Part shown: positions 1-64,000 of the stretch, piece by piece
How positions within the stretch are numbered: position 1 is the stretch's first letter
Layout: the number at the start of each line of letters is the position of its first letter
Assembly (NCBI RefSeq): GCF_015679185.1
Contig: NZ_CP064939.1
Location: 1,426,001 to 1,490,000 of the forward strand
From: Pedobacter endophyticus
Lineage (GTDB): Bacteria; Bacteroidota; Bacteroidia; Sphingobacteriales; Sphingobacteriaceae
Direction of reading: 5' to 3'
DNA: 64,000 nt
The notes under the pieces: model-generated
What the model saw: only the letters and a program-made list of their open reading frames with translations
Database searches by the model: none
What the model was told of the DNA's origin: nothing
Position numbers and translations under genes: made by a program

Positions 1-340
1 TACTGACGCAATCATTGCGCCGCAAGTTGTTGACGGGAGTAAGTGCATTTCTTACTTAACCATCGAGCTTAAGAATGAGATTCCGAATCAATTTAAGGAT
101 AAAATCGATAACTGGATGTTCGGCTGCGATATTTGTCAGGATGTTTGCCCCTGGAACCGGTTTTCGAAAATGCACCAGGAAGATGCCTTTGCTCCTGCAG
201 ATGGTTTGCTCGACTTGACCGCAAAAGATTTAACTGAAATTACCGACGAGGTTTTCAAAAAGGTATTTAAAGGCTCGGCAGTTAAACGAACCAAACTAGC
301 AGGTCTGAAAAGGAATGTAGACTTTTTGAAACCGATTTAG
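1..340 (+). CDS. queG: Epoxyqueuosine reductase, C-terminal fragment
   Basis: The last 113 codons of queG; the frame is open from base 2 and the gene begins outside the window. QueG reduces epoxyqueuosine to queuosine in tRNA wobble position 34, using cobalamin and two 4Fe-4S clusters. The fragment holds the end of the ferredoxin-like region: Cys and Ser near [11 protein letters not shown], then the typical cluster motif [11 protein letters not shown], followed by the family's helical tail. Codon use matches the neighbouring core genes. The methionine at 116 is internal and is not the start. Confidence 0.93.
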
Positions 341-397
341 AAATTCAGTGTAAGTTATAACATTGAAGATCTAACTGTATAATTCATTACATATTAG

Positions 398-405
398 TAT
401 ATTTG
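398..405 (+). promoter_or_regulatory. Putative -7 element before the antitoxin gene
   Basis: TATATTTG matches the Bacteroidota -7 consensus TAnnTTTG and lies only six bases before the ATG at 411. Transcription would begin at or next to the start codon, implying a leaderless or nearly leaderless mRNA. The -33 match (CTG at 375-377) is weak. Confidence 0.4.
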
Positions 406-410
406 ATTAT

Positions 411-617
411 ATGACTGACATTCAATTATACACCAAACTTTCCGATTTGCCAACGGATTTGAAAGACAAGGTATCTAACTATATAGATTCATTATTGGAA
501 AAAAAACACTCAGTTAAGGCTAATAAAAAAAGAGTCGCTGGACTGGCTGAAGGTTTAATTGACTTAAAAACGAATTTCGACGACCCTATCGAAGGCTTTG
601 AAAATTACATGAAATGA
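411..617 (+). CDS. Small antitoxin, DUF2281/VapB-like
   Basis: A 68-residue acidic/basic protein with an N-terminal stretch (LYTKLSDLPTDLKDKVSNYI) typical of DUF2281-type antitoxins that sit next to PIN toxins. The basic KKHSVKANKKR linker and the GLIDLKTNFDDPIEGFENYM tail fit the toxin-binding end of such proteins. The gene overlaps the downstream PIN frame by four bases (ATGA), the usual translational coupling of type II toxin-antitoxin pairs. Family assignment is by recognition of the sequence pattern and by context. The toxin partner is interrupted, so the antitoxin may now be a remnant, or may act on other toxins. Confidence 0.75.
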   Translation: MTDIQLYTKLSDLPTDLKDKVSNYIDSLLEKKHSVKANKKRVAGLAEGLIDLKTNFDDPIEGFENYMK

Positions 618-1000
618 GGCTTTTACTTGATACGCACATCGCTATTTGGTTCATTACAAACAATAAAAAACTACCAAAAACATTAAGAACATTGATTGAG
701 TCTGATAGCAACAAATGTTTTGTAAGTATTAGTAGTTACTGAGAGCTTGCAATAAAATATTCGTTAGGGCGATTAGATCTAAGATCTTCATTGGAAGAAA
801 TATTCAATGCGATTGACGCTAGTGGATTTGATCTGCTCCCAATTACTTTGCCTCATATTTTAGAATTATCCAGATTAGAATCTCATCATAACGATCCTTT
901 TGATAGAATAATTATAGCGCAAGCAATTACTGAGAACCTTCAGCTTTTAAGCGTTGATAACCACTTTCCTTCGTATAACGGTCAGCTCGTTCAAGAATAG
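614..1000 (+). pseudogene. PIN-domain toxin (VapC-like) interrupted by an in-frame TGA
   Basis: A frame of 128 sense codons plus a stop starts at the ATG at 614. It begins MRLLLDTHIAIWF, the classic PIN start with its first acidic residue, and ends with DPFDRIIIAQAITENLQLLSVDNHF, the conserved C-terminal acidic motif. Codon 43 (740-742) is TGA exactly where this family has Trp in the S-x-W-E-x-A-I-K motif; TGG to TGA is one transition. The rest of the frame is intact, so the lesion is either recent or a sequence error. As written only 42 residues, or a restart at 791, could be made, and neither has a full active site. Confidence 0.85.
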
Positions 1001-1197
1001 CATTTGCTGAATTAAAAAACGAAGTAACCCCAATCGATGAAACACATAACGGCAAAAACCAACTCGATCAGGCGACGCTTCTGCTCGTTTTTTAGCAGTG
1101 CTTTTTCAACGCTTTGTTTTTCATAGCCTGCAGATTCTTCGCTATGCTCAGAATGACAAAATGAGATCGCTAGCCGTGCCAAAAACTAGCCGATCAG

Positions 1198-3057
1198 CTA
1201 ATTCACCGTAAAACTATTGTCGCTTTTCACTTTATCAGGGGTATGCACATCGCCCATCACCACTTTACGCAGTTTTTTCGTTGTTTTTATTTCGATTTGG
1301 GTTGTGCTGTTGCCTTTTTCCCACACGCCGATTGAGCGATGTTGGTTTTCGGTCGAATCGTCATCATAGCTAAGCTTTAAATCTATTGGCAACGCCTTAA
1401 TCCCTTTATTTTCGATCGTAATCGTATATCCAGAAGTGGTTTTATCAACAGATTTTATGGCCATATCTAAAACGCCACCTTCAAAAAACCACGGTTTCCA
1501 AAACCAGTTTAAATTTTTACCGCTGCCCTCGTTCATGCTATTGAAAAAATCGTAGGGCATGGGGTGTTTGCCATTCCAGTTTTTAATATACGTGTGCAGT
1601 GCTCTTGTAAATAATTCGTCGCCCAGGTAATCCTTTACATATAAATAGGCCAAACCGGGTTTTGGGTAAGAGTTGGTAAATGATCCTGAACCTTTAAGAT
1701 CGGGGGTTAACGTCATAATCGGCGAATCGTCTTTTCCACCCGAAGAAGCTGCAGTAGGCTGAATTCCATAATCGTCAACCATCGTCGAATCGATCATCGG
1801 CGAAATTAGCCACTCTCCTATTGTCGCCCAGCCTTCATCCATCCAACCGTATTTGGTTTCGTTTATGCCCATATAAAATGGAAACATCGTGTGAAAAATT
1901 TCATGATCGGTAAGGGTAATCGCATCTTCTCTAATGTTTACGGGATTATCGTTTACCATCATGGGGTACTCCATTTGATCTAAGCCATCAAATACAGTTT
2001 CGTGATTGTAAGGGTATGGCCATTTCGGAAATTTGTAACTCATCGCCTCCACAGTTTTACGTGCAAAATCGATTATTTCGTAATAATCTTTATGTTTGGG
2101 ATTAAAAACGGCATCTACACGCGTTCTCCGCTTCGTTTTCGGATCAACTACCAAACTGCTAGATTTCCACAGGTAATGATCGCTTACGGCAAATACAAAA
2201 TCAGTTACATTTTTGGCCTCAAACTTAAAAACATTAAACTCATTGGGCTGAGTTACTTTATTGTCGGTAAGATCTTGCGGCGTAATAACGTCGACCACAG
2301 CATCATTTTTCTCTGCAGATGCAATTTTGTAAACTACGTCTTTTTGAAATACCTCAGCAGCATTTTTTAAATCGCCTGTTGCCCAAACCGCATAGCCACC
2401 CGGAACTTTAATTTCGGCATTAAACTGGTCAAAATCATTGTAAAACTCTTCTGCGCCGGTGTAAGGAAACTTATTCCAGCCGTCGACATCATCGTAAACG
2501 GCAATTCTCGGAAAAAAGTAAGCCACAAAGTGCGATCCCTCATCTACCTGTCCGGTACGCATGTGCGAGCCTTTGTTTAAAACATAGCTGTAATTGATAG
2601 AGAAAGTAATCGTTTTTCCGGGCAATACCGGAGGAACGTTCACCGTCATGTTGGTACCATCTACTTTAAAATCGGTAGTCTGTTTCCCATTGGCCAACAT
2701 CTTCGAAATAGCAACGCCATCGCCCAAATCAGCTTCTGATAGCTTCGCTTTCCTTGGTGTGCCCTTTTTATATAGGTTTGGATAAAGTTTAAACCAAATC
2801 TCGTTCAGCGTATCGGGACTGTTATTGGTATATAAAATTTGTACTTCGCCGGCGATCAAGCGACTAACTGGATTAAAATCGACCTTAATCTGGTACCTAG
2901 AATTATTTTGCCAGTAGTTTTTGCCCGGTTCTCCGTTGACGTTTCTTGTACCGTTTTTGTAAGTGTTCTCAAAAACTGGTGCAACTGGCAGCTTAACTTG
3001 TGCGTTAACAAAGCTAAAACTTAGGAGTAAAGCGCAGATTATTTTTATCGATTTCAT
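1198..3057 (-). CDS. Secreted M1-family metallopeptidase
   Basis: A 619-residue exported zinc peptidase of the gluzincin M1 family. A signal peptide (MKSIKIICALLLSFSFVNAQ) precedes a beta-rich N-terminal domain. The zinc site is complete: His385-Glu-x-x-His389 with the third ligand Glu408 in MDEGWAT, exactly 18 residues on. GLDQMEYP about 20 residues before the zinc motif takes the place of the GAMEN exopeptidase loop. The C-terminal domain resembles the usual M1 beta sandwich. It probably acts in the periplasm or at the surface as an aminopeptidase; the substrate is unknown. The gene stands alone, and a heptamer repeat tract lies directly upstream. Confidence 0.93.
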   Translation of the reverse strand: MKSIKIICALLLSFSFVNAQVKLPVAPVFENTYKNGTRNVNGEPGKNYWQNNSRYQIKVDFNPVSRLIAGEVQILYTNNSPDTLNEIWFKLYPNLYKKGTPRKAKLSEADLGDGVAISKMLANGKQTTDFKVDGTNMTVNVPPVLPGKTITFSINYSYVLNKGSHMRTGQVDEGSHFVAYFFPRIAVYDDVDGWNKFPYTGAEEFYNDFDQFNAEIKVPGGYAVWATGDLKNAAEVFQKDVVYKIASAEKNDAVVDVITPQDLTDNKVTQPNEFNVFKFEAKNVTDFVFAVSDHYLWKSSSLVVDPKTKRRTRVDAVFNPKHKDYYEIIDFARKTVEAMSYKFPKWPYPYNHETVFDGLDQMEYPMMVNDNPVNIREDAITLTDHEIFHTMFPFYMGINETKYGWMDEGWATIGEWLISPMIDSTMVDDYGIQPTAASSGGKDDSPIMTLTPDLKGSGSFTNSYPKPGLAYLYVKDYLGDELFTRALHTYIKNWNGKHPMPYDFFNSMNEGSGKNLNWFWKPWFFEGGVLDMAIKSVDKTTSGYTITIENKGIKALPIDLKLSYDDDSTENQHRSIGVWEKGNSTTQIEIKTTKKLRKVVMGDVHTPDKVKSDNSFTVN

Positions 3058-3469
3058 TATTTCAGTTGGTGTTTTCAGTTGGCAGTTTTCAGTAGGTAGT
3101 TTTCAGTTGTAGTTGGCAGTTATTCACGCGTTGTTGCTGGTCGAGATTTGCAATCTCGTCCCATGTAATACTGGATTTTAAATCCAGCGCTAAAAGCTTG
3201 TGCTTTTTTGGCGGTAGCGTTCCATAGTCTGGAGATTCTTCGTACCTACCATTGGCGTTCTTCAAAAACAACACAAAAATCGTCATTTCGAGCGCAGCCG
3301 AGAAATCTTTGAACCTAACTTTGCGCAAAGATTTCTCCTCCAAAGGAGCTCCTACCGAGCACTTCGGTCGAAATGACGCTCCTTTGGGATATTCTTCTAA
3401 AAAACAACGGCACTCATATTAATTTTTTTGCTAAAAATTAAAGCTCAGGATGACAGGTTTGTTCCCCAA
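3058..3469. repeat. Intergenic repeat mosaic (412 bp)
   Basis: No convincing gene. 3061-3121 is a heptamer-periodic tract (units like CAGTTTT and CAGTTGG). 3130-3240 carries the palindromic motif around CTGGATTTTAAATCCAG with flanks that recur at 8945-9061 (GCTGGTCGAGAT, GCTTGTGCTTTT). 3280-3450 consists of GTCATTTCGA/TCGAAATGAC and AGGATGACAG modules found in many other gaps of this window. Confidence 0.7.
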
Positions 3470-4435
3470 CTACTTTCCAAACTTCATTTTTAGCTGCTCA
3501 AGCATATCGTTATTAATCGGCTGGGCAGGTTTTTCTGGTTTGGGTTGTGGCCTTGCTTGCGGTTTCTGCTGAAACTTTGGCTTATTGGGCGCTGGCTGAG
3601 TTTGTGGCCGATTGGCTTTATTTTCGTTTTTCTTTGCGTTAAACTTTGCCCATTCTTCATCAAGTTTTTTCTTGGTGTATAAAGGGAAATCGCCCTGTTT
3701 CATCCATGCGTAATAGCTTGGCTCAATTGAAAACACCTGTTCGGTAGTTTTTCCCTTGTGCTTACCAAAGTTAAAGCAAACCTCATCTTTATCGTTATAC
3801 ACCATGCGTCCCGCAAAATCAACCGGCTTATGTATGTTGGTAAAAATATGCAATGCATCAACATCATTTACCACCGGAACGGACTTCACGCCTTGCTTGT
3901 TTTCGAACTCGGTTTCCTTGTACATTTCCAACTGACCAAGCAGCACCTTGTAGGTCGCAATAACATCGGCCTCTGCGGCGTGGGCATTGATCAAATCTTC
4001 CTGGCAATAGAACTTATAGGCCGCCTTTAATGTACGTTGTTCCATCTGGTGAAAGATATTTTGTACATCTACAAACTTTCTATCGCTCATGCTAAAATCA
4101 ACTTCTGCTCTCAAAAATTCTTCTAACAGCATTGGTATATCAAATTTATTGGAGTTATAGCCGGCAAGGTCGCTTTCGCCAATAAATTCGGCAATTTCGG
4201 CAGCTAACTCCTTAAAAGTGGGCTCGTTTGCAATATCCTCATCATAAATTCCATGAATTAGCGAGGTTTGTAACGGAATTGGCATTTCGGGGTTTACACG
4301 CCACGTTTTCACAATTTCCGATCCATCTGGCATGGCTTTCAAAACGGCAATCTCTACAATTCTATCTGCACCAACATTTACACCTGTTGCCTCTAAATCG
4401 AAAAATGCTAGAGGGCGTTTCAAATTTAACTTCAT
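3470..4435 (-). CDS. DnaQ-fold 3'-5' exonuclease with basic proline-rich tail
   Basis: A 321-residue DEDDh exonuclease. The N-terminal domain (about 1-180) has Exo I FFDLEATG with Asp13 and Glu15, Exo II around AGYNSNKFDIPML, and Exo III HAAEADVIATYK with the catalytic His and Asp. A middle segment (about 200-265) is the conserved small domain of Bacteroidota homologues (FNFGKHKGKTTEQV, then YYAWMKQGDFP). The last 55 residues are rich in Lys, Pro and Gln and are probably disordered. It lacks polymerase domains, so it is a stand-alone proofreading or repair exonuclease related to the Pol III epsilon subunit. Divergent from the gene at 4620. Confidence 0.9.
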   Translation of the reverse strand: MKLNLKRPLAFFDLEATGVNVGADRIVEIAVLKAMPDGSEIVKTWRVNPEMPIPLQTSLIHGIYDEDIANEPTFKELAAEIAEFIGESDLAGYNSNKFDIPMLLEEFLRAEVDFSMSDRKFVDVQNIFHQMEQRTLKAAYKFYCQEDLINAHAAEADVIATYKVLLGQLEMYKETEFENKQGVKSVPVVNDVDALHIFTNIHKPVDFAGRMVYNDKDEVCFNFGKHKGKTTEQVFSIEPSYYAWMKQGDFPLYTKKKLDEEWAKFNAKKNENKANRPQTQPAPNKPKFQQKPQARPQPKPEKPAQPINNDMLEQLKMKFGK

Positions 4436-4619
4436 TCTATTTTGATATGGATTTACGGCATTATAGGGTTAAACTGATGCCAAACTTCATTTTTCTCAAA
4501 AGTGCTAAAAAGGTTTCATTCATTTTATAAAATGAGTACATAATTTTAAAATTTAATTTTGAAATTATTTCTCATTGTTGGCGACTAAAGTTAAATTGGC
4601 CTAATTTAATTTCGCTCTA

Positions 4620-6593
4620 ATGATTAAAAAACTATTCTTTTCCATTCTATTTCTTTCTTCCTTATCTTCTTATGCTCAAAATTTCACTTTTGGGGCAATT
4701 ACTTATGATGACTACGAATTTGACAGGAAGCGCCTCGACAGCAATGCGAATGCCATTGTTTTAAAAGAATTTGGCACGGCACGCATTCAGTTAGATGACA
4801 ATACGGGCCGACTGGAACTGATTTTTGAACACCATGTAAAAATCAAAATCTATAATAAGGAGGGATTTAAACAGGCGAACATTATTGTACCTATGTATAA
4901 GGATGATAACCGGGAAGAATCGATCAGTGAGCTTAAAGCATCGACCTTTAATTATATTGATGGGAAATTTGTGGAAACAGCTATGGACAGGAAAGCGGTA
5001 TTTACCGAGAACAGGTCGAAATATACGCGGTTAACAAAATTTACCTTGCCCAACTTAAGGGAAGGTTCGGTTATTGAGTACAGTTACCAGCTTCGATCGC
5101 CAAACTTATTCACTTTTAAGACCTGGGAATTTCAAACCGACATTCCGAAGGTGATCAGCGAATACCTGGTCTTTATCCCCGGTATTTACACTTATAACGT
5201 GTCGTTGCGTGGCTATCAGAAGTTGGCCGATCAAAAGGTGGAGTTGAGCAAAGAGTGCCTGCGCTTATCGGGGGTAGCTATCGATTGCTCGAAAATCAGC
5301 TATGTGATGAAAAACATACCGGCTTTTATTGAGGAGGATAACATGACGGCGCCGAGCAATTTCAAATCGGCGATTTATTTTGAGCTGGCTGAGGCGCAGA
5401 ACATCAATGGCGGAAAAATATCGTACACCAAAACGTGGAAAGATGTAGATTACGAACTGGTTTCTGACCGCAACATGGGTTCGCAAATGAAAAAGAAGGA
5501 CGTTTTTAAGGATTTGATCCCGGGCATTGTTAAAGATGCGCAAGATGATTTGGCCAAGGCTAAGGCGATTTACAATTACGTTCAAAAGCAGATTAAATGG
5601 AACAATTATTACGGAAAATACACAGAGGATAACATCAAAAATGCGGTAGACTCGAGATCGGGAAATGTTGCGGACATTAATATCAGTTTGATTGCGGCTT
5701 TATCTGCTGCCAATCTGGATGCGGAAGCGGTAATCTTATCTACGAGAGATAACGGTACGGTTAACAAACTGTATCCGGTGCTTACCGAATTTAATTATGT
5801 TGTGGCCAAGGTAAACATTGGCGATAAAAGCTATTTACTGGATGCCTCAGAGCCGCTGTTACCTTTCGGATTATTGCCTTTGCGTTGCATAAACGATCAG
5901 GGACGGGTAATTAACTTAAAAAAACCTTCGTACTGGATTGACCTAAAGGCAAGCAGAAAAACAGCAACCAATTACATTTTAAACGGTGAGCTTACTGATG
6001 AGGGAAAAATTGTGGGACTTTTAACAACCCATACGCAGGGCTACGCTGCCCTTAATAAGCGCAAAGAGATTTTACGCTATCCCTCGCCCGATGAGTACGT
6101 GGAAAAGCTGGATGAACGTTTACCTAGAATTAAGATTTTAAGTCACAAAATTTTAAATCTCGACAGCGTAGAAAATGCGCTAACAGAAAGCTATGAAGTG
6201 GAATTTACCGTAAACGATGGTTCGAATGGTCAGTTCTATTTTAGTCCTTTTTTTATCAACCCAATTACCAAAAACCCGTTTAACCTGAGCGACCGTACTT
6301 ACCCCGTCGATTTGGGCGCTTCATCTGATGAAAGGGTAATGATTAACTTAACGCTTCCGAGTAATTATAAAATGATCGAAAAGCCTCAGAATTTGTCTAT
6401 TGCCCTACCCAATTCGGGAGGAAAATATTTGCTTCAATGTGCTTTTGAAGATGATAAAATTGCGGTAAGCCAAATGCTGCAGTTGAACAACGCCATTTAC
6501 CAACCAGATGAATATTTTGCGCTAAAGGAATTTTACAGCAAGATTATTCAAAACCAAAAATCTGAATTTTTATTTAAAAGGCCCGCCAAATGA
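4620..6593 (+). CDS. Exported DUF3857/transglutaminase-like protein, catalytic Cys lost
   Basis: A 657-residue protein with a signal peptide (MIKKLFFSILFLSSLSSYAQ), a DUF3857 domain (about 50-230) and a transglutaminase-like domain (about 300-420). In active members the core motif reads GDCKD or GDCKA; here it is SGNVADIN with Val350 in the Cys position, and the later His position reads EFNYVVAKV without His. The fold is probably kept but not the thiol chemistry. It overlaps the next gene by four bases (ATGA), so the two are co-translated. The second copy keeps Cys and His, suggesting a catalytic/non-catalytic pair. Substrate and role are unknown. Confidence 0.9.
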   Translation: MIKKLFFSILFLSSLSSYAQNFTFGAITYDDYEFDRKRLDSNANAIVLKEFGTARIQLDDNTGRLELIFEHHVKIKIYNKEGFKQANIIVPMYKDDNREESISELKASTFNYIDGKFVETAMDRKAVFTENRSKYTRLTKFTLPNLREGSVIEYSYQLRSPNLFTFKTWEFQTDIPKVISEYLVFIPGIYTYNVSLRGYQKLADQKVELSKECLRLSGVAIDCSKISYVMKNIPAFIEEDNMTAPSNFKSAIYFELAEAQNINGGKISYTKTWKDVDYELVSDRNMGSQMKKKDVFKDLIPGIVKDAQDDLAKAKAIYNYVQKQIKWNNYYGKYTEDNIKNAVDSRSGNVADINISLIAALSAANLDAEAVILSTRDNGTVNKLYPVLTEFNYVVAKVNIGDKSYLLDASEPLLPFGLLPLRCINDQGRVINLKKPSYWIDLKASRKTATNYILNGELTDEGKIVGLLTTHTQGYAALNKRKEILRYPSPDEYVEKLDERLPRIKILSHKILNLDSVENALTESYEVEFTVNDGSNGQFYFSPFFINPITKNPFNLSDRTYPVDLGASSDERVMINLTLPSNYKMIEKPQNLSIALPNSGGKYLLQCAFEDDKIAVSQMLQLNNAIYQPDEYFALKEFYSKIIQNQKSEFLFKRPAK

Positions 6594-8497
6594 GATATCT
6601 GTTTTCGCTTTTTTTCGTCCTTTTTGCACACTCATTATGTTTCTCGCAAGAGAATTACGATGCTGACCTGATTCCGCCTGAACTTCGAAGCAGGGCAAAC
6701 TCGTGCATCAGAAATGAAGAAACGGTTATTGATATGCGCTCGCCGGACAATGTAACGCTGAATGTTAAAAAAGCAATTACTGTTTTTAACCAAAACGGCG
6801 AGCGGGCGGCTCAACTGGTTTTATATTACGACAAAAATACTTCGATAAGGGGTGTAAAGGGCGAGGTGTATAACGCTGTTGGCAAGCCGATAAGTAAGTT
6901 TAATCAAAACGATTTTGCCGATGTGAGTGCTGCAGATGGTTTTTCCCTCTTTGTTGATAGTCGCGTAAAACATTATTTGCCCAACGTTAACCAATATCCG
7001 TACACGGTGGTTTATAACTACGAGATCAGAAACAAACAGAACCTTATTATTCCCGATTGGCAGCCCAAACCGGCGAATGATGTATCGGTTGAAAAGAGCA
7101 GCTATACTTTTATTGCCAAACCTAGCGATGAAGTTAGAATTAAAGCCGTAAATTATGCTGGAGAGCCTGAAACCGTTGTCGACGAGAAACAGAAAACCAC
7201 AACCTGGCGGGTGAGCAACTTGCCAGCGGTTAAAACGGAGCCTTACAGCCCGGACCCGGAAACGTATTTTACAAACATCCAAATAGCGCCGCAGCAGTTT
7301 AATTATTACAACCACAAGGGCAATTACGCCAACTGGCAGGAGCTTGGGAAGTGGATTTACGATGATTTGCTCAAAGAAAGAAGTACCCTTACTCCTGCCA
7401 CCGTTGAAATGGTGAAACAACTCGTAAAGAACGAGAATGATGATAAGGAAAAAGCCCGAAAAATTTATCAATATCTACAGGATAAAACAAGGTATATCAG
7501 CGTGCAGATTGGGATCGGCGGTTTTCAGCCTATTGCCGCAAGCGAGGTAGATCGAGTGGGCTATGGCGATTGCAAGGCACTGGTAAATTATATGCAGAGC
7601 ATGTTGAGCGTTGCCGACATTGAATCTTATTACTGCGTGGTTGAGGCAGGTTCGGAGAAAAAAAGTATCGATCCTACGTTTGCCAGCATGGTACAGGGAA
7701 ATCACATTATTTTATGCATGCCCTTAAAAGGCGATACCACGTGGTTGGAGTGTACGAGTCAAAAAATTCCATTTGGCTTTTTGGGCGATTTTACTGACGA
7801 CAGAATGGTGCTGGCCTGTACGCCGGAGGGCGGTAAACTGTTGCGTACGCCTAAGTTGAGGGCGAAGGACAACATTCAGGTTCGTTTGGCAAAATTGAAC
7901 GTTCTTGCCGACGGAAACATCACTGGAACATTACAAACTGTTTTTGAGGGCGCACAATACGATAACCGTGAAGCTATGATCGGAAAATCGCAAATGGAAC
8001 AGGATAAATTGCTTAAAGAGGCTTACAACATTGATAACATTGAATTTGAAACGGCTTCTTTTGCTCAGGAGAAGGATATCAATCCGAAGCTTAAGGAAAA
8101 TATTGCCATAAACATCAGAAACTATGCGCCCATTAACGGCAACAAGATGTACCTGCAATTAAATGCCTTTAACCTAACAAAATCCATCCCTGATGTAAAA
8201 AACAGAACGTTACCTGTGTATATAAACCGCGGATTTACAGACGAGGATACGATAATTTATACCTTGCCTGATAATGTAAATAAAAGTTTGATTACTGAAG
8301 CCAAAAAGAATTTTAACAGCATTTTTGGTCAGTACACTGCAAAGGCGAGCTTAGATGGAAACAAACTCACCTATTATCGGAAACTGGTAGTTAACGACGG
8401 AACTTTTCCGGCAGAAAAATATGCTGAGTTTGCCAGATTTATGAATGATGTGAACGCTGCTGATTATTTGAAACTGGCACTTAGCTTAAAAAAATAA
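6590..8497 (+). CDS. Exported DUF3857/transglutaminase-domain protein, catalytic residues present
   Basis: A 635-residue paralogue of the upstream gene with a signal peptide (LFSLFFVLFAHSLCFSQ), DUF3857 (about 50-230) and a transglutaminase core at about 285-400. The core has GYGDCKALVNYM with Cys328 and GNHIILCM with His372. The usual Asp is Glu in TWLECTSQ. The C-terminal third is a beta-rich extension common to the family. The start is fixed by the ATGA overlap with the preceding stop. Such proteins are abundant in Bacteroidota and are thought to act in the periplasm; the substrate is not established. Confidence 0.92.
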   Translation: MRYLFSLFFVLFAHSLCFSQENYDADLIPPELRSRANSCIRNEETVIDMRSPDNVTLNVKKAITVFNQNGERAAQLVLYYDKNTSIRGVKGEVYNAVGKPISKFNQNDFADVSAADGFSLFVDSRVKHYLPNVNQYPYTVVYNYEIRNKQNLIIPDWQPKPANDVSVEKSSYTFIAKPSDEVRIKAVNYAGEPETVVDEKQKTTTWRVSNLPAVKTEPYSPDPETYFTNIQIAPQQFNYYNHKGNYANWQELGKWIYDDLLKERSTLTPATVEMVKQLVKNENDDKEKARKIYQYLQDKTRYISVQIGIGGFQPIAASEVDRVGYGDCKALVNYMQSMLSVADIESYYCVVEAGSEKKSIDPTFASMVQGNHIILCMPLKGDTTWLECTSQKIPFGFLGDFTDDRMVLACTPEGGKLLRTPKLRAKDNIQVRLAKLNVLADGNITGTLQTVFEGAQYDNREAMIGKSQMEQDKLLKEAYNIDNIEFETASFAQEKDINPKLKENIAINIRNYAPINGNKMYLQLNAFNLTKSIPDVKNRTLPVYINRGFTDEDTIIYTLPDNVNKSLITEAKKNFNSIFGQYTAKASLDGNKLTYYRKLVVNDGTFPAEKYAEFARFMNDVNAADYLKLALSLKK

Positions 8498-8603
8498 TTC
8501 CGAGGCCGATACCGATAATCATGATGAGGTACATTAAGATTTCGGTTGTTGCAAAACGTTTGTATTTGGTCCAGAAAGAGTAATCGTTTTCCTGCTTTGG
8601 CAT
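8481..8603 (-). CDS. 40-residue single-span membrane peptide
   Basis: A short frame on the minus strand that reads like a real peptide: polar, aromatic and basic N-terminus (MPKQENDYSFWTKYKRFATT), then one hydrophobic helix (ILMYLIMIIGIGLGIIFLS). ATG at 8603, TAA at 8481. Its 3' end overlaps the end of the convergent transglutaminase gene by 17 bases. The clear topology (cytoplasmic polar end, one transmembrane helix) and the Lys/Arg-flanked span argue against chance. No Shine-Dalgarno is visible; the upstream bases are A-rich in the mRNA sense, as is common in this phylum. I do not recognise a named family. Confidence 0.6.
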   Translation of the reverse strand: MPKQENDYSFWTKYKRFATTEILMYLIMIIGIGLGIIFLS

Positions 8604-9253
8604 GTTGTGTTTTTTTTCAAAAATACGGAAATGAAACCGCAATTTGCCGTTCGGTTTGTTTCTATAACCCGTTGACTGAAGTCAACGGCAAAAAACCGAT
8701 TCCCTACCATCTCGTCGTAGCGTCTCCAATGCTATTAAGTTAAGGATAAAACGAAAAAATATTGTCATCCTGAGCGGAGTCGAAGGACAGATATTTTTCG
8801 TTTTATCCTATAGAAAGGATCTTCGACTGAGTTTATCTTGAGCGAAGTCGAAAGACTCAGAGATCCGATAGCTATCGGATGACAATTGACAAGCTTAACT
8901 TAATAACGTCGGTAGCGTCTCGCTACGACATACACAATATTGGCTTGAGCGCTGGTCGAGATGTCCAATCTCGACCTATATAGCGCTGGATTTCAAATCC
9001 AGAGTTGACAAGTCGAACTGCAAATCCCGACTAGCGGGAAGGGCTTGTGCTTTTCAATAAGCAACTACATCGTAGGTAACGGCTTCTTCATCAGTAAGAA
9101 TGACAGATTAACCAATAAAAAATATTCCTAAAAGCTATAAAATATTATAATTTGTCAAAAACTTAATGTAATTTTAAAACTACAGCGAGCACGGGGCAAC
9201 AAATGCTCAATTTGTTCGTATAAGTAACTGAGTATTAAACCAAACATTATAGT
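8604..9253. repeat. Intergenic repeat mosaic (650 bp)
   Basis: A gap made almost wholly of repeat modules. 8669-8688 is the palindrome CCGTTGACTGAAGTCAACGG, related to the heads of the array at 48157-48704. 8728-8910 is a diverged copy of the terminal-inverted-repeat element. 8945-9061 repeats the module seen at 3130-3240 (GCTGGTCGAGAT, then GGATTTCAAATCC, then GCTTGTGCTTTT). The last 150 bases before the next gene hold no recognisable element and probably contain its promoter. Confidence 0.7.
8728..8910. repeat. Terminal-inverted-repeat element, copy A (diverged)
   Basis: Left end AATGCTATTAAGTTAAG and right end CTTAACTTAATAACGT are inverted and near-complementary. The interior holds GTCGAAGGACAG, CTTCGACTGAG and GATCCGATAGCTATCGGATG palindromes. 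Ends and interior resemble the better preserved copies at 21214-21425 and 36020-36248. Confidence 0.65.
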
Positions 9254-10039
9254 ATGAAGAAACACATCCTGGGCATTGCTACGATTTTTTTAGTGTGTAT
9301 TGGCATTGTAGGAACAAGTTGGAAAGCGGCAGAGAAACCGCAAACACAGCAACAAACAATCAAAAATATCGCCTCCGACAGTTTATACAGTAGTTTTATC
9401 GACGAGTTGTATCATGCAGCAAAACTGGATTCGGCAGGCTTGAAAGTAGAAGTTTTCGAAAAAGCACTTACCGGTTTTTACAACATGAAGTATAACGGTC
9501 TTTTACATGCCAAATCCATTCTTACCATTGCCGATTTCGATCAGGAGAGCAGCAAAAAACGTTTGTACATTATCGATCTCGACAAGAAAAAACTCATTTT
9601 AAATACATGGGTTGCCCACGGTCAAAACAGCGGAGGCGACAAGCCCACACTTTTTTCTAATACGCCGAACTCCAATCAAAGCAGCATTGGCTTTTACCTA
9701 ACGGGCGAGGTTTATTATGGCAAACACGGCCGATCGTTAAAGTTAGATGGAATGGACCGCGGTTTTAACAACAATGCCAGAGAAAGAGCCATTGTTGTAC
9801 ATGGCGCAGATTACGTTTGCCAGGAAACTATAAATCAATTGGGAAGACTAGGCCGTAGCCAGGGTTGCCCTGCCGTGCCAGCCAAGCTTGCAGAAAAGGT
9901 AATTAACACAATATCAGATCGCACGGTCCTGTTTATTAATAACTCCGATCAAAAATATCATTCTTCTTTTTTAGATGAAACCCTCGCGGCCAGCATGGCA
10001 GTAAACCAAGAGACCCTATTGGCTGCCCAAATGGATTAG
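9254..10039 (+). CDS. Murein L,D-transpeptidase catalytic domain protein (YkuD_2-like)
   Basis: A 261-residue exported protein with an N-terminal hydrophobic anchor (HILGIATIFLVCIGIVGTSW). The catalytic domain (about 75-230) carries the L,D-transpeptidase signature: VVHGADYV with His183 and GRSQGCPAV with the nucleophile Cys205. The ADFDQESSKKRLYIIDL segment and the SNQSSIGFYLTGEVYYGKHG block match the PF13645-type family found in Bacteroidota. It would act on peptidoglycan stem peptides in the periplasm, either cross-linking or attaching proteins. The short tail after the domain is unremarkable. Single gene, convergent with the next. Confidence 0.88.
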   Translation: MKKHILGIATIFLVCIGIVGTSWKAAEKPQTQQQTIKNIASDSLYSSFIDELYHAAKLDSAGLKVEVFEKALTGFYNMKYNGLLHAKSILTIADFDQESSKKRLYIIDLDKKKLILNTWVAHGQNSGGDKPTLFSNTPNSNQSSIGFYLTGEVYYGKHGRSLKLDGMDRGFNNNARERAIVVHGADYVCQETINQLGRLGRSQGCPAVPAKLAEKVINTISDRTVLFINNSDQKYHSSFLDETLAASMAVNQETLLAAQMD

Positions 10040-10070
10040 TGTGCCACCAAGCATCAAATCGATTAAAAAG

Positions 10071-10514
10071 TCAGTGCTTTTTCAAATTAGTGGCATTTAG
10101 GTTGGCTGGTAATAGCTTAATAAATAAGGATTTGAAACGGGCCAGAAAATCCCAAACCCAACGATTGGTATCTTTGGCTCGTTCACCACAATCTACAACC
10201 TCTGCTCGTTTCAGTAGTTTAGTTACCAATTTTTGAATGGGCTTGATTTTAAAAATACGATTAAAGGCCAAGCCCAGATAATCGCAATACACGTGCACCA
10301 AGATCTCAACGATTAATGAATCATTGGCAATGTTTAGCGGCTTTTGAAAAACATTTTCGTAATCGCTCTTAATGGTTTCTATCAGCAATTCGAACCGCTC
10401 ATTAGCCTTACCATCTAAGAAGCGCCAAAGTTCAGCATCGCTAAAAACACGAATAATCCCTTCGCTTAAATCGACCCTGATGTTGCATTCTGCTATATCG
10501 TAACGTTTTTCCAT
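10071..10514 (-). CDS. Hypothetical protein, 147 residues
   Basis: A soluble mixed alpha/beta-looking protein, MEKRYDIAECNIRVDLSEG at the start, with a helical middle (ANERFELLIETIKSDYENVF) and a C-terminal half rich in Arg, Lys and Trp (KDTNRWVWDFLARFK). No signal peptide or membrane span. It has ordinary codon use for this window and a plausible ATG, so it is likely expressed, but I do not recognise the family. It converges on the transpeptidase gene with a 31-base gap; its upstream side is a heptamer repeat tract shared with topB. Confidence 0.65.
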   Translation of the reverse strand: MEKRYDIAECNIRVDLSEGIIRVFSDAELWRFLDGKANERFELLIETIKSDYENVFQKPLNIANDSLIVEILVHVYCDYLGLAFNRIFKIKPIQKLVTKLLKRAEVVDCGERAKDTNRWVWDFLARFKSLFIKLLPANLNATNLKKH

Positions 10515-10556
10515 GCCTCATTTAGATGTCATCCGTATTGTTTTGTTACCAAGGGA

Positions 10557-10656
10557 AGTTTTCAGTTTGCAGTTCCCAGTTTTCAGTTTCCAGTTTGCAG
10601 TTTTCAGTTTTCAGTTTTCAGTTTTCAGTTTCCAGTTTGCAGTTTTCAGTTCCCAA
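10557..10656. repeat. Heptamer-periodic array (CAGTTTN)
   Basis: About thirteen consecutive seven-base units of the form CAGTTTT, CAGTTTC, CAGTTTG or CAGTTCC. The phase is kept throughout while the last bases vary. It lies between the divergent genes at 10514 and 10841. Confidence 0.85.
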
Positions 10657-10840
10657 TTACGGTGGCGCTGCAAACGATCCGAAAGTAATGTAAGTCCGAA
10701 GTCTGCAACTCAAAAAACTGGGCGCTTTAGCAACAACTTAACACCTCGGCAATTTTAAGCAATAAAGCAATGTGAGTAAAATTTTTATTTAATGAAGCGA
10801 ATATTTTTTCATCTTTGGCACTGGAAAATAAGGCTAATTA

Positions 10841-12691
10841 ATGAAGATTGTTATTGCAGAAAAGCCTTCTGTTGGTCGCGAACTTGCAAAAGTTTTTGGA
10901 GCAACCACCAGAAGAGATGGTTACATTGAAGGTAAAGGATACTCTTTTACCTGGGCTTTTGGGCATTTGTTACAGCTGGCACCTCCTCAAGATTATGGCT
11001 TTATAGGCTGGCGGAAACAACACCTGCCCATGTTGCCAGCTAAATTTAAACTGGCCGTTCGAAAAATCAAAACAAAGGATGGTTTTGTAGAAGACCCCGC
11101 GGTCCGGAAACAGCTTGATACCATTAAGCGATTGTTTGATGAAGCTACAGAAATTATTGTAGCAACGGATGCGGGGCGTGAGGGCGAGCTGATTTTCAGG
11201 TATATTTATTATTATCTGAAATGCAAAAAACCATTTCGTAGACTGTGGATCTCATCACAAACCAACGAAGCGATTAAAGATGGTTTCAGGAACCTGAAAC
11301 CGGGAACGGATTACGATACACTTTTCAATTCTGCACATTGCCGTTCAGAATCTGATTGGCTGGTTGGCATGAACGCCACACAAGCGTTGAGCATATCAGC
11401 CGGAAACAGGACTGTATTATCGTTGGGCAGGGTGCAAACACCAACGCTTGCCATGATATGCGCCCGCTTTCTCGAAATCAAAAACTTCGTTCCCCAAACT
11501 TACTATCAAATCAGCATTCAGCTTGTTAAAGATGAGCAGGTTTTCAAAGCCATTTCCACAACGAATTTTAACAATAAAGAAGAAGCCGAAAAGCTTTTTG
11601 CAACAGTTGAAGATGTTGCCTCTGGTTTTCCGACAGGCGGTAATATTACCGCAGTAGAATCGAAGCCCCGCAAAGAGCCGCCACCACTGCTGCACGATTT
11701 GAGCAGTCTGCAACAAGAGGCCAATAAAAAGAAAGGCTTCACGGCCGATCAAACCCTCAATATTTTACAGAACCTTTATGAGAGCAAGTTGGTCTCCTAC
11801 CCCCGTACCGGATCGAGATACATTGGCGATGATGTATTTGCCGGAGTGCCCGATTTAATCGCGAAGTTTACCAACCATGCCGAGTTTGGTAAACAAGCGC
11901 AATTTTTGCAAACGATAAGCTTAAACAAGCGCAGTGTAAACGCCAAAAAAGTAACCGATCACCATGCTGTTTTACCCACCGGCGAAGAAGCTTACGGTTT
12001 AAGCGCCGATAAGCAGGCGGTTTATGACATGGTAGTTGGCAGAATGCTCGAGGCTTTTCATCAGGAATGCTTAAAGGAAATTACAAAAATTACCATTCAA
12101 TCGGGATTGTCTTTTTTGGCCAATGGCACCGTAATCCGTTCGGCAGGATGGCGATCCGTTTTTAATGATACCGAGGATGATAAGAAAGATGAAGACAACG
12201 CCACATTGCCGAAGGTAAGCGTAGGCGAACAGTTACCCATTTCGGAAAAATCGCTGTTGGAGAAACAGACCAAACCTAAGTCGATGTATAACGAAGCGTC
12301 GTTATTGAAGGCATTAGAAACCTGCGGAAAGGAGATTGAAGACGAAGAACTTCGCTATGCCATGAAAGACAGCGGCCTCGGAACACCCGCCACACGTGCC
12401 TCGATTATCGAAACCCTGATAACGAGAGAATATATTACTCGCGAAAAACGCAACCTCGTACCAACCCATAAGGGTTTAGCCGTTTACGAAGTGGTTAAAG
12501 ATAAGCAAATCGCCCAGGCAGAATTAACCGGCCAATGGGAAAAACGCCTCGAGGAAATTCGCTCGGGTTCTTCGGTAACCGATTTCAAATCAGAAATTAC
12601 GGAGTACACCAAAATGATTACTAATGAGCTGCTAATCGCCGGAGCCAGCATTTCGGGGAAGCTGGCTGGAGCGTCGATAGTCCAGAGTTAG
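10841..12691 (+). CDS. topB: DNA topoisomerase III
   Basis: A 616-residue type IA topoisomerase. The N-terminal TOPRIM domain has the catalytic Glu in IAEKPSVGREL and DAGREGELIF. The nucleophilic tyrosine is Tyr320 in LVSYPRTGSRY. A later strand-passage motif reads DSGLGTPATRASIIETLI. There are no C-terminal zinc fingers, as usual for the shorter TopB class. It relaxes and decatenates DNA through a single-strand break and often partners RecQ-type helicases; none is adjacent, but an SF1 helicase converges from 13049. The stop codon lies inside a heptamer-periodic repeat tract that supplies the last codons (VQS). Confidence 0.95.
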   Translation: MKIVIAEKPSVGRELAKVFGATTRRDGYIEGKGYSFTWAFGHLLQLAPPQDYGFIGWRKQHLPMLPAKFKLAVRKIKTKDGFVEDPAVRKQLDTIKRLFDEATEIIVATDAGREGELIFRYIYYYLKCKKPFRRLWISSQTNEAIKDGFRNLKPGTDYDTLFNSAHCRSESDWLVGMNATQALSISAGNRTVLSLGRVQTPTLAMICARFLEIKNFVPQTYYQISIQLVKDEQVFKAISTTNFNNKEEAEKLFATVEDVASGFPTGGNITAVESKPRKEPPPLLHDLSSLQQEANKKKGFTADQTLNILQNLYESKLVSYPRTGSRYIGDDVFAGVPDLIAKFTNHAEFGKQAQFLQTISLNKRSVNAKKVTDHHAVLPTGEEAYGLSADKQAVYDMVVGRMLEAFHQECLKEITKITIQSGLSFLANGTVIRSAGWRSVFNDTEDDKKDEDNATLPKVSVGEQLPISEKSLLEKQTKPKSMYNEASLLKALETCGKEIEDEELRYAMKDSGLGTPATRASIIETLITREYITREKRNLVPTHKGLAVYEVVKDKQIAQAELTGQWEKRLEEIRSGSSVTDFKSEITEYTKMITNELLIAGASISGKLAGASIVQS

Positions 12692-13048
12692 TAGTACGGA
12701 GTCGGGAGTCCATAGTCTAGAGTCCGGAGTGCAGAGTCGGGAGTCCAGAGTCAAGAGTCAAGAGTCAAGAGTTGACAGTTGATTGTTTGCCTTTATCGTG
12801 CTTTATCAGGCTGAGCCGAGTCGAAGCCTTGTGCATTTGCCCTTCGATTAAGCCTGTATTGAGCCTTTCGTCTACGCTCAAGATAAACCCCAGTCGAAAT
12901 GCTCATGGTGACATTTACCACAACATTTTACGATTAATTGCGACACTAGTCCATTGGTTCATCAGTCATTGCTACTTGCCAATCGCTAACTGAAAACTGG
13001 TAACTGCTAACTGAAAACTGCTAACTGAAAACTATTCACCCTCCTTCG
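12679..13048. repeat. Intergenic gap with two heptamer arrays
   Basis: 12679-12784 is a heptamer array of GAGTCNN units beginning within the last codons of topB. 12985-13034 is a second one of AACTGNN units (reverse complement of the CAGTT class) ending just outside the helicase stop. Between them lie CTGAGCCGAGTCGAAG, TGTATTGAGC and GTCGAAATGCTCA modules like the interiors of the inverted-repeat element. No gene seen. Confidence 0.75.
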
Positions 13049-14959
13049 CTAAACATCCATAAATTCCCAGGCGCTATGGTAAGCATTCAGCTGCTCCGCG
13101 TAGGTGATAAAATCGGCGTAAAATTTAGATTTAGAAAGGGTTGAGCTATCGCCAATAACCACCAGTTTTTTTCGGGCCCTCGTCATCGCTACATTCATCC
13201 TTCTTGTGTCAGCAAGGAACCCAATGCTACCTTCCGCATTGCTTCGGGTGAGGCTGATGTAAACCACATCCCGTTCCTGCCCCTGAAAACTATCGATTGT
13301 ATTCACTGCAATATTTGCACTTAATGCGGCCAATTCCGTACACTCGTCAACAAGCGCTTTTAAAACCTGCACTTGCTGCTTATAGGGCGAAACGATCGCT
13401 ATCGATGGAAAATCAGTTCCTGGGTCTGCCAATCTAAAATCGGCCATTAAAGCCGTTAAATGCTTAACCAAAAACGCCGCTTCATCAGGATTGATCGTAC
13501 TTGTACCGGCTAACTTCTCATCAAAACTGCAACCAGCGGTATCAATAAAAACCAGTGGCTCGTCCGCATCAAAAAGCAATTGTGTTGCAACGGTTTCGTG
13601 CGCTTTTAGTTTGTTTTCATAAAAAACTTTCGATGAATAACCCATAATCTGCCTATTCATGCGATATTGTTCATTTAAAAGCACCACCGCTTCGGGATGA
13701 AGTTTTACCGATTTCTCTAACAAAGTGGTTGATAATCCTCCCTTGCTCGCCACATTTGATTTTATGGTTGGAGAAAGCTGAAAATGATCGCCCGCAAGAA
13801 CTACTTTTTCTACCTTCAAAATCGGAATCCAACAAGCAGGCTCAAGTGCCTGGCCCGCTTCGTCTATTACAAGTGTATGGTATTTCAAATGGCGAACGGT
13901 ATAATGGTTTGCGCCCACAAGCGTTGCTGTAATTATTTGCGCCTTATCAAACAAGCTGTCCATAATGTATTGCTCCGTACGCTCTACCTCCCTACCAATT
14001 TTGTGTGCCTCATCAAACAGGGCCTTCCGTTGCTCTCGCTCGGCCCGACCAAAGCTTCGCTTATACTTGTGGGCCATATTTTTGTACTCGTTCGCCTGCT
14101 TTTTTAACGATTTTATCGTTTTCATCTCCGGGTGATCGGTCATTTTGTAATCTAGAGTGGCGGCCAGAAGTCTTTCAGAAACCCTTGCCGGGTTGCCCAC
14201 ACGAATTACATTCAAATCTTCTGCAGCCAACTTTTCGGTAAGCAGATCAACCGCCGTATTGCTCGGCGCTACAACTAAAATCTTGCCGCTATTGTGCTTA
14301 ACCATCGCTTTTATAGCCTGTACCAATGTGGTAGTTTTGCCCGTTCCGGGAGGCCCGTGAACAATTGCCAAATGGTTTGCCGACACAATTTTGCTTACCG
14401 CCAACTGCTGCGATTCATTCAGTTGGTTCAGGACAAATTTTTCGACGTTTTCAAATGAGGGCTTGTCGCCTGCAGTCAAAATGCTGATCAGTTTATTCTC
14501 CGGTTCACTGGCCGACAAATTAATAGCCTGGTTAAGTGCGGTCTGCATTTCATCATAACTATTATTGTCAAAAAGCAGGTCGACGCCCAGTTTCCCGTCT
14601 CTTGTCCAATCGGGCAGTTCATCAATCCGCAAACTGATCTTCATCCTGTTTCCCGCAATATGACTAATAATTCCTTCTACCCGATCCGCTTTGGCATCGT
14701 GGTTAGAAAAAAGCACCACCGCAGCGCCAAATCTGAATTGATGAGAAAGATCGGTACTTGTTGTTCGCTCCAACTCAACTGTTAAATAATCACCACGACC
14801 GATTTCGGTATTTCGGATCGCTATCGGATACCAGGTTAAACCTAATGCCCTTCTATCAGCTGCCGACGTGTTTTCAGTCAGTTTGAGATAAGATTGTAAA
14901 TCTTCTTCTCGCTCAATAATGAGTAAATCCTGGAGTTTATTAAAATATTCTTTTGGCAA
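13049..14959 (-). CDS. SF1 DNA/RNA helicase, IGHMBP2/UPF1-like
   Basis: A 636-residue superfamily 1B helicase. Motifs in order: Q-like LNESQQLAV, Walker A GPPGTGKTTTLVQAI, motif II VIDEAGQALEP, motif III GDHFQLSPTI, motif IV region EQYRMNRQIM, motif V NTIDSFQGQERDVVYISL and motif VI NVAMTRARKKLVVIG. The N-terminal 190 residues form the family's beta-barrel/stalk region. Bacteroidota usually encode one such AAA_11/AAA_12 protein; it is predicted to unwind DNA or RNA 5' to 3', but its exact cellular substrate is not known. Single gene converging on topB. Confidence 0.92.
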   Translation of the reverse strand: MPKEYFNKLQDLLIIEREEDLQSYLKLTENTSAADRRALGLTWYPIAIRNTEIGRGDYLTVELERTTSTDLSHQFRFGAAVVLFSNHDAKADRVEGIISHIAGNRMKISLRIDELPDWTRDGKLGVDLLFDNNSYDEMQTALNQAINLSASEPENKLISILTAGDKPSFENVEKFVLNQLNESQQLAVSKIVSANHLAIVHGPPGTGKTTTLVQAIKAMVKHNSGKILVVAPSNTAVDLLTEKLAAEDLNVIRVGNPARVSERLLAATLDYKMTDHPEMKTIKSLKKQANEYKNMAHKYKRSFGRAEREQRKALFDEAHKIGREVERTEQYIMDSLFDKAQIITATLVGANHYTVRHLKYHTLVIDEAGQALEPACWIPILKVEKVVLAGDHFQLSPTIKSNVASKGGLSTTLLEKSVKLHPEAVVLLNEQYRMNRQIMGYSSKVFYENKLKAHETVATQLLFDADEPLVFIDTAGCSFDEKLAGTSTINPDEAAFLVKHLTALMADFRLADPGTDFPSIAIVSPYKQQVQVLKALVDECTELAALSANIAVNTIDSFQGQERDVVYISLTRSNAEGSIGFLADTRRMNVAMTRARKKLVVIGDSSTLSKSKFYADFITYAEQLNAYHSAWEFMDV

Positions 14960-15493
14960 AGGGAAAAGTTTATTGATGAATAAAAGAGATTATAGTTGCG
15001 TATTTTTAAGTCTATCAGCGGCCTTTCATCCAATCGCTTGTAGCAATTCGCTGAGCGAGCGGATTTAACGCCGACTATGAACGGTCGTCATCCTCAGAGA
15101 TCAGTTTTTGAAAAAACAAAGGAGTTAGGATGACAGGTTTTTTCGGTGAATCGTCATTGCCCCAAAGGGGCTACTTTGTAGCGAGACCGGGTTCGTGCCT
15201 TTCGGCTACGCTCAAGATAAACTCAGCCGAAGCACTCTGATTTACGAAATGAGATTGCTTTCCCGAGAATCGGGACAGGCTGTGCCTCGCAATGACGTTA
15301 TTTCTTATTTCGGTCATTGGTAACTTGACTAGCGATCTTAATGCTAAGGCTTTAATCCCGAAGCTTCGGAACCGTCTGCACATGAAAGACGGCAACAATA
15401 ATAAGCGCCTTCAAAAGAGCCCCAGATTTATCGCCTTACCGCACTTGTGCCAGCAAAAATCACAATCCACCTATCAAAAATGCCATCACGCCG
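14960..15493. repeat. Intergenic region with composite repeat
   Basis: 15082-15297 is a composite repeat. Its reverse complement recurs at 52466-52617: GTCATTGCGAGGCACG...CTCATTTCGTAAATC...CAATGACGATTCACCG...CCTGTCATCC...CTGAGGATG. The remaining bases (14960-15081 and 15298-15493) show nothing I can identify. Confidence 0.7.
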
Positions 15494-15877
15494 CTACAAA
15501 ACCAATTCCTGATGCAACCTCAACATAGTTTCTTCCGGATCGGTACAAAAGCCGGGATGCACCTTTGAGCATTGTACCACCGTACTTCGTGTAGCGGTTA
15601 GCCACCTAAACCGCGAAGCCTGATCATACTCCCCAATCGGACCAGATCCAGCTGCACCTTTGCTTATCCGTTCAAATGCATGCAAATTTTTTGCTAGTTC
15701 ATCCACGTCTATATCGCCCAAAAATGCCCTGATTTTAGCTTCGTTTAAAAAGAAGATACTGTGCAGATACTTTTTCTTCGAGCAGAATAAAACGATACCC
15801 ACATTAAAAAATTCTTCGCGTTCTACCCTCGGCATAACACGAACTACAGCATACTCAAATAAGAACTTCTCTTGCAT
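15494..15877 (-). CDS. DUF3037 protein
   Basis: A 127-residue protein that begins MQEKFLFEYAVVRVMPRVER and continues EEFFNVGIVLFCSKKKYL, the characteristic opening of DUF3037 proteins (a short beta sheet built around V-R-x-x-P-x-x-x-x-E-E). It overlaps the upstream HipA-like kinase by 23 bases and is clearly co-transcribed with it. This two-gene arrangement occurs widely. The function of DUF3037 is not established; the pairing suggests a partner, regulator or substrate of the kinase. Confidence 0.87.
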   Translation of the reverse strand: MQEKFLFEYAVVRVMPRVEREEFFNVGIVLFCSKKKYLHSIFFLNEAKIRAFLGDIDVDELAKNLHAFERISKGAAGSGPIGEYDQASRFRWLTATRSTVVQCSKVHPGFCTDPEETMLRLHQELVL

Positions 15878-16646
15878 GCTGTGCTTCTTTTAAAAAGATG
15901 TCTGAATGATTTAAACGCGTTTCGAGGAAGTGCGCATAGGCTTCACGATGGGCTTGTTTACTGGCAAAAATACTTTCTTCTTCCAGCCATTCATTTGGAA
16001 TTAAGCCCACAATTGCCCGGATTTTTTCGGCATTAAGCATCGACCGAAATTCTTGATCTACCACTTCGAGCTGCGAGGCCCATGGCAACAATACATGGTC
16101 TTTAACCAAGAAAAACGCCCTTGTTGCCTGCTCTTCCCAGTTTTGCCAGGAGTGATGAAAATATAGCGAGGCGCCATGGTCAATCAGCCACAATTCTTTA
16201 TGCCACAACAGCATGTTTGTATTCCGACAAGTACGATCCATATTCGTTAAAAAGCAGTCTAACCAAACAATTTGCGAGGCCAATTTAGCGTCAACAGTAG
16301 TCACCGTCGGATCGAATGTAATGGCGCCCGAAAGATAGTGAAGGGCTAAATTCAGGCCCACGCTGGCCTTTAACAAATCCTGAATTTCTTCATCGGGCTC
16401 GGTACGACCGAAAGCTTCATCCAAATTTGCAAACACCAGCTCCGGCACTTTTAAGCCTAACAATCTGGCAATTTCGCCACCAATTAATTCTGCTATGAGT
16501 GCCCTCGGCCCCTGCCCTGCGCCGCGAAATTTGAGTACATACAAAAAATTATCGTCGGCCTCTGCAATGGCCGGCATCGACCCGCCCTCACGCAATGGAG
16601 TAACGTAGCGTGTAACGTTAACGGTTCTGAGTTGAAAATCGTTCAT
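15855..16646 (-). CDS. HipA-like kinase
   Basis: A 263-residue kinase of the HipA/PI3-4-kinase-like type without the N-terminal HipA domain. Visible elements: ATP-lysine strand FLYVLKFRGAGQG, helix AELIGGEIARLLGL, catalytic loop LTNMDRTCRNTNML with Asp137 and Asn142/144, and the metal-binding IDHGAS with Asp156. All key residues are present. Classical HipA phosphorylates GltX; the target here is unknown. A 10-base perfect inverted repeat 15-45 bases upstream of the ATG could be an operator. No HipB-type DNA-binding gene is next to it; the only partner is DUF3037. Confidence 0.85.
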   Translation of the reverse strand: MNDFQLRTVNVTRYVTPLREGGSMPAIAEADDNFLYVLKFRGAGQGPRALIAELIGGEIARLLGLKVPELVFANLDEAFGRTEPDEEIQDLLKASVGLNLALHYLSGAITFDPTVTTVDAKLASQIVWLDCFLTNMDRTCRNTNMLLWHKELWLIDHGASLYFHHSWQNWEEQATRAFFLVKDHVLLPWASQLEVVDQEFRSMLNAEKIRAIVGLIPNEWLEEESIFASKQAHREAYAHFLETRLNHSDIFLKEAQHAREVLI

Positions 16647-16660
16647 TTATTTAGTAAATC

Positions 16661-16691
16661 AGAAAAGTGTTTCATGTGACTACACTTTTCT
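16661..16691. promoter_or_regulatory. Inverted repeat upstream of the HipA-like kinase
   Basis: AGAAAAGTGT (16661-16670) and ACACTTTTCT (16682-16691) are perfect inverted repeats with 11 bases between them. The centre lies 30 bases upstream of the kinase start, where an autoregulatory operator would sit. No T-run follows, so a terminator is unlikely. Confidence 0.5.
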
Positions 16692-16848
16692 AAATGGGGA
16701 TAGGAATAAGCGCTTAACAGCTTTTCTTTTAAAACTGCAAATCTAGCAAATTTATTCCCTTTGTTGTTTGTTTTGTGTTTAAAGTGCGTCCGCTAACCAA
16801 CGCTTTTAAACTGACTATTTTTATTGCTTCAAGGCTTAACAGATAGTT

Positions 16849-17037
16849 TTAATCGTGGCCCAGATAGGCATTTCCGGCGGGGGTGATTACTGCGCTCCAT
16901 TGAACCGATTCGCGGTTAATCGTAACAAGCCCCATGCGCTCTAGTTCTTCATAATCGTCTTCCATTCCACCCAAAATTGAAGAGTTTACCTGCTGATTGA
17001 TGACCTCTAATAGAGATACGATTTCTGATCTTTCCAT
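16849..17037 (-). CDS. Small hypothetical protein, 62 residues
   Basis: MERSEIVSLLEVINQQVNSS followed by a region (EELERMGLVTINRESVQWSA, then VITPAGNAYL) that reads like the last helix and wing of a small winged-helix domain. The ATG is preceded by an A/T-rich stretch. It is not in an obvious operon: the HipA-like gene begins 200 bases downstream and the next gene upstream is divergent. The family is unrecognised; the winged-helix resemblance is inference. Confidence 0.6.
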   Translation of the reverse strand: MERSEIVSLLEVINQQVNSSILGGMEDDYEELERMGLVTINRESVQWSAVITPAGNAYLGHD

Positions 17038-17145
17038 AATTTTTGCTTTTTAATGTTTTACTAACAGCAAGGTAATCAAAAAGTTTAACGCACGATTAAA
17101 CATTTTCGAAACTTCGAGGTTGTATAATAACAATCCAATCCCCCT

Positions 17146-17526
17146 ATGGAAAATCACATTTACTATCTCTTTATTCTGGCTCTTCCTGTGGCTTGTATTG
17201 CGTGGACAGTAACCAAGGAAGAAGTATTTAGGGAAGCACGGGAGTTTTGTGTAGATCGATCGAAAAACGAAGGCCGGCTGGTGAAACGTAAATTCTTTTA
17301 CGTTTTTACCTGCGAATACTGTTTCAGCCATTATGTTACCCTGCTTTTGCTCTTCATTACCAATTTTAAGTTGATTTACACCGATTGGCGTGGCTATATC
17401 ATTTCATTTTTCGCCATTGTTTGGATAGCGAACATCTACATGAGTTTGTACAACATCATCAGGATCGACCTAAAAAAAGAAAAAATAAGGGTGGCCAAAG
17501 AAGAATCGGAACTTAAAGAACAATAG
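17146..17526 (+). CDS. Small membrane protein with CxxC motif
   Basis: A 126-residue inner-membrane protein with three hydrophobic helices: residues 5-22 (YLFILALPVACIAWTV), about 60-80 (HYVTLLLLFITNF) and about 85-105 (GYIISFFAIVWIANIYM). A cytoplasmic-looking loop of about 30 residues ends in FTCEYCFSH, a Cys-x-x-Cys pair at the membrane face reminiscent of DUF1360-type proteins. The tail is charged and probably helical. It is followed after 22 bases by the KTSC gene and then the glycosylase, so the three may be one operon. Function unknown. Confidence 0.75.
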   Translation: MENHIYYLFILALPVACIAWTVTKEEVFREAREFCVDRSKNEGRLVKRKFFYVFTCEYCFSHYVTLLLLFITNFKLIYTDWRGYIISFFAIVWIANIYMSLYNIIRIDLKKEKIRVAKEESELKEQ

Positions 17527-17548
17527 CATCCATAAAACTGAACATTGT

Positions 17549-17752
17549 ATGCCATCATCAGTAATCAGCCATTTCAGTTATAACGAACAAGATAAGGTAT
17601 TGAAGATCACCTTTGTTACAGGCCTGGTTTACCACTATAAAAACGTTCCGAAAAGAACATACAGTTTATTAAAGTCCTCCATATCAAAAGGGAGATATTT
17701 TAATTTTCACATCAAAGATAAGTTTAAGTTTGAAAAAATAGAATCGGATTAA
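17549..17752 (+). CDS. KTSC-domain protein
   Basis: A 67-residue protein consisting of a single KTSC domain (PF13619-like): SSVISHFSYNEQDKVLKITF, then YHYKNVPKRTYSLLKSSISK and GRYFNFHIKDKF. The family is named after Lys-Thr-Ser-Cys residues of lysyl-tRNA-synthetase-associated and other proteins; its function is not established, and it is often found next to nucleic acid enzymes. One base separates its stop from the start of the Nei-type glycosylase, so the two are translated together. Confidence 0.85.
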   Translation: MPSSVISHFSYNEQDKVLKITFVTGLVYHYKNVPKRTYSLLKSSISKGRYFNFHIKDKFKFEKIESD

Positions 17753-17753
17753 T

Positions 17754-18491
17754 ATGCCCGAAGGACCATCGATAGTCATTTTAAGAGATCAGATTAAGGC
17801 TTTGAACCTGGGCAAGCCCGAGGTTTTGGAAGTTGCCGGATATGTAAAAACAATTGATAAGGAACAATTGATCGGCGAAAAAATTAAAGACTTTAAAAGC
17901 TGGGGGAAACATTTTTTAATCTGTTTTAACGATTTCACCATCCGCATTCATTTTATGCTGTTTGGCACCTACCTAATTAACGCATATAAACAAACTCCCC
18001 TGGCTTTGGGGCTGACGTTTAAAAAAGACGAATTGAACTTTTATACTTGTAAAGTCGAACTTTTAGAGGGAAATGTAGACGAGCTTTACGATTGGCGAGT
18101 GGATGTGATGGCTGACGAATGGGACGAAAAACTGGCGGTTAAAACGCTGAGAGAGCACCCCGATTCTTATATCTGCGATTTACTTCTCGATCAACATATT
18201 TTTGCGGGCGTGGGCAATATCATCAAAAATGAGGTTTTGTACCGGGCACGTATTCATCCGCTGAGTAAACCCGAAAAAATTCCGCTCAAGAAATTAAGAG
18301 AATTAGTTCGCCAATGTCAACAATACAGCTTTGAATTTCTCAAATGGAAAAAGGAAAACACGTTAAGCAAACATTGGGAGGTTTACAAACAAAAAGAATG
18401 CCCCAATGGCCATAAGGTTGAGAAAAAAAAGACCGGAAAATCGAACAGACAAACTTATTATTGCACCGAATGTCAAATAAAGTGCGCATGA
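17754..18491 (+). CDS. Fpg/Nei-family DNA glycosylase
   Basis: A 245-residue bifunctional base-excision glycosylase/AP lyase. It begins MPEGPSIV, giving the catalytic Pro2 and Glu3 after Met removal; a conserved Lys occurs in SWGKHFLI. The H2TH domain is present (QHIFAGVGNIIKNEVLYRAR). The C-terminal zinc finger is unusual: the first pair reads CPNGH rather than CxxC, while the second is CTEC, suggesting a Cys-His-Cys-Cys ligand set. The Nei (endonuclease VIII) branch is more likely than Fpg, because of the sequence after MPEGP and the short length. Last gene of a three-gene cluster. Confidence 0.88.
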   Translation: MPEGPSIVILRDQIKALNLGKPEVLEVAGYVKTIDKEQLIGEKIKDFKSWGKHFLICFNDFTIRIHFMLFGTYLINAYKQTPLALGLTFKKDELNFYTCKVELLEGNVDELYDWRVDVMADEWDEKLAVKTLREHPDSYICDLLLDQHIFAGVGNIIKNEVLYRARIHPLSKPEKIPLKKLRELVRQCQQYSFEFLKWKKENTLSKHWEVYKQKECPNGHKVEKKKTGKSNRQTYYCTECQIKCA

Positions 18492-18704
18492 TAACCCGAT
18501 CTCGATTGTTCGCCATGTAATCGATAGAAAACGGGTAACGACTGGTTATTTTCCTCTTTGCAAACAAAATTCAGAATAATTCTTAATAGCGCTGAAATTA
18601 CTGATAATAATCAATTAAACGGCGCTGGGAGATGATCGCTGCTTCGGCTTGTAAAATGAACGTAAAAGAAATGTTAAACTATTAGGAAATAATCAAACTA
18701 GCCT

Positions 18705-18712
18705 TATATTTG
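18705..18712 (+). promoter_or_regulatory. Putative -7 element of a short transcript
   Basis: TATATTTG fits TAnnTTTG exactly, with no gene start within reach on the plus strand. A hairpin and T-run follow about 25 bases later. The -33 match is poor, which lowers confidence. Confidence 0.3.
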
Positions 18713-18735
18713 TCCTCGAGAGCGTTAATTTAGAT

Positions 18736-18770
18736 ACGGGTATACGACTTAGGTTGTATGCCCGTTTTTT
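18736..18770 (+). terminator. Intrinsic terminator
   Basis: ACGGGTATAC (18736-18745) pairs with GTATGCCCGT (18756-18765), with a single G-T wobble, and is followed by TTTTTT. The orientation is plus strand, so it does not serve the minus-strand idi gene that ends at 18773. It may end the glycosylase operon or a separate short RNA. Confidence 0.65.
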
Positions 18771-18772
18771 AT

Positions 18773-19291
18773 TTACCGGTTATTATAATAATCGCTCACT
18801 TTAGGCAGGCATATCTGAAGCCATTTGGTAAATGCTTCCGGCTTTTCGTCGATCTCTTTCTGCAAAGCTGCTAAAGTTACATAGCGATAATCGTCGGCTT
18901 CGTCTGTGTTCAAGTTTGGCAATCCCTCCGAATACCCGAAAAACACATGATCTAACTCATGCTCCGTAAGGCCATCGTTAAAACTTGCTTTATAAAGAAA
19001 GCTAAAAACAGGGTTTAAGGCACATTCCATCCCCATTTCTTCTTTTAGTCGGCGGTTGGCAGCAGCTAAATTGGTTTCGCCCAAACGCGGATGACTACAG
19101 CACGTGTTAGTCCACAAGCCGCCAGAATGGTATTTGTTTTTGGCCCGTCGCTGCAACAGCAACTCGTTTTTGTTATTAAAAATAAATATCGAAAATGCAC
19201 GATGCAACTCCCCTTTTTGGTGGGCTTCCAGTTTCTCCATTTGCCCGATCTGCAGGTCGTTCTCGTCCACAAGTATTACGTCTTCTCTCAT
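18773..19291 (-). CDS. idi: Isopentenyl-diphosphate delta-isomerase, type I
   Basis: A 172-residue Nudix-fold enzyme that interconverts IPP and DMAPP. It has the diagnostic NTCCSHPRLGE with the catalytic Cys near position 65, the Nudix-like RRLKEEMGMEC, and ELDHVFFG with a catalytic Glu near 112. Metal and Mg ligands (HRAFSIFIF, TNTCCSHP) are in place. Four bases separate its start from the stop of crtB, so it is the last gene of a regulator-crtB-idi operon and supplies DMAPP for geranylgeranyl diphosphate. Length is normal for type I enzymes. Confidence 0.94.
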   Translation of the reverse strand: MREDVILVDENDLQIGQMEKLEAHQKGELHRAFSIFIFNNKNELLLQRRAKNKYHSGGLWTNTCCSHPRLGETNLAAANRRLKEEMGMECALNPVFSFLYKASFNDGLTEHELDHVFFGYSEGLPNLNTDEADDYRYVTLAALQKEIDEKPEAFTKWLQICLPKVSDYYNNR

Positions 19292-19295
19292 TCAG

Positions 19296-20132
19296 TTATA
19301 TTACGTTGAGCTTATGCCTGATCATGGAATCGAACATCAATCCGATTTTATGGTGGTTTGGAATTCTGATCCTTTCCGTCATAATTTTTTCTGCGCTCAG
19401 CCCTTTTATTTTTTTAAATAGCTTTTTATAATAGATGAACGACAAGTAAACTCCCTTCCGCGAATTTAGGGGAAGCATTTTTATGCCTTGTAGTGCCTCT
19501 GCAAATTCCTCTTCAATTTCGTTTTCTATTGCTCTTTTTTGATTATCGCAAAATGCCGCAAGGTTTACATTGGGAAAGTAATTGCGCTTAAGCGCCTGAT
19601 GATCGGCCTTTACATCGCGAAGGAAATTCACCTTTTGAAAGGCAGAGCCCAATTTCATGGCAAAAGGTTTCAACCGTTGATATTCCGCCTCATCGCCTTT
19701 GGTAAAAACCTTTAAACACATCAGCCCAACTACCTCTGCCGAGCCCAGAATGTATTCATTGTATAGCTCCGCCGTGTAAAGTTGGTCGCTTAAATCCATT
19801 TCCATACTTTTAAGAAACAGATGAATGAGCTCATGATCTATTTTATACTGGTTTACCACCCGCTGAAACGAGTTCAGCATCGGATTAAGGCTGATCCCCA
19901 ATTCGAGCGCCTCGAACGTATCTCTTTTGAAACCATTTAACAACGATCTTTTATCGTATTGATGAAAGCTATCTACAATTTCATCTGCGCAGCGAACAAA
20001 TCCGTAAATTGCATAAATGGGCATGCGCAATTCCCTGCCCAAAAAATAAATCCCGAGCGAAAAACTCGTGCTGTACCTTTGTGTAGTGAGCTTGCTGCAA
20101 TCGGCAGATAACTGGTCGAACATTTCTTTCAT
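19296..20132 (-). CDS. crtB: Phytoene synthase
   Basis: A 278-residue trans-isoprenyl diphosphate synthase of the squalene/phytoene type. Both Asp-rich motifs are present: CADEIVDSF (first) and NFLRDVKADHQ (second). The N-terminal substrate strand TTQRYSTSFSLGI and the helix YAIYGFVR are typical of CrtB rather than HpnC/HpnD. It condenses two geranylgeranyl diphosphates to phytoene. The start overlaps the MerR gene stop (ATGA), and idi follows after four bases. The desaturase and cyclase genes are not in this window. Confidence 0.9.
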   Translation of the reverse strand: MKEMFDQLSADCSKLTTQRYSTSFSLGIYFLGRELRMPIYAIYGFVRCADEIVDSFHQYDKRSLLNGFKRDTFEALELGISLNPMLNSFQRVVNQYKIDHELIHLFLKSMEMDLSDQLYTAELYNEYILGSAEVVGLMCLKVFTKGDEAEYQRLKPFAMKLGSAFQKVNFLRDVKADHQALKRNYFPNVNLAAFCDNQKRAIENEIEEEFAEALQGIKMLPLNSRKGVYLSFIYYKKLFKKIKGLSAEKIMTERIRIPNHHKIGLMFDSMIRHKLNVI

Positions 20133-21022
20133 AATAAATTAGTTTTTTGGATGGCGTTATCAAATTCATCAAGAGATTTTAGCCAATTAATGCGACCGAT
20201 AGACTTAAGTTTTGTAATTAACTGATTATTGCCGGCTACATGTATTTTAATACCCTGGCAAATTACCGTTAATTCGTCGATATATTTTTGTGCAACAACG
20301 GGCAATCGGCTTCTAACCATAAAGAATAGAACCCGATTAACATTTACTGTTTTTAGCACCTTTTGCAACGATTGTAGCGGAACTTTGCTTCCCAAATAGA
20401 TCACTTTGTGCCCATTTGCCCTGAGCATATAATTGGCAAAGATCAATCCAATATCATGATCTTCGTCTTCGGGCAAAAAAAGCAACCAGGTGTCTGCGGT
20501 TTCCGGTTGAAGGCCGAGATCGTTAACGGCACTCAACAGTTTTTGTTTAATAATATGGGTAAGAAAATGTTCGTGTGCGGGACAGATATCGTCTTTTTGC
20601 CACATCACGCCCAGCCTAACCAGTAACGGATAAATTACTTTGCGATACGCATTTTGTATCCCTAAATCGCTAATACCCTTATCTAGCAAGGCCGCAAAGG
20701 CGGGTTCATCGAAGCTGATGCCATATTTTATCAGTTGCGAAACGTAATAATCGCTTAGCGCATCATCTTTAACGGTTAGGCAGGTTTGATCTACGAGATC
20801 ACTAAAATCTTTTGGAGAAAGGTTGCAGATTTTTGAAATTTTAAGGCCCGTTTTATTTAAGCTTGCAATGTTCAGCAGCCTGCGAAGCTGGTCATCATCA
20901 TATAAACGGGTGTTACCTTCTGACCGCATCGGCTGAAGCGCATTATACCGCTGCTCCCATATCCTGATGGTATGAGATTGAATGCCCGAAAGCTGTTCCA
21001 GATCAGAGATGGTGTACGTCAT
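20129..21022 (-). CDS. MerR-family, CarH-like cobalamin-binding regulator
   Basis: A 297-residue repressor-type protein. Residues 1-70 form a MerR winged helix (YTISDLEQLSGIQSHTIRIW, then EGNTRLYDDDQ). Residues 90-165 are a B12-binding cap with Trp141, then nine residues, then Glu151-His152, the W-x9-EH motif of adenosylcobalamin photoreceptors of the CarH type. The Rossmann-like domain has EDEDHDIG with His189 as the likely lower ligand. The residue after the Trp is Gln142, where Thermus CarH has the His used in the light-state adduct. It heads the crtB-idi operon and probably represses it in the dark; light or B12 sensing is inferred, not shown. Confidence 0.85.
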   Translation of the reverse strand: MTYTISDLEQLSGIQSHTIRIWEQRYNALQPMRSEGNTRLYDDDQLRRLLNIASLNKTGLKISKICNLSPKDFSDLVDQTCLTVKDDALSDYYVSQLIKYGISFDEPAFAALLDKGISDLGIQNAYRKVIYPLLVRLGVMWQKDDICPAHEHFLTHIIKQKLLSAVNDLGLQPETADTWLLFLPEDEDHDIGLIFANYMLRANGHKVIYLGSKVPLQSLQKVLKTVNVNRVLFFMVRSRLPVVAQKYIDELTVICQGIKIHVAGNNQLITKLKSIGRINWLKSLDEFDNAIQKTNLL

Positions 21023-21061
21023 TTTTTGTTTAAAAATATCAAATAAAATTTAAACAAAAAA
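21022..21061. promoter_or_regulatory. Long inverted repeat over the regulator-crtB-idi promoter
   Basis: TTTTTTGTTTAAA (21022-21034) and TTTAAACAAAAAA (21049-21061) are perfect 13-base inverted repeats with a 14-base spacer, immediately upstream of the MerR start codon. A possible minus-strand promoter (TTTTG, 19 bases, TTTTATTTG) runs through it. Position and symmetry suit an autoregulatory operator. Confidence 0.5.
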
Positions 21062-21656
21062 TTAATGCAAAAGTTTTCAAACGTTTAAAAGATATTTTTA
21101 TGCTTATTTTGGCTGCAGTTATCGCGAGAAAACAGACCTTTATTCCTAAACCCGATCGAAGCGGGATGCCGATCCGATAGCTATCGGATTTTCATCGGCA
21201 GAAGCGGGAGCGCAATGTCATTTAGTTAAGCGAAGTGGGTGTCAGTCTGAGCCTTTCGACTTCGCTCAAGATAAACTCAGTCGAAGACTTTTTTTATAGG
21301 ATCAATCTATTAACATCGCCGTTCGACTAAGCCTGTATTGAGCATTTCGACTACGCTCAATACAAGCTCAAGTCGAAATGCTCAGGGTAACAATGCTTTT
21401 TGTTTATCCTTAACTAAATGACATTGGGCGGGAGCGGGAATACAGGCTGCCAATTAAAATCAGACCGTTCATTTTCGAAAAAGAAAGCCTTTCTTCATTT
21501 AGATCCCGCTTCGCAAAGCAAACAATAGTTGTTTTTTACGTCACGCTAGCTTTATTTTTGCTAAAATTAAAACTCAGCATAACGGAATGGCTTAGCAATG
21601 TAGCTAAACAGCCTTTTGCTAATACAATCAAACTGACGAAGAAATTTTTTTGGATT
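21062..21656. repeat. Intergenic region holding an inverted-repeat element
   Basis: Apart from the element at 21214-21425 I see a GATCCGATAGCTATCGGATT palindrome (about 21170-21190) and GAAGCGGGA words flanking the element. 21426-21656 shows no gene or clear signal. Confidence 0.6.
21214..21425. repeat. Terminal-inverted-repeat element, copy B
   Basis: 212 bp bounded by AATGTCATTTAGTTAAG (21214-21230) and its exact reverse complement (21409-21425). The interior is built from CTTTCGACTTCGCTCAAG, TAAACTCAGTCGAAGAC, CTGTATTGAGC and AAGTCGAAATGCTCAGG modules in both directions. It has no coding capacity. Confidence 0.85.
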
Positions 21657-21938
21657 TTAAAAGTTAAAGGCTTGTTCAGTTAATAAAACACCTCGCTCCC
21701 CATTACCGGTTTCGATGGTGTGTATATTTTTATACGAATGACTAAAAAAATCGTAGCCCTGATCCATACGGTTAATCGCCACGGTGCTCACCGGATAGTT
21801 TAGGTTGGTTTGCATGCAAAGTAGGGTTCCATTGGCCAGCAGAAGGAAATCGCAATCGTATCCTCGTTCTTGTAGCTCAATCACTTTTTTCGTAATCGAA
21901 ACGTTTAACCGGTTAAATGTTCTGGTTTTGTTTTTCAT
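21657..21938 (-). CDS. Hypothetical protein, 93 residues
   Basis: A small soluble protein (MKNKTRTFNRLNVSITKKVI at the start, then QERGYDCDFLLLANGTLLCM). The alternating hydrophobic strands and the RMDQGYDFFSHSYKNIHTIE segment suggest a compact alpha/beta domain. Coding character is convincing and the start codon is an ATG followed by Lys-rich codons. It stands alone between two long gaps. No family recognised; similar short proteins seem restricted to Sphingobacteriaceae, which is inference. Confidence 0.65.
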   Translation of the reverse strand: MKNKTRTFNRLNVSITKKVIELQERGYDCDFLLLANGTLLCMQTNLNYPVSTVAINRMDQGYDFFSHSYKNIHTIETGNGERGVLLTEQAFNF

Positions 21939-22454
21939 TAGGTTTTAGGTTAGGTTGGGTAAAATTAATGCAAGATGTTAAGTTACTTACGCTTGAGTAC
22001 GCAATATATTGTAATACAAGGAATTAAATTAGTTTGTTTTGTTCATTTTTCAACAAGCTTTTCTGTTCATTATTACTCGTCAGAAAAAACAGCACAACAA
22101 ATCGGATTAAAATGACGCACAGCCAGCCTTTTCTTTCGCTAAAACGATCGAATTAAACAAGGAGCATGTTCAAATTACTACTAACAAATCCATCCAAACA
22201 GCCAAAGTGCCGAAAAACGATTTGTTTATTGTTTTTCGTAATAAAATTCAGCACATTCCGTAAAACACATTTCTCATCATCAAATCGTAATCACGGAGGC
22301 GTACGACAGCTGAAAAAAAAGTCAGGACGTATTTTTAATCATACATAAATAGCATCGCTGTTAATTATCAGATACATTTTAACCTGACGCCTAAATATTT
22401 TTCTTCTTTTTTAAGCGCCTAAATTGTACTTTGCATTGAACTAAACTTACAGAT
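21939..22454. other. Intergenic region without identified feature (516 bp)
   Basis: AT-rich DNA between a minus-strand and a plus-strand gene. A 60-codon frame at 22166-22348 has no family resemblance or start signal and is not called. The promoter of the LytTR regulator is expected near 22420-22445 (GTACTTTGC resembles a -7 element one base short). Confidence 0.4.
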
Positions 22455-23171
22455 ATGTCAATAAGTTGCATTGCTATTGATGACGATCCACACGCTCTTC
22501 AAAATTTGATTGCCTATGTGGAAGAACTGCCAAATCTTGAGTTGGTGGAAACCTTCACCGAACCGTTGAAGGCACTGACCAAAATTTTGGCCTCGGGCCC
22601 TGTCGACATTATTTTTTTAGACGTTGAAATGCCGGTGCTATCGGGAATAGAGCTGGCAACGCTTTTGCGCCCAAAAACCACGCATTTAATTTTTACCACA
22701 GCCCATGCCCGCTACGCAATAGATGCATTTAAAGTGGAGGCCGATGCCTATTTACTAAAACCCTATTCGATGTTGCATTTCTCGAAAACGATTAATAGCT
22801 TGTATCCCACCGGGCAAAAAGAGGGTAAATTATCGCTGGAAGACAGCTTTTTTTATATTGCAGTTGAAGCCGGCGATAGCGTAGAACAAATTGACCTCAG
22901 CGAGCTGGTTTCAGTAGAAACCATTGATGACGAAGTTCGGTTTAGAACGATGAGCAAATCCTTTACTTGTCCTAAATCAAGCTATATAAACACGCTAAAG
23001 CTTCTAAAAAAGCACCCTGCATTTATCCAGGTAAGTCCGCCAGTTCTTATTGGCAAGCAACATATCAGAGGAGTATTTGGCCATAAGGTGTTGCTATTTG
23101 GTGGTATATCTTATTCAGTAGCCGACTCTCATTTAAGCGCTTTCTCGTCTTTTCTAAATAATAACCAATAA
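22455..23171 (+). CDS. LytTR-family response regulator
   Basis: A 238-residue two-domain regulator. The receiver domain (1-120) has the acidic pair in AIDDDPHAL, phospho-acceptor Asp56 in IIFLDVEMP, the Thr/Ser position in IFTTAHA and the Lys in YLLKPY. The C-terminal LytTR DNA-binding domain (about 140-235) is clear though divergent (FIQVSPPVLIGKQHIRGVFG). No LytS-type histidine kinase is adjacent, so it is an orphan or pairs with a distant kinase. A second single-domain receiver follows 125 bases downstream. Confidence 0.9.
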   Translation: MSISCIAIDDDPHALQNLIAYVEELPNLELVETFTEPLKALTKILASGPVDIIFLDVEMPVLSGIELATLLRPKTTHLIFTTAHARYAIDAFKVEADAYLLKPYSMLHFSKTINSLYPTGQKEGKLSLEDSFFYIAVEAGDSVEQIDLSELVSVETIDDEVRFRTMSKSFTCPKSSYINTLKLLKKHPAFIQVSPPVLIGKQHIRGVFGHKVLLFGGISYSVADSHLSAFSSFLNNNQ

Positions 23172-23296
23172 ATATCCCGCATTTGCCATTAAAAAACACG
23201 TCCGTTGTTTTTTTGTCTTTTTTCTAACGCGGCAAAACTTTCCTATCCATATTTTGTATTAGCTAGGTCTGTTTAGTTACTAGTTGATCATCCGTT

Positions 23297-23653
23297 TTGA
23301 AAAGAATTTTAGTTGTAGATGATGACCCCGATATATTGGAGGTTTTTCAAATGGCGTTGGAAAGTGAGCATTACAAAGTTTTCCCTTTACTATCACCCCG
23401 GTACATTTTTAAAAATATTAAAGATTTTAAGCCCGATTTGGTTATTCTGGATATCATGTTGAACGGCATGGACGGCAGAGCGGTTTTTAGAGAGCTGAGG
23501 CAAAACCCCGAAACCAGGGCCATTCCTGTAATATTGGCTTCAGCAAGATATAACGAAAGTTATGTTACTGCACAGGAGTATTATCCCGAGGCTTACCTCG
23601 AAAAACCGTTCGATATTGATAACCTGCTTCAAAAAGTCAGTGCCCTAACCTAG
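23297..23653 (+). CDS. Single-domain response regulator (TTG start)
   Basis: A 118-residue CheY-like receiver: acidic pocket VVDDDPD, phosphorylation site Asp52 in LVILDIMLNGMDG, Ser/Ala switch in ILASARY and conserved Lys in YLEKPF. There is no output domain. The best start is TTG at 23297, which gives the usual KRILVVDDD opening at the right distance; no ATG lies before the first beta strand. It could work in a phosphorelay with a hybrid kinase elsewhere. An outer-membrane protein gene starts 12 bases after its stop. Confidence 0.88.
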   Translation: MKRILVVDDDPDILEVFQMALESEHYKVFPLLSPRYIFKNIKDFKPDLVILDIMLNGMDGRAVFRELRQNPETRAIPVILASARYNESYVTAQEYYPEAYLEKPFDIDNLLQKVSALT

Positions 23654-23664
23654 ATCAAAAAAAT

Positions 23665-24294
23665 ATGAAACTAAAAGTGCTAACATTAGCAGCGCTGCTA
23701 TGCGCAACAATGTCGACCAAGTCAATTGCGCAAACCTCACGTCCCGACAAATTGTACACCATGAGTGGAATTGGCCTTAGCCTTCCGGTGGGAGAAACCG
23801 CAGATTACTTTAAGCCCAAATTTTCAACATCGATAGGTGTCAACCTCGGCCTCGGAAACGGGGGTTTGTTCCTTTACCCCAAAGTGAGCCTCCACGCCTT
23901 TGCCTTTAACCAAATTACGCCCGATGCCGGCTACACTTACACGCTGCAAAAAAGCAGATCGACCACGTATTTGTTGAATATGGCGCTTGGCTACCGAAAA
24001 ATTGTTAACAAGTGGGCCTTTTACGGCTTTGCGGGTGCAGGCGGCGGATTCATTTTAACGCCACAGGCAGCGGTAAATACAACCAGCTTGCAGGTAACCA
24101 TGAACAACAAATCGAACGGCCTCGGAATTGCAGAAGGCGGTGCAGGCATTGAATATAACATTGGTGGCGCAAATCTTTTTGTTGAGGCAAGTTATATGTA
24201 TGGTTTCAGCAAAATTCAAAACCGGGTATTCAACACCGTGCCTATTGTAATTGGCATAAAACCGAACCTCAGTAAATTGTTAAACAAACTTTAA
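23665..24294 (+). CDS. Outer-membrane beta-barrel protein
   Basis: A 209-residue exported protein with a signal peptide (LKVLTLAALLCATMSTKSIAQ). Alternating amphipathic strands rich in Gly and aromatic residues follow (LYTMSGIGLSLPVG, then SIGVNLGLGNGGLFLYPKVS), ending in a barrel-like stretch. Eight to ten strands of an OmpW/PorT-type barrel would fit the length. It lies 12 bases after a receiver gene, suggesting co-transcription. Specific function not recognised. Confidence 0.8.
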   Translation: MKLKVLTLAALLCATMSTKSIAQTSRPDKLYTMSGIGLSLPVGETADYFKPKFSTSIGVNLGLGNGGLFLYPKVSLHAFAFNQITPDAGYTYTLQKSRSTTYLLNMALGYRKIVNKWAFYGFAGAGGGFILTPQAAVNTTSLQVTMNNKSNGLGIAEGGAGIEYNIGGANLFVEASYMYGFSKIQNRVFNTVPIVIGIKPNLSKLLNKL

Positions 24295-24661
24295 TTCCAT
24301 TAAAATATCATTTTATCGGCGGCTGCGTTAAATACGTTAGTCGCTTTTTTAATTTATAGCCGATTGAAAAACCGCAGTTCGATTAATACACACCCTTTTT
24401 TGGTGATGTATCAGCTATTTAATACGAACGGTCGTCATCCTTTCCCGAAACTTTTGGAGGGATCTCGATGCAAGAATAGCGAAACGCATTAATCCCGTAC
24501 GTACGCGACCACCTGCTTGGGCATGACATGGCGGCTTCGTTTAGCATTAATTACCTTTTTACTAAAATCAGAACCGAACTGAGGCTAAAAGTAAAAATAG
24601 GCATAGATAAAGTTGCGAATACTAATTATTTTAGCATAAATTTGTATACAGAATAAAATTA
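24295..24661. other. Intergenic region with a shared repeat and a promoter
   Basis: 24459-24522 contains ATTAATCCCGTACGTACGC and flanks whose reverse complement recurs at 52373-52432. GGTCGTCATCC near 24430 is another dispersed word. The 3' part carries the promoter listed at 24613-24644. Confidence 0.6.
24613..24644 (+). promoter_or_regulatory. Bacteroidota-type promoter of the fusion nuclease gene
   Basis: TTG at 24613-24615, 21 bases, then TAAATTTG (TAnnTTTG) at 24637-24644. Predicted transcription start near 24650, about 12 bases before the ATG at 24662. Confidence 0.6.
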
Positions 24662-26035
24662 ATGTTATACGCAGTTGTAGATATCGAAACCACGGGAGGC
24701 CATGCGTCGGCAAATGGAATTACCGAAGTGGCTATTAACATTCACGATGGAGATCAAATAGTTGAGTCTTTTACAACATTGATTAACCCAAAGCGGCCAA
24801 TTCCCATTCACATTACCGCGCTAACAGGCATTGATGATGAAATGTTGGTTGATGCGCCCACTTTTGATGATGTGGCTTTACAGATTTTTCAGTTGCTGAA
24901 TGATAAGGTTTTTGTAGCGCATAACGTAAACTTCGATTATTCGTTTTTAAGGCATCATTTGGCCGCCGCAGGTTACGAGCTAAACTGCCGAAAGCTCTGT
25001 ACGGTTCGGTTAAGCAGAAGATTAATTCCCGGAAAGCCTTCTTACAGCTTGGGCAAACTTTGTTCGGCGCTGCAGATTCCAATTCAAAACAGACACCGGG
25101 CAGCGGGCGATGCGGACGCAACCAGTATCCTTTTCAACTTATTGTTAGCAAACGATCAGGAAGGAATTATCGCTGAAATGCTCAAAAAAACATCGAAAGA
25201 GCAGGTTTTGCCTCCGCATTTAGATAAGGCTTCGGTATTGAGGCTGCCCAACCAACCTGGCGTTTACTATTTTAAGGATAACAAAGGGAAAATTGTTTAC
25301 GTTGGGAAAGCCAAAGACTTAAAAAAACGGGTTTTTAGCCACTTTACCGGCAACAAACCAAACAGGCAGCGGCAAGATTTTTTACGCACCATACACAGTG
25401 TAGATTACGTAATATGCGGTACCGAGTTGATGGCATTAATTTTAGAGGTAAATGAAATAAAGCGCCTATGGCCAGAAAACAATCGTGCAATGAAACGCTA
25501 CGAACATAAATACGACTTGTACGTGTTTGAAGATCAAAACGGTTATTTAAGGTTGGCTATTGATAAGCATAAGAAAAACAATAAGGCCCTGCAAAGTTTC
25601 AACAATTTGCTGGAGGGTTACAACTTCCTCAACCAACTGGTAGAAAAACATCAGTTGTGTGCAAAATTATGCTACCTGCAAAAAACCGCAACAAAATGTG
25701 TTGCCCATGAAAATGGTGAATGCTTTGGCGCCTGCAGCGGTATCGAAACCGTTGCCGTGTACAACAAAAGGTTAAACACAGCATTGGCCGACATTAGAGC
25801 GCAGCAGCCCAGCTTTGCAATTGTAGATGAAGGGCGAGATCAGGATGAACTCAGTTGCCTGGTTGTTGAGCAAGGCAGATTTTACGGAATGGGTTATTTT
25901 AAAGATAAGCGCTATTTAGCCGAAGGTTTGGCCTCAGTAAAAAACGACCTGTCGGTTTATCAATCCAATAGCTACATTTTAAACCTGATCTTAAATCACG
26001 CGGCCCAGTTTCCGCAGAAATTATATAAATTGTAA
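24662..26035 (+). CDS. DnaQ-like exonuclease fused to a GIY-YIG (UvrC/Cho-like) nuclease
   Basis: A 457-residue two-nuclease protein. Residues 1-165 are a DEDDh exonuclease: AVVDIETTGG, VFVAHNVNFDYSFL and HRAAGDADATSIL. Residues about 200-280 form a GIY-YIG domain: LPNQPGVYYFKDNKGKIVYV then GKAKDLKKRVFSHF, with the catalytic Glu in LILEVNEIKRLWPE. Cys-rich sections follow (AKLCYLQKTATKCVAHENGE, then CFGACSG), as in UvrC/Cho homologues. The UvrC helix-hairpin-helix and RNase H parts are missing. It may excise DNA around lesions or process repair intermediates. This fusion is known in many bacteria; the exact role is not settled. Confidence 0.92.
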   Translation: MLYAVVDIETTGGHASANGITEVAINIHDGDQIVESFTTLINPKRPIPIHITALTGIDDEMLVDAPTFDDVALQIFQLLNDKVFVAHNVNFDYSFLRHHLAAAGYELNCRKLCTVRLSRRLIPGKPSYSLGKLCSALQIPIQNRHRAAGDADATSILFNLLLANDQEGIIAEMLKKTSKEQVLPPHLDKASVLRLPNQPGVYYFKDNKGKIVYVGKAKDLKKRVFSHFTGNKPNRQRQDFLRTIHSVDYVICGTELMALILEVNEIKRLWPENNRAMKRYEHKYDLYVFEDQNGYLRLAIDKHKKNNKALQSFNNLLEGYNFLNQLVEKHQLCAKLCYLQKTATKCVAHENGECFGACSGIETVAVYNKRLNTALADIRAQQPSFAIVDEGRDQDELSCLVVEQGRFYGMGYFKDKRYLAEGLASVKNDLSVYQSNSYILNLILNHAAQFPQKLYKL

Positions 26036-26331
26036 GCGAATTTACTGAAGATTAATTTCTAATGCTTCTCTTGTCACCTAAAATGAAGGTGGCCTTCGGA
26101 TGAACAATTTGCCTTTCAAAAATAGTTCAGCAGCAAAAGCGATTGTACTTGTGCAGAAGAAAAATGGAAAGCGATTGCCTTGTTTTTCAGCACAAGTAGC
26201 TTGTAAAATTCTTTCAATTGCAGATAATAAGCACCCAAAATTGGCTATTAAATTCAAAATTGACGTAAGTTTGCCCAATCAAATACTCAATAGTCATGCT
26301 ATTGAATGGTTAAATTAAAAACCCAGCAATT

Positions 26332-26682
26332 ATGACCCCAGATTCTTTTAGAGAACTCGCACTATCATTTGAAAATGTTGTTGAAACGCCTAATGGAAAC
26401 AAAAACTCGTTTAAGGTAGACGATAAAATTTTCATTACGATAGACAATACAAATATGAAAGCTGTTTTTAGGTTATCGCCGAAAGAACAAAACAAATTTT
26501 CTGATTTAGACCCCTCGGCTATCTACCCGGCACAAGCTGGCTGGGGCAAACAAGGGTGGACAATTTTCGAACTGAATTTTATTGAGCCAGAAACCTTAGA
26601 AACGGCCATCACCTTGTCGTACTGTACCGTAGCACCAGAAGACTTAGCTAAGAAATACAAAAAAAAGGGCGCTAAAAAGTAG
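26332..26682 (+). CDS. MmcQ/YjbR-family protein
   Basis: A 116-residue CyaY-like alpha/beta protein. Family signatures: an N-terminal helix FRELALSFENVVETP, FKVDDKIFITIDN, and the PAQAGWGKQGWTIFELNF block near the C-terminus. YjbR/MmcQ proteins bind DNA in structural annotation, but their physiological role is unclear. The C-terminal tail is Lys-rich. A short VOC-type gene follows about 100 bases downstream in the same direction. Confidence 0.9.
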   Translation: MTPDSFRELALSFENVVETPNGNKNSFKVDDKIFITIDNTNMKAVFRLSPKEQNKFSDLDPSAIYPAQAGWGKQGWTIFELNFIEPETLETAITLSYCTVAPEDLAKKYKKKGAKK

Positions 26683-26778
26683 GTCATTGTCTCAAATGCC
26701 CCTTAATAATTTCGCCTTTGGCTTGTACGTTCATACGCACCGTTACCTACCTTTATCTATTACAAAATATATACAGTT

Positions 26779-27195
26779 ATGACAAAATCAATCTGGATCA
26801 ATCTTCCGGTTAAAGACGTAAATAAATCGAAGGAATTTTTTACAGCGCTAGGATTTACGCTAAATACCCAATTTGGTGTTCGCGACGATTCTGCAAGCTT
26901 TTTAGTCGGCGACTCAAAGTTCGTTTTAATGTTGTTTGAAAAATCGCTTTATGAGGGTTTTGCAGGTACATCTGTTGCCGACGACCGTTCGGGAAGCGAA
27001 GTATTATTCTCTTTCGATGCCGAAAGCCCGGAAGAAATTGACGAACTGGCCAAGAAAGTTGTTTTAGCCGGAGGATCGCTTTACGGAGAGCCAGGTTACA
27101 AAGATGGTTGGATGTACGGTTGTGGCTTTACCGATTTAGACGGCCAACGATGGAGCATTCTTTATATGGATATGTCAAAAATGCCATTGGGATAA
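26779..27195 (+). CDS. VOC-superfamily protein (glyoxalase/extradiol dioxygenase-like)
   Basis: A 138-residue protein of two betaalphabetabetabeta modules. It opens KSIWINLPVKDVNKSKEFFT and ends WMYGCGFTDLDGQRWSILYM. Metal-binding positions are only partly recognisable, so catalysis cannot be assumed. Members of this subgroup are annotated as extradiol dioxygenase- or bleomycin-resistance-like without a proven substrate. Probably monocistronic; a strong inverted repeat lies just downstream at 27208-27254. Confidence 0.86.
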   Translation: MTKSIWINLPVKDVNKSKEFFTALGFTLNTQFGVRDDSASFLVGDSKFVLMLFEKSLYEGFAGTSVADDRSGSEVLFSFDAESPEEIDELAKKVVLAGGSLYGEPGYKDGWMYGCGFTDLDGQRWSILYMDMSKMPLG

Positions 27196-27765
27196 TCAGT
27201 CGATGAAAGTCATCCGATGAATATAGCACGGTGCAAAGTATTCATCGGATGACTAAATAGCAAGCATTCGGTAACAAAGTCATCCGATGAATATAGTTAC
27301 AGGAAACGCACATTTTCCGCGTCATTTCTCTCCCGATTTTTTCTATCGGGAGAGAAATCTGTTTGATAAGCGCTACTGCGTTTATGCCACTGCTAGTAGG
27401 GAACACCTGCCAGACGCAGGCAGAGATATTTTTCTTCAAAAAAATTAATATGAATGACGTTTACAACTTGCTGTCATTCTGACAAAGGAAGAATCCGCGA
27501 CCTACATCTCACCGTCCTTGCCCACACACTCCGCCCCTTTTAGGCAGTGCGTTATTGGCGTTTTGTTTTTCATCGCTTGCGGATCCTTCGTTGCTCCTCA
27601 GGATGACAACGTTAAAAGCAGTCATTAACCGGAAAGATGTGTCCACAAGAAAAACAGTCGGGACAGGCTGCGCTCAGAATGACAAATAGCAGAATTCAGT
27701 AGGTTGCACAAAGACGTTAATGGTGGTAAAGAAGTCAAGATTTTGAAGCCTGGGCTCTTTAACCT
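27196..27765. repeat. Intergenic region with hairpin and dispersed repeats
   Basis: 27208-27223 and 27239-27254 form a perfect 16-base inverted repeat (AGTCATCCGATGAATA), and a third, direct copy follows at about 27280-27295. 27465-27690 consists of GTCATTCTGAC, GGATCCTTCG and CAGGATGACAAC words seen elsewhere in the window. No gene. Confidence 0.7.
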
Positions 27766-29073
27766 TTAAACCTCCTCCAACGCCTGTTTTATCGATGCGT
27801 ATACATAATCTAAATCCTCATCACTTATAACATATGGCGGCAAAATGTAGATAATGTTCCCCAACGGACGCAAAATAATGCCCTTATCTAAAAAATAAGC
27901 ATAGAGCAAATTGCGTAAACTGCTTAAATACGAGGTTTCGTTGCCAGTTTGCCATTCAATGGCGATAATTGTTCCGGTTTGGCGAACGGCTTTAACTTTG
28001 GTATGTGTTTTAATTTCTTCGAGGAAAGCCGCGTGTTTTGCTTCAATTCTTTTGATGTTTTGAAGTGTTTGGCCATCGAGCAAAATATCGAGGCTGGCCA
28101 ACGATGCCACGCAGGCAATTGGGTTCGCCGTAAACGAATGTCCGTGGTACAGCGTTTTCAGCTTATCATCACTCAAAAAAGCTTCGAAAATGGTGTTGGT
28201 GCAGGTGGTAACGCCCAGCGGCATTGTTCCACCGGTTAAGCCTTTGCTAAGGCAAAAAATATCCGGCTCGTGCGCAAGCTTTTCGCAGGCGAAATAGGTT
28301 CCGGTGCGACCAAAGCCCGTCATTACTTCATCGGCGATGGTTAAAATCTCTGCTTTTTTGCAGGCGCCGATCAGCGCATCCAGGTGTCTTGCTTCATACA
28401 TTAACATTCCGCCCGAGCCCAAAATCAATGGTTCAAAAATGAAACAGGCCGTGTCTGTCAGACTTGAGATGTGAGACGTGAGACGTGAGATATTATCATC
28501 ATTTGGCAAGTCGATAAACTCCACATCGAAAAGTAAACTGTTAAACGCATCGGTAAAAATACTTCTGCCACTTACCGACATCGCCCCGAAGGTATCGCCG
28601 TGGTAGGCATTTTTAAAAGCAAGAATTTTCGTTTTCGGCGTACCTTTGTTGTCCCAAAATTGCAAACACATTTTTAAAGCAACCTCTACCGCGGTAGATC
28701 CGTTATCAGTATAAAAAACTTTCGTTTGCTTACCCGGCAGGATGGGCAACAGGCGTTCGGCAAGCAAAACGGCTGGCTCGTGTGTAAAACCCGCGAAAAT
28801 TACATGCTCTAAAATACGAAGCTGTTCTGCAACTTTCTGCGCAATGTGCGGGTGAGCGTGGCCATGAATATTTACCCACCAGGATGATACGGCATCGATA
28901 TATCTACGTCCATCCTCATCAAAAACATAAACGCCCTCGCCCCTAACGATCGGAATATGCGGAAGGGCATTTTTCATTTGCGTATAGGGGTGCCAGATAA
29001 CTTTTTGATCGCGTTCGGTTAAATTGAGCAGGTGGCCTGGAGCCTGAGATATTGAAGAATCGGACATAGACAT
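27766..29073 (-). CDS. bioA: Adenosylmethionine-8-amino-7-oxononanoate aminotransferase
   Basis: A 435-residue fold-type I PLP enzyme of biotin synthesis that makes 7,8-diaminopelargonate from KAPA and SAM. Conserved blocks: VIWHPYTQMKNA near the start, SSWWVNIHGHAHP, YTDNGSTAVEVALKM, DEVMTGFGRTG and the PLP lysine in FCLSKGLTGGTMPLG. Residues about 195-204 (NISRLTSHISS) are encoded by a heptamer-periodic repeat, so this surface segment is probably a repeat insertion in the coding sequence. The other bio genes are not in the window. Single gene; the NUDIX gene upstream ends 21 bases before its start. Confidence 0.95.
   Translation of the reverse strand: MSMSDSSISQAPGHLLNLTERDQKVIWHPYTQMKNALPHIPIVRGEGVYVFDEDGRRYIDAVSSWWVNIHGHAHPHIAQKVAEQLRILEHVIFAGFTHEPAVLLAERLLPILPGKQTKVFYTDNGSTAVEVALKMCLQFWDNKGTPKTKILAFKNAYHGDTFGAMSVSGRSIFTDAFNSLLFDVEFIDLPNDDNISRLTSHISSLTDTACFIFEPLILGSGGMLMYEARHLDALIGACKKAEILTIADEVMTGFGRTGTYFACEKLAHEPDIFCLSKGLTGGTMPLGVTTCTNTIFEAFLSDDKLKTLYHGHSFTANPIACVASLASLDILLDGQTLQNIKRIEAKHAAFLEEIKTHTKVKAVRQTGTIIAIEWQTGNETSYLSSLRNLLYAYFLDKGIILRPLGNIIYILPPYVISDEDLDYVYASIKQALEEV
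28463..28491. repeat. Heptamer-periodic repeat inside bioA
   Basis: On the coding strand, units of RTCTCAC repeat in phase (ATCTCAC, GTCTCAC, GTCTCAC, ATCTCAA). Three units equal seven codons, so the frame is kept. Same class of seven-base repeat as in the intergenic arrays. Confidence 0.75.
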
Positions 29074-29094
29074 TGGTTTTGTTTGCCACGATAA

Positions 29095-29544
29095 CTAACG
29101 CGACATAAATTGATCTTTTAAAAGCTGAGCAACAGTTTTATCGGTGCGAAAAGTGATTTCCCCAATATTTAAATCAGCAACCTTAACCCAGCGAAAAGCC
29201 TGCAGAAGCTCGCCAGTGGCATCAAAATCGTAAATTTTTGTTTTAAACGCAAGTTCGAGCGGGTGTTTTTCTTTCACTAAATAATAAACACTGATTACCT
29301 GACTTTCGTTGAAAGAAGATTTCTCAAAAAAATCGGTGGTGTAAAAATGCGAAATCACGTCTATTTCGGCATTGCATTCCTCCATAAATTCCCTTTTAAG
29401 GCCATCAATTAAACCCTCACCAAACTCTAATCCACCGCCCGGAAATTTGCTAAAGCGAAATCCGTGCTCTTCTTCATCGCTAACCAGCACTTGGTTATCC
29501 GCGTTGATAAGCAAACCATAAACCCTTACATTAAAGTAACTCAT
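29095..29544 (-). CDS. NUDIX hydrolase
   Basis: A 149-residue Nudix protein with the box GGGLEFGEGLIDGLKREF followed by MEECNAEI. The terminal Gly of the consensus is replaced by Asn, but the metal-binding Arg-Glu and Glu-Glu pairs are intact. The substrate cannot be told from sequence; the short N-terminal strand (YFNVRVYGLLINADNQVLVS) suits a nucleotide or sugar-diphosphate hydrolase. The start overlaps the end of the CDF transporter gene by 14 bases, so they are co-transcribed. Confidence 0.88.
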   Translation of the reverse strand: MSYFNVRVYGLLINADNQVLVSDEEEHGFRFSKFPGGGLEFGEGLIDGLKREFMEECNAEIDVISHFYTTDFFEKSSFNESQVISVYYLVKEKHPLELAFKTKIYDFDATGELLQAFRWVKVADLNIGEITFRTDKTVAQLLKDQFMSR

Positions 29545-30517
29545 TTTCGAAATGTTTTTTATTCTTGATCACGATCTCCGGTGTCCAAACAATTTCCTTT
29601 TTAAAAGCCTCGGCTCTTACCGGGCACTTGCTCATGTGGCAATAGTGGCAGCATTTTGGCAAGCATGGATCGGCGTGAATGAAAAGCTCTGCCTTTCGTA
29701 CCCCGCTTTTATTGATCAGTTCGTCGATCTGCGAAATCTCGCGGTGAACCTGGTTTAAATCGAAATAATAAGGCAAAGTAACATGGCAATCGATATGGAA
29801 TTCGGGCCCGTATTGCTGCGTACGGAGATTATGAACGTCGATCCACGGGTTATGGCGGTTGTTTTGCAGCACCTCAACCACCTCCTCAACCAGGGTAAAA
29901 TCGCTCTCATCCATTAATCCTCCCACCGAGCCACGCGTCAGCTTATAGCCAGTATAAACGATATAAAAGCCCACCAGAATAGATATCAAACTGTCGAGCC
30001 AAATAATATTTGTTACCTGAATTAAAATGAGGCCCACCACAATACCGGCACTGGTATACGTATCGGTTAAAAGGTGTGCGCCATCGGCCTGCAGGGTAAC
30101 AGAATGCTCTTTTTTGCCTACTTTAATGAGGTATAAACCCACCACCATGTTAACAAGACCGGTAACACCAATAATGAGTGTACCCTCCAAAAGCTTGCCC
30201 ACAACATGCGGATAGATGAGGTTATAGCTCGACTTGAAAATGATGATTACGCCAGCAATAAGGATTAATATCCCTTCAACAAAGGCCGAAAAAAACTCCA
30301 CTTTACCGTGGCCATAAGGGTGATTTTCATCTCGAGGCTGCGTACTTAAATAAATGCTGTAAAAAGCAAAGCTGCCGGCAATTACGTTTACAATACTTTC
30401 GGCTGCATCGGTTAAAATGGCGTTTGAACCGGTTATAAAAAAAGCAACAAACTTGGCGAGCATTAACAAAATACTAACCGCCAATGAAATTACAATTGCC
30501 TTTTTCTTTACCGTCAC
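29531..30517 (-). CDS. Cation diffusion facilitator (CDF) transporter
   Basis: A 328-residue inner-membrane divalent cation/proton antiporter. Six transmembrane helices cover about 10-205, with the metal-site residues in ILTDAAESIVNV and HLLTDTYTSAG, and the amphipathic loop HPYGHGKVEFFSAF. A cytoplasmic domain follows (about 210-300, VHNLRTQQYGPEFHIDCHVT). The C-terminus is unusually Cys/His rich (HADPCLPKCCHYCHMSKCPV), suggesting extra metal binding. Zn, Fe or Mn are possible substrates; the sequence does not decide. It leads the NUDIX gene in a two-gene unit. Confidence 0.92.
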   Translation of the reverse strand: MTVKKKAIVISLAVSILLMLAKFVAFFITGSNAILTDAAESIVNVIAGSFAFYSIYLSTQPRDENHPYGHGKVEFFSAFVEGILILIAGVIIIFKSSYNLIYPHVVGKLLEGTLIIGVTGLVNMVVGLYLIKVGKKEHSVTLQADGAHLLTDTYTSAGIVVGLILIQVTNIIWLDSLISILVGFYIVYTGYKLTRGSVGGLMDESDFTLVEEVVEVLQNNRHNPWIDVHNLRTQQYGPEFHIDCHVTLPYYFDLNQVHREISQIDELINKSGVRKAELFIHADPCLPKCCHYCHMSKCPVRAEAFKKEIVWTPEIVIKNKKHFENELL

Positions 30518-30577
30518 AGAGATTTTTTCACAAAAATACGTTTATCGGTTAAATTAAATGATAAAAACTAAGGCTTT

Positions 30578-30611
30578 TTTGGTGCAGAATAATATTTGGT
30601 TTATATATTTG
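30578..30611 (+). promoter_or_regulatory. Promoter of the PLP aminotransferase gene
   Basis: TTTG at 30578-30581 and TATATTTG at 30604-30611 with a 22-base spacer. The ATG follows at 30630, giving a leader of about 12-14 bases. Confidence 0.5.
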
Positions 30612-30629
30612 CGCTCAAAGTAATTAACC

Positions 30630-31826
30630 ATGAGCACCTTATCAAAAAGAATCAACAGTTTATCAGAATCTGCCACCCTTAAAATGACCAAACTAGGCCG
30701 TGAGCTAGCTTCAAAGGGCATTAACGTGATCAGTTTAAGCGTTGGCGAACCCGACTTTAATACACCTGAGCATGTAAAGGATGCAGCAAAGAAGGCCCTA
30801 GACGACAACTACACACGTTACTCGCCGGTACCGGGCTATCCCGATTTGCGCCAGGCAATTGTGCAGAAACTAAAAAGCGAAAACAATCTGGATTACGATA
30901 TTTCGCAAATTGTAGTTTCAACAGGTGCGAAACAGTCGCTATCAAATGTGATTTTGACATTGATTGATCCTGATGATGAAGTGATTATCCCAACACCATA
31001 TTGGGTTTCATATTCTGAAATGGTTAATCTGGCCGAAGGAAAGTCGGTTTTTATCGATACCGATATCGAAAGCAACTTTAAGATTACGCCCGAACAATTG
31101 GAGGCTGCAATTACGCCAAAATCTAAATTGTTTATGTTTTCGTCGCCTTGCAACCCAACCGGATCGGTTTATAGCAAAGATGAATTGGCTGCTTTAGTTA
31201 AGGTTTTCGAAAAACACCCGAATATTTACATCTTATCGGATGAGATTTACGAGCACATCAATTTTGTTGATCAGCACGAATCTATTGCGCAGTTCGAAAG
31301 CGTTAAAGATCGCGTAATTATTGTAAACGGGTTTTCAAAAGCATTTGCAATGACGGGCTGGCGATTGGGTTACATTGCAGCGAACAAAGAAATTGCCGCA
31401 GCCAACGATAAATTACAGGGTCAAACCACCTCCGGCACTTGCTCAATTGCGCAAAGAGCAGGCATTGTTGCCTACGAGCAGGGCTTAGAAAGCGTGTTGA
31501 AGATGAAAGAAGCATTTTTACGTCGCCGGGAACTGGTTTACAATTTGTTAAACGAAATTCCGGGCGTTAAAACGAACCTTCCTGATGGTGCATTTTATTT
31601 CTTCCCCGAAATTAGCTCATTTTTCGGCAAAAAAGATGCTGACGGGAACGTAATCAAGGATTCTTCTGACTTGTCGCTTTACCTGTTAAACGTTGGCCAC
31701 GTAGCAACGGTTGGCGGCGATTCGTTTGGTAATAACAACTACATCCGATTATCGTATGCCGCATCAGACGAGAGTTTGGTTGAAGCCTTAAGAAGAATAA
31801 AAGAGGCATTGGGCAAGTTAGCTTAA
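30630..31826 (+). CDS. PLP-dependent aminotransferase, aspartate aminotransferase type
   Basis: A 398-residue fold-type I aminotransferase of subgroup I-gamma. Landmarks: SVGEPDFNTPEHV, YSPVPGYPDLRQAI, SSPCNPTGSVYS, LSDEIYEHINF and the PLP lysine in NGFSKAFAMTGWRLG; the C-terminal Arg is in NNYIRLSYAAS. It most likely transaminates aspartate, possibly also other substrates (prephenate in some relatives). Preceded by a clear promoter; single-gene transcript. A family-typical length and start. Confidence 0.93.
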   Translation: MSTLSKRINSLSESATLKMTKLGRELASKGINVISLSVGEPDFNTPEHVKDAAKKALDDNYTRYSPVPGYPDLRQAIVQKLKSENNLDYDISQIVVSTGAKQSLSNVILTLIDPDDEVIIPTPYWVSYSEMVNLAEGKSVFIDTDIESNFKITPEQLEAAITPKSKLFMFSSPCNPTGSVYSKDELAALVKVFEKHPNIYILSDEIYEHINFVDQHESIAQFESVKDRVIIVNGFSKAFAMTGWRLGYIAANKEIAAANDKLQGQTTSGTCSIAQRAGIVAYEQGLESVLKMKEAFLRRRELVYNLLNEIPGVKTNLPDGAFYFFPEISSFFGKKDADGNVIKDSSDLSLYLLNVGHVATVGGDSFGNNNYIRLSYAASDESLVEALRRIKEALGKLA

Positions 31827-32053
31827 CCATATTATCATCATCATTTATCAGAAGCCAGCATTAATGTTTTTACTGCTGGCTTCTGCCGTTTACCGCTCTC
31901 CATGAAGCCTCAAGCGCCGCACGTTCTTTCCCCCTGCGATCAATTCTAAAAACCAATTTTTGACGCATATTTTTTTTAAGAGATAAGAGCGAAAAAACCT
32001 ACATTTACCACGGCAATTAAATTTGCCAAGTTAATCGACTATAAAAAGCTAAA

Positions 32054-33031
32054 ATGCAAACCTATTTAATTACGGGTGGTGCTGGTTTTATTGGCTCACA
32101 TTTGTGTGCAGCGCTTTTAAAACAAGGTAATCGTGTGATCAACATCGATAATTTCGACCCGTTTTATGACCCACTGATTAAGCATAACAACATTCGGCAC
32201 CTGGCCGACAACCAAAATCACATTTTAAGGAAAATCGATTTACGGGATCGGGAGAAATTGAACGAGGTTTTTCAAAGTGAGCCTATCGACATGGTGGTTC
32301 ATCTTGCAGGGATGGCGGGTGTAAGGCCAAGCATCGAGAATCCAATCTTGTACGAAGAAGTAAACATCAAGGGCACGATGAATATTTTGGAGTGTATGAA
32401 GACGTTTGGGATAAAAAAACTGATTTTCGCGTCGTCATCATCTGTTTATGGCAATCGCCCTGAACCAGCAGATTTTACCGAAGATATGGCCCTTAACAAA
32501 ATGATCAGTCCCTATGCCATTACTAAAAAAGCGGGCGAAGATTTTTGTTACCTGTACCACAAATTGTATGATCTCACCGTTTTGGCCCTCCGGTTCTTTA
32601 CGGTTTATGGGCCCGGCCAGCGTCCTGATCTTGCTATTCATAAGTTTGTGCAGCTTATTGATAATCATTTGCCCATTCCATTATATGGCGATGGGTCGAG
32701 CATGCGAGATTACTCTTACATTGGCGATATCATAAACGGAATTACGCAAGCAGCAAACTACCTGCATCAACACAAAGAGGTTTTTGAGGTGATAAACCTA
32801 AGCGGTAACCGATCGATAAGTTTAAAGAACCTGCTTCATATTATTGAGGAAACGTTGCAACAGAAAGCTATTGTTAACCAGCTGCCTATGCAACCCGGCG
32901 ATGTTGAGGCTACGCGGGCAAGTATAGCTAAAGCGCAACGATTACTGCATTACGAACCGCAAACGACAATTGAAGAAGGCATTCGGCAATTTGTTGCCTG
33001 GTACAAAAACAACAAAAACAACCATGCATAA
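32054..33031 (+). CDS. NAD-dependent epimerase, UDP-glucuronate 4-epimerase-like
   Basis: A 325-residue short-chain sugar-nucleotide epimerase. NAD-binding TGGAGFIGSHL at the N-terminus, substrate and catalytic residues in FASSSSVYG and PYAITKKAGEDF (Tyr-x-x-x-Lys), and RFFTVYGPGQRPD in the C-terminal part. NIDNFDPFYDPLIK is shared with UDP-GlcA 4-epimerases, which make UDP-GalA. It overlaps the GT39 start by eight bases and heads a four-gene operon, so its product probably supplies the lipid-linked sugar handled downstream. A UDP-glucose/galactose activity cannot be excluded. Confidence 0.88.
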   Translation: MQTYLITGGAGFIGSHLCAALLKQGNRVINIDNFDPFYDPLIKHNNIRHLADNQNHILRKIDLRDREKLNEVFQSEPIDMVVHLAGMAGVRPSIENPILYEEVNIKGTMNILECMKTFGIKKLIFASSSSVYGNRPEPADFTEDMALNKMISPYAITKKAGEDFCYLYHKLYDLTVLALRFFTVYGPGQRPDLAIHKFVQLIDNHLPIPLYGDGSSMRDYSYIGDIINGITQAANYLHQHKEVFEVINLSGNRSISLKNLLHIIEETLQQKAIVNQLPMQPGDVEATRASIAKAQRLLHYEPQTTIEEGIRQFVAWYKNNKNNHA

Positions 33032-34661
33032 ACGCCTTAACCTCCCTTTAGCTTTCGGCATACTGGCATTGGCCTTATTTTGGCAACTGGGCAGCTGGGG
33101 CGTACTGGAGAGCAGCGAGGCCAGATATGCCGAAATTGCCCGCGAAATGCTTGAAACCGGCAACTGGCTGAAACCCCAATACCTTCAAATTCAACATTTC
33201 GATAAGCCTTTGCTTACCTATTGGGTTACCGCCGTGGGCTTAAAACTGTTCGGTGCCAATGCTTTTGGGGCAAGATTCTTTTTACAAATCGTTTTTTTGC
33301 TCCAGATTTTTTTGGTGGGTAAAATAACATTCGAGCTTTTTAATAATAAAAAAACCGCCATTTACGCCGCAATAATCTATGCAGGCATTCCATTGGCACT
33401 CATTTCCATCAGAAACCTAACTACCGATGCATACTTAAATACTTTTTCGCTGCTGAGTGTTTTGAGCTATTTGCTTTACTACAAAAAGGGCAGTTTGACA
33501 TGGTTTTATTTGTTTTTCGCATTTCTGGGTCTGGCTGTTTTCACCAAAGGTCCCTTTGCATTGCTCCTACCGCTGTTAAGCATATTCCCCATTCATCAAA
33601 TTATCGCAAAAAAATCCATAGGTATATCCAAATTACATTATCTGTTTGGCGTGCTATTAACTTTGTTAGTCGGCGCATGGTGGTTTAGCTATCTTATAGG
33701 CAGCTCGCCAAAATTTTACGACTTTTTAATTGGCGATCAGCTGATTAACAGGGTAGCCAATGCCGATGCCATGAAACGAAGCAAGCCGTTTTGGTATTAC
33801 GCGGCGTTACTGCCGATATTTGTGCTGCCCATGTTTACGCTATTTATCAGCGCACTTTACCGTGTATTTAAGCAGGCCAGCAAGCCGCTAAAATGGCTTG
33901 TAATCTTCACGCTATTTATTCCATTGTTATTGTTCTCGGCCTCGAGCTCGAAACTCATATTGTATATTTTACCTATCATTCCATTTGTGGCCATTATCAG
34001 CGCCCACCATTTGGCTCAGCTCGACGAAAATAAAACCCAGCTGCATTTAGTTTTCAGCACAGTTATTTACAGCCTGATCACTTTAGCGCTAATTGCCACG
34101 TTTATAAATCTAATTCCCGGCATTTCCTATCAGCCCGGCATTGTGCAACTGTTTCTGCTGCTCCTGCTTGTGGCCTACGGAATGTATATCACGGTTAAAG
34201 TAGAAACGAAAGCTAGCAAGTTACTGGCTACTTTTTTAATCCTGCCGCTTTTTGTGCTGCCAATCTCGACCGATATTATGGCAAAAAACGAAGCGAAGAT
34301 TAACGGAACGGGCCCTGTTTGTGAATTCATTACAAACCATAAGCTCCAAAACAGCCATATATTGGTATGGGATCAGGCGCTTAATTCAGTTTCATTCAAC
34401 CTTGAAAAGCCGATTTACAGCATTAAATACAACGATTATTCGTTGTTTAGAAAAACGCAGTTTGAGCACAACGATGAGTGGAAAAAGTTTTTGATCGATG
34501 TGCAGGCTCCAAATGAAGAAGCCTATTTAAAAAGGCTGGCAAAAACGCCTTCGGTGCTCATCATCAAAACCAAACACCCCGTGCCCGCACCTTATACGTG
34601 GCTAACTGATCATTTCAGCAAGCACGAGGTAATGGGGCCGTGGACAATTTATTACAATTAA
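33024..34661 (+). CDS. GT39-family lipid-linked sugar transferase (ArnT-like)
   Basis: A 545-residue polytopic membrane glycosyltransferase. The N-terminal periplasmic loop has ESSEARYAEIAREML and HFDKPLLTYW, the acidic and substrate-binding signature of PMT/ArnT enzymes. About twelve transmembrane helices follow, and a small C-terminal periplasmic domain. ATG at 33024 is preferred over an upstream in-frame Met at 32970, which would run deep into the epimerase. It would move a sugar from an undecaprenyl carrier to lipid A or another periplasmic acceptor. Four bases lie between its stop and the GT2 gene. Confidence 0.88.
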   Translation: MHKRLNLPLAFGILALALFWQLGSWGVLESSEARYAEIAREMLETGNWLKPQYLQIQHFDKPLLTYWVTAVGLKLFGANAFGARFFLQIVFLLQIFLVGKITFELFNNKKTAIYAAIIYAGIPLALISIRNLTTDAYLNTFSLLSVLSYLLYYKKGSLTWFYLFFAFLGLAVFTKGPFALLLPLLSIFPIHQIIAKKSIGISKLHYLFGVLLTLLVGAWWFSYLIGSSPKFYDFLIGDQLINRVANADAMKRSKPFWYYAALLPIFVLPMFTLFISALYRVFKQASKPLKWLVIFTLFIPLLLFSASSSKLILYILPIIPFVAIISAHHLAQLDENKTQLHLVFSTVIYSLITLALIATFINLIPGISYQPGIVQLFLLLLLVAYGMYITVKVETKASKLLATFLILPLFVLPISTDIMAKNEAKINGTGPVCEFITNHKLQNSHILVWDQALNSVSFNLEKPIYSIKYNDYSLFRKTQFEHNDEWKKFLIDVQAPNEEAYLKRLAKTPSVLIIKTKHPVPAPYTWLTDHFSKHEVMGPWTIYYN

Positions 34662-34664
34662 GAT

Positions 34665-35390
34665 ATGAAAACAGATTATCTCATGACGATCATTGTACCT
34701 GTTTATAATGAAGCCGAAAATTTGGACAGGGTGAAAGAGGCTTTTAATGCCTATTTTGCCCAGAGCCCGTTTCAAAGCAAGGTTTTATTTGTTGACGATG
34801 GTTCGAAAGATGGAAGCCTTTCGAAAATTGAGGAAATATGCGCCAATAATGCACACTTTGAATATATCACGTTCGACAGAAACTATGGGTTGAGCACGGC
34901 TATTAAAGCAGGAATAGACCAGGTGAATACGCCTTTAACGGGCTATATTGATGCTGACCTACAAACCACCCCGCTGGATTTCGACCTGCTGTTGAATGAA
35001 CTTGGCACCAATACAATGGCCGTTGGTTATCGGGCGAAACGAAAAGACACTTTAAGCAAACGCATCCAATCGAAAATAGCGAACTTTATTCGCCGCAGCT
35101 TAATTAACGATGGCATTATCGATACCGGCTGCCCTTTAAAAGTAGTGCGGACCGAGGAAGCAAAGCGGATTCCGTTTTTTGATGGTATGCACCGCTTTTT
35201 GCCGGCCTTGATTTTACTGCAACAAGGAACCGTTAAACAGATTAATGTGAGGCATTTCCCCAGAATTGCGGGTAAATCGAAGTTCAACATCTTCAACCGC
35301 TCGATTAAGCCGCTGCAAGATGCTTTTGCCTACCGTTGGATGCGCAAACGTTACATTAATTACAGGATTGAAAAAGTATGCTTGGTTTAA
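34665..35390 (+). CDS. GT2-family polyprenyl-phosphate sugar transferase
   Basis: A 241-residue inverting glycosyltransferase of the DPM1/GtrB/ArnC type: MTIIVPVYNEAENLDRV at the start, the nucleotide-sugar site FVDDGSKDGS and the metal motif IDADLQTTPLDF. KFNIFNRSIKPLQDAF is the usual end of this subgroup. It lacks the C-terminal transmembrane pair of GtrB, so it should be a peripheral cytoplasmic enzyme that makes undecaprenyl-phosphate-sugar for the adjacent GT39. It overlaps the LAB_N gene by 13 bases. Confidence 0.9.
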   Translation: MKTDYLMTIIVPVYNEAENLDRVKEAFNAYFAQSPFQSKVLFVDDGSKDGSLSKIEEICANNAHFEYITFDRNYGLSTAIKAGIDQVNTPLTGYIDADLQTTPLDFDLLLNELGTNTMAVGYRAKRKDTLSKRIQSKIANFIRRSLINDGIIDTGCPLKVVRTEEAKRIPFFDGMHRFLPALILLQQGTVKQINVRHFPRIAGKSKFNIFNRSIKPLQDAFAYRWMRKRYINYRIEKVCLV

Positions 35391-36031
35391 AGGAAATACA
35401 GTCCTCGCACGTTTTGATTTATGGAATAGGCTTCACGGCTCAGTTGCTCTTTTCGTGGCGGATGGTGATGCAATGGATTTCTTCTGAAAAAAGTAAACGG
35501 ACGGAAATACCTAAAAACTTCTGGATTCATAGTCTTTTAGCGTCGTTTTTATTGTTTGTTTACGGCTGGTTGCGGGATGATTTTGCCATTGTACTGGGGC
35601 AGGTGTTAACGTATTTTATTTACATGCGCAACATGCATTTACAAGGCGAATGGCTTAAATTGAACAGGTTTTTTCGGTATTTTTTGTTGGCATTCCCCTT
35701 CCTCATTGTGTTTTATACTTTTAACAACGATCAATTAGATGTACACAGGTTCTTTAAAAACGAAAACATTCCGGTTTGGCTGGTGGTTTTGGGGAGCCTA
35801 AGCCAACTTATTTTTACGCTTCGGTTTGTATATCAATGGTTATATTCGGAGAAAAAGAAAAGCTCCTCTCTCCCATTGGGCTTTTGGATTATTAGCTTAA
35901 CTGGCTCGGTATTAATTTTAAGCTACGCTATTATCCGTAAAGATCCGGTTTTGTTTATTGGCCAATTGAGTGGGCTGGTTGTGTATTCAAGAAACATTAT
36001 TATTGCTAAAAGGGCGGTTAATGTCATTTAG
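35378..36031 (+). CDS. Membrane protein with two LAB_N domains
   Basis: A 217-residue protein consisting of two tandem copies of the lipid-A-disaccharide-synthase N-terminal (LAB_N) membrane domain. Copy one: YGIGFTAQLLFSWRMVMQW to LTYFIYMRNMHL. Copy two: GSLSQLIFTLRFVYQWLYSE to LSGLVVYSRNIII. Each repeats the motif Q-x-x-F-x-x-R-x-x-x-Q-W. In other bacteria such domains accompany lipid A or undecaprenyl-sugar modification genes; the biochemical role is not proven. The last codons and stop (NVI, TAG at 36029) come from an inverted-repeat element. Confidence 0.87.
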   Translation: MLGLKEIQSSHVLIYGIGFTAQLLFSWRMVMQWISSEKSKRTEIPKNFWIHSLLASFLLFVYGWLRDDFAIVLGQVLTYFIYMRNMHLQGEWLKLNRFFRYFLLAFPFLIVFYTFNNDQLDVHRFFKNENIPVWLVVLGSLSQLIFTLRFVYQWLYSEKKKSSSLPLGFWIISLTGSVLILSYAIIRKDPVLFIGQLSGLVVYSRNIIIAKRAVNVI

Positions 36032-36248
36032 TTAAGCTCGACGGGTGTCATCCGATAGCTATCGGATCTGAGCCTTTCGACTTGAGCTTGTATTGAGCGT
36101 AGTCGAAATGCTCAAGATGAACTCAGTCGAAGACCTTTTCTGTAGGAAAAACCGAATAAACATCGCCCTTCGACTAAGCCTGTATTGAGCGTAGCCGAAA
36201 TGCTCAAGGTGACAATGTTTTTTGTTTTTTCCTTAACTAAATGACATT
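36020..36248. repeat. Terminal-inverted-repeat element, copy C
   Basis: 229 bp bounded by AATGTCATTTAGTTAAG (36020-36036) and its exact reverse complement (36232-36248). The interior has CGATAGCTATCG, CTTTCGACTTGAGC, TGTATTGAGCGTAGTCGAAA and CTCAGTCGAAGAC modules. Its left end overlaps the last four codons of the LAB_N gene, including the stop. Confidence 0.85.
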
Positions 36249-36400
36249 GAGCAGGCGGCTTAAACCACGGGCCTAACATAATTATTGAATGATAAAACTT
36301 TTGAATGAATGAATTTTGAATAAGTAGATTGAATGAGTGAATGTTAACCACATAGCGCTGATTCAAAATTCATTCAATAATACTGCCGATTAACCCGACC
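36032..36400. repeat. Intergenic region after the LAB_N gene
   Basis: Mostly the inverted-repeat element. 36249-36400 holds GAATGAATTTTGAAT-type direct and inverted words (ATTGAATGATAAAA, TGAATGAATGAATTTTG, TTCAAAATTCATTCAATAA) that could form a hairpin. No gene. Confidence 0.6.
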
Positions 36401-36685
36401 TTATTGAGCGGCTTTTATTGTAGAATACCAGTTTATCGGGTGCGAACGGAGGTTCATTCCATCACGCTCGATATGGTACAAAATAATCGGCACGGTGAAA
36501 TCAATGTAGCGCTCAATTTTACGAGATAAAGTACCCGGAAAATCAATACTTGAGATTCCCTCTTTTAGATAAACGTAAATGACGGTTGGGGTTTTAAATT
36601 CGAAGTGATCTATCTTTCCTGGCCACTCCGATTTAATTCGATTCAGAAATTTGGGAATTTTTCCATATTCTTCATTCTTTTCCAT
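36401..36685 (-). CDS. Hypothetical protein, 94 residues
   Basis: A soluble small protein, MEKNEEYGKIPKFLNRIKSE and then an amphipathic beta/alpha region (TPTVIYVYLKEGISSIDFPG) ending in a basic helix. Codon use and composition fit coding DNA. Family not recognised. It is single and not adjacent to a gene in its direction; the next upstream gene ends beyond it on the other strand. Confidence 0.6.
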   Translation of the reverse strand: MEKNEEYGKIPKFLNRIKSEWPGKIDHFEFKTPTVIYVYLKEGISSIDFPGTLSRKIERYIDFTVPIILYHIERDGMNLRSHPINWYSTIKAAQ

Positions 36686-36781
36686 ACGATAAGTTTAGGT
36701 TCACCTAAATATAACGATTTTCAGTGAAATTAAAACTAGCGAACAACATTTTTACAATCATTTAAGGCCGAAATTGCCGTG

Positions 36782-37162
36782 CTATTCTTCTATGAGCGAA
36801 AGAAAATTGCCTGCCGGATCTTTAAACCAGGCAATGGTGGGCCCGCCGTTATCACGCGAAATTCCTTTCTCGTCGGTGCGTAAATGTTCGTGGTCGTATT
36901 TCTGAAAAACCACGCCCTTTTTAGTTAATTCATCTACCGCGGCCTCTACATCGTTCACCCGAAAATTAAGAACAGTAAAGCTGGCTGGCTGGTGATTATC
37001 TTTCGGGTACATAATCACATTGCCTCCATCGCCAAAGTGCAGCTCGATGATACCCATTTCATTTAAAACAGGTTTGAGACCTAAAATGTCTCCGTAAAAG
37101 GTTTTCGCTTTTGCAATGTCATCCACTGAATACGAGCTAAAGACTTTTGAATTTTGTAACAT
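36782..37162 (-). CDS. VOC-superfamily protein (glyoxalase-like)
   Basis: A 126-residue protein with the betaalphabetabetabeta pattern: VFSSYSVDDIAKAKTFYGDI, LKPVLNEMGIIELHFGDGG and a C-terminal module ending AWFKDPAGNFLSLIEE. The in-frame ATG at 37228 would overlap the DinB stop and add 22 residues without homology; the ATG at 37162 has AAGGTG a few bases upstream and gives the family's usual opening, so it is chosen. Metal ligands are only partly conserved; the ligand is unknown. It follows the DinB gene in one transcription unit. Confidence 0.85.
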   Translation of the reverse strand: MLQNSKVFSSYSVDDIAKAKTFYGDILGLKPVLNEMGIIELHFGDGGNVIMYPKDNHQPASFTVLNFRVNDVEAAVDELTKKGVVFQKYDHEHLRTDEKGISRDNGGPTIAWFKDPAGNFLSLIEE

Positions 37163-37215
37163 AATCACCTTGTTTAAAATATAATCAGCAAAATTGCTGC
37201 TATTAAAGTTACGAT

Positions 37216-37686
37216 TTAATTTTTCCATGCACCGAGTAAACGCCTGATTACGACAATCTCTGCGACGTGGTAGGCGTTGTGGTCAGCAATTTGAAAGGCT
37301 TCTCTTAAGATGCTTTGGCCATCGCCATGTGGGATTTGAGCAAACAAATCTTCGTTTTCTACAAGCTGTATAAATTCATTTAAATCGCTGTCAATTTGCG
37401 CAATGGTTTCATCCCATTCATTCTCGTCTTTGGGTGCAGTTTCTTTTGGCCAATATTCATCGGGCCATTTCGGCGATTGATGATTGCCATCCTTACTAAA
37501 TTGCAGCATGTCCCATTGTGCTATTTTAATATGCGATACCAATTGCCAGATGCTGTAAGGCAATTGATGCGGTCGTTCGCCAAGGAGGTTAAACGGCAGG
37601 TTGGCAACAGCATCTTTGAGGCCGACATGAGCCGTTCCGCCGTTGAGCAGCTTTTTCAATTCAGTAATTAAAATGTCCTTCTCCAT
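37216..37686 (-). CDS. DinB-family protein
   Basis: A 156-residue four-helix-bundle protein of the DinB/YfiT superfamily. The His triad used for metal binding is visible: His52 in WQLVSHIKIAQWD and the pair in FQIADHNAYHVAEIV. The PYSIWQLVSHI and GQSILREAF blocks match the DinB_2 group. Relatives include thiol transferases and damage-inducible proteins; the substrate here is unknown. It precedes the VOC gene closely, and a long gap lies upstream. Confidence 0.88.
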   Translation of the reverse strand: MEKDILITELKKLLNGGTAHVGLKDAVANLPFNLLGERPHQLPYSIWQLVSHIKIAQWDMLQFSKDGNHQSPKWPDEYWPKETAPKDENEWDETIAQIDSDLNEFIQLVENEDLFAQIPHGDGQSILREAFQIADHNAYHVAEIVVIRRLLGAWKN

Positions 37687-38147
37687 AGTTGGTTAACAGT
37701 CAAAATGCCTTTAAGTTTGTGGTAATCGCAAGTTAGGCTATCGGGACGATCTATTGAATACTGATTGTTGACGATGTTATCGTATCATTGCCGTACTTGT
37801 AACCTAGTGTTTATAAGCTTTTGCTTGAAACCGTCGGCATGCTGGGTTTTAATAGTTGCATAAAAATCAACATAAAGGAACGTTTGGAATTTATTCGTTC
37901 GCTATCTGCGCCATGCGTCCCCCTTTGAAGGGGCCAGGGGGATGATTTCCAAAAAGTCCTCTCCCAGCAATGGTATTGCTATTTTCTCGTTACTGCAACC
38001 CTCTCCAAAGAGGGACAACAAAACAGTGCGTTAAACCCTGAGTAACAAAACGTCAATGGCAATTCATTTCAGCTTGTCGCCCTAAAGGGCCTGAAATAAA
38101 TCCATGGTTATTTGTGCAGTTCCTGCGCAATTATTTTAATTTTGAAC
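37687..38147. other. Intergenic region (461 bp)
   Basis: 37918-38025 has inverted GC-rich words (CCCCCTTTGAAGGGG, GTCCTCTCC and CCTCTCCAAAGAGGGAC) typical of dispersed repeats. The class V aminotransferase promoter lies at its right end. Nothing else identified. Confidence 0.5.
38111..38144 (+). promoter_or_regulatory. Promoter giving a leaderless class V aminotransferase mRNA
   Basis: TTTG at 38111-38114 and TAATTTTG (TAnnTTTG) at 38137-38144 with a 22-base spacer. The ATG at 38148 begins four bases after the -7 element, so transcription should start about on the start codon. Confidence 0.55.
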
Positions 38148-39221
38148 ATGAACTTCCGCGACCAGTTTCCCATTCTTAACGATTGTGTTTATTTAAATAC
38201 GGCTTACTCTGGCCTGCTTGCCACCGATTTTGCGACATGGCGGCGAGTGCACGATGAAAACTTTGTTGCATTGGGCAGCGCTTTCAGGGTGGCAAACGAT
38301 TCGATTCTTAAGGAAACCAAAACCCGGCTGGCGGGCATTTTTGGGGCATATATTGGCAATTGCTATCTTGTTCAGAACTTTTCAGTGGGCTTTAATACGC
38401 TGATTAACGGACTGGATAGAAGCCACCGTTTTTTGATCTTGAAAGAGGATTATCCGTCGGTAAACTACCCGATTAAAACGAGCGGGTTCAACTTTATGGA
38501 AGTTTCTATTGATGCTAATCTGGAAAATAATATCTTACAACAGGTTGAAGAATTTAAGCCTACGGTGCTTGCCTTTAGCATCGTTCAGTACATTAGCGGG
38601 ATCAGAATTGACCCGGCATTTATCAGGAAACTTAAAGCTACCTATCCGGATTTGTTGATTATCGGCGACGCCACTCAGTTTATGGGCACCTGTGTTTTCG
38701 ATTTTAACAGTTCGGGCTTTGATGCGGTACTTGGCAGCGGTTATAAATGGCTTTTGGGCGGATTTGGAAATGGATATGTATTTTTGTCTGATCAGCTGAA
38801 AGATGAGGTTTATAGCTGGAAAAAAGACCTCGATTTGCCTTCTTCGCCATTCCTGGAGGGGAGAGACTATCTTTCGCTTACGTTTGAACTTGGCCATTTA
38901 GACACTTTAAATTTTGGAACGCTGAACGAAGGCCTCAAATTGATTGAGAAAATTGGCATGGCGAACATCGAAACCGCAGCGCAGTCGATCAGCGATAAGG
39001 CCCGCAAAGCGTTTTACGCTAAGGGGTTACTTAACGACGAGGAAATGAACCGCCCGGTGCACTCAACCATTATGAGCTTGCCGCTGGGTGAGCACAAAGT
39101 TGCGCAGCTAAACGAGGCCAAGGTAATATTTGCTGCCAGAGGCGCTGGAACGAGGTTTTCGTTTCATTTTTACAATAACGAAAACGACTTGGACAAAGTG
39201 CTTGAGGTGCTTTCTAAGTAA
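38148..39221 (+). CDS. Class V aminotransferase-fold PLP enzyme (possible EgtE-like lyase)
   Basis: A 357-residue enzyme of the NifS/IscS-like fold. LNTAYSGLLATDF at the N-terminus, the cofactor Asp in IIGDATQFMGT and the Schiff-base lysine in GSGYKWLLGG. There is no Cys loop of a cysteine desulfurase. ATG at 38148 is chosen over an upstream TTG because it fits the promoter and the family start. The stop lies three bases from the end of the convergent egtD gene. EgtE, the hercynylcysteine sulfoxide lyase, belongs to this fold, so it is a candidate for that step; this is inference from context. Confidence 0.83.
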   Translation: MNFRDQFPILNDCVYLNTAYSGLLATDFATWRRVHDENFVALGSAFRVANDSILKETKTRLAGIFGAYIGNCYLVQNFSVGFNTLINGLDRSHRFLILKEDYPSVNYPIKTSGFNFMEVSIDANLENNILQQVEEFKPTVLAFSIVQYISGIRIDPAFIRKLKATYPDLLIIGDATQFMGTCVFDFNSSGFDAVLGSGYKWLLGGFGNGYVFLSDQLKDEVYSWKKDLDLPSSPFLEGRDYLSLTFELGHLDTLNFGTLNEGLKLIEKIGMANIETAAQSISDKARKAFYAKGLLNDEEMNRPVHSTIMSLPLGEHKVAQLNEAKVIFAARGAGTRFSFHFYNNENDLDKVLEVLSK

Positions 39222-39224
39222 AGA

Positions 39225-40208
39225 TTAACCAGTGTGGCTTTGGCATTTCCAGACTGAATCGACAAAGTATTTATTTTTATCGTAAAAGTTATGAACGGGC
39301 TCGAATCCGGTTGTTCGGGCCAGATTCTCGATATCCGTCAATGCGTATTTCTGCGAAATTTCCATAAAAATATACTCGTTTTCTTCAAACCGGATCTGCT
39401 CATTCCCTATTTTAACAGTTTGATTGGTTAAACTGATCAAATAGCTTTTACAGGCACCTGTTTCGGGATCGTAAGTGGCGTAATGCTCAAAGTTTTGCAC
39501 ATCAAAATTACCTTCCAACTCTCTGTTTATCCTCGATAAGAGATTCAAATTAAACGAACGCGTAATCCCTCCCCCATCGCTATAAGCGGAAAGGATTTGC
39601 TGTGGATTTTTCTTGAGGTCGAAACCAACAATCAGCAGGTCATCTTTTGACAATTGATCTCTCAATTGCGCACAAAAACCACGGGCTTCGGCAGGGTTCA
39701 TATTGCCAATATTTGCGCCCATAAACAAGACTACTTTACGGCGACTGGAAATTTCGGATGCGGTTTGCAACATTTCAAAATAATCGCCATTTAAGCCCTG
39801 CATAGTCAAGCCCGGCAGCTGAGCGGGTAAACTTTGCTCTAAGGAAGAAATCACATGCTCAGAAATATCGATCGGAAAGTATTTAAAATCAAATTGCTGA
39901 TTGATAAGCGCCCTAAGCAAATGAATGGATTTTGTTGCATCGCCTGCTCCGAGCTCAATCAGATCGAAAGCGGTACCTGCGGCCGAAACGACTTCAACAA
40001 GCGCCGAAGTTTGGTTGGCCAGAATATCCATTTCAGCATCTGTGAGGTAATACTCTTCCATGTTCATAATCTGCTGAAAGATGTAATCGCCCGCTTCATC
40101 GTAAAAATATTTGGAGTGCATGTGCTTTGGCTCGGCTTTTAAGCCCGCAATGGTTTCTTCCAAAAATAACTTATTTGTTGTTGCTGCCGCTGTTGTAACT
40201 GTGCTCAT
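39225..40208 (-). CDS. egtD: L-histidine N-alpha-methyltransferase
   Basis: A 327-residue DUF2260-type methyltransferase that turns histidine into hercynine, the first step of ergothioneine synthesis. SAM-binding signature FDLIELGAGDATKSIHLL, then FPIDISEHVISSL, and the conserved FMGANIGNMNPAEARGF. The N-terminal LKAEPKHMHSKYFYDEAGDY is the usual family opening with the Tyr near the substrate. Last gene of a five-gene operon; its start is four bases after the egtB stop. Length and motifs are fully consistent. Confidence 0.94.
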   Translation of the reverse strand: MSTVTTAAATTNKLFLEETIAGLKAEPKHMHSKYFYDEAGDYIFQQIMNMEEYYLTDAEMDILANQTSALVEVVSAAGTAFDLIELGAGDATKSIHLLRALINQQFDFKYFPIDISEHVISSLEQSLPAQLPGLTMQGLNGDYFEMLQTASEISSRRKVVLFMGANIGNMNPAEARGFCAQLRDQLSKDDLLIVGFDLKKNPQQILSAYSDGGGITRSFNLNLLSRINRELEGNFDVQNFEHYATYDPETGACKSYLISLTNQTVKIGNEQIRFEENEYIFMEISQKYALTDIENLARTTGFEPVHNFYDKNKYFVDSVWKCQSHTG

Positions 40209-40212
40209 AAAA

Positions 40213-41361
40213 TTATTTAGCTAAACGGATGCCCGTAAACTGCCATCGTAGATGGGGATGAAAAAAATTTCGGTAGGTTATTCTGCTGTGATTTTGAGGT
40301 GTGGCAACCGATGCCCCGCGAAGGACTTTCTGATTGACCATAAACTTTCCATTGTACTCGCCTATTGCGCCGGGTGCCTTGCTAAAGCCGGGATAGGGCA
40401 AATAAGCGCTCTCCGTCCACTCCCACCTTTGGCCCCAATTGAAGCTTTTGGCGGCAATTTCCCACTCAAATTCGGTAGGCAACCGCATGCCTTTCCAACT
40501 GGCAAAGGCATAAGCCTCGTAATAGCTGATGTGCGTTAGCGTATCGTTTGGTTTTAAGGTTTGTAACCCGTTAAGGGTGTAGCAAAACCATTGGCCATCG
40601 ATAAAATGCCAGTACATCGGAGAATTTATTTTGTTGGTTTGCACCCAATCCCAGCCTTCGGCATGCCAATAATTGAAGTTTTGATAGCCGCCATCGTTTA
40701 TAAAATCGAGATATTCGTTATTGGTAACCAGTTGAGACGAAATGGAAAAGGGTTGCAGGTAAACCTGGTGTTGGCCAAGCTCATTATCAAAGCAAAAATC
40801 GCTGCCATTAAAACCGATTTCATGAATGCCTCCGGAGAAATCGATGAAAGTTGGTGCCGCTGTATCTTGTTCAATATCTTTCCATTCGGCAGAATAGGTC
40901 GGAAATAAAGGATTGTTACCTAAAATATATTTGATATCGCTCAGTAAAAGTTCTTGATGTTGTTGTTCGTGGTTAAAGCCTAAAACCACCAGTTCGGTTA
41001 GTTCGGGCGGAACTTCGGCAGAAAGGAAACCAATCATCGCCTCATCTACATAGGCCCTGTATTTATACACATCGTTTACACTTGGCCTGCTCAGGTTGCC
41101 CCGATCGGTTCGGATAACCCTGTTGCCAATGGTTTCATAATAGCTATTAAAAACGTAGTTGTAATTAACATCAAATTCTTTGTAGTTAAACACATTGGGC
41201 TTTAAAATAAATGTTTCGAAAAACCATGTAGTATGCCCTAAATGCCATTTCGGTGGGCTAACATCAACAACGGGCTGCACTACATAGTCTTCAGTTTCTA
41301 AAGGCTCACAGATTTGTTCGGAGTACTTCCTAATCTGCTTGTATTTTTCTGCGAGGTTCAT
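40213..41361 (-). CDS. egtB: Hercynine oxygenase/sulfoxide synthase
   Basis: A 382-residue nonhaem iron enzyme that couples hercynine to a thiol (Cys or gamma-Glu-Cys). The DinB-like N-terminal domain has iron ligands His43 in HLGHTTWFFE and His131/His135 in GFNHEQQHQELL. The C-terminal FGE-sulfatase domain includes MRLPTEFEWEIAAKS and VLRGASVATPQNHSRITYRN. EgtA and EgtC genes are not adjacent; an EgtB that uses free Cys would not need them. Its start codon overlaps the permease stop by one base (TAATG). Confidence 0.94.
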   Translation of the reverse strand: MNLAEKYKQIRKYSEQICEPLETEDYVVQPVVDVSPPKWHLGHTTWFFETFILKPNVFNYKEFDVNYNYVFNSYYETIGNRVIRTDRGNLSRPSVNDVYKYRAYVDEAMIGFLSAEVPPELTELVVLGFNHEQQHQELLLSDIKYILGNNPLFPTYSAEWKDIEQDTAAPTFIDFSGGIHEIGFNGSDFCFDNELGQHQVYLQPFSISSQLVTNNEYLDFINDGGYQNFNYWHAEGWDWVQTNKINSPMYWHFIDGQWFCYTLNGLQTLKPNDTLTHISYYEAYAFASWKGMRLPTEFEWEIAAKSFNWGQRWEWTESAYLPYPGFSKAPGAIGEYNGKFMVNQKVLRGASVATPQNHSRITYRNFFHPHLRWQFTGIRLAK

Positions 41362-42932
41362 TAATTTTTATCTAAATAGTTTTTGAGGTCTGTAATACTA
41401 GTAACGTTTAGCGCTTTTGATTGTTTTTGCCGCATCATTAAAGCATAAGAATTATTAAAACCAATTGGTTTTAACCACTTGATTTCGAATTTTTTATCGA
41501 ACTGCTCGGCAACGTAATCATAAGTTTTATTTTTATCGTGGGCAATCTGCCGGGCCAGTTTCGGGTCGGGCTGAAGCAATACCAACAAGCCTGTTCCGGT
41601 GTATTCGGGGTAAAGATCGATCTGGTCGTTAACCAGTGCATCAAAGCAGATTTTTGTTCCTCCAAGGCCGGTTTTGGTTGAAACATTGTAATCAGTGTTG
41701 CCTTTTATCAGCATGCTGTACATCTCGGCGAGGATATATTGTTCGCCGAAAATTTTCGATCCGATGCGCACTACGCCTGCATTACCGTTTCGCGGCGTTT
41801 TGTACAAACCAACGCTGCTCAGAAAATCTTTCGCCACCTTTTCGGGCGTTTGATGCAGATAATCGGTTTTATAATTAAGTTCGGTCATGACCGAATCTGA
41901 AATTCTATTCGAAAGCAGGTTTAAAACATTTTCGAGTTCAGGGAATTTTTGAAGCGCAGATTTTCGTACAATAGGTGCGGCGTAGTATGGCGGAAAGATC
42001 GATTTATCGTCTTTCAGAATTTTCAAATCGAAAGCCTTTAGGCGGCCATCGGTCGAGTAACCACTAATTACGTCGAGTTCTTTAGCATAGGCTGCTTTAT
42101 ACATCACTGCATCGCTAATTACTATGGTATGAATTTTCAATCCGTACACAGATCTTAAACCTAAATCTCCATCCTGGCGACCCATAAATTCGGGTGTAAA
42201 GCCTGCGGTAAGCGAAGAGCCGTAAGCGGATGGCAGGAGGTAAAAGCTACTTAACAATACGAGCATAAAGGGAAAAACGAGGGTTATTTTCCGCAGCTTT
42301 GCAAAGTTGAGATGTTGAATGAGCGACAGTAAGAAATCTAAAAGGATGGCGAGCAGTGCGGCGGGAATTGCGCCTGCGAGGATCATATTTGTATTATTTA
42401 GCGAAATGCCGCCGAAAATAAACTCACCGAGGCCACCAGCGGCAATGTAAGAGGCAAGTGTGGCCACGCCAACATTGATTACGGTGGCTGTTCTGATCCC
42501 TGCGAGGATAACGGGCATGGCCAAAGGAAGCTCTACCTTAAACAAAATTTGCCAACTGCCCATGCCCAATGCTTTGGCGGCTTCGATTACGTGCTTGTCG
42601 ATACCAATAATTCCGGTATAAGTATTTCTGATAATGGGCAATAGGGCATAAATGAGCAACGCAACAATTGCCGGTTTTGCACCGATACCGAGTAATGGAA
42701 TCATAAAACCCAGCAATGCAATGCTGGGAATGGTTTGCAGCACGCCCGCGAGGCCTAAAACGCTTCCCGATAACTGGCGCTTTCTGGCGATGATGATGCC
42801 CAGCGGTAGGCCAATGGCAACGGCAAAAAACAACGAAATGAAGGTTAAACCGATGTGTTGTAAGGTTTGGTTCAGCAATTTATCTGATTCGGCTGCCATA
42901 AACTGCCACAGCGTTTGTTGTTGCTCGTTCAT
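41361..42932 (-). CDS. ABC permease fused to a circularly permuted substrate-binding domain (EgtU/OpuB-like)
   Basis: A 523-residue fusion. Residues 1-210 are an OpuB/ProW-type permease with the coupling motif EAAKALGMGSWQILFKVELP. A helix at 216-235 leads out to the substrate-binding part. This reads in swapped order: residues 241-376 (AGFTPEFMGRQDGDLGLRSV to DFLSSVGLYK) match the C-terminal half of OpuBC/EgtUC domains, and residues 388-523 (VRIGSKIFGEQYILAEMYS to SITDLKNYLDKN) match the N-terminal half, joined by a linker of about 11 residues. All motifs seem intact, so it should fold as a periplasmic binding domain. Neighbours point to ergothioneine as ligand; betaine or choline remain possible. 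Confidence 0.9.
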   Translation of the reverse strand: MNEQQQTLWQFMAAESDKLLNQTLQHIGLTFISLFFAVAIGLPLGIIIARKRQLSGSVLGLAGVLQTIPSIALLGFMIPLLGIGAKPAIVALLIYALLPIIRNTYTGIIGIDKHVIEAAKALGMGSWQILFKVELPLAMPVILAGIRTATVINVGVATLASYIAAGGLGEFIFGGISLNNTNMILAGAIPAALLAILLDFLLSLIQHLNFAKLRKITLVFPFMLVLLSSFYLLPSAYGSSLTAGFTPEFMGRQDGDLGLRSVYGLKIHTIVISDAVMYKAAYAKELDVISGYSTDGRLKAFDLKILKDDKSIFPPYYAAPIVRKSALQKFPELENVLNLLSNRISDSVMTELNYKTDYLHQTPEKVAKDFLSSVGLYKTPRNGNAGVVRIGSKIFGEQYILAEMYSMLIKGNTDYNVSTKTGLGGTKICFDALVNDQIDLYPEYTGTGLLVLLQPDPKLARQIAHDKNKTYDYVAEQFDKKFEIKWLKPIGFNNSYALMMRQKQSKALNVTSITDLKNYLDKN

Positions 42933-43876
42933 GGTTTTTGATATTTGTTAAAAGCCTCGGTAACTGAACCGAAATCGATTTCTTTTACGGAATCGCCATT
43001 TTTGACCGCTAATTGCTGTGGGCCGATTAATCGGAGCCGCTCCAAGGTATCCCAAATATTGGTGTTAATGTCGATTTCTTCGAGGTTGGGATTGTGAGCC
43101 GGTGTTTTTAGCTGGTGCCAGATATCGTGCAGCTTAACAACCATCAGTTCTAAAGTTAAACGTTGGCCATCAAAAAACTGCCTTGCAAAAGCATTAACAG
43201 GATTGTACAATAAATCTTTTGGAGTGCCTGTTTGAACGATTTCGCCTTTATCCATTAAGCAAATGCGATGGGCAAGCTCGAAAGCCTCCTGTACATCGTG
43301 TGTCACCATCAAAATTGTTTTTCTTTGGAGTTCTTCGAGCGCCTTAAACTCTTTTTGAATGCTTGAGCGGGTAACATTGTCTAAGGCGCCGAAAGGTTCA
43401 TCCATAAGCAATATCGGCGGATCAGCTACCAGTGCACGGGCCAAACCCACGCGTTGTTGCTGCCCGCCGCTCAGCTCGTGCGGAAACATGCTGAGGCTGC
43501 TTTCAGAAAGGTGGAGCTTGGCAACAAGTTCGCGGGTTCTTTCCGCGGTTCGTTGCTTATCCCATTTGAGTAGTTTAGGAACAACGGCGATATTTTCTTC
43601 GACGGTATAATGTGGAAACAAGCCAATACTTTGCATAACATAACCGATGCCTCTGCGCAACTCTTCGGGGTTTTGTTGGCTGGTCTTTTTACCATCAACG
43701 AAAATCTCGCCGGTGTATTTATCAATCAGCCGGTTAATCATTTTTAATGTGGTGGTTTTACCGCAGCCACTGGTGCCCAACAAAACCATGTTTTCTTTTT
43801 CTGCTACGTTGAGGGAGATATTTTTTACCGCCGCAGTTTCGCCAAAATACTTGCTGACTTTTTCAAGCTTGATCAT
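42929..43876 (-). CDS. ABC transporter ATPase, OpuBA/ProV/EgtV-like
   Basis: A 315-residue ATPase of the quaternary-amine importer family. Walker A GTSGCGKTTTLKMINRL, Q-loop in GIGYVMQSIGLFPHYTV, signature LSGGQQQRVGLARAL, Walker B PILLMDEPFGALD and H-loop MVTHD. The C-terminal 75 residues do not look like the paired CBS domains of ProV/OpuAA, as is also true of some OpuB/EgtV ATPases. It overlaps the fused permease by four bases and is preceded by the flavin reductase gene after three bases. It powers uptake through the fused permease. Confidence 0.92.
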   Translation of the reverse strand: MIKLEKVSKYFGETAAVKNISLNVAEKENMVLLGTSGCGKTTTLKMINRLIDKYTGEIFVDGKKTSQQNPEELRRGIGYVMQSIGLFPHYTVEENIAVVPKLLKWDKQRTAERTRELVAKLHLSESSLSMFPHELSGGQQQRVGLARALVADPPILLMDEPFGALDNVTRSSIQKEFKALEELQRKTILMVTHDVQEAFELAHRICLMDKGEIVQTGTPKDLLYNPVNAFARQFFDGQRLTLELMVVKLHDIWHQLKTPAHNPNLEEIDINTNIWDTLERLRLIGPQQLAVKNGDSVKEIDFGSVTEAFNKYQKP

Positions 43877-43879
43877 GTA

Positions 43880-45259
43880 TTAATCTTCGATTTTCATGAA
43901 CAGATTATTCAATGATTCTGAATAGGTTGGATGGGCAAAAACGCAATATCGAATGCGGTCGTACGTAATCCCGCCTTCCATGGCCATTTCTAACACCGAC
44001 ATAATTTCGCCACCTTGAGCGGCCAGGATCGATGCACCCAAAATTTGCTTGGTGTCTGTATCTACAATGGCCTTCATAAAACCTAAAGTTTCGTTGGTTT
44101 CAATGCCCCTGGCCACTTCTGACATTGGGATTTTAGCGACCTTGATGTTTAGGTTTTTCTCTTTTGCCTCCGATTCAGAAATGCCTATCCTGCCCAACTG
44201 CGGATCGGTAAACATGCAATAGGGCATCGGTCGATCTTCGGTAGTGTAATTGGTTTTTTCGAACAGGTTGCGGTAAACGATGGTGTAATCGTTGTAAGAA
44301 ATATGCGTAAATGCGGGACCTCCCTTTACATCGCCCAATGCAAAAATGCCTTCAACGTTGGTGCGGAGTTTTTCATCGACGGTGACATACCCACGATCGT
44401 TCACCGCTACGCCGCAGTTTTGAAGCTGCAGGGCCTTGGTTTGAGGCGTTCGTCCGGTGGCAACCAAAACGTGCGAGCATTTCAGGGTACGTTTTTCATT
44501 TCCTTGTGTAATTTGAATGGTAATTTGATCGCTTTTCTCAATTTTATTGATTTTCATATCTGTTACGATCTCAATTCCTTCGTCTTCGAAAATTTTGGTC
44601 ATCGCCTCCGAAACATCTTCATCTTCGCGGCTCATAATTCTCTCCGATCTCTCCAAAATAGTCACCTGGCTACCGAAGCGACTGAACATTTGGCCAAATT
44701 CCAGGCCGATGTAATTTCCGCCTATTACAACAAGGTGTTGTGGTATTTCCTCTAAATCTAATATGGATGATGAGGTTAGGTATTCGATTTCGTTTGATCC
44801 GTCGATAGCTGGAATGGTTGGTGTTGCTCCAACATTTATGAAAATCAAATCGGCAGTCATTTTTTCTTGCGTGCCATCATTTAGCTTAACCAGCAACTCT
44901 TTTTCGCCTGTAAAACTAGCTTCTCCATGTAACAGGGTTAGACCTTCGGTGCTTTCCAATCCTTTTTCTGATGAGCCCCTGAACGATGATACAATATGGT
45001 CTTTTCTTTCTTTTATCTTTTTGAGGTTCACTTTTACCTCGCCAATTTCGATGCCCAGCGCTCCGGCTTTTCTTGCCGCATGCGCCGCCCCGGCCGAAGC
45101 TATCATTGCCTTGGTAGGCGTACAACCCACATTGATGCAGGTGCCACCAACTACGTTTTTCTCAATAATGGCTGTATTTTTTCCCGCAAGGGCGAGCTTT
45201 TTTGCAAGGGGCGTGCCGGCTTGTCCAGAACCTATTACTATCGCATCAAAATGTTTCAT
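43880..45259 (-). CDS. FAD-dependent pyridine nucleotide-disulfide oxidoreductase
   Basis: A 459-residue class I flavin disulfide reductase. FAD site IGSGQAGTPLAKKLA, redox-active Cys41/Cys46 in GGTCINVGCTPTK, NAD(P) site VVIGGNYIGLEFGQMF, second FAD motif GIFALGDVKGGPAFT and the catalytic FAHPTYSE His near the C-terminus. It resembles mercuric-reductase-like and Lpd-like proteins but lacks the extra metal-binding Cys tail of MerA. First gene of the egt operon, so a low-molecular-weight disulfide such as oxidised ergothioneine is a plausible substrate; this is inference. Confidence 0.9.
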   Translation of the reverse strand: MKHFDAIVIGSGQAGTPLAKKLALAGKNTAIIEKNVVGGTCINVGCTPTKAMIASAGAAHAARKAGALGIEIGEVKVNLKKIKERKDHIVSSFRGSSEKGLESTEGLTLLHGEASFTGEKELLVKLNDGTQEKMTADLIFINVGATPTIPAIDGSNEIEYLTSSSILDLEEIPQHLVVIGGNYIGLEFGQMFSRFGSQVTILERSERIMSREDEDVSEAMTKIFEDEGIEIVTDMKINKIEKSDQITIQITQGNEKRTLKCSHVLVATGRTPQTKALQLQNCGVAVNDRGYVTVDEKLRTNVEGIFALGDVKGGPAFTHISYNDYTIVYRNLFEKTNYTTEDRPMPYCMFTDPQLGRIGISESEAKEKNLNIKVAKIPMSEVARGIETNETLGFMKAIVDTDTKQILGASILAAQGGEIMSVLEMAMEGGITYDRIRYCVFAHPTYSESLNNLFMKIED

Positions 45260-45301
45260 GTCTTAAATTTAAGATAAAAAATTAAAAGGTTACTAAATAA
45301 C

Positions 45302-45339
45302 GCACAACCACTGCAAAGGTTTGTAGCCGCCGGTTGTGC
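45302..45339. promoter_or_regulatory. Inverted repeat between the egt operon and the GlcG/HbpS gene
   Basis: GCACAACC (45302-45309) and GGTTGTGC (45332-45339) are perfect inverted repeats in the 150-base divergent promoter region, with 22 bases between them. Could be an operator shared by both directions. Confidence 0.4.
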
Positions 45340-45409
45340 CCAATTATTTAAGCCTTTTTAAAACCATATCGCAACCAGTACGTTAGTTAAGTATACTAAT
45401 CAACAAATT

Positions 45410-45811
45410 ATGAGCTTAACATTAGAAATTGTAGAAAAACTATCGGAAGCCGCAAAGGCTAAAGCGAAGGAAATAGGTGTACCCATGAACATTGCCGTTG
45501 TAGATGAAGGTGCTAATTTGAAGGCTTTTCACCGGATGGATAATGCGTGGCTGGGCTCGATTGATATTGCCATTAAAAAAGCAAAAACGGCGAGATTTTT
45601 CGATATGAATTCTGGCGAAATCGGTAAGTTATCACAACCCGGCCAACCGTTATATAATATTGAACATTCCAACGGCGGTTTAATTACTTTTCCTGGCGGA
45701 GTTGTGTTGCAGGATGCGAGTGGAAATATTATTGGAGCCATCGGTGTTTCGGGTGGATCGGTAGATCAAGATCACGAGGTTGCAACTGCGGGTGCCAACG
45801 CGGTTCAATAG
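45410..45811 (+). CDS. GlcG/HbpS-like protein
   Basis: A 133-residue protein of the DUF336 family: helix [16 protein letters not shown] opening ([19 protein letters not shown]), strand [19 protein letters not shown], and [20 protein letters not shown] at the C-terminal core. HbpS in Streptomyces binds haem and senses redox stress, and GlcG-like proteins accompany oxidation enzymes. No signal peptide. Divergent from the egt operon over 150 bases with a shared inverted repeat; a redox-linked role is a guess. Confidence 0.87.
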
Positions 45812-45909
45812 TTTAAAATGAGCACTGACATTATACGCATTTGATCAAATCAGTTTAAGCTATGGCAAATTATTGAGCTAAGCGGACAGATGAGTTTTAG
45901 ATGAAATAA

Positions 45910-45941
45910 AAAAGCCCTTCAATCCTGAAAGGGCTTTTTTT
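45910..45941. terminator. Intrinsic terminator, probably bidirectional
   Basis: AAAGCCCTT (45911-45919) pairs with AAGGGCTTT (45929-45937) around a nine-base loop; T-runs follow in both directions. It lies 100 bases after the GlcG/HbpS gene and 130 bases after the end of the NIPSNAP gene. Confidence 0.8.
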
Positions 45942-46066
45942 ATAGTCGTCTATCCCTATATAAGTAGGAGCTGTAAAACTAGATAATCGATTTAATATTT
46001 TGGGGGCTTGAATAAACTGAACAGAAAAATCTGCTGTTGCTTTTTTTAATGAATAAAGGCGAACAA

Positions 46067-46840
46067 TTAAATGTCTGAATAGTTTACCGGGTACAAAAAC
46101 AGCGTTACATTTTTTGAAACGTTGTTCTGATATTGCGGCAAGCCACTTATTTTTTTATACTCCGGACCGAATGCCTGCCAGTGGTTATTGCGATCGGTTT
46201 TATTATTAAAGGTGGTTAAATACATTAAATTGGGCATCTTACTTCCTGAAATTACCTGTCCGTAGAACACCGCGTTAAAATTCAGCTTTGTAAATATATC
46301 TATCTCAGCATCGTTGAACATGCCAATTTTATTTAAAGAAAGTTTTTCGGTTGCTGCTTCGTAACTTCTGAGCTCATAAACGCGTTCGGCCTTGTTCGAT
46401 GTAAGCTTGGGCCATTCGGGAGTTGGCATACCATCAAATGCCTTTAGCAAAGTCGACTCCATTCTGACATAGGGTGCCTTATCGAAGGATGCATCGAGGT
46501 AATCTTTACCTGCGGCCAGGTATTGCTGATCGGCCATTAACGCTTGCTCAAGTTTCAGGTATCGATCGATACTCTTGAAAGGAATAAAAACATAGATCAG
46601 CTGATCTGCGGTATCTTTCTCAACCGGCTTAAAAACGCCAACATGGTCGATGCCAAACCGGTGTAGCGCAGGGAGATAAGCATCTTTTAAATAGCTATCT
46701 ACGGTAGCCTCCTGAGCTGCGCTTTTTAAATGGTAAACCTTGATTTGGTAATAATAAGGAGATTTTGCAGCAAATACATTCACATTTGCGAAAACAAAAA
46801 ACGCCAGTGCAAAAGACAATTTGGTTAGGAAAGATTTCAA
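46067..46840 (-). CDS. Exported NIPSNAP-family protein
   Basis: A 257-residue protein with a signal peptide (LTKLSFALAFFVFANVNVFA) and two ferredoxin-like NIPSNAP/dimeric barrel halves: YYYQIKVYHLKSAAQEATV and RVYELRSYEAATEKLSL near residue 140. The second half carries the family's better known motif and ends MYLTTFNNKTDRNNHWQAFG (approximately). Exported NIPSNAP proteins are common in Bacteroidota but their function is unknown. Single gene ending near a bidirectional terminator; a long repeat-bearing gap lies upstream. Confidence 0.86.
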   Translation of the reverse strand: MKSFLTKLSFALAFFVFANVNVFAAKSPYYYQIKVYHLKSAAQEATVDSYLKDAYLPALHRFGIDHVGVFKPVEKDTADQLIYVFIPFKSIDRYLKLEQALMADQQYLAAGKDYLDASFDKAPYVRMESTLLKAFDGMPTPEWPKLTSNKAERVYELRSYEAATEKLSLNKIGMFNDAEIDIFTKLNFNAVFYGQVISGSKMPNLMYLTTFNNKTDRNNHWQAFGPEYKKISGLPQYQNNVSKNVTLFLYPVNYSDI

Positions 46841-47202
46841 AATTAGGATGATTTAAAAGTTAATGGTTCAGGTGATTAATTGTTATCAAATTTATGATTT
46901 TCTTTGTGAAAAAAAATTCCGTCGGTTGAAAGCTGATGTCGAAGTTAAGCACGACGCTTGTCGGTCTGAGCGGAGTCGAAGACTTTTTTATAGGATAAAT
47001 CTTTAAACTTCTGCCCTTCGACTCCGCTCATGGTGACAATGCTTCTTAGTTTTATCGTTAACTAAATGGCATTGGATTGAAGCCGACCGCAATGAATGGA
47101 TGACAAACCAACATATCAAAATGGATGTATCAATTAAGATTGCTTCACTCCATCGCAAAGCCTATTTCTTCGTTCGCAATGACGGACAAGATTAATTGAC
47201 TA
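46841..47202. repeat. Intergenic region with inverted-repeat element, copy D
   Basis: 46935-47073 is a shorter relative of the terminal-inverted-repeat element: GATGTCGAAGTTAAGC on the left, GTTAACTAAATGGCATT on the right, and GCGGAGTCGAAGACTTTTTT inside. Its ends have drifted from the perfect copies. Elsewhere in the gap I see TTGCTTCACTCCATCGC-type words but no gene. Confidence 0.6.
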
Positions 47203-48090
47203 TCACTCCACCCCTTTCGCATTTGTGGCGATGGTGTATAGCGATTTGGAGGCCGTAATAAATAAAATGTTTTTATTCTTTCCGCCGAAGCAAATGTTTC
47301 CGCACCAATTTTCGGGCACTTCAATATGACCAATTTGTTCACCCGTTGGTTTGTAAATATTTACTCCCTTACCGGTTACATAAATATTGCCGTTGCTATC
47401 GAGCGTCATACCATCGGAATTTTGGTTAAGAACGACTTGTTTTTGACCCAGGGAAGCATCTGAGTTGATGGGGTAACGATAGGTTTTATTGGCATTCATA
47501 TCTGCAACGTACAGAAACTTACCATCGGGCGTGCCCACAATTCCGTTTGGTTTCAACAAGTCGTCGGCAACAATTGTGGCTTGCTTTTTTCCCTTTGGAA
47601 GATAGTAAACTCTTTGTTTTTCAATTTCGGGTTTTTGCCTTGTCCAGTAATCGCGTTGATAGTACGGGTCGGTAAAGTAGATGCCACCTTTGGCGTCTAT
47701 CCAGATATCATTTGGGCCGTTTACCTTTTTTCCTTCAAAATCAGAAAATAGAACGGTTGCCTTTTTGTTTTTGTCGATAGACCATATTTGATTGTTTTCG
47801 TCGGCGCACACAATCAGGTTTCCTTTTTTATCGAAGTAAGTGCCGTTTGCTCTTCCAGATTTTTCCATGTATAGCGTCAACTTTCCATTGGTATCGTACT
47901 TCCAGATTTTATCATTGGGCTGATCGGTAAAGAATACATTTCCTTTTTTATCAACCGAAGCGCCCTCAGCAAATGCAAATTGCGATGATACAAGCTTTAA
48001 ACTGTCTTGAACAAAGATTGTATTGGTCGATTGAGCGAATGAAGAAAGTGAAAGTGAGCATAAAATTGTGAAGAAAAAATGTGTTTTCAT
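47203..48090 (-). CDS. SMP-30/gluconolactonase-family beta propeller
   Basis: A 295-residue exported six-bladed beta propeller. Signal peptide HFFFTILCSLSLSSFAQ. Blade motifs with the calcium-binding residues: FAEGASVDKKGNVFFTDQ, GPNDIWIDAKGGIYFTDP, KPNGIVGTPDGKFLYVAD and GMTLDSNGNIYVTGKG. Family members hydrolyse sugar lactones or similar esters; substrate here is unknown. It is a single gene. The repeat array starts 67 bases before its start codon. Confidence 0.9.
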   Translation of the reverse strand: MKTHFFFTILCSLSLSSFAQSTNTIFVQDSLKLVSSQFAFAEGASVDKKGNVFFTDQPNDKIWKYDTNGKLTLYMEKSGRANGTYFDKKGNLIVCADENNQIWSIDKNKKATVLFSDFEGKKVNGPNDIWIDAKGGIYFTDPYYQRDYWTRQKPEIEKQRVYYLPKGKKQATIVADDLLKPNGIVGTPDGKFLYVADMNANKTYRYPINSDASLGQKQVVLNQNSDGMTLDSNGNIYVTGKGVNIYKPTGEQIGHIEVPENWCGNICFGGKNKNILFITASKSLYTIATNAKGVE

Positions 48091-48156
48091 GGGTTGAAAT
48101 TAGCGAATGCAAAATGGGGATAATGTTTTGGATTGCAGGTAAAAATGTTGTTTGGT

Positions 48157-48704
48157 CCGTCGGTTGAAACCGACGGCAATGCAGACTCGAAACCGAGGAC
48201 AATGAGGGATTGGCAAGCTGCATTTAAACAATCAAGCTTTTATCATCCGTTGGTTGAAACCGACGGCAAATGCACACTTCAAACCGATGGCAATGAGGGA
48301 CTGGCGAGCTGCATTTCAAACAATCAAACTTTTATCATCCGTCGGTTGAAACCGACGGCAAATGCACACTTGAAACCGACAGCACGAGGGATTGGCAAGC
48401 TGCATTTAGACAATCAAACTTTTATCATCCGTTGGTTGAAACCGACGGCAAATGCACACTTCAAACCGAGGACAATGAGGGATTGGCGAGCTGCATTTAA
48501 ACAATCAAACTTTTATTATCCGTCGGTTGAAACCGACGGCAAATGCACACTTGAAACCGACGACAATGAGGGATTGGCAAGCTGCATTTCAACCAATCAA
48601 ACTTTTATCATCCGTCGGTTGAAACCGACGGCAATGCACACTTGAAACCGACAGCACGAGGGATTGGCACATCGCTTTTCATTGCCGTTGGCTTCAGCCA
48701 ACGG
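48157..48704. repeat. Tandem array, six 90-92 bp units with palindromic heads
   Basis: Units start at 48157, 48247, 48339, 48429, 48520 and 48612. Each begins with a near-perfect palindrome CCGTCGGTTGAAACCGACGG (or CCGTTGGTT) and continues GCAAATGCACACTT, GAGGGATTGGCAAGCTGCAT and CAATCAAACTTTTATCAT. The last unit ends with CCGTTGGCTTCAGCCAACGG at 48685-48704. Units are much alike throughout, so they are not CRISPR repeats with unique spacers. A long open frame crossing the array changes frame relative to the units and is not a protein. Confidence 0.9.
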
Positions 48705-48745
48705 GCTAAGGCAACTGGCTAATAATGGGCTAAGGCAACAGGTAA

Positions 48746-50506
48746 TCAACTTACCCGCTTCCCTTTTAATAACAAATCAAGCGCTTCGTTTAATGTTCCA
48801 GCTTTTTGCACCTCGCCCTCATTTACGAAATAAATTTCGTCGGCATTTTCAATAGTATTTAGTCGATGCGCAATAATTACCAGCGTTGTTTCTTTTGATA
48901 CTTTACTCAAAATACTGCCTAACAACTGCTCGGTTATGGTATCGATATTTGCAGTGGCCTCATCCAGAATCAGCAATTCGGGGTTTCGTAAAACTGCTCG
49001 CATAAAAGCAATCAACTGCTTTTGCCCCAAACTGATGCTATCGGCGCCTGAGGTAATCTGCGTATTTAATCCCTCATCAAAAATGGCCAAAAGGGCATCA
49101 AGATTTGCGTCCTGAATAATTTTCTTCAATTGCTCGTCGCTTACCTCCCTGTATTTACTGTTGCCATACAAAATATTGTCTTTCACCGTTCCGGTAAAAA
49201 GGAAAGGTTCTTGCAAAATGAACCCGATTTTTTGTGTTCGTTCTTCGGCAGTAAACGACCGAATATCTTTACCGTTGAGCAACACCGTTCCCTTGGTGGC
49301 ATCGTACAACCGCGAAATTAAAGAGGCCGTTGTGGTTTTGCCGCCACCTGTGGGACCAATTAAGGCATAAGTTTTTCCTTTTTCAAACTTCAGATTAATA
49401 TTATGCAAAATTTCTTTCGAGTCATCGTAGGCAAAATGAACGTTCTTAAATTCTAACAAAGCATCAGAGGTAACGGCTTTATCTGCGGGAACCTGGGCGA
49501 GATTATTTTCTAACAAAAGAATTTGCGAAATTCTGTCCCAACCGGCCATAGCCACCTGAAAACTTGTCCACAGTGCGGCCAATTGCCTTAACGGATTATA
49601 AAAATTAGTACAGTAAGAAATGTAGCTTACCAGTAATCCGATTGAAAAATTACCGATTGAAATCAGGTAAATACCGAAAAGCAATACAATTAACTGGGCT
49701 GCACTTGAAAGTAGGCCATAAACGGGCACAAAAATGTTATTTGCCAACCCGGCGCCAATTGCTGTTTTGTAATTTTGCAGGTTGGCCTCATTAAAGCGCT
49801 TTCTGAAATAATCGCGTCTGTTAAAGGCAATAATCACTTTAAAGTTGTTGAGGCTTTCCTGAATTTCGGCACTCATCCCGCCTACGCTCCGTAGGTTTTT
49901 TGCATTTTTGGCCTTAATCCAAGGTGATAAGGCAACTGTAAAAAGCACAATGACAACGGCCGGAGAAAGTGCTGCAGCGCCGAGCTCGAAATTGATAGAT
50001 AAAAGGAAAAAGCCGGCGCCGATCATGGTTACGATGCTGCCTATAAACTGCATTAGCGATTGCGAGAAAAACTGATTGAGCTTGTCCGTGTCGTTATTTA
50101 CCCTCGATATTAAGTCGCCTGCCTTGTTTTGGTTGAAAAATGAAACCGGCAACTCCTGCAGTTTATTAAAGATCGCGTTCCGTAACGTGTAAAGCATCCT
50201 TTGCCCAATGCTCCCCATTAACTTGGTTTGCAAATAGCCTGTAACCATGGCCACCATGTACATGGCCAAAAGGATTGCGCCGAATACCAATACACCATGA
50301 AATTGCTTGGTGCGGATGTAAGTATCGATGGTATGGCCAATTAAAAGCGGCCCAAGTAACAGCAGGCCCGAGTTTAATAAAATAGCAATTAGTGCCAGCC
50401 AAAGGTTTTTCCTTTCGTTGGATATGAGCTGCAGCAATCTTTTAAGCGCTTTGTAGGTCGATTGCTTTTCACGCTGCTGATTTAGCTCGTTAAGATTGTA
50501 ATTCAT
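48746..50506 (-). CDS. ABC exporter half-transporter with catalytic ATP site
   Basis: A 586-residue ABC exporter subunit. Six membrane helices occupy the first 320 residues; the nucleotide-binding domain has Walker A GPTGGGKTTTASLISRL, Walker B LLILDEATANID with the catalytic Glu, and the H-loop IAHRLN. Its signature is degenerate (SLGQKQLIAF instead of LSGGQ). It overlaps the partner gene by 17 bases. ATG at 50506 is preferred over an upstream in-frame Met at 50545 that lies inside the partner frame. Together the two form a heterodimeric exporter of the TM287/288 or TmrAB kind; substrate unknown. Confidence 0.9.
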   Translation of the reverse strand: MNYNLNELNQQREKQSTYKALKRLLQLISNERKNLWLALIAILLNSGLLLLGPLLIGHTIDTYIRTKQFHGVLVFGAILLAMYMVAMVTGYLQTKLMGSIGQRMLYTLRNAIFNKLQELPVSFFNQNKAGDLISRVNNDTDKLNQFFSQSLMQFIGSIVTMIGAGFFLLSINFELGAAALSPAVVIVLFTVALSPWIKAKNAKNLRSVGGMSAEIQESLNNFKVIIAFNRRDYFRKRFNEANLQNYKTAIGAGLANNIFVPVYGLLSSAAQLIVLLFGIYLISIGNFSIGLLVSYISYCTNFYNPLRQLAALWTSFQVAMAGWDRISQILLLENNLAQVPADKAVTSDALLEFKNVHFAYDDSKEILHNINLKFEKGKTYALIGPTGGGKTTTASLISRLYDATKGTVLLNGKDIRSFTAEERTQKIGFILQEPFLFTGTVKDNILYGNSKYREVSDEQLKKIIQDANLDALLAIFDEGLNTQITSGADSISLGQKQLIAFMRAVLRNPELLILDEATANIDTITEQLLGSILSKVSKETTLVIIAHRLNTIENADEIYFVNEGEVQKAGTLNEALDLLLKGKRVS

Positions 50507-52226
50507 AATTGCTGGTGCTCTGTTGTGAATTATAAATTTGAACATACTCAGGACTGCTTTTTAACAGCTCGTGATGTGTGCCTGAAGCGATAACTTCGCC
50601 CTGCATTAAAAGAATAACCTGATCATAATTTTCAACAGACGCTATTTTTTGGGTAACGGATATTAGGGTGAGGTTGGGATAATTTTTTTGGATATTGTCC
50701 ACAATCCGTTTTTCGGTATTGGTATCAACCCGGGCGGTAAAATCATCGAGCAAAAGGATTTTCGGGTTCAAGGCCAGCGCTCTGGCGAGCATAATGCGTT
50801 GTTTTTGTCCACCCGACAAACTATTTCCGCGTTCGGAGATGATCGTATTTAATTTCCCGGGGAGGTGATCCACAAAGTCTTTAAGCTCGGCAGTTTGAAT
50901 GGCCTTTGCTAAAGATTCATCGGTTACGGTATCGCTAAAGGCAATGTTCTCTCTGATGCTCATATTGAACATAATGCTATCCTGGAAAACGAAACCCACC
51001 TGTTTATGAAAATCCTCTTGTATGTATTTGTTTATTTCTTCTCCATCAAAAAGGACCTGCCCTTCATTAGATGCGATCAATCCGGTTAAAATGTAAAGCA
51101 GTTGAGTTTTCCCTGCTGCCGTTGGGCCGATTATTGCCGTTTTTGAACCTGCACGAGCTGAAAAGGAAACATGTTTCAAAATGGGTTTCTGGCCGATTGT
51201 AAGTGAAATATTTTCGGCCTCTACGTTTCCTGATAATTGATTGCTGAGCGTACCGGGATGCTTAACCTCCGGTGCGTTTAAAACACTTTCGATGCGTTGG
51301 TAAGAGGCAGTTGCCTGCGCAATAACGTTGCTCATAAACCCAATAACCAAAATCGGGAAGATAATTAATGCCAAATAACTGTTAAATGCTGCAAACTCGC
51401 CCAGCGTCATGCTATCGGTAATTACAAAGTGACCGCCGAGCACCAAAATGGTTAATCCGGATAAGTTTGCCACGAAAACTATAATCGGAATGAGACCCGC
51501 AAACAAGCGAAGGATGGACAAGCCTAAATCTCTGGCTTTTGCGTTGGCATCGAGAAATTTATTGTATTCGAGCTGCTGCGAATTGATTACACGTATGAGC
51601 GCCGAACCCAAAATGCTTTCGCTGATTACCTTGTTTAACCAGTCGATTACTTCGCGACTTTTTATAAAAAGCACCCTCACTTTCTTTAATACGAAGAAAA
51701 ACGCTCCGCCAATAATCGGCACGATAGCGATAACGCAAAGCGCTAATTTCCAGTTGATGATTAACAACAGGATGCTTGCACCTATTATTAAGAATATGGA
51801 TGAAGCGAGCGATACAATGGCCTGTGAAACGAACATTTTTATCGAATCGGCATCGGAAGTTAGGTTTGTGAGCAAACGCGATGGATTTGCCTGAACGACG
51901 TAGGCGTGGCTTTGACGCGAAATTTGATCTGACAATCTCGTTCTCAAATCTCTTGCAACCCGCTCTGAGGCGTAGGTTTGTACAATGCTTTGCAGATAGG
52001 TGAAAATAAATACAAGCACAATGGCCAGGGCGAATTGGTTGAGCGTGCTTTGCAAATTAAACGTTTTGTTGGTGTAAGAATCGATGCCATTTGCAATAAT
52101 TTTCGGCAACAATAAATTAATTCCATTGCTTAATAAGGCAAATAAAATCAGCAGGAAAATTAAGCCTCGGTATGATGCAAGCAAACTAAAAACGCTTGGT
52201 TTTTTAGCTTCTTTTGGTTTTGCCAT
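50490..52226 (-). CDS. ABC exporter half-transporter with degenerate Walker B
   Basis: A 578-residue partner subunit. The membrane domain covers about 15-320 and the nucleotide-binding domain about 340-570: Walker A GPTAAGKTQLLYILTG, canonical signature SLSGGQKQRIMLARAL, and Walker B ILLLDDFTARVD where the catalytic Glu is Asp. Combined with the non-canonical signature of the partner, one composite site is intact (partner Walker motifs with this LSGGQ) and one is degenerate. This is the usual asymmetry of heterodimeric exporters. First gene of the pair; drug or lipid export is possible but not shown. Confidence 0.9.
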   Translation of the reverse strand: MAKPKEAKKPSVFSLLASYRGLIFLLILFALLSNGINLLLPKIIANGIDSYTNKTFNLQSTLNQFALAIVLVFIFTYLQSIVQTYASERVARDLRTRLSDQISRQSHAYVVQANPSRLLTNLTSDADSIKMFVSQAIVSLASSIFLIIGASILLLIINWKLALCVIAIVPIIGGAFFFVLKKVRVLFIKSREVIDWLNKVISESILGSALIRVINSQQLEYNKFLDANAKARDLGLSILRLFAGLIPIIVFVANLSGLTILVLGGHFVITDSMTLGEFAAFNSYLALIIFPILVIGFMSNVIAQATASYQRIESVLNAPEVKHPGTLSNQLSGNVEAENISLTIGQKPILKHVSFSARAGSKTAIIGPTAAGKTQLLYILTGLIASNEGQVLFDGEEINKYIQEDFHKQVGFVFQDSIMFNMSIRENIAFSDTVTDESLAKAIQTAELKDFVDHLPGKLNTIISERGNSLSGGQKQRIMLARALALNPKILLLDDFTARVDTNTEKRIVDNIQKNYPNLTLISVTQKIASVENYDQVILLMQGEVIASGTHHELLKSSPEYVQIYNSQQSTSNYELQS

Positions 52227-52955
52227 TTTACGGTATGAACTTTATGAGATTCAAATTTAACCCATTTATTTTAATAGTAATCCCAGTTCGATTATTATTT
52301 AAGTAAAAAGGTTAATTAATCCCGCTACCAAACCACCGCGTCTTTCCTACGCCCGCCTGAGCGGACGGGCAGGCAGGTGGTCCTGTACGTACGGGATTAA
52401 TGCCTTTCGCTGTTTCGTTGCATTAAGATCCCCAGTCGAGCTACCAATGACAGAATAAGAAAGATCGTCATTGCGAGGCACGAAGCAATCTCATTTCGTA
52501 AAATCAGATTGCTTCAGCTCGCACAAACCAGGCCTCGCAATGACGATTCGCCGAAAAAACCTGTCATCCCAACTCCTTTGTTTTTGCAAAACTAAACGCT
52601 GAGGATGGCGACCGGTCATGTAAATAGCAGATACAATCTACAATAAGGGTCTTTTATCAATCGAACTCAGGTTAGTAGGTTGTTTTGTTTGTTTTTGACA
52701 TTGATTGTGCTGAAGGCAGGCTGGTAGGCACGCTGCTAAACAACCATTTGTTTTTAAACGGGATGGCAGCGGTATCCTTTTTTGTTTCGGTCGCTCTCAT
52801 TTAGCAACAACACTTACAAAAAAGATTTAGCGTACAGCCCGGCTGCTTGCTCCGATGGAATACTGCAGCACCTTTCCAAATTATAAAAGCCGATTTGCGG
52901 GCAAACATTGCTACCTTTGCAGCAAAACCATTGAAGAAAATGGTTGACCCATATT
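52227..52955. repeat. Intergenic region with composite repeats (729 bp)
   Basis: 52373-52432 matches the reverse complement of 24459-24522 (GGTGGTCCTGTACGTACGG and GGATTAATGC words). 52466-52617 matches the reverse complement of 15082-15297. The CvfB-like gene promoter is probably at the right end (TACCTTTG at 52912-52919). No gene. Confidence 0.7.
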
Positions 52956-53801
52956 ATGATTGAAATAGGAAAATACAACGAGTTAAGGGTACTGAGCAAA
53001 ACTGAAGCTGGCCTGAACTTAACGGATGGTGATAAACTGGTGATTTTACCCTACCATTATGTACCGAAAGGGCTCGAAATTGGCGACAACGTATCGGTTT
53101 TTGTTTACATTCAAAAAGATGGCCGCTTAACAGGAACTACGCAGCAGGCTTATGCGGAAGTTGGCGACTTTGCATTTTTAAAGGTTGTTTCTGACGGCGA
53201 CGACGGCGTTTTTATGGACCTGGGCATTGATAAAGATGTTTATGTGCCCACAAGGGAGCAAAAGCGGCCGATGCAAAAAGGCTATAAATATGTGGTTTAT
53301 TTGTACGTTGATGAAAATAACGACCGCTTACTGGCGTCATCGAAATTATACGATTTTGTTGAAGAAGAGCACTTCGATTTTGAAGAAGGCGACGAGGTTA
53401 GTTTACTCATTACGGAGGAAACGGACCTGGGCTTTAATGCAATAATAAACAACACGTATATCGGCCTGTTGTACCACAACGAGGTTTTTGATAATATTCA
53501 GGTTGGCGACCAACGCAAAGGCTGGATTAAAAAAATCCGCGTGGAGGGCAAAATAGACTTGACTTTGCAACCGAGTGGTTATGGCCATATCCTTGATTCG
53601 AAGGAAATGATTTTGAAGGAATTGAAGAGAAATGGTGGCATAATTGAGTTGGGCGATAAAAGTTCTCCTGAGGAAATTTATCACCGCTTTCAGATCAGTA
53701 AAAGTGCATTCAAGAAAACGATCGGTTCACTTTACAAGGAACGCCTGATTGTACTTTCTGACGATTCTATAAGGTTGCTTAGCGAGGATGAAGCTGAGTA
53801 G
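52956..53801 (+). CDS. CvfB-like S1 RNA-binding protein
   Basis: A 281-residue protein like Staphylococcus CvfB and Bacillus YitL: three tandem S1-type beta barrels (about 1-65, 70-140, 145-210) and a C-terminal winged helix (GGIIELGDKSSPEEIYHRFQ, then ISKSAFKKTIGSLYKERLIV). The second barrel includes AFLKVVSDGDDGVFMDLGID. It would bind RNA and has been linked to virulence gene control in Firmicutes. ATG at 52956 is chosen over a TTG at 52944 because it gives the typical MIEIGKYNEL start. A heptamer repeat tract starts at its stop. Confidence 0.88.
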   Translation: MIEIGKYNELRVLSKTEAGLNLTDGDKLVILPYHYVPKGLEIGDNVSVFVYIQKDGRLTGTTQQAYAEVGDFAFLKVVSDGDDGVFMDLGIDKDVYVPTREQKRPMQKGYKYVVYLYVDENNDRLLASSKLYDFVEEEHFDFEEGDEVSLLITEETDLGFNAIINNTYIGLLYHNEVFDNIQVGDQRKGWIKKIRVEGKIDLTLQPSGYGHILDSKEMILKELKRNGGIIELGDKSSPEEIYHRFQISKSAFKKTIGSLYKERLIVLSDDSIRLLSEDEAE

Positions 53802-53979
53802 GTTAAAGGCTAAAGGGTCCGAAAGTCCGAAAGTCGGAGGTCCGAAGATAAGGCTGGAAAAAAAGCTGAAAGCTCAAAGGTAAAGCTAAAAGCGGAAAGA
53901 CTAAAGCCGAAAGCGCAAAGAATAAAGCTGAAAGCGCAAAGACTAAAGCTGCAAGTTCAAAGACTAAAGCTAAAAGACG
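53801..53979. repeat. Heptamer-periodic array (NNNAAAG)
   Basis: Roughly twenty seven-base units such as CTGAAAG, CGCAAAG, ACTAAAG and CTCAAAG follow the stop codon of the S1 protein gene without a gap. The phase is kept with occasional slips. The translated peptide (K, A, S rich) has no start or family, so it is repeat DNA. Confidence 0.85.
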
Positions 53980-54523
53980 AACACGGAGCGGGCGAAGCGG
54001 AATGAAACTAATATTCGATATTCCACCTTTTCCGTGCATTCCGTCTTTCCGTGGCAAAAACACAGCTATAATAACTGTCATCCGATAGTGGTCTGAGCCT
54101 GTTTACTCCCTGTCCGTTCGGTCAGGCGGTCGTTACCGCCAGTTTCTTGGTTAGTGACTGAACGACAACATGAGTATGGACTAGGCAGATGAATGGAACA
54201 GCAACTGTGAACGGTCGACAGCCTACCATTGGCGTTTTCGTCATTGCGAATCGATTTTTCATCGATTGAAGCAATCTCATTAGCGATTTTCACAGAATAG
54301 ATTGCTTTCCCGAAAAATCGAGACAGGCTATGCCTCGCAATAACGACCGCTTCAAAAAAGTAATGTTAATGCGCTCGCTTTAGGGTTCCCACCTTCGCGG
54401 GAATGACAATCGCCTTAAAAACGCCACTCCGATCTATTTTGCAGCTAAATACTAAAACTTAGGGTATTACTGCCAGAGGCAAAAAGAGTTGCCACGGAAG
54501 CACACAGAATACGAAACCGATAC
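53980..54523. other. Intergenic remainder with dispersed repeats
   Basis: 54239-54345 is a relative of the GTCATTGCGA...CTCGCAATAACG repeat. GTTGCCACGGAAGCAC at 54487 and TCCGTGGCAAAAACAC at 54050 are words that recur at 59007 and 59083. No gene. Confidence 0.6.
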
Positions 54524-55192
54524 TTAATTCAATCTAAATTTTTCATTTTGAACATTTACTACATTCGATGCATAAATTATGGCAACGATCATTATTCCGA
54601 TTAAAACTGCAAGGATGATTTGCAGCGTAGAATAGATCTTGGTGCCGGAAACGAATATTCTCGAATCCTTAATCAATTCGTCGCCCACTTCAGATTGAAT
54701 TTTTATGAGTGCAGAGAGTTTGTTTAATGTTGCTGTAGAGGCTTGTCGCCCGCTCGATTGGTAGATTTTATCTCCGTCTGCAACGCTAAGGTTCAGTACC
54801 TTCTTTTCAATTTGATTTTGAACCGTCAACGCTTTTTTCAAATCACCAAGAAATTTTTTCTCCTCATTTACCAATAATGTCTTCTCGTATTTCGTAATTA
54901 CCGAGTCTATTTTATTATTATAGCCAGTAATTTTCGAGATTTCGGTAGAAGGGTGCCCGAAATTGTTTGCAAAGGCATCTTGAAACACCGTATTTTTTAA
55001 ATAGAGGTTTTCTGCAACGAAAAACAAATCTATAGCGGGCACCAGCCGATCCTGATACATCGATACGAACGATTCGTTTATTTTAGCTACACTTTTATCC
55101 TCCAGAAACCGAATGAGCAGGATGCAACACATAATACAAAAGAGAAGAAAAGCTATTTTTATCTTGTTTTTAAGTGCAAAGGCGAATTTCAT
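54524..55192 (-). CDS. Membrane protein with a four-helix-bundle MCP sensor domain
   Basis: A 222-residue protein with two transmembrane helices (IKIAFLLFCIMCCILLIRFL at 11-30 and IILAVLIGIMIVAIIYASNV near 190-210). Between them is an all-helical periplasmic domain of the 4HB_MCP type (INESFVSMYQDRLVPAIDLF to ALIKIQSEVGDELI). No cytoplasmic HAMP, kinase or chemotaxis signalling domain follows; only a dozen residues extend inside. So the protein senses or tethers but cannot signal alone. No partner gene is adjacent. Confidence 0.83.
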   Translation of the reverse strand: MKFAFALKNKIKIAFLLFCIMCCILLIRFLEDKSVAKINESFVSMYQDRLVPAIDLFFVAENLYLKNTVFQDAFANNFGHPSTEISKITGYNNKIDSVITKYEKTLLVNEEKKFLGDLKKALTVQNQIEKKVLNLSVADGDKIYQSSGRQASTATLNKLSALIKIQSEVGDELIKDSRIFVSGTKIYSTLQIILAVLIGIMIVAIIYASNVVNVQNEKFRLN

Positions 55193-55322
55193 GATGTTGG
55201 TTTGGTTAGCGATTTCAAAAGCTTCAATAGATTAAAGATCTATAATTAAATGGGTCATGATTACAAATCTTGACCAGCAAAACGGCTAAAAGCTGCGCTC
55301 AGAATGAAGCACCTTCTTCTAT

Positions 55323-56756
55323 TTAAAAATAATCTTCTTGCGCTGTTTTAGCAAAAAGTTGCGGAGCGAAATTGACTAAATATAGCTCTTTTTTTGCTCT
55401 TGTGACAGCGGTGTACAGCCATCGCAAAAAATCGAGGTCGATCATTTCTTCGGTGAGATAGCCTTGATCGGTAAAAACTGCGTCCCACTGCCCACCCTGT
55501 GCCTTATGGCAAGTAACCGCATAGGCAAACTTTATTTGCAGCGCATTATAAAAAGGGTCTTGTTTAATGGCAAGCATCCGTTCTCGTTTGTTGCTAATGT
55601 GTTCATAATCTTCGTTTAGTCCATCAAAAAGCTTTTTATTTTGTTCGTAAGGCAAATTTGCCGATTCTAAGTTCAGGGTATCGAGCATTACTTTGCAACT
55701 AATTTGCCCGGCTGCCGGAAAATCCATAAACTCCAACGTGGCGTCGGCAAAGCGGAAACCATAGCGTTCTTCTTCTCCACGTACCCTGATCACCTTAGCC
55801 ATGTCTCCATTGGCGATAAAAGCAGTCTCTTCGTTTTCGGGCAACCAAAAATAATTGTTACGCACCACCATCACCTGATCGCCGCCTGTAAGCTCCTCTT
55901 CGCGATAGAGCAACCGTGCTCTGATTTGCTGATTGTAAATGTTGGCTGATTTATTTGAACGGCAAACCACCAAAGTGTTTTCCATTCCGAACTTCCGATA
56001 AGCATACTCCAACCCTTCAACCAAACGGGCACCCGCCATGTTGTAAATATCGTTGTAGTTTTTAGTGAGAAACTTTGGCAAGGGGTTTTCAGGATTTTTG
56101 GAAATTTGATTCCGCAGCATGGTTGCATTGGCCAAAATGCCCGATTTTTTTTCTTGTCGCACCACCTCCTTTAATTCAATTGAGGTAACCGTCAGGGCAA
56201 ACTTATCCTTTATATAGGTTTCGTTTAAGGCCGGGCTATCTACACTGCCAACGGGTGGTAATTGCGCAGTATCGCCCACAAACAAAAGGAAACAGTTTTT
56301 ATCGTTGTAAACAAACTCCAACAGATCTCTCAAAATTGATGAGCCTGTTTCATTGTACTCGTCGGAAATCATCGAAGCCTCGTCGATAATAAACAAGGTG
56401 TTCTCACTTAAGTTAGGCGCAAGTTGAAACTGCATTTCGGGCGATGCTGCAGAGCGCTTTCTATAAATTCTTTTATGAATGGTAAGTGCTTTTCGGTTTG
56501 CATATTGGCTCATTACCTTGGCCGCACGGCCTGTCGGCGCCAATAATTCGCTTCGTAAATTAAACTTGGTAAGCACCTTCACCAAAGCAGCAACCGATGT
56601 GGTTTTACCAGTACCGGCATAGCCTTTCAGCACAAAACAACGGTATCGATCGTCTTCCTGCAAAAACCTCGACATCCGCTCGCAAAAAAGCAACTGCTCT
56701 TTCGTTGGCGAATGTGGGTAAGATTGAGCAATAAGTTGGCTTTTATCGTTATACAT
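55323..56756 (-). CDS. RecD-like ATP-dependent DNA helicase (SF1)
   Basis: A 477-residue compact helicase: Walker A GYAGTGKTTSVAALVK, motif Ia LLAPTGRAAKVM, motif II LFIIDEASMI, motif III GDTAQLPPVG, motif V FAYAVTCHKAQGGQWDAVFT and motif VI YTAVTRAKKELYLVNF. It matches AAA_30/UvrD_C_2 RecD2-like proteins without the long N-terminal region. Likely a 5'-3' DNA helicase in repair. Its upstream region is the roughly 1 kb minisatellite, so promoter DNA may be within or at the edge of the repeats. Confidence 0.92.
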   Translation of the reverse strand: MYNDKSQLIAQSYPHSPTKEQLLFCERMSRFLQEDDRYRCFVLKGYAGTGKTTSVAALVKVLTKFNLRSELLAPTGRAAKVMSQYANRKALTIHKRIYRKRSAASPEMQFQLAPNLSENTLFIIDEASMISDEYNETGSSILRDLLEFVYNDKNCFLLFVGDTAQLPPVGSVDSPALNETYIKDKFALTVTSIELKEVVRQEKKSGILANATMLRNQISKNPENPLPKFLTKNYNDIYNMAGARLVEGLEYAYRKFGMENTLVVCRSNKSANIYNQQIRARLLYREEELTGGDQVMVVRNNYFWLPENEETAFIANGDMAKVIRVRGEEERYGFRFADATLEFMDFPAAGQISCKVMLDTLNLESANLPYEQNKKLFDGLNEDYEHISNKRERMLAIKQDPFYNALQIKFAYAVTCHKAQGGQWDAVFTDQGYLTEEMIDLDFLRWLYTAVTRAKKELYLVNFAPQLFAKTAQEDYF

Positions 56757-57732
56757 TATGTTTACTTTCTAATTTCTACACCATACAGAGATATAAAAAA
56801 ATAGTTTTTTTAACCAAGCGTTTTTGTTCTCTGTGCTATGGTTGATCTATAATTTGCTTTTTAGTTCGACCATATAGACATATAGGCCATATAGTTTTTC
56901 TTTCCAGCCTAGCTTATATGTTCTCTATGCCTATAGCGTTTACACATCCTGCGTTAGTTTTGACCATATAGACATATAGGCCATATAGTTTTTTCTTTCC
57001 AGCCTAGCTTGTGTACACATATGGTTTCTTCCCACACGCGGCTTATGTCCTGTATGCCTATATTCTCGACCCGCGTCTGCCATTAATTTAAACCATATAG
57101 GCATGTAGGGGATATAGTTTCTTCTTTTCAGCCTAGCTTATAGGTTCTCTATGCCTATATGGTTTACACATCCACCGTCAGTTTGACCATATAAACATAT
57201 AGGCCACATAGTTTCTTTCTTTTCAGCCAAGTTTATGGGTTCTCTATGCCTATATGGTTTGCACATCCCGCGTTAGTTTAACCATATAAACATATAGGCC
57301 ATATAGTTTTTTCTTTCCAGCCTAGCTTATAGGTTCTCTATGCCTATATGGTTTACACATCCACCGTCAGTTTGACCATATAGACATATAGGCCATATAG
57401 TTTTTTCTTTCCAGCCAAGTTTATAGGTTCTCTATGCCTATATGGTTTACACATCCACCGTCAGTTTGACCATATAGACATATAGGCCATATAGTTTTTT
57501 CTTTCCAGCCTAGCTTATAGGTTCTCTATGCCTATATGGTTTACACACACGCCTAATAATTTGCATCAAGAACAAATAGTTTTTTATTTCCAACCAAGCT
57601 TATATGCTCTCTATGCCTATATGGTTTACACATCCCGCGTTAGTTTGACCATATAAACATATAGGCCACATAGTTTCTTCTTTCCAACCAAGCTTATATG
57701 TTCTCTATGCCTATATGGTCAACCGCAGCTGA
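56757..57732. repeat. Minisatellite of about 94 bp units, nearly 1 kb
   Basis: Units start at about 56868, 56962, 57091, 57185, 57280, 57374, 57468 and 57647, with one degenerate unit near 57562. Period is 94-95 except for the interrupted 56962-57091 step. Each unit runs ACCATATAGACATATAGGCC, CAGCCTAGCTTATAGGTTCT, CTATGCCTATATGGTTTACA and CATCC(ACC)GTCAGTTTG. The start ACCATATA(GG)CATA and the end TATGCCTATATGGT are inverted, so each unit can form a hairpin. No gene inside. The repeats fill the gap between two minus-strand genes. Confidence 0.88.
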
Positions 57733-58872
57733 TTACAATAATAATGTTTCAATGCGATGCGCCATGACCATATTTTGCAGTTTACTCCAACTAAAAATGG
57801 TGAAATGCCCATCTTGCGAAGCCACCAAACCAATGGCCTGTGGTTGATCGTTAACAAACTGCGCTACCGAAAAATGCCTCGTTCCACCTAGTTGGCCGGG
57901 ATAGAGAATCTTATCTTCGCCACCAACAATCGGTTCTGAAAAAGCAATCTGCTCAACCGTCGGCTTGCCTTTGGCACGACCTATTTTAGCGCCAAAAGCG
58001 ATAAGGTCGAATTGTTCGTTAATTATCGTAGCACCATCTACAGCGGTTAAACCCGCCAAATGCTCCACCTCGCGACGCAATGCGCCCTGAGAGAAAATTT
58101 CGCTCTGATTGCCACTTTGCTTAGCGAGATTGGATAAGCCGCAAAACGGAGGCTTAACCAGGTATTGTATTGGATGAATGATCGATTCCTCCCATTTCGA
58201 ATCATCTTTTGGAACGATGAGCAAAGCGCCGCCGCGACCATGACTACGCATGGAAACCGAAAATTGGATCAAGATATTTATCGGATCGTTCCAACTTGCC
58301 AGAACCGTCAAATCCAACAGCGCCTTTAAAATTGGCGGGCAATCGCGGTTGGTGCACGAAGTATCGTCGACAATTCTAATTTGTTCACCTTTTAAAACAG
58401 CAACATTGGTGTATTTGCCAATGCCGTAAATCCGGCGGTGTTTAATTACGATTAGCCCCGGTTCAGAAACATCGACCACAAAGCAAAAGTTCGGAATATT
58501 TAATGTCGTTCCCCAAACATACAGCTCTCCATCTTCCTCCCAAACGCCAACGTGAATCCCCGAACGCTCTACCCCTGGAGCGATTTTGGTGAGGGTGGTT
58601 GCATTTAATGGCAACGATTTGGCAAACCTTAATGGTTTAGAAGTTTGCGAAGGCGGCAAAAAAGCGATGGAAATGCGGGGCGAATGTCCCTCCTCTTTTC
58701 GTAAGCTCGACCAAAAAGCAACATCAATTAACGCCTCAATTGTTTTTTGGTCTGGCAGTGTTGCCAAATCGAGCTCCCCCTGCGCTGCTGCATTTGCATG
58801 CAACTTAACAAAATGATGTTCAATTTTTGCCGCAACGGTATTTGCTGCCTTATAAGTGGGCTTGTAACTCAT
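57733..58872 (-). CDS. DACNV-type protein with divergent diadenylate-cyclase core
   Basis: A 379-residue protein. The N-terminal 250 residues hold the region annotated elsewhere as a probable sensor domain DACNV (FWSSLRKEEGHSPRISIAFL onward, IVIKHRRIYGIGKYTNVAVL). The C-terminal part has hallmarks of the DisA_N/DAC cyclase fold: LTAVDGATIINEQFDLIAFG with Asp279-Gly-Ala and LGGTRHFSVAQFV with Arg332-His333. In classic cyclases the second motif is RHR or RHT; here the third residue is Phe. It may make or bind a c-di-AMP-like messenger; catalysis is unproven. No effector gene is adjacent. Confidence 0.82.
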   Translation of the reverse strand: MSYKPTYKAANTVAAKIEHHFVKLHANAAAQGELDLATLPDQKTIEALIDVAFWSSLRKEEGHSPRISIAFLPPSQTSKPLRFAKSLPLNATTLTKIAPGVERSGIHVGVWEEDGELYVWGTTLNIPNFCFVVDVSEPGLIVIKHRRIYGIGKYTNVAVLKGEQIRIVDDTSCTNRDCPPILKALLDLTVLASWNDPINILIQFSVSMRSHGRGGALLIVPKDDSKWEESIIHPIQYLVKPPFCGLSNLAKQSGNQSEIFSQGALRREVEHLAGLTAVDGATIINEQFDLIAFGAKIGRAKGKPTVEQIAFSEPIVGGEDKILYPGQLGGTRHFSVAQFVNDQPQAIGLVASQDGHFTIFSWSKLQNMVMAHRIETLLL

Positions 58873-59239
58873 GTTCCGAATTTAAGCTGAATATTTCGAT
58901 TTTTGGATAGGCAAAAAGTTTGATTTTGGTAAAAAGATTTTGTGCGGGCTTAACCACAGATGCGCTCACTTTCCTGCAGGCAGCTTGGGACGACACAGAT
59001 TAAGAGTTACCACGGAAACACCGAATAAAGTTTATCACTCGCATCCAGTTAGCTAAAAACCATTTGTGGTTAAATCCAAAAGTTGCCACGGAAACACTGA
59101 AACCACGGAAAGAAAGTGGTTCATTTTGCTTTGGTGCTTCTGTGGAAAAAAAAATAAAAACCTATGTTTATGCTTTTTTAAACGGTTTAATTCTTTTGTG
59201 GGCTACAATTGCGGTTAATACGTAAAAAACGCTATTTTT
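58873..59239. other. Intergenic region (367 bp) with dispersed words and a promoter
   Basis: GTTACCACGGAAACACCG near 59007 and GTTGCCACGGAAACACTG near 59083 are copies of a word also present at 54487. The right end is the promoter at 59209-59240. No gene. Confidence 0.6.
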
Positions 59240-59240
59240 G
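59209..59240 (+). promoter_or_regulatory. Promoter of the DUF3822-rsmD unit, leaderless
   Basis: TTG at 59209-59211, 21 bases, then TATTTTTG (TAnnTTTG) at 59233-59240. The ATG at 59246 begins six bases later, so the mRNA should start on or beside it. A GTG at 59240 that would extend the protein lies inside the -7 element and cannot be the start. Confidence 0.6.
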
Positions 59241-59245
59241 TGTCA

Positions 59246-60052
59246 ATGAGCAACAACAGCCTCTTATTGGTCGACCCGAAATTCAAACCTGATTCATCAG
59301 TGGATTGCCATTTATTGTTGAAGATAACCAATGATAGCTTTTCTTACGCCATCGTTAATAAAGACACGGAGCAGATTCATGTTATTTTCGATAAACAAGG
59401 TTCGGAAAATATTGAGTTCGATTTGAAATCTGCATTCGAAACCGATAGCTACCTGTCGCAAAAATACGGCACCATAAAAGCAGCGGTACATACTCAAAAT
59501 TTTGTTTTCATTCCTGATGATTGGTTCAACGCAGATAACCTTTCTGTTTACTCGCATTTTCTCAGGGCCGACGGAAAAATCAATAGCAAACACCACCGCG
59601 AACAGGGTTTTAATACGCTCTTTATATTAGCTAATAAAATTGAGGATAACCTGCCTGCAGGTACGGTTATTTTCCCTCAATCGTCGCCCCTATTGGCGCT
59701 GTCTAATCATATCTCAGGCGATGCGCTATTGATTGACTTCACTGCATCATCTTTCAATGTATTGTATGCCAGGCAAGGGAAAACCAATTTTCAAAACCAT
59801 TACGAAGCCGAAAACACCGACGAATTTAATTACTTCCTATTGCTCATTATCGAGCAACTGGGCTTAGATGAGTCCGTTCCAGTATATCTGCAGGGCATTA
59901 TTGATGAGGATGACAACAATTACAAAACCTTGCTAAAATATTTCAATAACCTGTATTTCTTTCTTCCTGCCGGAAAACAAAACAGTGAACTTTTAGACGA
60001 TATGCCTAAGCACTATTTCAGCGGACTACTTGCCTTGGATTTATGCGAATAA
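59246..60052 (+). CDS. DUF3822 protein
   Basis: A 268-residue protein of the DUF3822 family found next to rsmD and coaD across Bacteroidota. The layout suggests an actin/ASKHA-like fold of two related halves: CHLLLKITNDSFSYAIVNKD near the start and GDALLIDFTASSFNVLYARQ near residue 155. Function unknown; the location suggests a role in ribosome or cofactor biology. ATG at 59246 is chosen on promoter grounds. It overlaps rsmD by ten bases. Confidence 0.87.
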   Translation: MSNNSLLLVDPKFKPDSSVDCHLLLKITNDSFSYAIVNKDTEQIHVIFDKQGSENIEFDLKSAFETDSYLSQKYGTIKAAVHTQNFVFIPDDWFNADNLSVYSHFLRADGKINSKHHREQGFNTLFILANKIEDNLPAGTVIFPQSSPLLALSNHISGDALLIDFTASSFNVLYARQGKTNFQNHYEAENTDEFNYFLLLIIEQLGLDESVPVYLQGIIDEDDNNYKTLLKYFNNLYFFLPAGKQNSELLDDMPKHYFSGLLALDLCE

Positions 60053-60588
60053 TTGGTGGTAAATTAAAAGGTATCCGCTTGCAGCCGCCTGCAAATTTGC
60101 CTGTGCGCCCAACAACCGACATGGCCAAAGAGGCGCTTTTTAACATTTTGAACAATAGATTTGATTTTGAAAATTGCGCCGTGCTCGATTTATTTTGCGG
60201 CACCGGAAACCTGACTTTCGAGTTTGCCTCGCGTGGCGCAGAAAGTGTTTTAGCCATCGACATGGATTATGGCTGCGTAAACTGGGTTAAAACCACCGCA
60301 AAAAAATATGAATTTAATCAAGTCGATGTTCGTAAAGGCGATGTTTTCAAGCTTTTAAAACAGATGACTGGCAATTACGATCTTATCTTTGCCGATCCTC
60401 CGTACAACATGCCCAATATTCCACAAATTCCGGTTATGGTGAAAGAACAGCAACTGCTCAAGCCCGACGGCCTTTTAGTTGTAGAGCATCAAAGCAACAT
60501 GAAACTAAATAGCCAGCCGGGCTACACAGAAACCCGCAAGTACGGAAACTCATCGTTTAGTTTTTTCGAGTACCTGGCCGCTGATTGA
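60043..60588 (+). CDS. rsmD: 16S rRNA (guanine(966)-N2)-methyltransferase
   Basis: A 181-residue Rossmann methyltransferase. RIIGGKLKGIRLQPP at the start is the family signature; VRPTTDMAKEALFNIL, the SAM site VLDLFCGTGNLTFEFA and the catalytic NPPY-type motif DLIFADPPYNMP follow. It methylates G966 of 16S rRNA during 30S assembly. The ten-base overlap with DUF3822 implies coupled translation. Normal length. Confidence 0.94.
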   Translation: MRIIGGKLKGIRLQPPANLPVRPTTDMAKEALFNILNNRFDFENCAVLDLFCGTGNLTFEFASRGAESVLAIDMDYGCVNWVKTTAKKYEFNQVDVRKGDVFKLLKQMTGNYDLIFADPPYNMPNIPQIPVMVKEQQLLKPDGLLVVEHQSNMKLNSQPGYTETRKYGNSSFSFFEYLAAD

Positions 60589-60656
60589 TTTTAAAAATCA
60601 AAGCCTTTTTCTGCTGCTCACAAGCCTTTAAACTTTCTCCTTTCCAGTTAAAAATC

Positions 60657-60664
60657 TATATTTG
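60657..60664 (+). promoter_or_regulatory. Putative -7 element immediately before coaD
   Basis: TATATTTG fits TAnnTTTG and lies five bases before the coaD ATG (60669), again implying a leaderless mRNA. The -33 region shows only TTTC, so this is weaker than the promoter at 59209. Confidence 0.4.
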
Positions 60665-60668
60665 AGTT

Positions 60669-61130
60669 ATGAAGATAGCGCTATTTCCAGGTTCATTTGA
60701 TCCGATAACCATCGCCCATGTAAACATATTGCAGCGTGCCACTCCCCTATTCGATAAAATCGTAATTGGCATCGGGTTAAATAGCGCTAAGCAAAACTTC
60801 CTCACGGCCGAACAGCGTTTACAGATCCTTGAAACGGTTTTTAAGGGCTATCAAAATATCGAAATCCAAACTTACGAGGGCCTAACCGTTAATTTCTGTA
60901 GAAAAATTAAGGCCACCTATATGGTTCGCGGAATCCGGTCGGCATCCGATTTTGAGTACGAACGTGCCATTGCTCAAATCAACCAAACCATGATGCCCGA
61001 TGTAGAGACTATTCTGCTTTTGAGCAAACCAGAATATTCAGCCATCAGCTCAACAATCGTTCGCGACATTTTACGAAATCACGGCGATGTAAGTCCGTTT
61101 GTCCCAAAAGAAGCACTGAACTTTTTATAA
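60669..61130 (+). CDS. coaD: Pantetheine-phosphate adenylyltransferase
   Basis: A 153-residue nucleotidyltransferase of coenzyme A synthesis: phosphopantetheine plus ATP to dephospho-CoA. FPGSFDPITIAHVNILQRA carries the T/HxGH-type active-site residues; FCRKIKATYMVRGIRSASDF and the ISSTIVRDILRNHGDVS motif bind ATP. All family residues are present and the length is typical. It follows rsmD by 80 bases with its own possible promoter. Confidence 0.95.
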   Translation: MKIALFPGSFDPITIAHVNILQRATPLFDKIVIGIGLNSAKQNFLTAEQRLQILETVFKGYQNIEIQTYEGLTVNFCRKIKATYMVRGIRSASDFEYERAIAQINQTMMPDVETILLLSKPEYSAISSTIVRDILRNHGDVSPFVPKEALNFL

Positions 61131-61300
61131 AAACGACGCCAAATAAATTTCTTTTCCTTTCCTATGTAACGTTTTAAAAAATCGGTTACCAATTGAGTAA
61201 ATAATTTAAACATCGCGACTCGAATGGCAGATTTTTTATACCACGTTTACATTTCCTTTCTCAATCAAAAGTTTACTTATTTAGCTAATTAAACGCATTT

Positions 61301-61804
61301 GTGGAACGAATTGAGACCATATTTTTATCGCTGATCAATCAGCATAAAGGGATTATACATAAAGTTTCTAAAATGTATATGAACGATGTTGAAGACCAGC
61401 GAGATTTGTTTCAGGAGATTGTTATGCAGCTTTGGAAAGCCTATCCCACCTTCAAGGGAAACAGCAAATTCTCAACCTGGATGTATCGCGTCGCCTTAAA
61501 TACTGCATTAATATATTTTAAAAAAGACAATCGAAAGGTAGATAAAACTCCGCTCGATGAAAACGTCGACATCGTTGATGTAAACGAAAGCGATGCCAGG
61601 GAAGAAAAACTGGCCTATCTCTACAAAGCCGTTCAGCAGTTAAACCCAGTTGAAAAAGCATTGATTTTTCTCTTTCTCGAAAATCAGTCGCATAGAGAAA
61701 TCGCCGAAAACCTGGGCATCAGCGAGATAAATGCAAGGGTAAAACTCAACAGAACCAAAGAAAAATTACAGCTCATTATAAAGAAAAACGGTTATGAATT
61801 TTGA
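61301..61804 (+). CDS. ECF-type sigma-70 factor (GTG start)
   Basis: A 167-residue extracytoplasmic-function sigma factor. Region 2 (about 10-80) includes DQRDLFQEIVMQLWKAYPTF and KFSTWMYRVALNTALIYFKK; region 4 (about 110-165) includes LNPVEKALIFLFLENQSHRE and IAENLGISEINARVKLNRTK. The start is GTG at 61301, which gives the family's usual length. It overlaps the next gene by 11 bases, the usual place of an anti-sigma factor. Target promoters are unknown. Confidence 0.92.
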   Translation: MERIETIFLSLINQHKGIIHKVSKMYMNDVEDQRDLFQEIVMQLWKAYPTFKGNSKFSTWMYRVALNTALIYFKKDNRKVDKTPLDENVDIVDVNESDAREEKLAYLYKAVQQLNPVEKALIFLFLENQSHREIAENLGISEINARVKLNRTKEKLQLIIKKNGYEF

Positions 61805-62402
61805 CGAAATAAAAAGCGAATGGAATGCTGAAGATGGCGAAAAAACCAGCGTTTCTGAAAATATGCTCAAAATAAAGCAAGCCAGAACGCCCGTTGATAC
61901 CATCAGAAACAAAATGAAACATGAGTTTTTTTACCAGGTTCTGGTACTTATATTAATGGCATTTGTGCCGTACCTATTCAATTTCTCGGCGCATAGCACC
62001 ACGGCTTATCTTGCCTTTTATGCCGTAACCTGCGGCTTCAGCGCCTATTACTTTTTTAAGTTTTACAGGTTCTATAAAAACTCGTACGATATGAGTATGG
62101 ACAGCCGAAAAAATATTCTTTGGTTTTATTATGAAATGAAACTGAATATCGAGCTTTATAAGGCGCTAACCTACATTATTGCCTTTATCGGAATCGCCTT
62201 TCTTGCCACCCTTCTATTTATCGAAAAATTTTATGTTTTTAATAAGATCGTAAGCAAGCTTTCTACTTTTTATTTACTCGTAAACTGCTTTGTAACCATT
62301 TTGTTTATTGGCGTAATTACCGAACTCTGGGCTTGGTATTACTACGGAAAACATTTAAAAAAAGTTAAAAAAATAGTCGATGAACTCGATTCTGAGGTTT
62401 AG
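61794..62402 (+). CDS. Membrane protein downstream of the ECF sigma factor (anti-sigma candidate)
   Basis: A 202-residue protein with a soluble N-terminal helix (FDEIKSEWNAEDGEKTSVSE then NMLKIKQARTPV) and four hydrophobic stretches (FYQVLVLILMAFVPYLFNFS, AYLAFYAVTCGFSAYYFFKF, LTYIIAFIGIAFLATLLFI, LVNCFVTILFIGVITELWAW). No zinc-binding anti-sigma signature is seen. The 11-base overlap and position make it a likely regulator of the sigma factor, as in many Bacteroidota pairs; this is inference. Confidence 0.8.
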   Translation: MNFDEIKSEWNAEDGEKTSVSENMLKIKQARTPVDTIRNKMKHEFFYQVLVLILMAFVPYLFNFSAHSTTAYLAFYAVTCGFSAYYFFKFYRFYKNSYDMSMDSRKNILWFYYEMKLNIELYKALTYIIAFIGIAFLATLLFIEKFYVFNKIVSKLSTFYLLVNCFVTILFIGVITELWAWYYYGKHLKKVKKIVDELDSEV

Positions 62403-62594
62403 GCCCCGATGTTAGCTTTTTCATCATTACCTTACCTTGGAAATCCATGTTTTTTCGGCGGTCATTAATAGTGCATTAGCCCGTTTTTTCTGCATAAATC
62501 GCACAGATTTAAAAAGATTTCATCGCCGCACATCTTTTTATTATCTGCGAAAAATAAGCCGGCTATTGATTAATTTTGGTGCTCAGAAACGATC

Positions 62595-63827
62595 ATGTTT
62601 AAACCTATCCTTAATACCTATAAAGCTTCATTTAGCGGACTAACCAGAGAAACCTGGCTTTTGAGCAGTGTAATGATGTTTAACAGGTTTGGAAGCATGG
62701 CCGTTCCGTTTATGGGCCTTTATGTTACCCAAAGCTTGCACCGTTCAGAAACCGACGCCGGGTTAATTATTACACTTTTCGGGGTAGGTTCAATTCTCGG
62801 TTCGCTTACCGGGGGCAAACTTACCGATGTTATTGGCTTTAGGCCAGTACAAATACTATCATCAATAATTGGCGGCTTACTTTTTATTCTTTTTTCAACC
62901 ATCGATCATTTTTTTACACTTTGCCTGTTGGCTGTCGTCATCAGCTTTTTTTCAGAAGCCTTTAGGCCAGCCAATTTCACCGCCGTAGCGCACTACGCTA
63001 AAAAAAAGAACATCACACGAGCCTATTCATTAAACAGGTTGGCAACCAATATCGGCTGGTCGGCAGGGATTAGCATGGCCGGAATAATTGCGTCAATCAA
63101 TTACAAATTGCTCTTTATTGTTGAGGGCGGCGTGAGCATTCTGGTTGGCCTTTCTATACTTTTCTTGCTCCCAAAGGTGAAGGGATTTATAAAGACTGCT
63201 AAAGCGAACCGCAGCACAATGGTGATTAAAAAGCCCTGGCAAGATCCTTTTTACATCAAATTTATCCTCATCACCACTATTTTTATCACTTCCGCATTTC
63301 TAATGTTTAGGGTTGTTCCTGTATTTTTTAAAGAACAATGGCACATTAACGAAGCCGCAATCGGTGTAATTATCGGTTTAAACGGCGCTATAATTGCCCT
63401 ATTCGAAATGGTTATGATCAATAAGATCGAAAACAGAAGATCGCCAATTTTTTTCATCATTATCGGTGCCATTTTGTTTGCGGTTTCCTATCTTATACTG
63501 AGCGTACCCTTTGCCCTACACGTAACCATGGCCGTGCTTACCGTTGTTATTTTTACCATCGGCGAAATGTTCGTTTTGCCATTTATTAACACCGTTGTAA
63601 TTAACAGCAGTAACGAACATAACCGCGGCCTATACGCTGCTGGCTACACCCTAAGCTGGTCAATTGCCCAGGTTTTAGGCCCATTAAGCGGCTTTTTTAT
63701 CGCGAAGCATCTTGGCTACAACATGCTATGGTTTGGCGAAGCCTGCATTTTGTTGCTCTGCGCTTACGCCTTCAGTATGCTCGGAAAAGCGAGTGTCAAG
63801 GCCATTTTAAATACCGATCAGGCATAA
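62595..63827 (+). CDS. MFS transporter
   Basis: A 410-residue major-facilitator protein with about twelve transmembrane helices and a long central loop near residue 200 (FIKTAKANRSTMVIKKPWQD). The motif A-like loop GGKLTDVIGFRPVQIL follows helix 2. No substrate-specific residues are recognised; the sequence resembles multidrug or sugar efflux types of Bacteroidota. TAATTTTG at 62571-62578 may be its -7 element. Single gene. Confidence 0.88.
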   Translation: MFKPILNTYKASFSGLTRETWLLSSVMMFNRFGSMAVPFMGLYVTQSLHRSETDAGLIITLFGVGSILGSLTGGKLTDVIGFRPVQILSSIIGGLLFILFSTIDHFFTLCLLAVVISFFSEAFRPANFTAVAHYAKKKNITRAYSLNRLATNIGWSAGISMAGIIASINYKLLFIVEGGVSILVGLSILFLLPKVKGFIKTAKANRSTMVIKKPWQDPFYIKFILITTIFITSAFLMFRVVPVFFKEQWHINEAAIGVIIGLNGAIIALFEMVMINKIENRRSPIFFIIIGAILFAVSYLILSVPFALHVTMAVLTVVIFTIGEMFVLPFINTVVINSSNEHNRGLYAAGYTLSWSIAQVLGPLSGFFIAKHLGYNMLWFGEACILLLCAYAFSMLGKASVKAILNTDQA

Positions 63828-63857
63828 AAAAAGGAATAAGCAGTTCGCCTATCCCTT
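63826..63857 (-). terminator. Intrinsic terminator on the minus strand
   Basis: Read on the minus strand, AAGGGATA pairs with TATTCCTT (seven of eight positions) around an 11-base loop, followed by seven T residues. It would end a transcript entering from the right edge and abuts the MFS stop codon. Confidence 0.5.
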
Positions 63858-63879
63858 CCATTTAATAGCAGTGCAATTA

Positions 63880-64000
63880 CGATTATATTAGTTGAAACAT
63901 AATCGTTTTTTGTAGAAAATGAGCGTTCTGGAACCTTTGGCCGGCCGCAGTCCCGCTATTAACCATAGTCCTCGCTTTGCCAGGCGCTCCATGCCCTACT
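63880..64000 (-). other. Possible end of a minus-strand transcript (gene or structured RNA)
   Basis: Read on the minus strand, GAGCG and CTGG near 63989-63977 can pair with CCAG and CGCTC near 63935-63921, enclosing smaller hairpins; a T-run terminator follows at 63826. One frame also ends in a plausible peptide (WSAWQSEDYG, stop at 63959). The fragment is too short to decide between a protein C-terminus and a structured RNA. Confidence 0.25.

Follow-up and report, generated by a model that had tools for sequence, protein, structure and literature searches.

In type I importers, a binding domain that has closed on its ligand docks on the permease and ATP drives uptake. EgtU of Streptococcus pneumoniae (EgtUBC plus EgtUA) joins a permease and a cluster F-III binding domain (EgtUC; 7TXL, 9EGI) in one chain that works with a separate ABC ATPase, and PMC9732360 presents it as the importer of a bacterium that takes up ergothioneine. 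OpuA of Lactococcus lactis (7AHC-7AHH) also carries permease and binding domain on one chain, with the binding domain probably in normal order. OpuAC of Bacillus subtilis (2B4L, 2B4M), which we take to be a separate binding protein without a permease fusion, is an already published case of circular permutation, its ends coinciding with those of the one described here. Below, P denotes the permease, and A and B the N-terminal and C-terminal halves of the canonical binding domain, so that EgtU reads P-A-B.

The window analyzed is a stretch of 64,000 nucleotides from Pedobacter endophyticus (contig NZ_CP064939.1, positions 1,426,001 to 1,490,000), in which a single open reading frame on the minus strand (41361..42932) encodes a fusion of 523 amino acids that profile and PDB matches read as P-B-A. 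The fused permease, the separate ATPase and most ligand residues are shared with EgtU, but the two halves of the binding domain are swapped and the gene lies in a cluster for ergothioneine synthesis. The product is predicted to be an ABC importer permease with a circularly permuted and likely two-lobed fused domain, and we consider it probable that it imports ergothioneine.

Along the minus strand, the cluster consists of an FAD pyridine-nucleotide-disulphide oxidoreductase (43880..45259), a proV-like ABC ATPase that begins 3 bases later (42929..43876; 299.9 bits, below the cut-off of 326.6) and shares 4 bases with the fusion gene, the fusion itself, EgtB (40213..41361; TIGR03440, 547.3 bits, cut-off 360), whose start codon overlaps the fusion stop by 1 base, and, 4 bases beyond EgtB, an EgtD-type histidine methyltransferase (39225..40208; PF10017, 324.6 bits, cut-off 23). 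Because the gaps are 3, -4, -1 and 4 bases, translation of these genes is likely coupled. The family of EgtB is clear from TIGR03440, and the SenA model gave 354.6 bits, under its cut-off of 420; the EgtD neighbour narrowly missed TIGR03438 (288.4 bits against 290.9, 2.5 bits under). A profile search of the whole genome (5.43 Mb, one contig) found no other OpuAC domain match, and the nearest named homologues of the fusion protein were mostly Pedobacter proteins. The FAD oxidoreductase that heads the cluster (43880-45259, minus strand) has RclA, MerA and mycothione reductase as relatives and reaches the cut-off of none of the 25 NCBIfam models listed for it; 40 of 80 related loci (the best 80 of 569 relatives in the scan described below) contain a relative, and the enzyme is a candidate for reducing oxidised ergothioneine. 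A class V PLP enzyme on the plus strand (38112-39221) faces EgtD, has relatives near the cluster in loci L087 and L094, and is a candidate for the EgtE-type C-S lyase step.

Within the fusion, the permease core was taken as residues 13-216 from Pfam and our own HMMs (42285..42896; BPD_transp_1 at 41-214), and is followed by a last hydrophobic helix at 210-231 in the model (42240..42305; hydropathy peak at 216-234), the predicted tether into the B half. Phmmer and mapping place B at residues 240-378 (41799..42215), equivalent to EgtUC 367-505, which is most of lobe D2, the second hinge strand and the C-terminal part of lobe D1. An 11-residue linker (379-389; 41766..41798), placed by phmmer and our own HMMs, joins the ancestral C- and N-termini, and phmmer places A at residues 390-521 (41370..41765), matched through 518 to EgtUC 239-363, the N-terminal part of D1, the first hinge strand and the start of D2. 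The Pfam OpuAC model (PF04069) scored 191.6 bits against a cut-off of 21.2 in two stretches of swapped order, the best covering profile positions 111-256 at residues 237-372, with profile 3-113 lying after it. Against the PDB, phmmer aligned residues 240-378 with positions 138-276 of the 277-residue EgtUC chain 9egi_A (123.7 bits), and residues 390-518 with positions 10-134 (74.3 bits). These matches bear out a preliminary description of the window, which had read the second motif set of an EgtUC/OpuBC-type domain before the first with a join of about 11 residues, and had interpreted this as a circular permutation. The swapped order stays after the frame check it called for, as the reading frame is intact. 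The same order was found by our own HMMs in 104 P-B-A sequences (99 distinct, since five genes occur twice), with a gap from B to A of 12-18 residues that was 12 in 58 of the 104.

One element of that description did not survive mapping, namely that the cut falls in the hinge between the lobes. According to PMC9732360, EgtUC lobe D2 spans 341-432 and the hinge lies between 331 and 341 and between 432 and 445; the new ends map to 363/367 in this numbering, inside D2, and in the predicted structure two helices lie between the hinge strand and the end of the chain. The ancestral ends both lie in D1, and the new ends both in D2. Lobe D1 is built from A 390-486 and B 318-378, and lobe D2 from A 496-518 and B 240-305. 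Since both halves contribute chain to each lobe, they must fold together, and two independent half domains are not expected. The predicted structure is a one-domain model, from which the permuted domain likely folds into the normal two-lobed shape, so the earlier expectation of a preserved fold holds as a prediction. Its proposal that the tether sits on the other lobe also agrees with the mapping, since the chain enters D2 instead of D1.

The permuted fusion is conserved across several orders of bacteria, which answers the survey of lineages proposed at the outset. A first protein search listed 120 matches, of which 117 were P-B-A and 3 were B-A alone (entries of 301-307 residues). Genomes were also scanned with P-B-A proteins as seeds; of 569 relatives the best 80 were retained, and every one of these 80 loci was P-B-A. 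Given the P-B-A seeds and the selection of the best 80, this result shows conservation and not frequency. Judged by record title, these loci comprise 71 from Bacteroidota, 4 from Balneolota, 2 from Candidatus Melainabacteria, 1 from Cyanobacteriota (a Calothrix MAG) and 2 unplaced (one named Aminicenantes); by order, they include 24 from Chitinophagales, 19 from Cytophagales, 17 from Sphingobacteriales, 6 from Flavobacteriales, 5 from other Bacteroidota and 4 from Balneolales. The Melainabacteria, Calothrix and Aminicenantes loci and the second unplaced one come from MAGs by label, where contamination is possible. In a phylum sample around one Melainabacteria MAG, a full-length match occurred in 2 of 244 genomes, the centre included, and the remaining loci that were read were P-A-B, unfused or, once (L118), A-B-P; a sample around the L041 genome had such a match in 1 of 198, the centre itself, a protein of another member (G669) being named Acidobacteriota. 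The fusion gene of L004 (G080) has one in-frame TAA within the match and its longest open part starts later, so this gene is possibly a broken copy or one with a later start.

In a sample of 395 Bacteroidota genomes, 22 (including that of P. endophyticus) had a match near full length and are hence P-B-A, the domain order being checked in loci. Another 31 carried candidates for a different fusion, A-B-P, whose frames of 484-601 residues include a related permease (E 2e-62 to 3e-41); this order was read by HMM in all 16 of the 31 that were checked, and no genome belonged to both sets. These Bacteroidota A-B-P fusions (L025-L032, L146-L155) have the same pocket type as P-B-A and a related permease (46-55%), but their binding domain is N-terminal, in normal order, and precedes the permease. 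P-A-B fusions (L113 of Levilactobacillus brevis; L135-L145 from the Melainabacteria-MAG phylum sample) have the permease first, like P-B-A, but keep the canonical A-B. An open-licence full-text search, judged by title or abstract start, returned no literature on this P-B-A order.

The genomic setting ties the permuted fusions to ergothioneine synthesis. Of the 22 P-B-A genomes in the sample, 12 have EgtB within 1.5 kb of the fusion gene, and in the scan (best 80 of 569 relatives; flanks of up to 6 kb, less at contig ends) EgtB was in the locus in 57 of 80 cases, as was EgtD (57/80). The usual order is ATPase-fusion-EgtB-EgtD; five Chryseobacterium and Epilithonimonas loci have EgtD-EgtB-ATPase-fusion, and L047 and L066 have EgtB-EgtD-ATPase-fusion. 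Among the 23 scan loci without EgtB, 22 were tested genome-wide, and EgtB scored over its cut-off in 17 of these genomes and in none of the other 5. Across the Bacteroidota sample, EgtB over the cut-off was present in 20 of 22 P-B-A genomes against 93 of 373 others (Fisher 5e-10, kinship ignored). EgtB is also common without P-B-A, which counts against an ergothioneine reading, and 25 of those 93 genomes are A-B-P candidates. Since EgtB is over its cut-off in 25 of the 31 A-B-P candidates (kinship again ignored) as well as in 20 of 22 P-B-A genomes, both fused forms accompany ergothioneine synthesis; EgtB and EgtD were both found in 6 of 10 A-B-P regions, six of the ten having been chosen for EgtB nearby. 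On the basis of gene neighbourhood and co-occurrence, import of ergothioneine is likely. Two loci (L046:11-1275 and L062:3242-4711, plus strand) have an EgtD relative and then a small gene beside the ATPase and P-B-A fusion; the small gene belongs to the DUF427 family by Pfam in L046 and looks alike in L062, and no EgtB over the cut-off was found in either genome.

In the ligand pocket, fifteen positions were read in the EgtUC numbering of PMC9732360. The window protein matches EgtUC at K242, I243, T275, T296, N339, Y341, E375, R379, D381, Y419 and Y443, so that the ligand-surrounding K242, E375, R379, T275, N339, Y341, Y419 and Y443 are all identical. The three marks by which the same paper separates EgtU from glycine-betaine binders are replaced (G244 by F395, F293 by Y444 and Y337 by F492), the replacements being those of the glycine-betaine binder AfProX, which counts against an ergothioneine reading; G244F in SpEgtUC is reported there to lower ergothioneine affinity about 100-fold (PMC9732360). 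According to its PDB title, 9egi_A is a T274G mutant and so carries G at position 274; G425 in the window protein is therefore not evidence. As a check of the mapping, the P-A-B protein of the L. brevis plasmid (L113) has the EgtU pattern G, F, Y, without E375 and R379.

The 99 distinct P-B-A sequences comprise 68 with EgtB in the locus and 31 without EgtB in the flank seen (only 1.5 kb for some). The EgtB-linked sequences have F at 395 in 66 of 68 and Y at 444 and F at 492 in all 68, and the F-Y-F pattern dominates P-B-A and A-B-P alike. The Y419 position is S in 13 of the 68, which also weighs against an ergothioneine reading. The position of I243, which touches the thione sulphur in EgtUC, is I, V, L or M in 68 of 68 EgtB-linked P-B-A sequences, compared with I, V or L in 12 and N in 14 of the 31 others, a comparison that is weak since the groups are related by descent and ten sequences have only 1.5 kb of flank; in EgtB-linked A-B-P fusions, this position is K or H in 6 of 6, against a simple rule. 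From these residues, either ergothioneine would fit this second pocket type or the substrate would be another betaine.

As to the substrate, the permutation could be real and the importer specific for glycine betaine, choline or another osmoprotectant, with the adjacency of EgtB and EgtD reflecting shared stress regulation. The AfProX-type residues at 395, 444 and 492 agree with such a role, as do the 5 of 22 tested P-B-A genomes (those with no EgtB in the locus) that lack EgtB over the cut-off, but the linkage to EgtB and EgtD recurs in several gene orders and in both fused architectures, and the I243 position differs between linked and unlinked sequences, the latter being a weak point; we regard an osmoprotectant importer as unlikely, if worth keeping in mind. 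The imported compound could instead be the intermediate hercynine (histidine betaine), feeding EgtB, as might suit L046 and L062, where an EgtD relative sits by the transporter and the genome-wide search found no EgtB over the cut-off. The window cluster itself has both EgtB and EgtD, and a hercynine importer seems to us decidedly improbable.

Other alternatives concern the permutation itself. An artefact, whether from a frame error, a rearranged assembly or a pair of unrelated partial domains, would be suggested by the odd order alone; chance is excluded for an order common to all 80 loci kept from the scan, and the intact reading frame, the survey and the one-domain model rule out a frame error or split domains, leaving such an artefact barely conceivable. 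Inheritance of the swapped order from the B. subtilis OpuAC permutation, and not a second event, would account for the shared B-A order and for ends that nearly coincide, in a match that runs end to end (model residues 3..282 of 287 to chain positions 12..272). The window domain is, however, only 17-18% identical to OpuAC and 43% identical to EgtUC on the aligned half, and a profile of 61 permuted domains listed EgtUC and AfProX at 4e-69 or better but neither 2b4l nor 2b4m at E up to 10. Common descent with the OpuAC permutation is on these grounds rather improbable. OpuAC uses Trp for the cation, according to PMC9732360, where the window domain has Tyr.

In unrooted trees of 79 sequences, thinned by hand and using 39 of the 104 P-B-A sequences, P-B-A forms one side of a branch in the permease tree (98/94) and, more weakly, in the binding-domain tree (75/90); in a tree without the long sequence L115 and with 8 sequences added, the P-B-A branch has support of 100/98. 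The permutation would have arisen once: a permease-A-B ancestor would have passed through a tandem A-B-A-B and then lost the first A and the last B. A protein of 839 amino acids on a 25 kb contig (P0124) is a permease with tandem domains, P-A-B-A-B, whose repeats are identical at 186 of 266 positions (70%); it has the form expected of an intermediate in permutation by duplication and shows that such a form can exist, but it was rejected as the ancestral intermediate itself, not being sister to the P-B-A clade. Direct ancestry from A-B-P fusions was also set aside, as P-B-A falls closer in the permease tree to most P-A-B and unfused systems, if weakly (85/44). Descent from L. lactis OpuA was discarded because a profile match, though weak, locates its B half C-terminally (3l6g 152-246 of 256, E 0.00078). 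The permease part of OpuA aligns with that of the fusion (80.6 bits), OpuA entries were not among the 50 matches listed for the domain model, an absence that is no proof on its own, and Foldseek aligned the full-length model with OpuA over 495-512 columns at TM 0.49-0.51, too loose a match to fix the domain order there.

The permuted module also occurs away from ABC permeases. In a protein of about 1,000 residues from a MAG named Acidobacteriota (P0121; L168:2570-5719, plus strand), one hydrophobic stretch precedes a B-A module, behind which come a long middle part and then MscS beta and C-terminal domains. MscS and OpuAC domains occur together in 3 of the 18 relatives listed, P0121 itself, P0122 and P0125; MscS domains were not listed for P0123. 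P0121 and P0122 have the B-A order, and P0125 reads A(80-130)-B-A(1-69), so that by sequence it seems to be cut at another permutation point. P0121-P0123 group together (100/100) outside P-B-A, at a place the tree does not fix exactly.

If the fusion is an ergothioneine importer, the transporter would be a homodimeric type I system of two fusion proteins and two ATPases, in which ligand would close the lobes, the domain would dock and ATP would drive uptake. The D2 end nearest the membrane would continue from the last transmembrane helix, so that the domain would hang by D2 and not by D1, which may change the register of the lobes relative to the pair of identical permease subunits. Beside EgtB and EgtD, such an importer could recapture ergothioneine leaked by the producer or coming from neighbours.

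In the wider picture, which we judge to have about an even chance of being right as a whole, one old permutation, with the same ends as in the distantly related OpuAC, re-hung the binding domain of an ergothioneine-importer lineage by its other lobe, ergothioneine-making Bacteroidota use either P-B-A or A-B-P, and the permuted module serves also as the outer domain of MscS-like channels. If this is true, evolution could freely alter lobe order and tether within the family, and recognition of ergothioneine would not always follow the glycine/phenylalanine rule; the P-B-A group questions the generality of the pocket positions used to call EgtU. These ergothioneine producers would likely have a dedicated importer, belonging to a transporter group outside the Firmicutes-centred description of EgtU. 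In the P-B-A fusions, a natural circular permutation is conserved within a receptor domain tethered to the membrane, and the same phylum holds relatives that lack it; such natural pairs allow a test of how lobe order and tether affect docking and transport.
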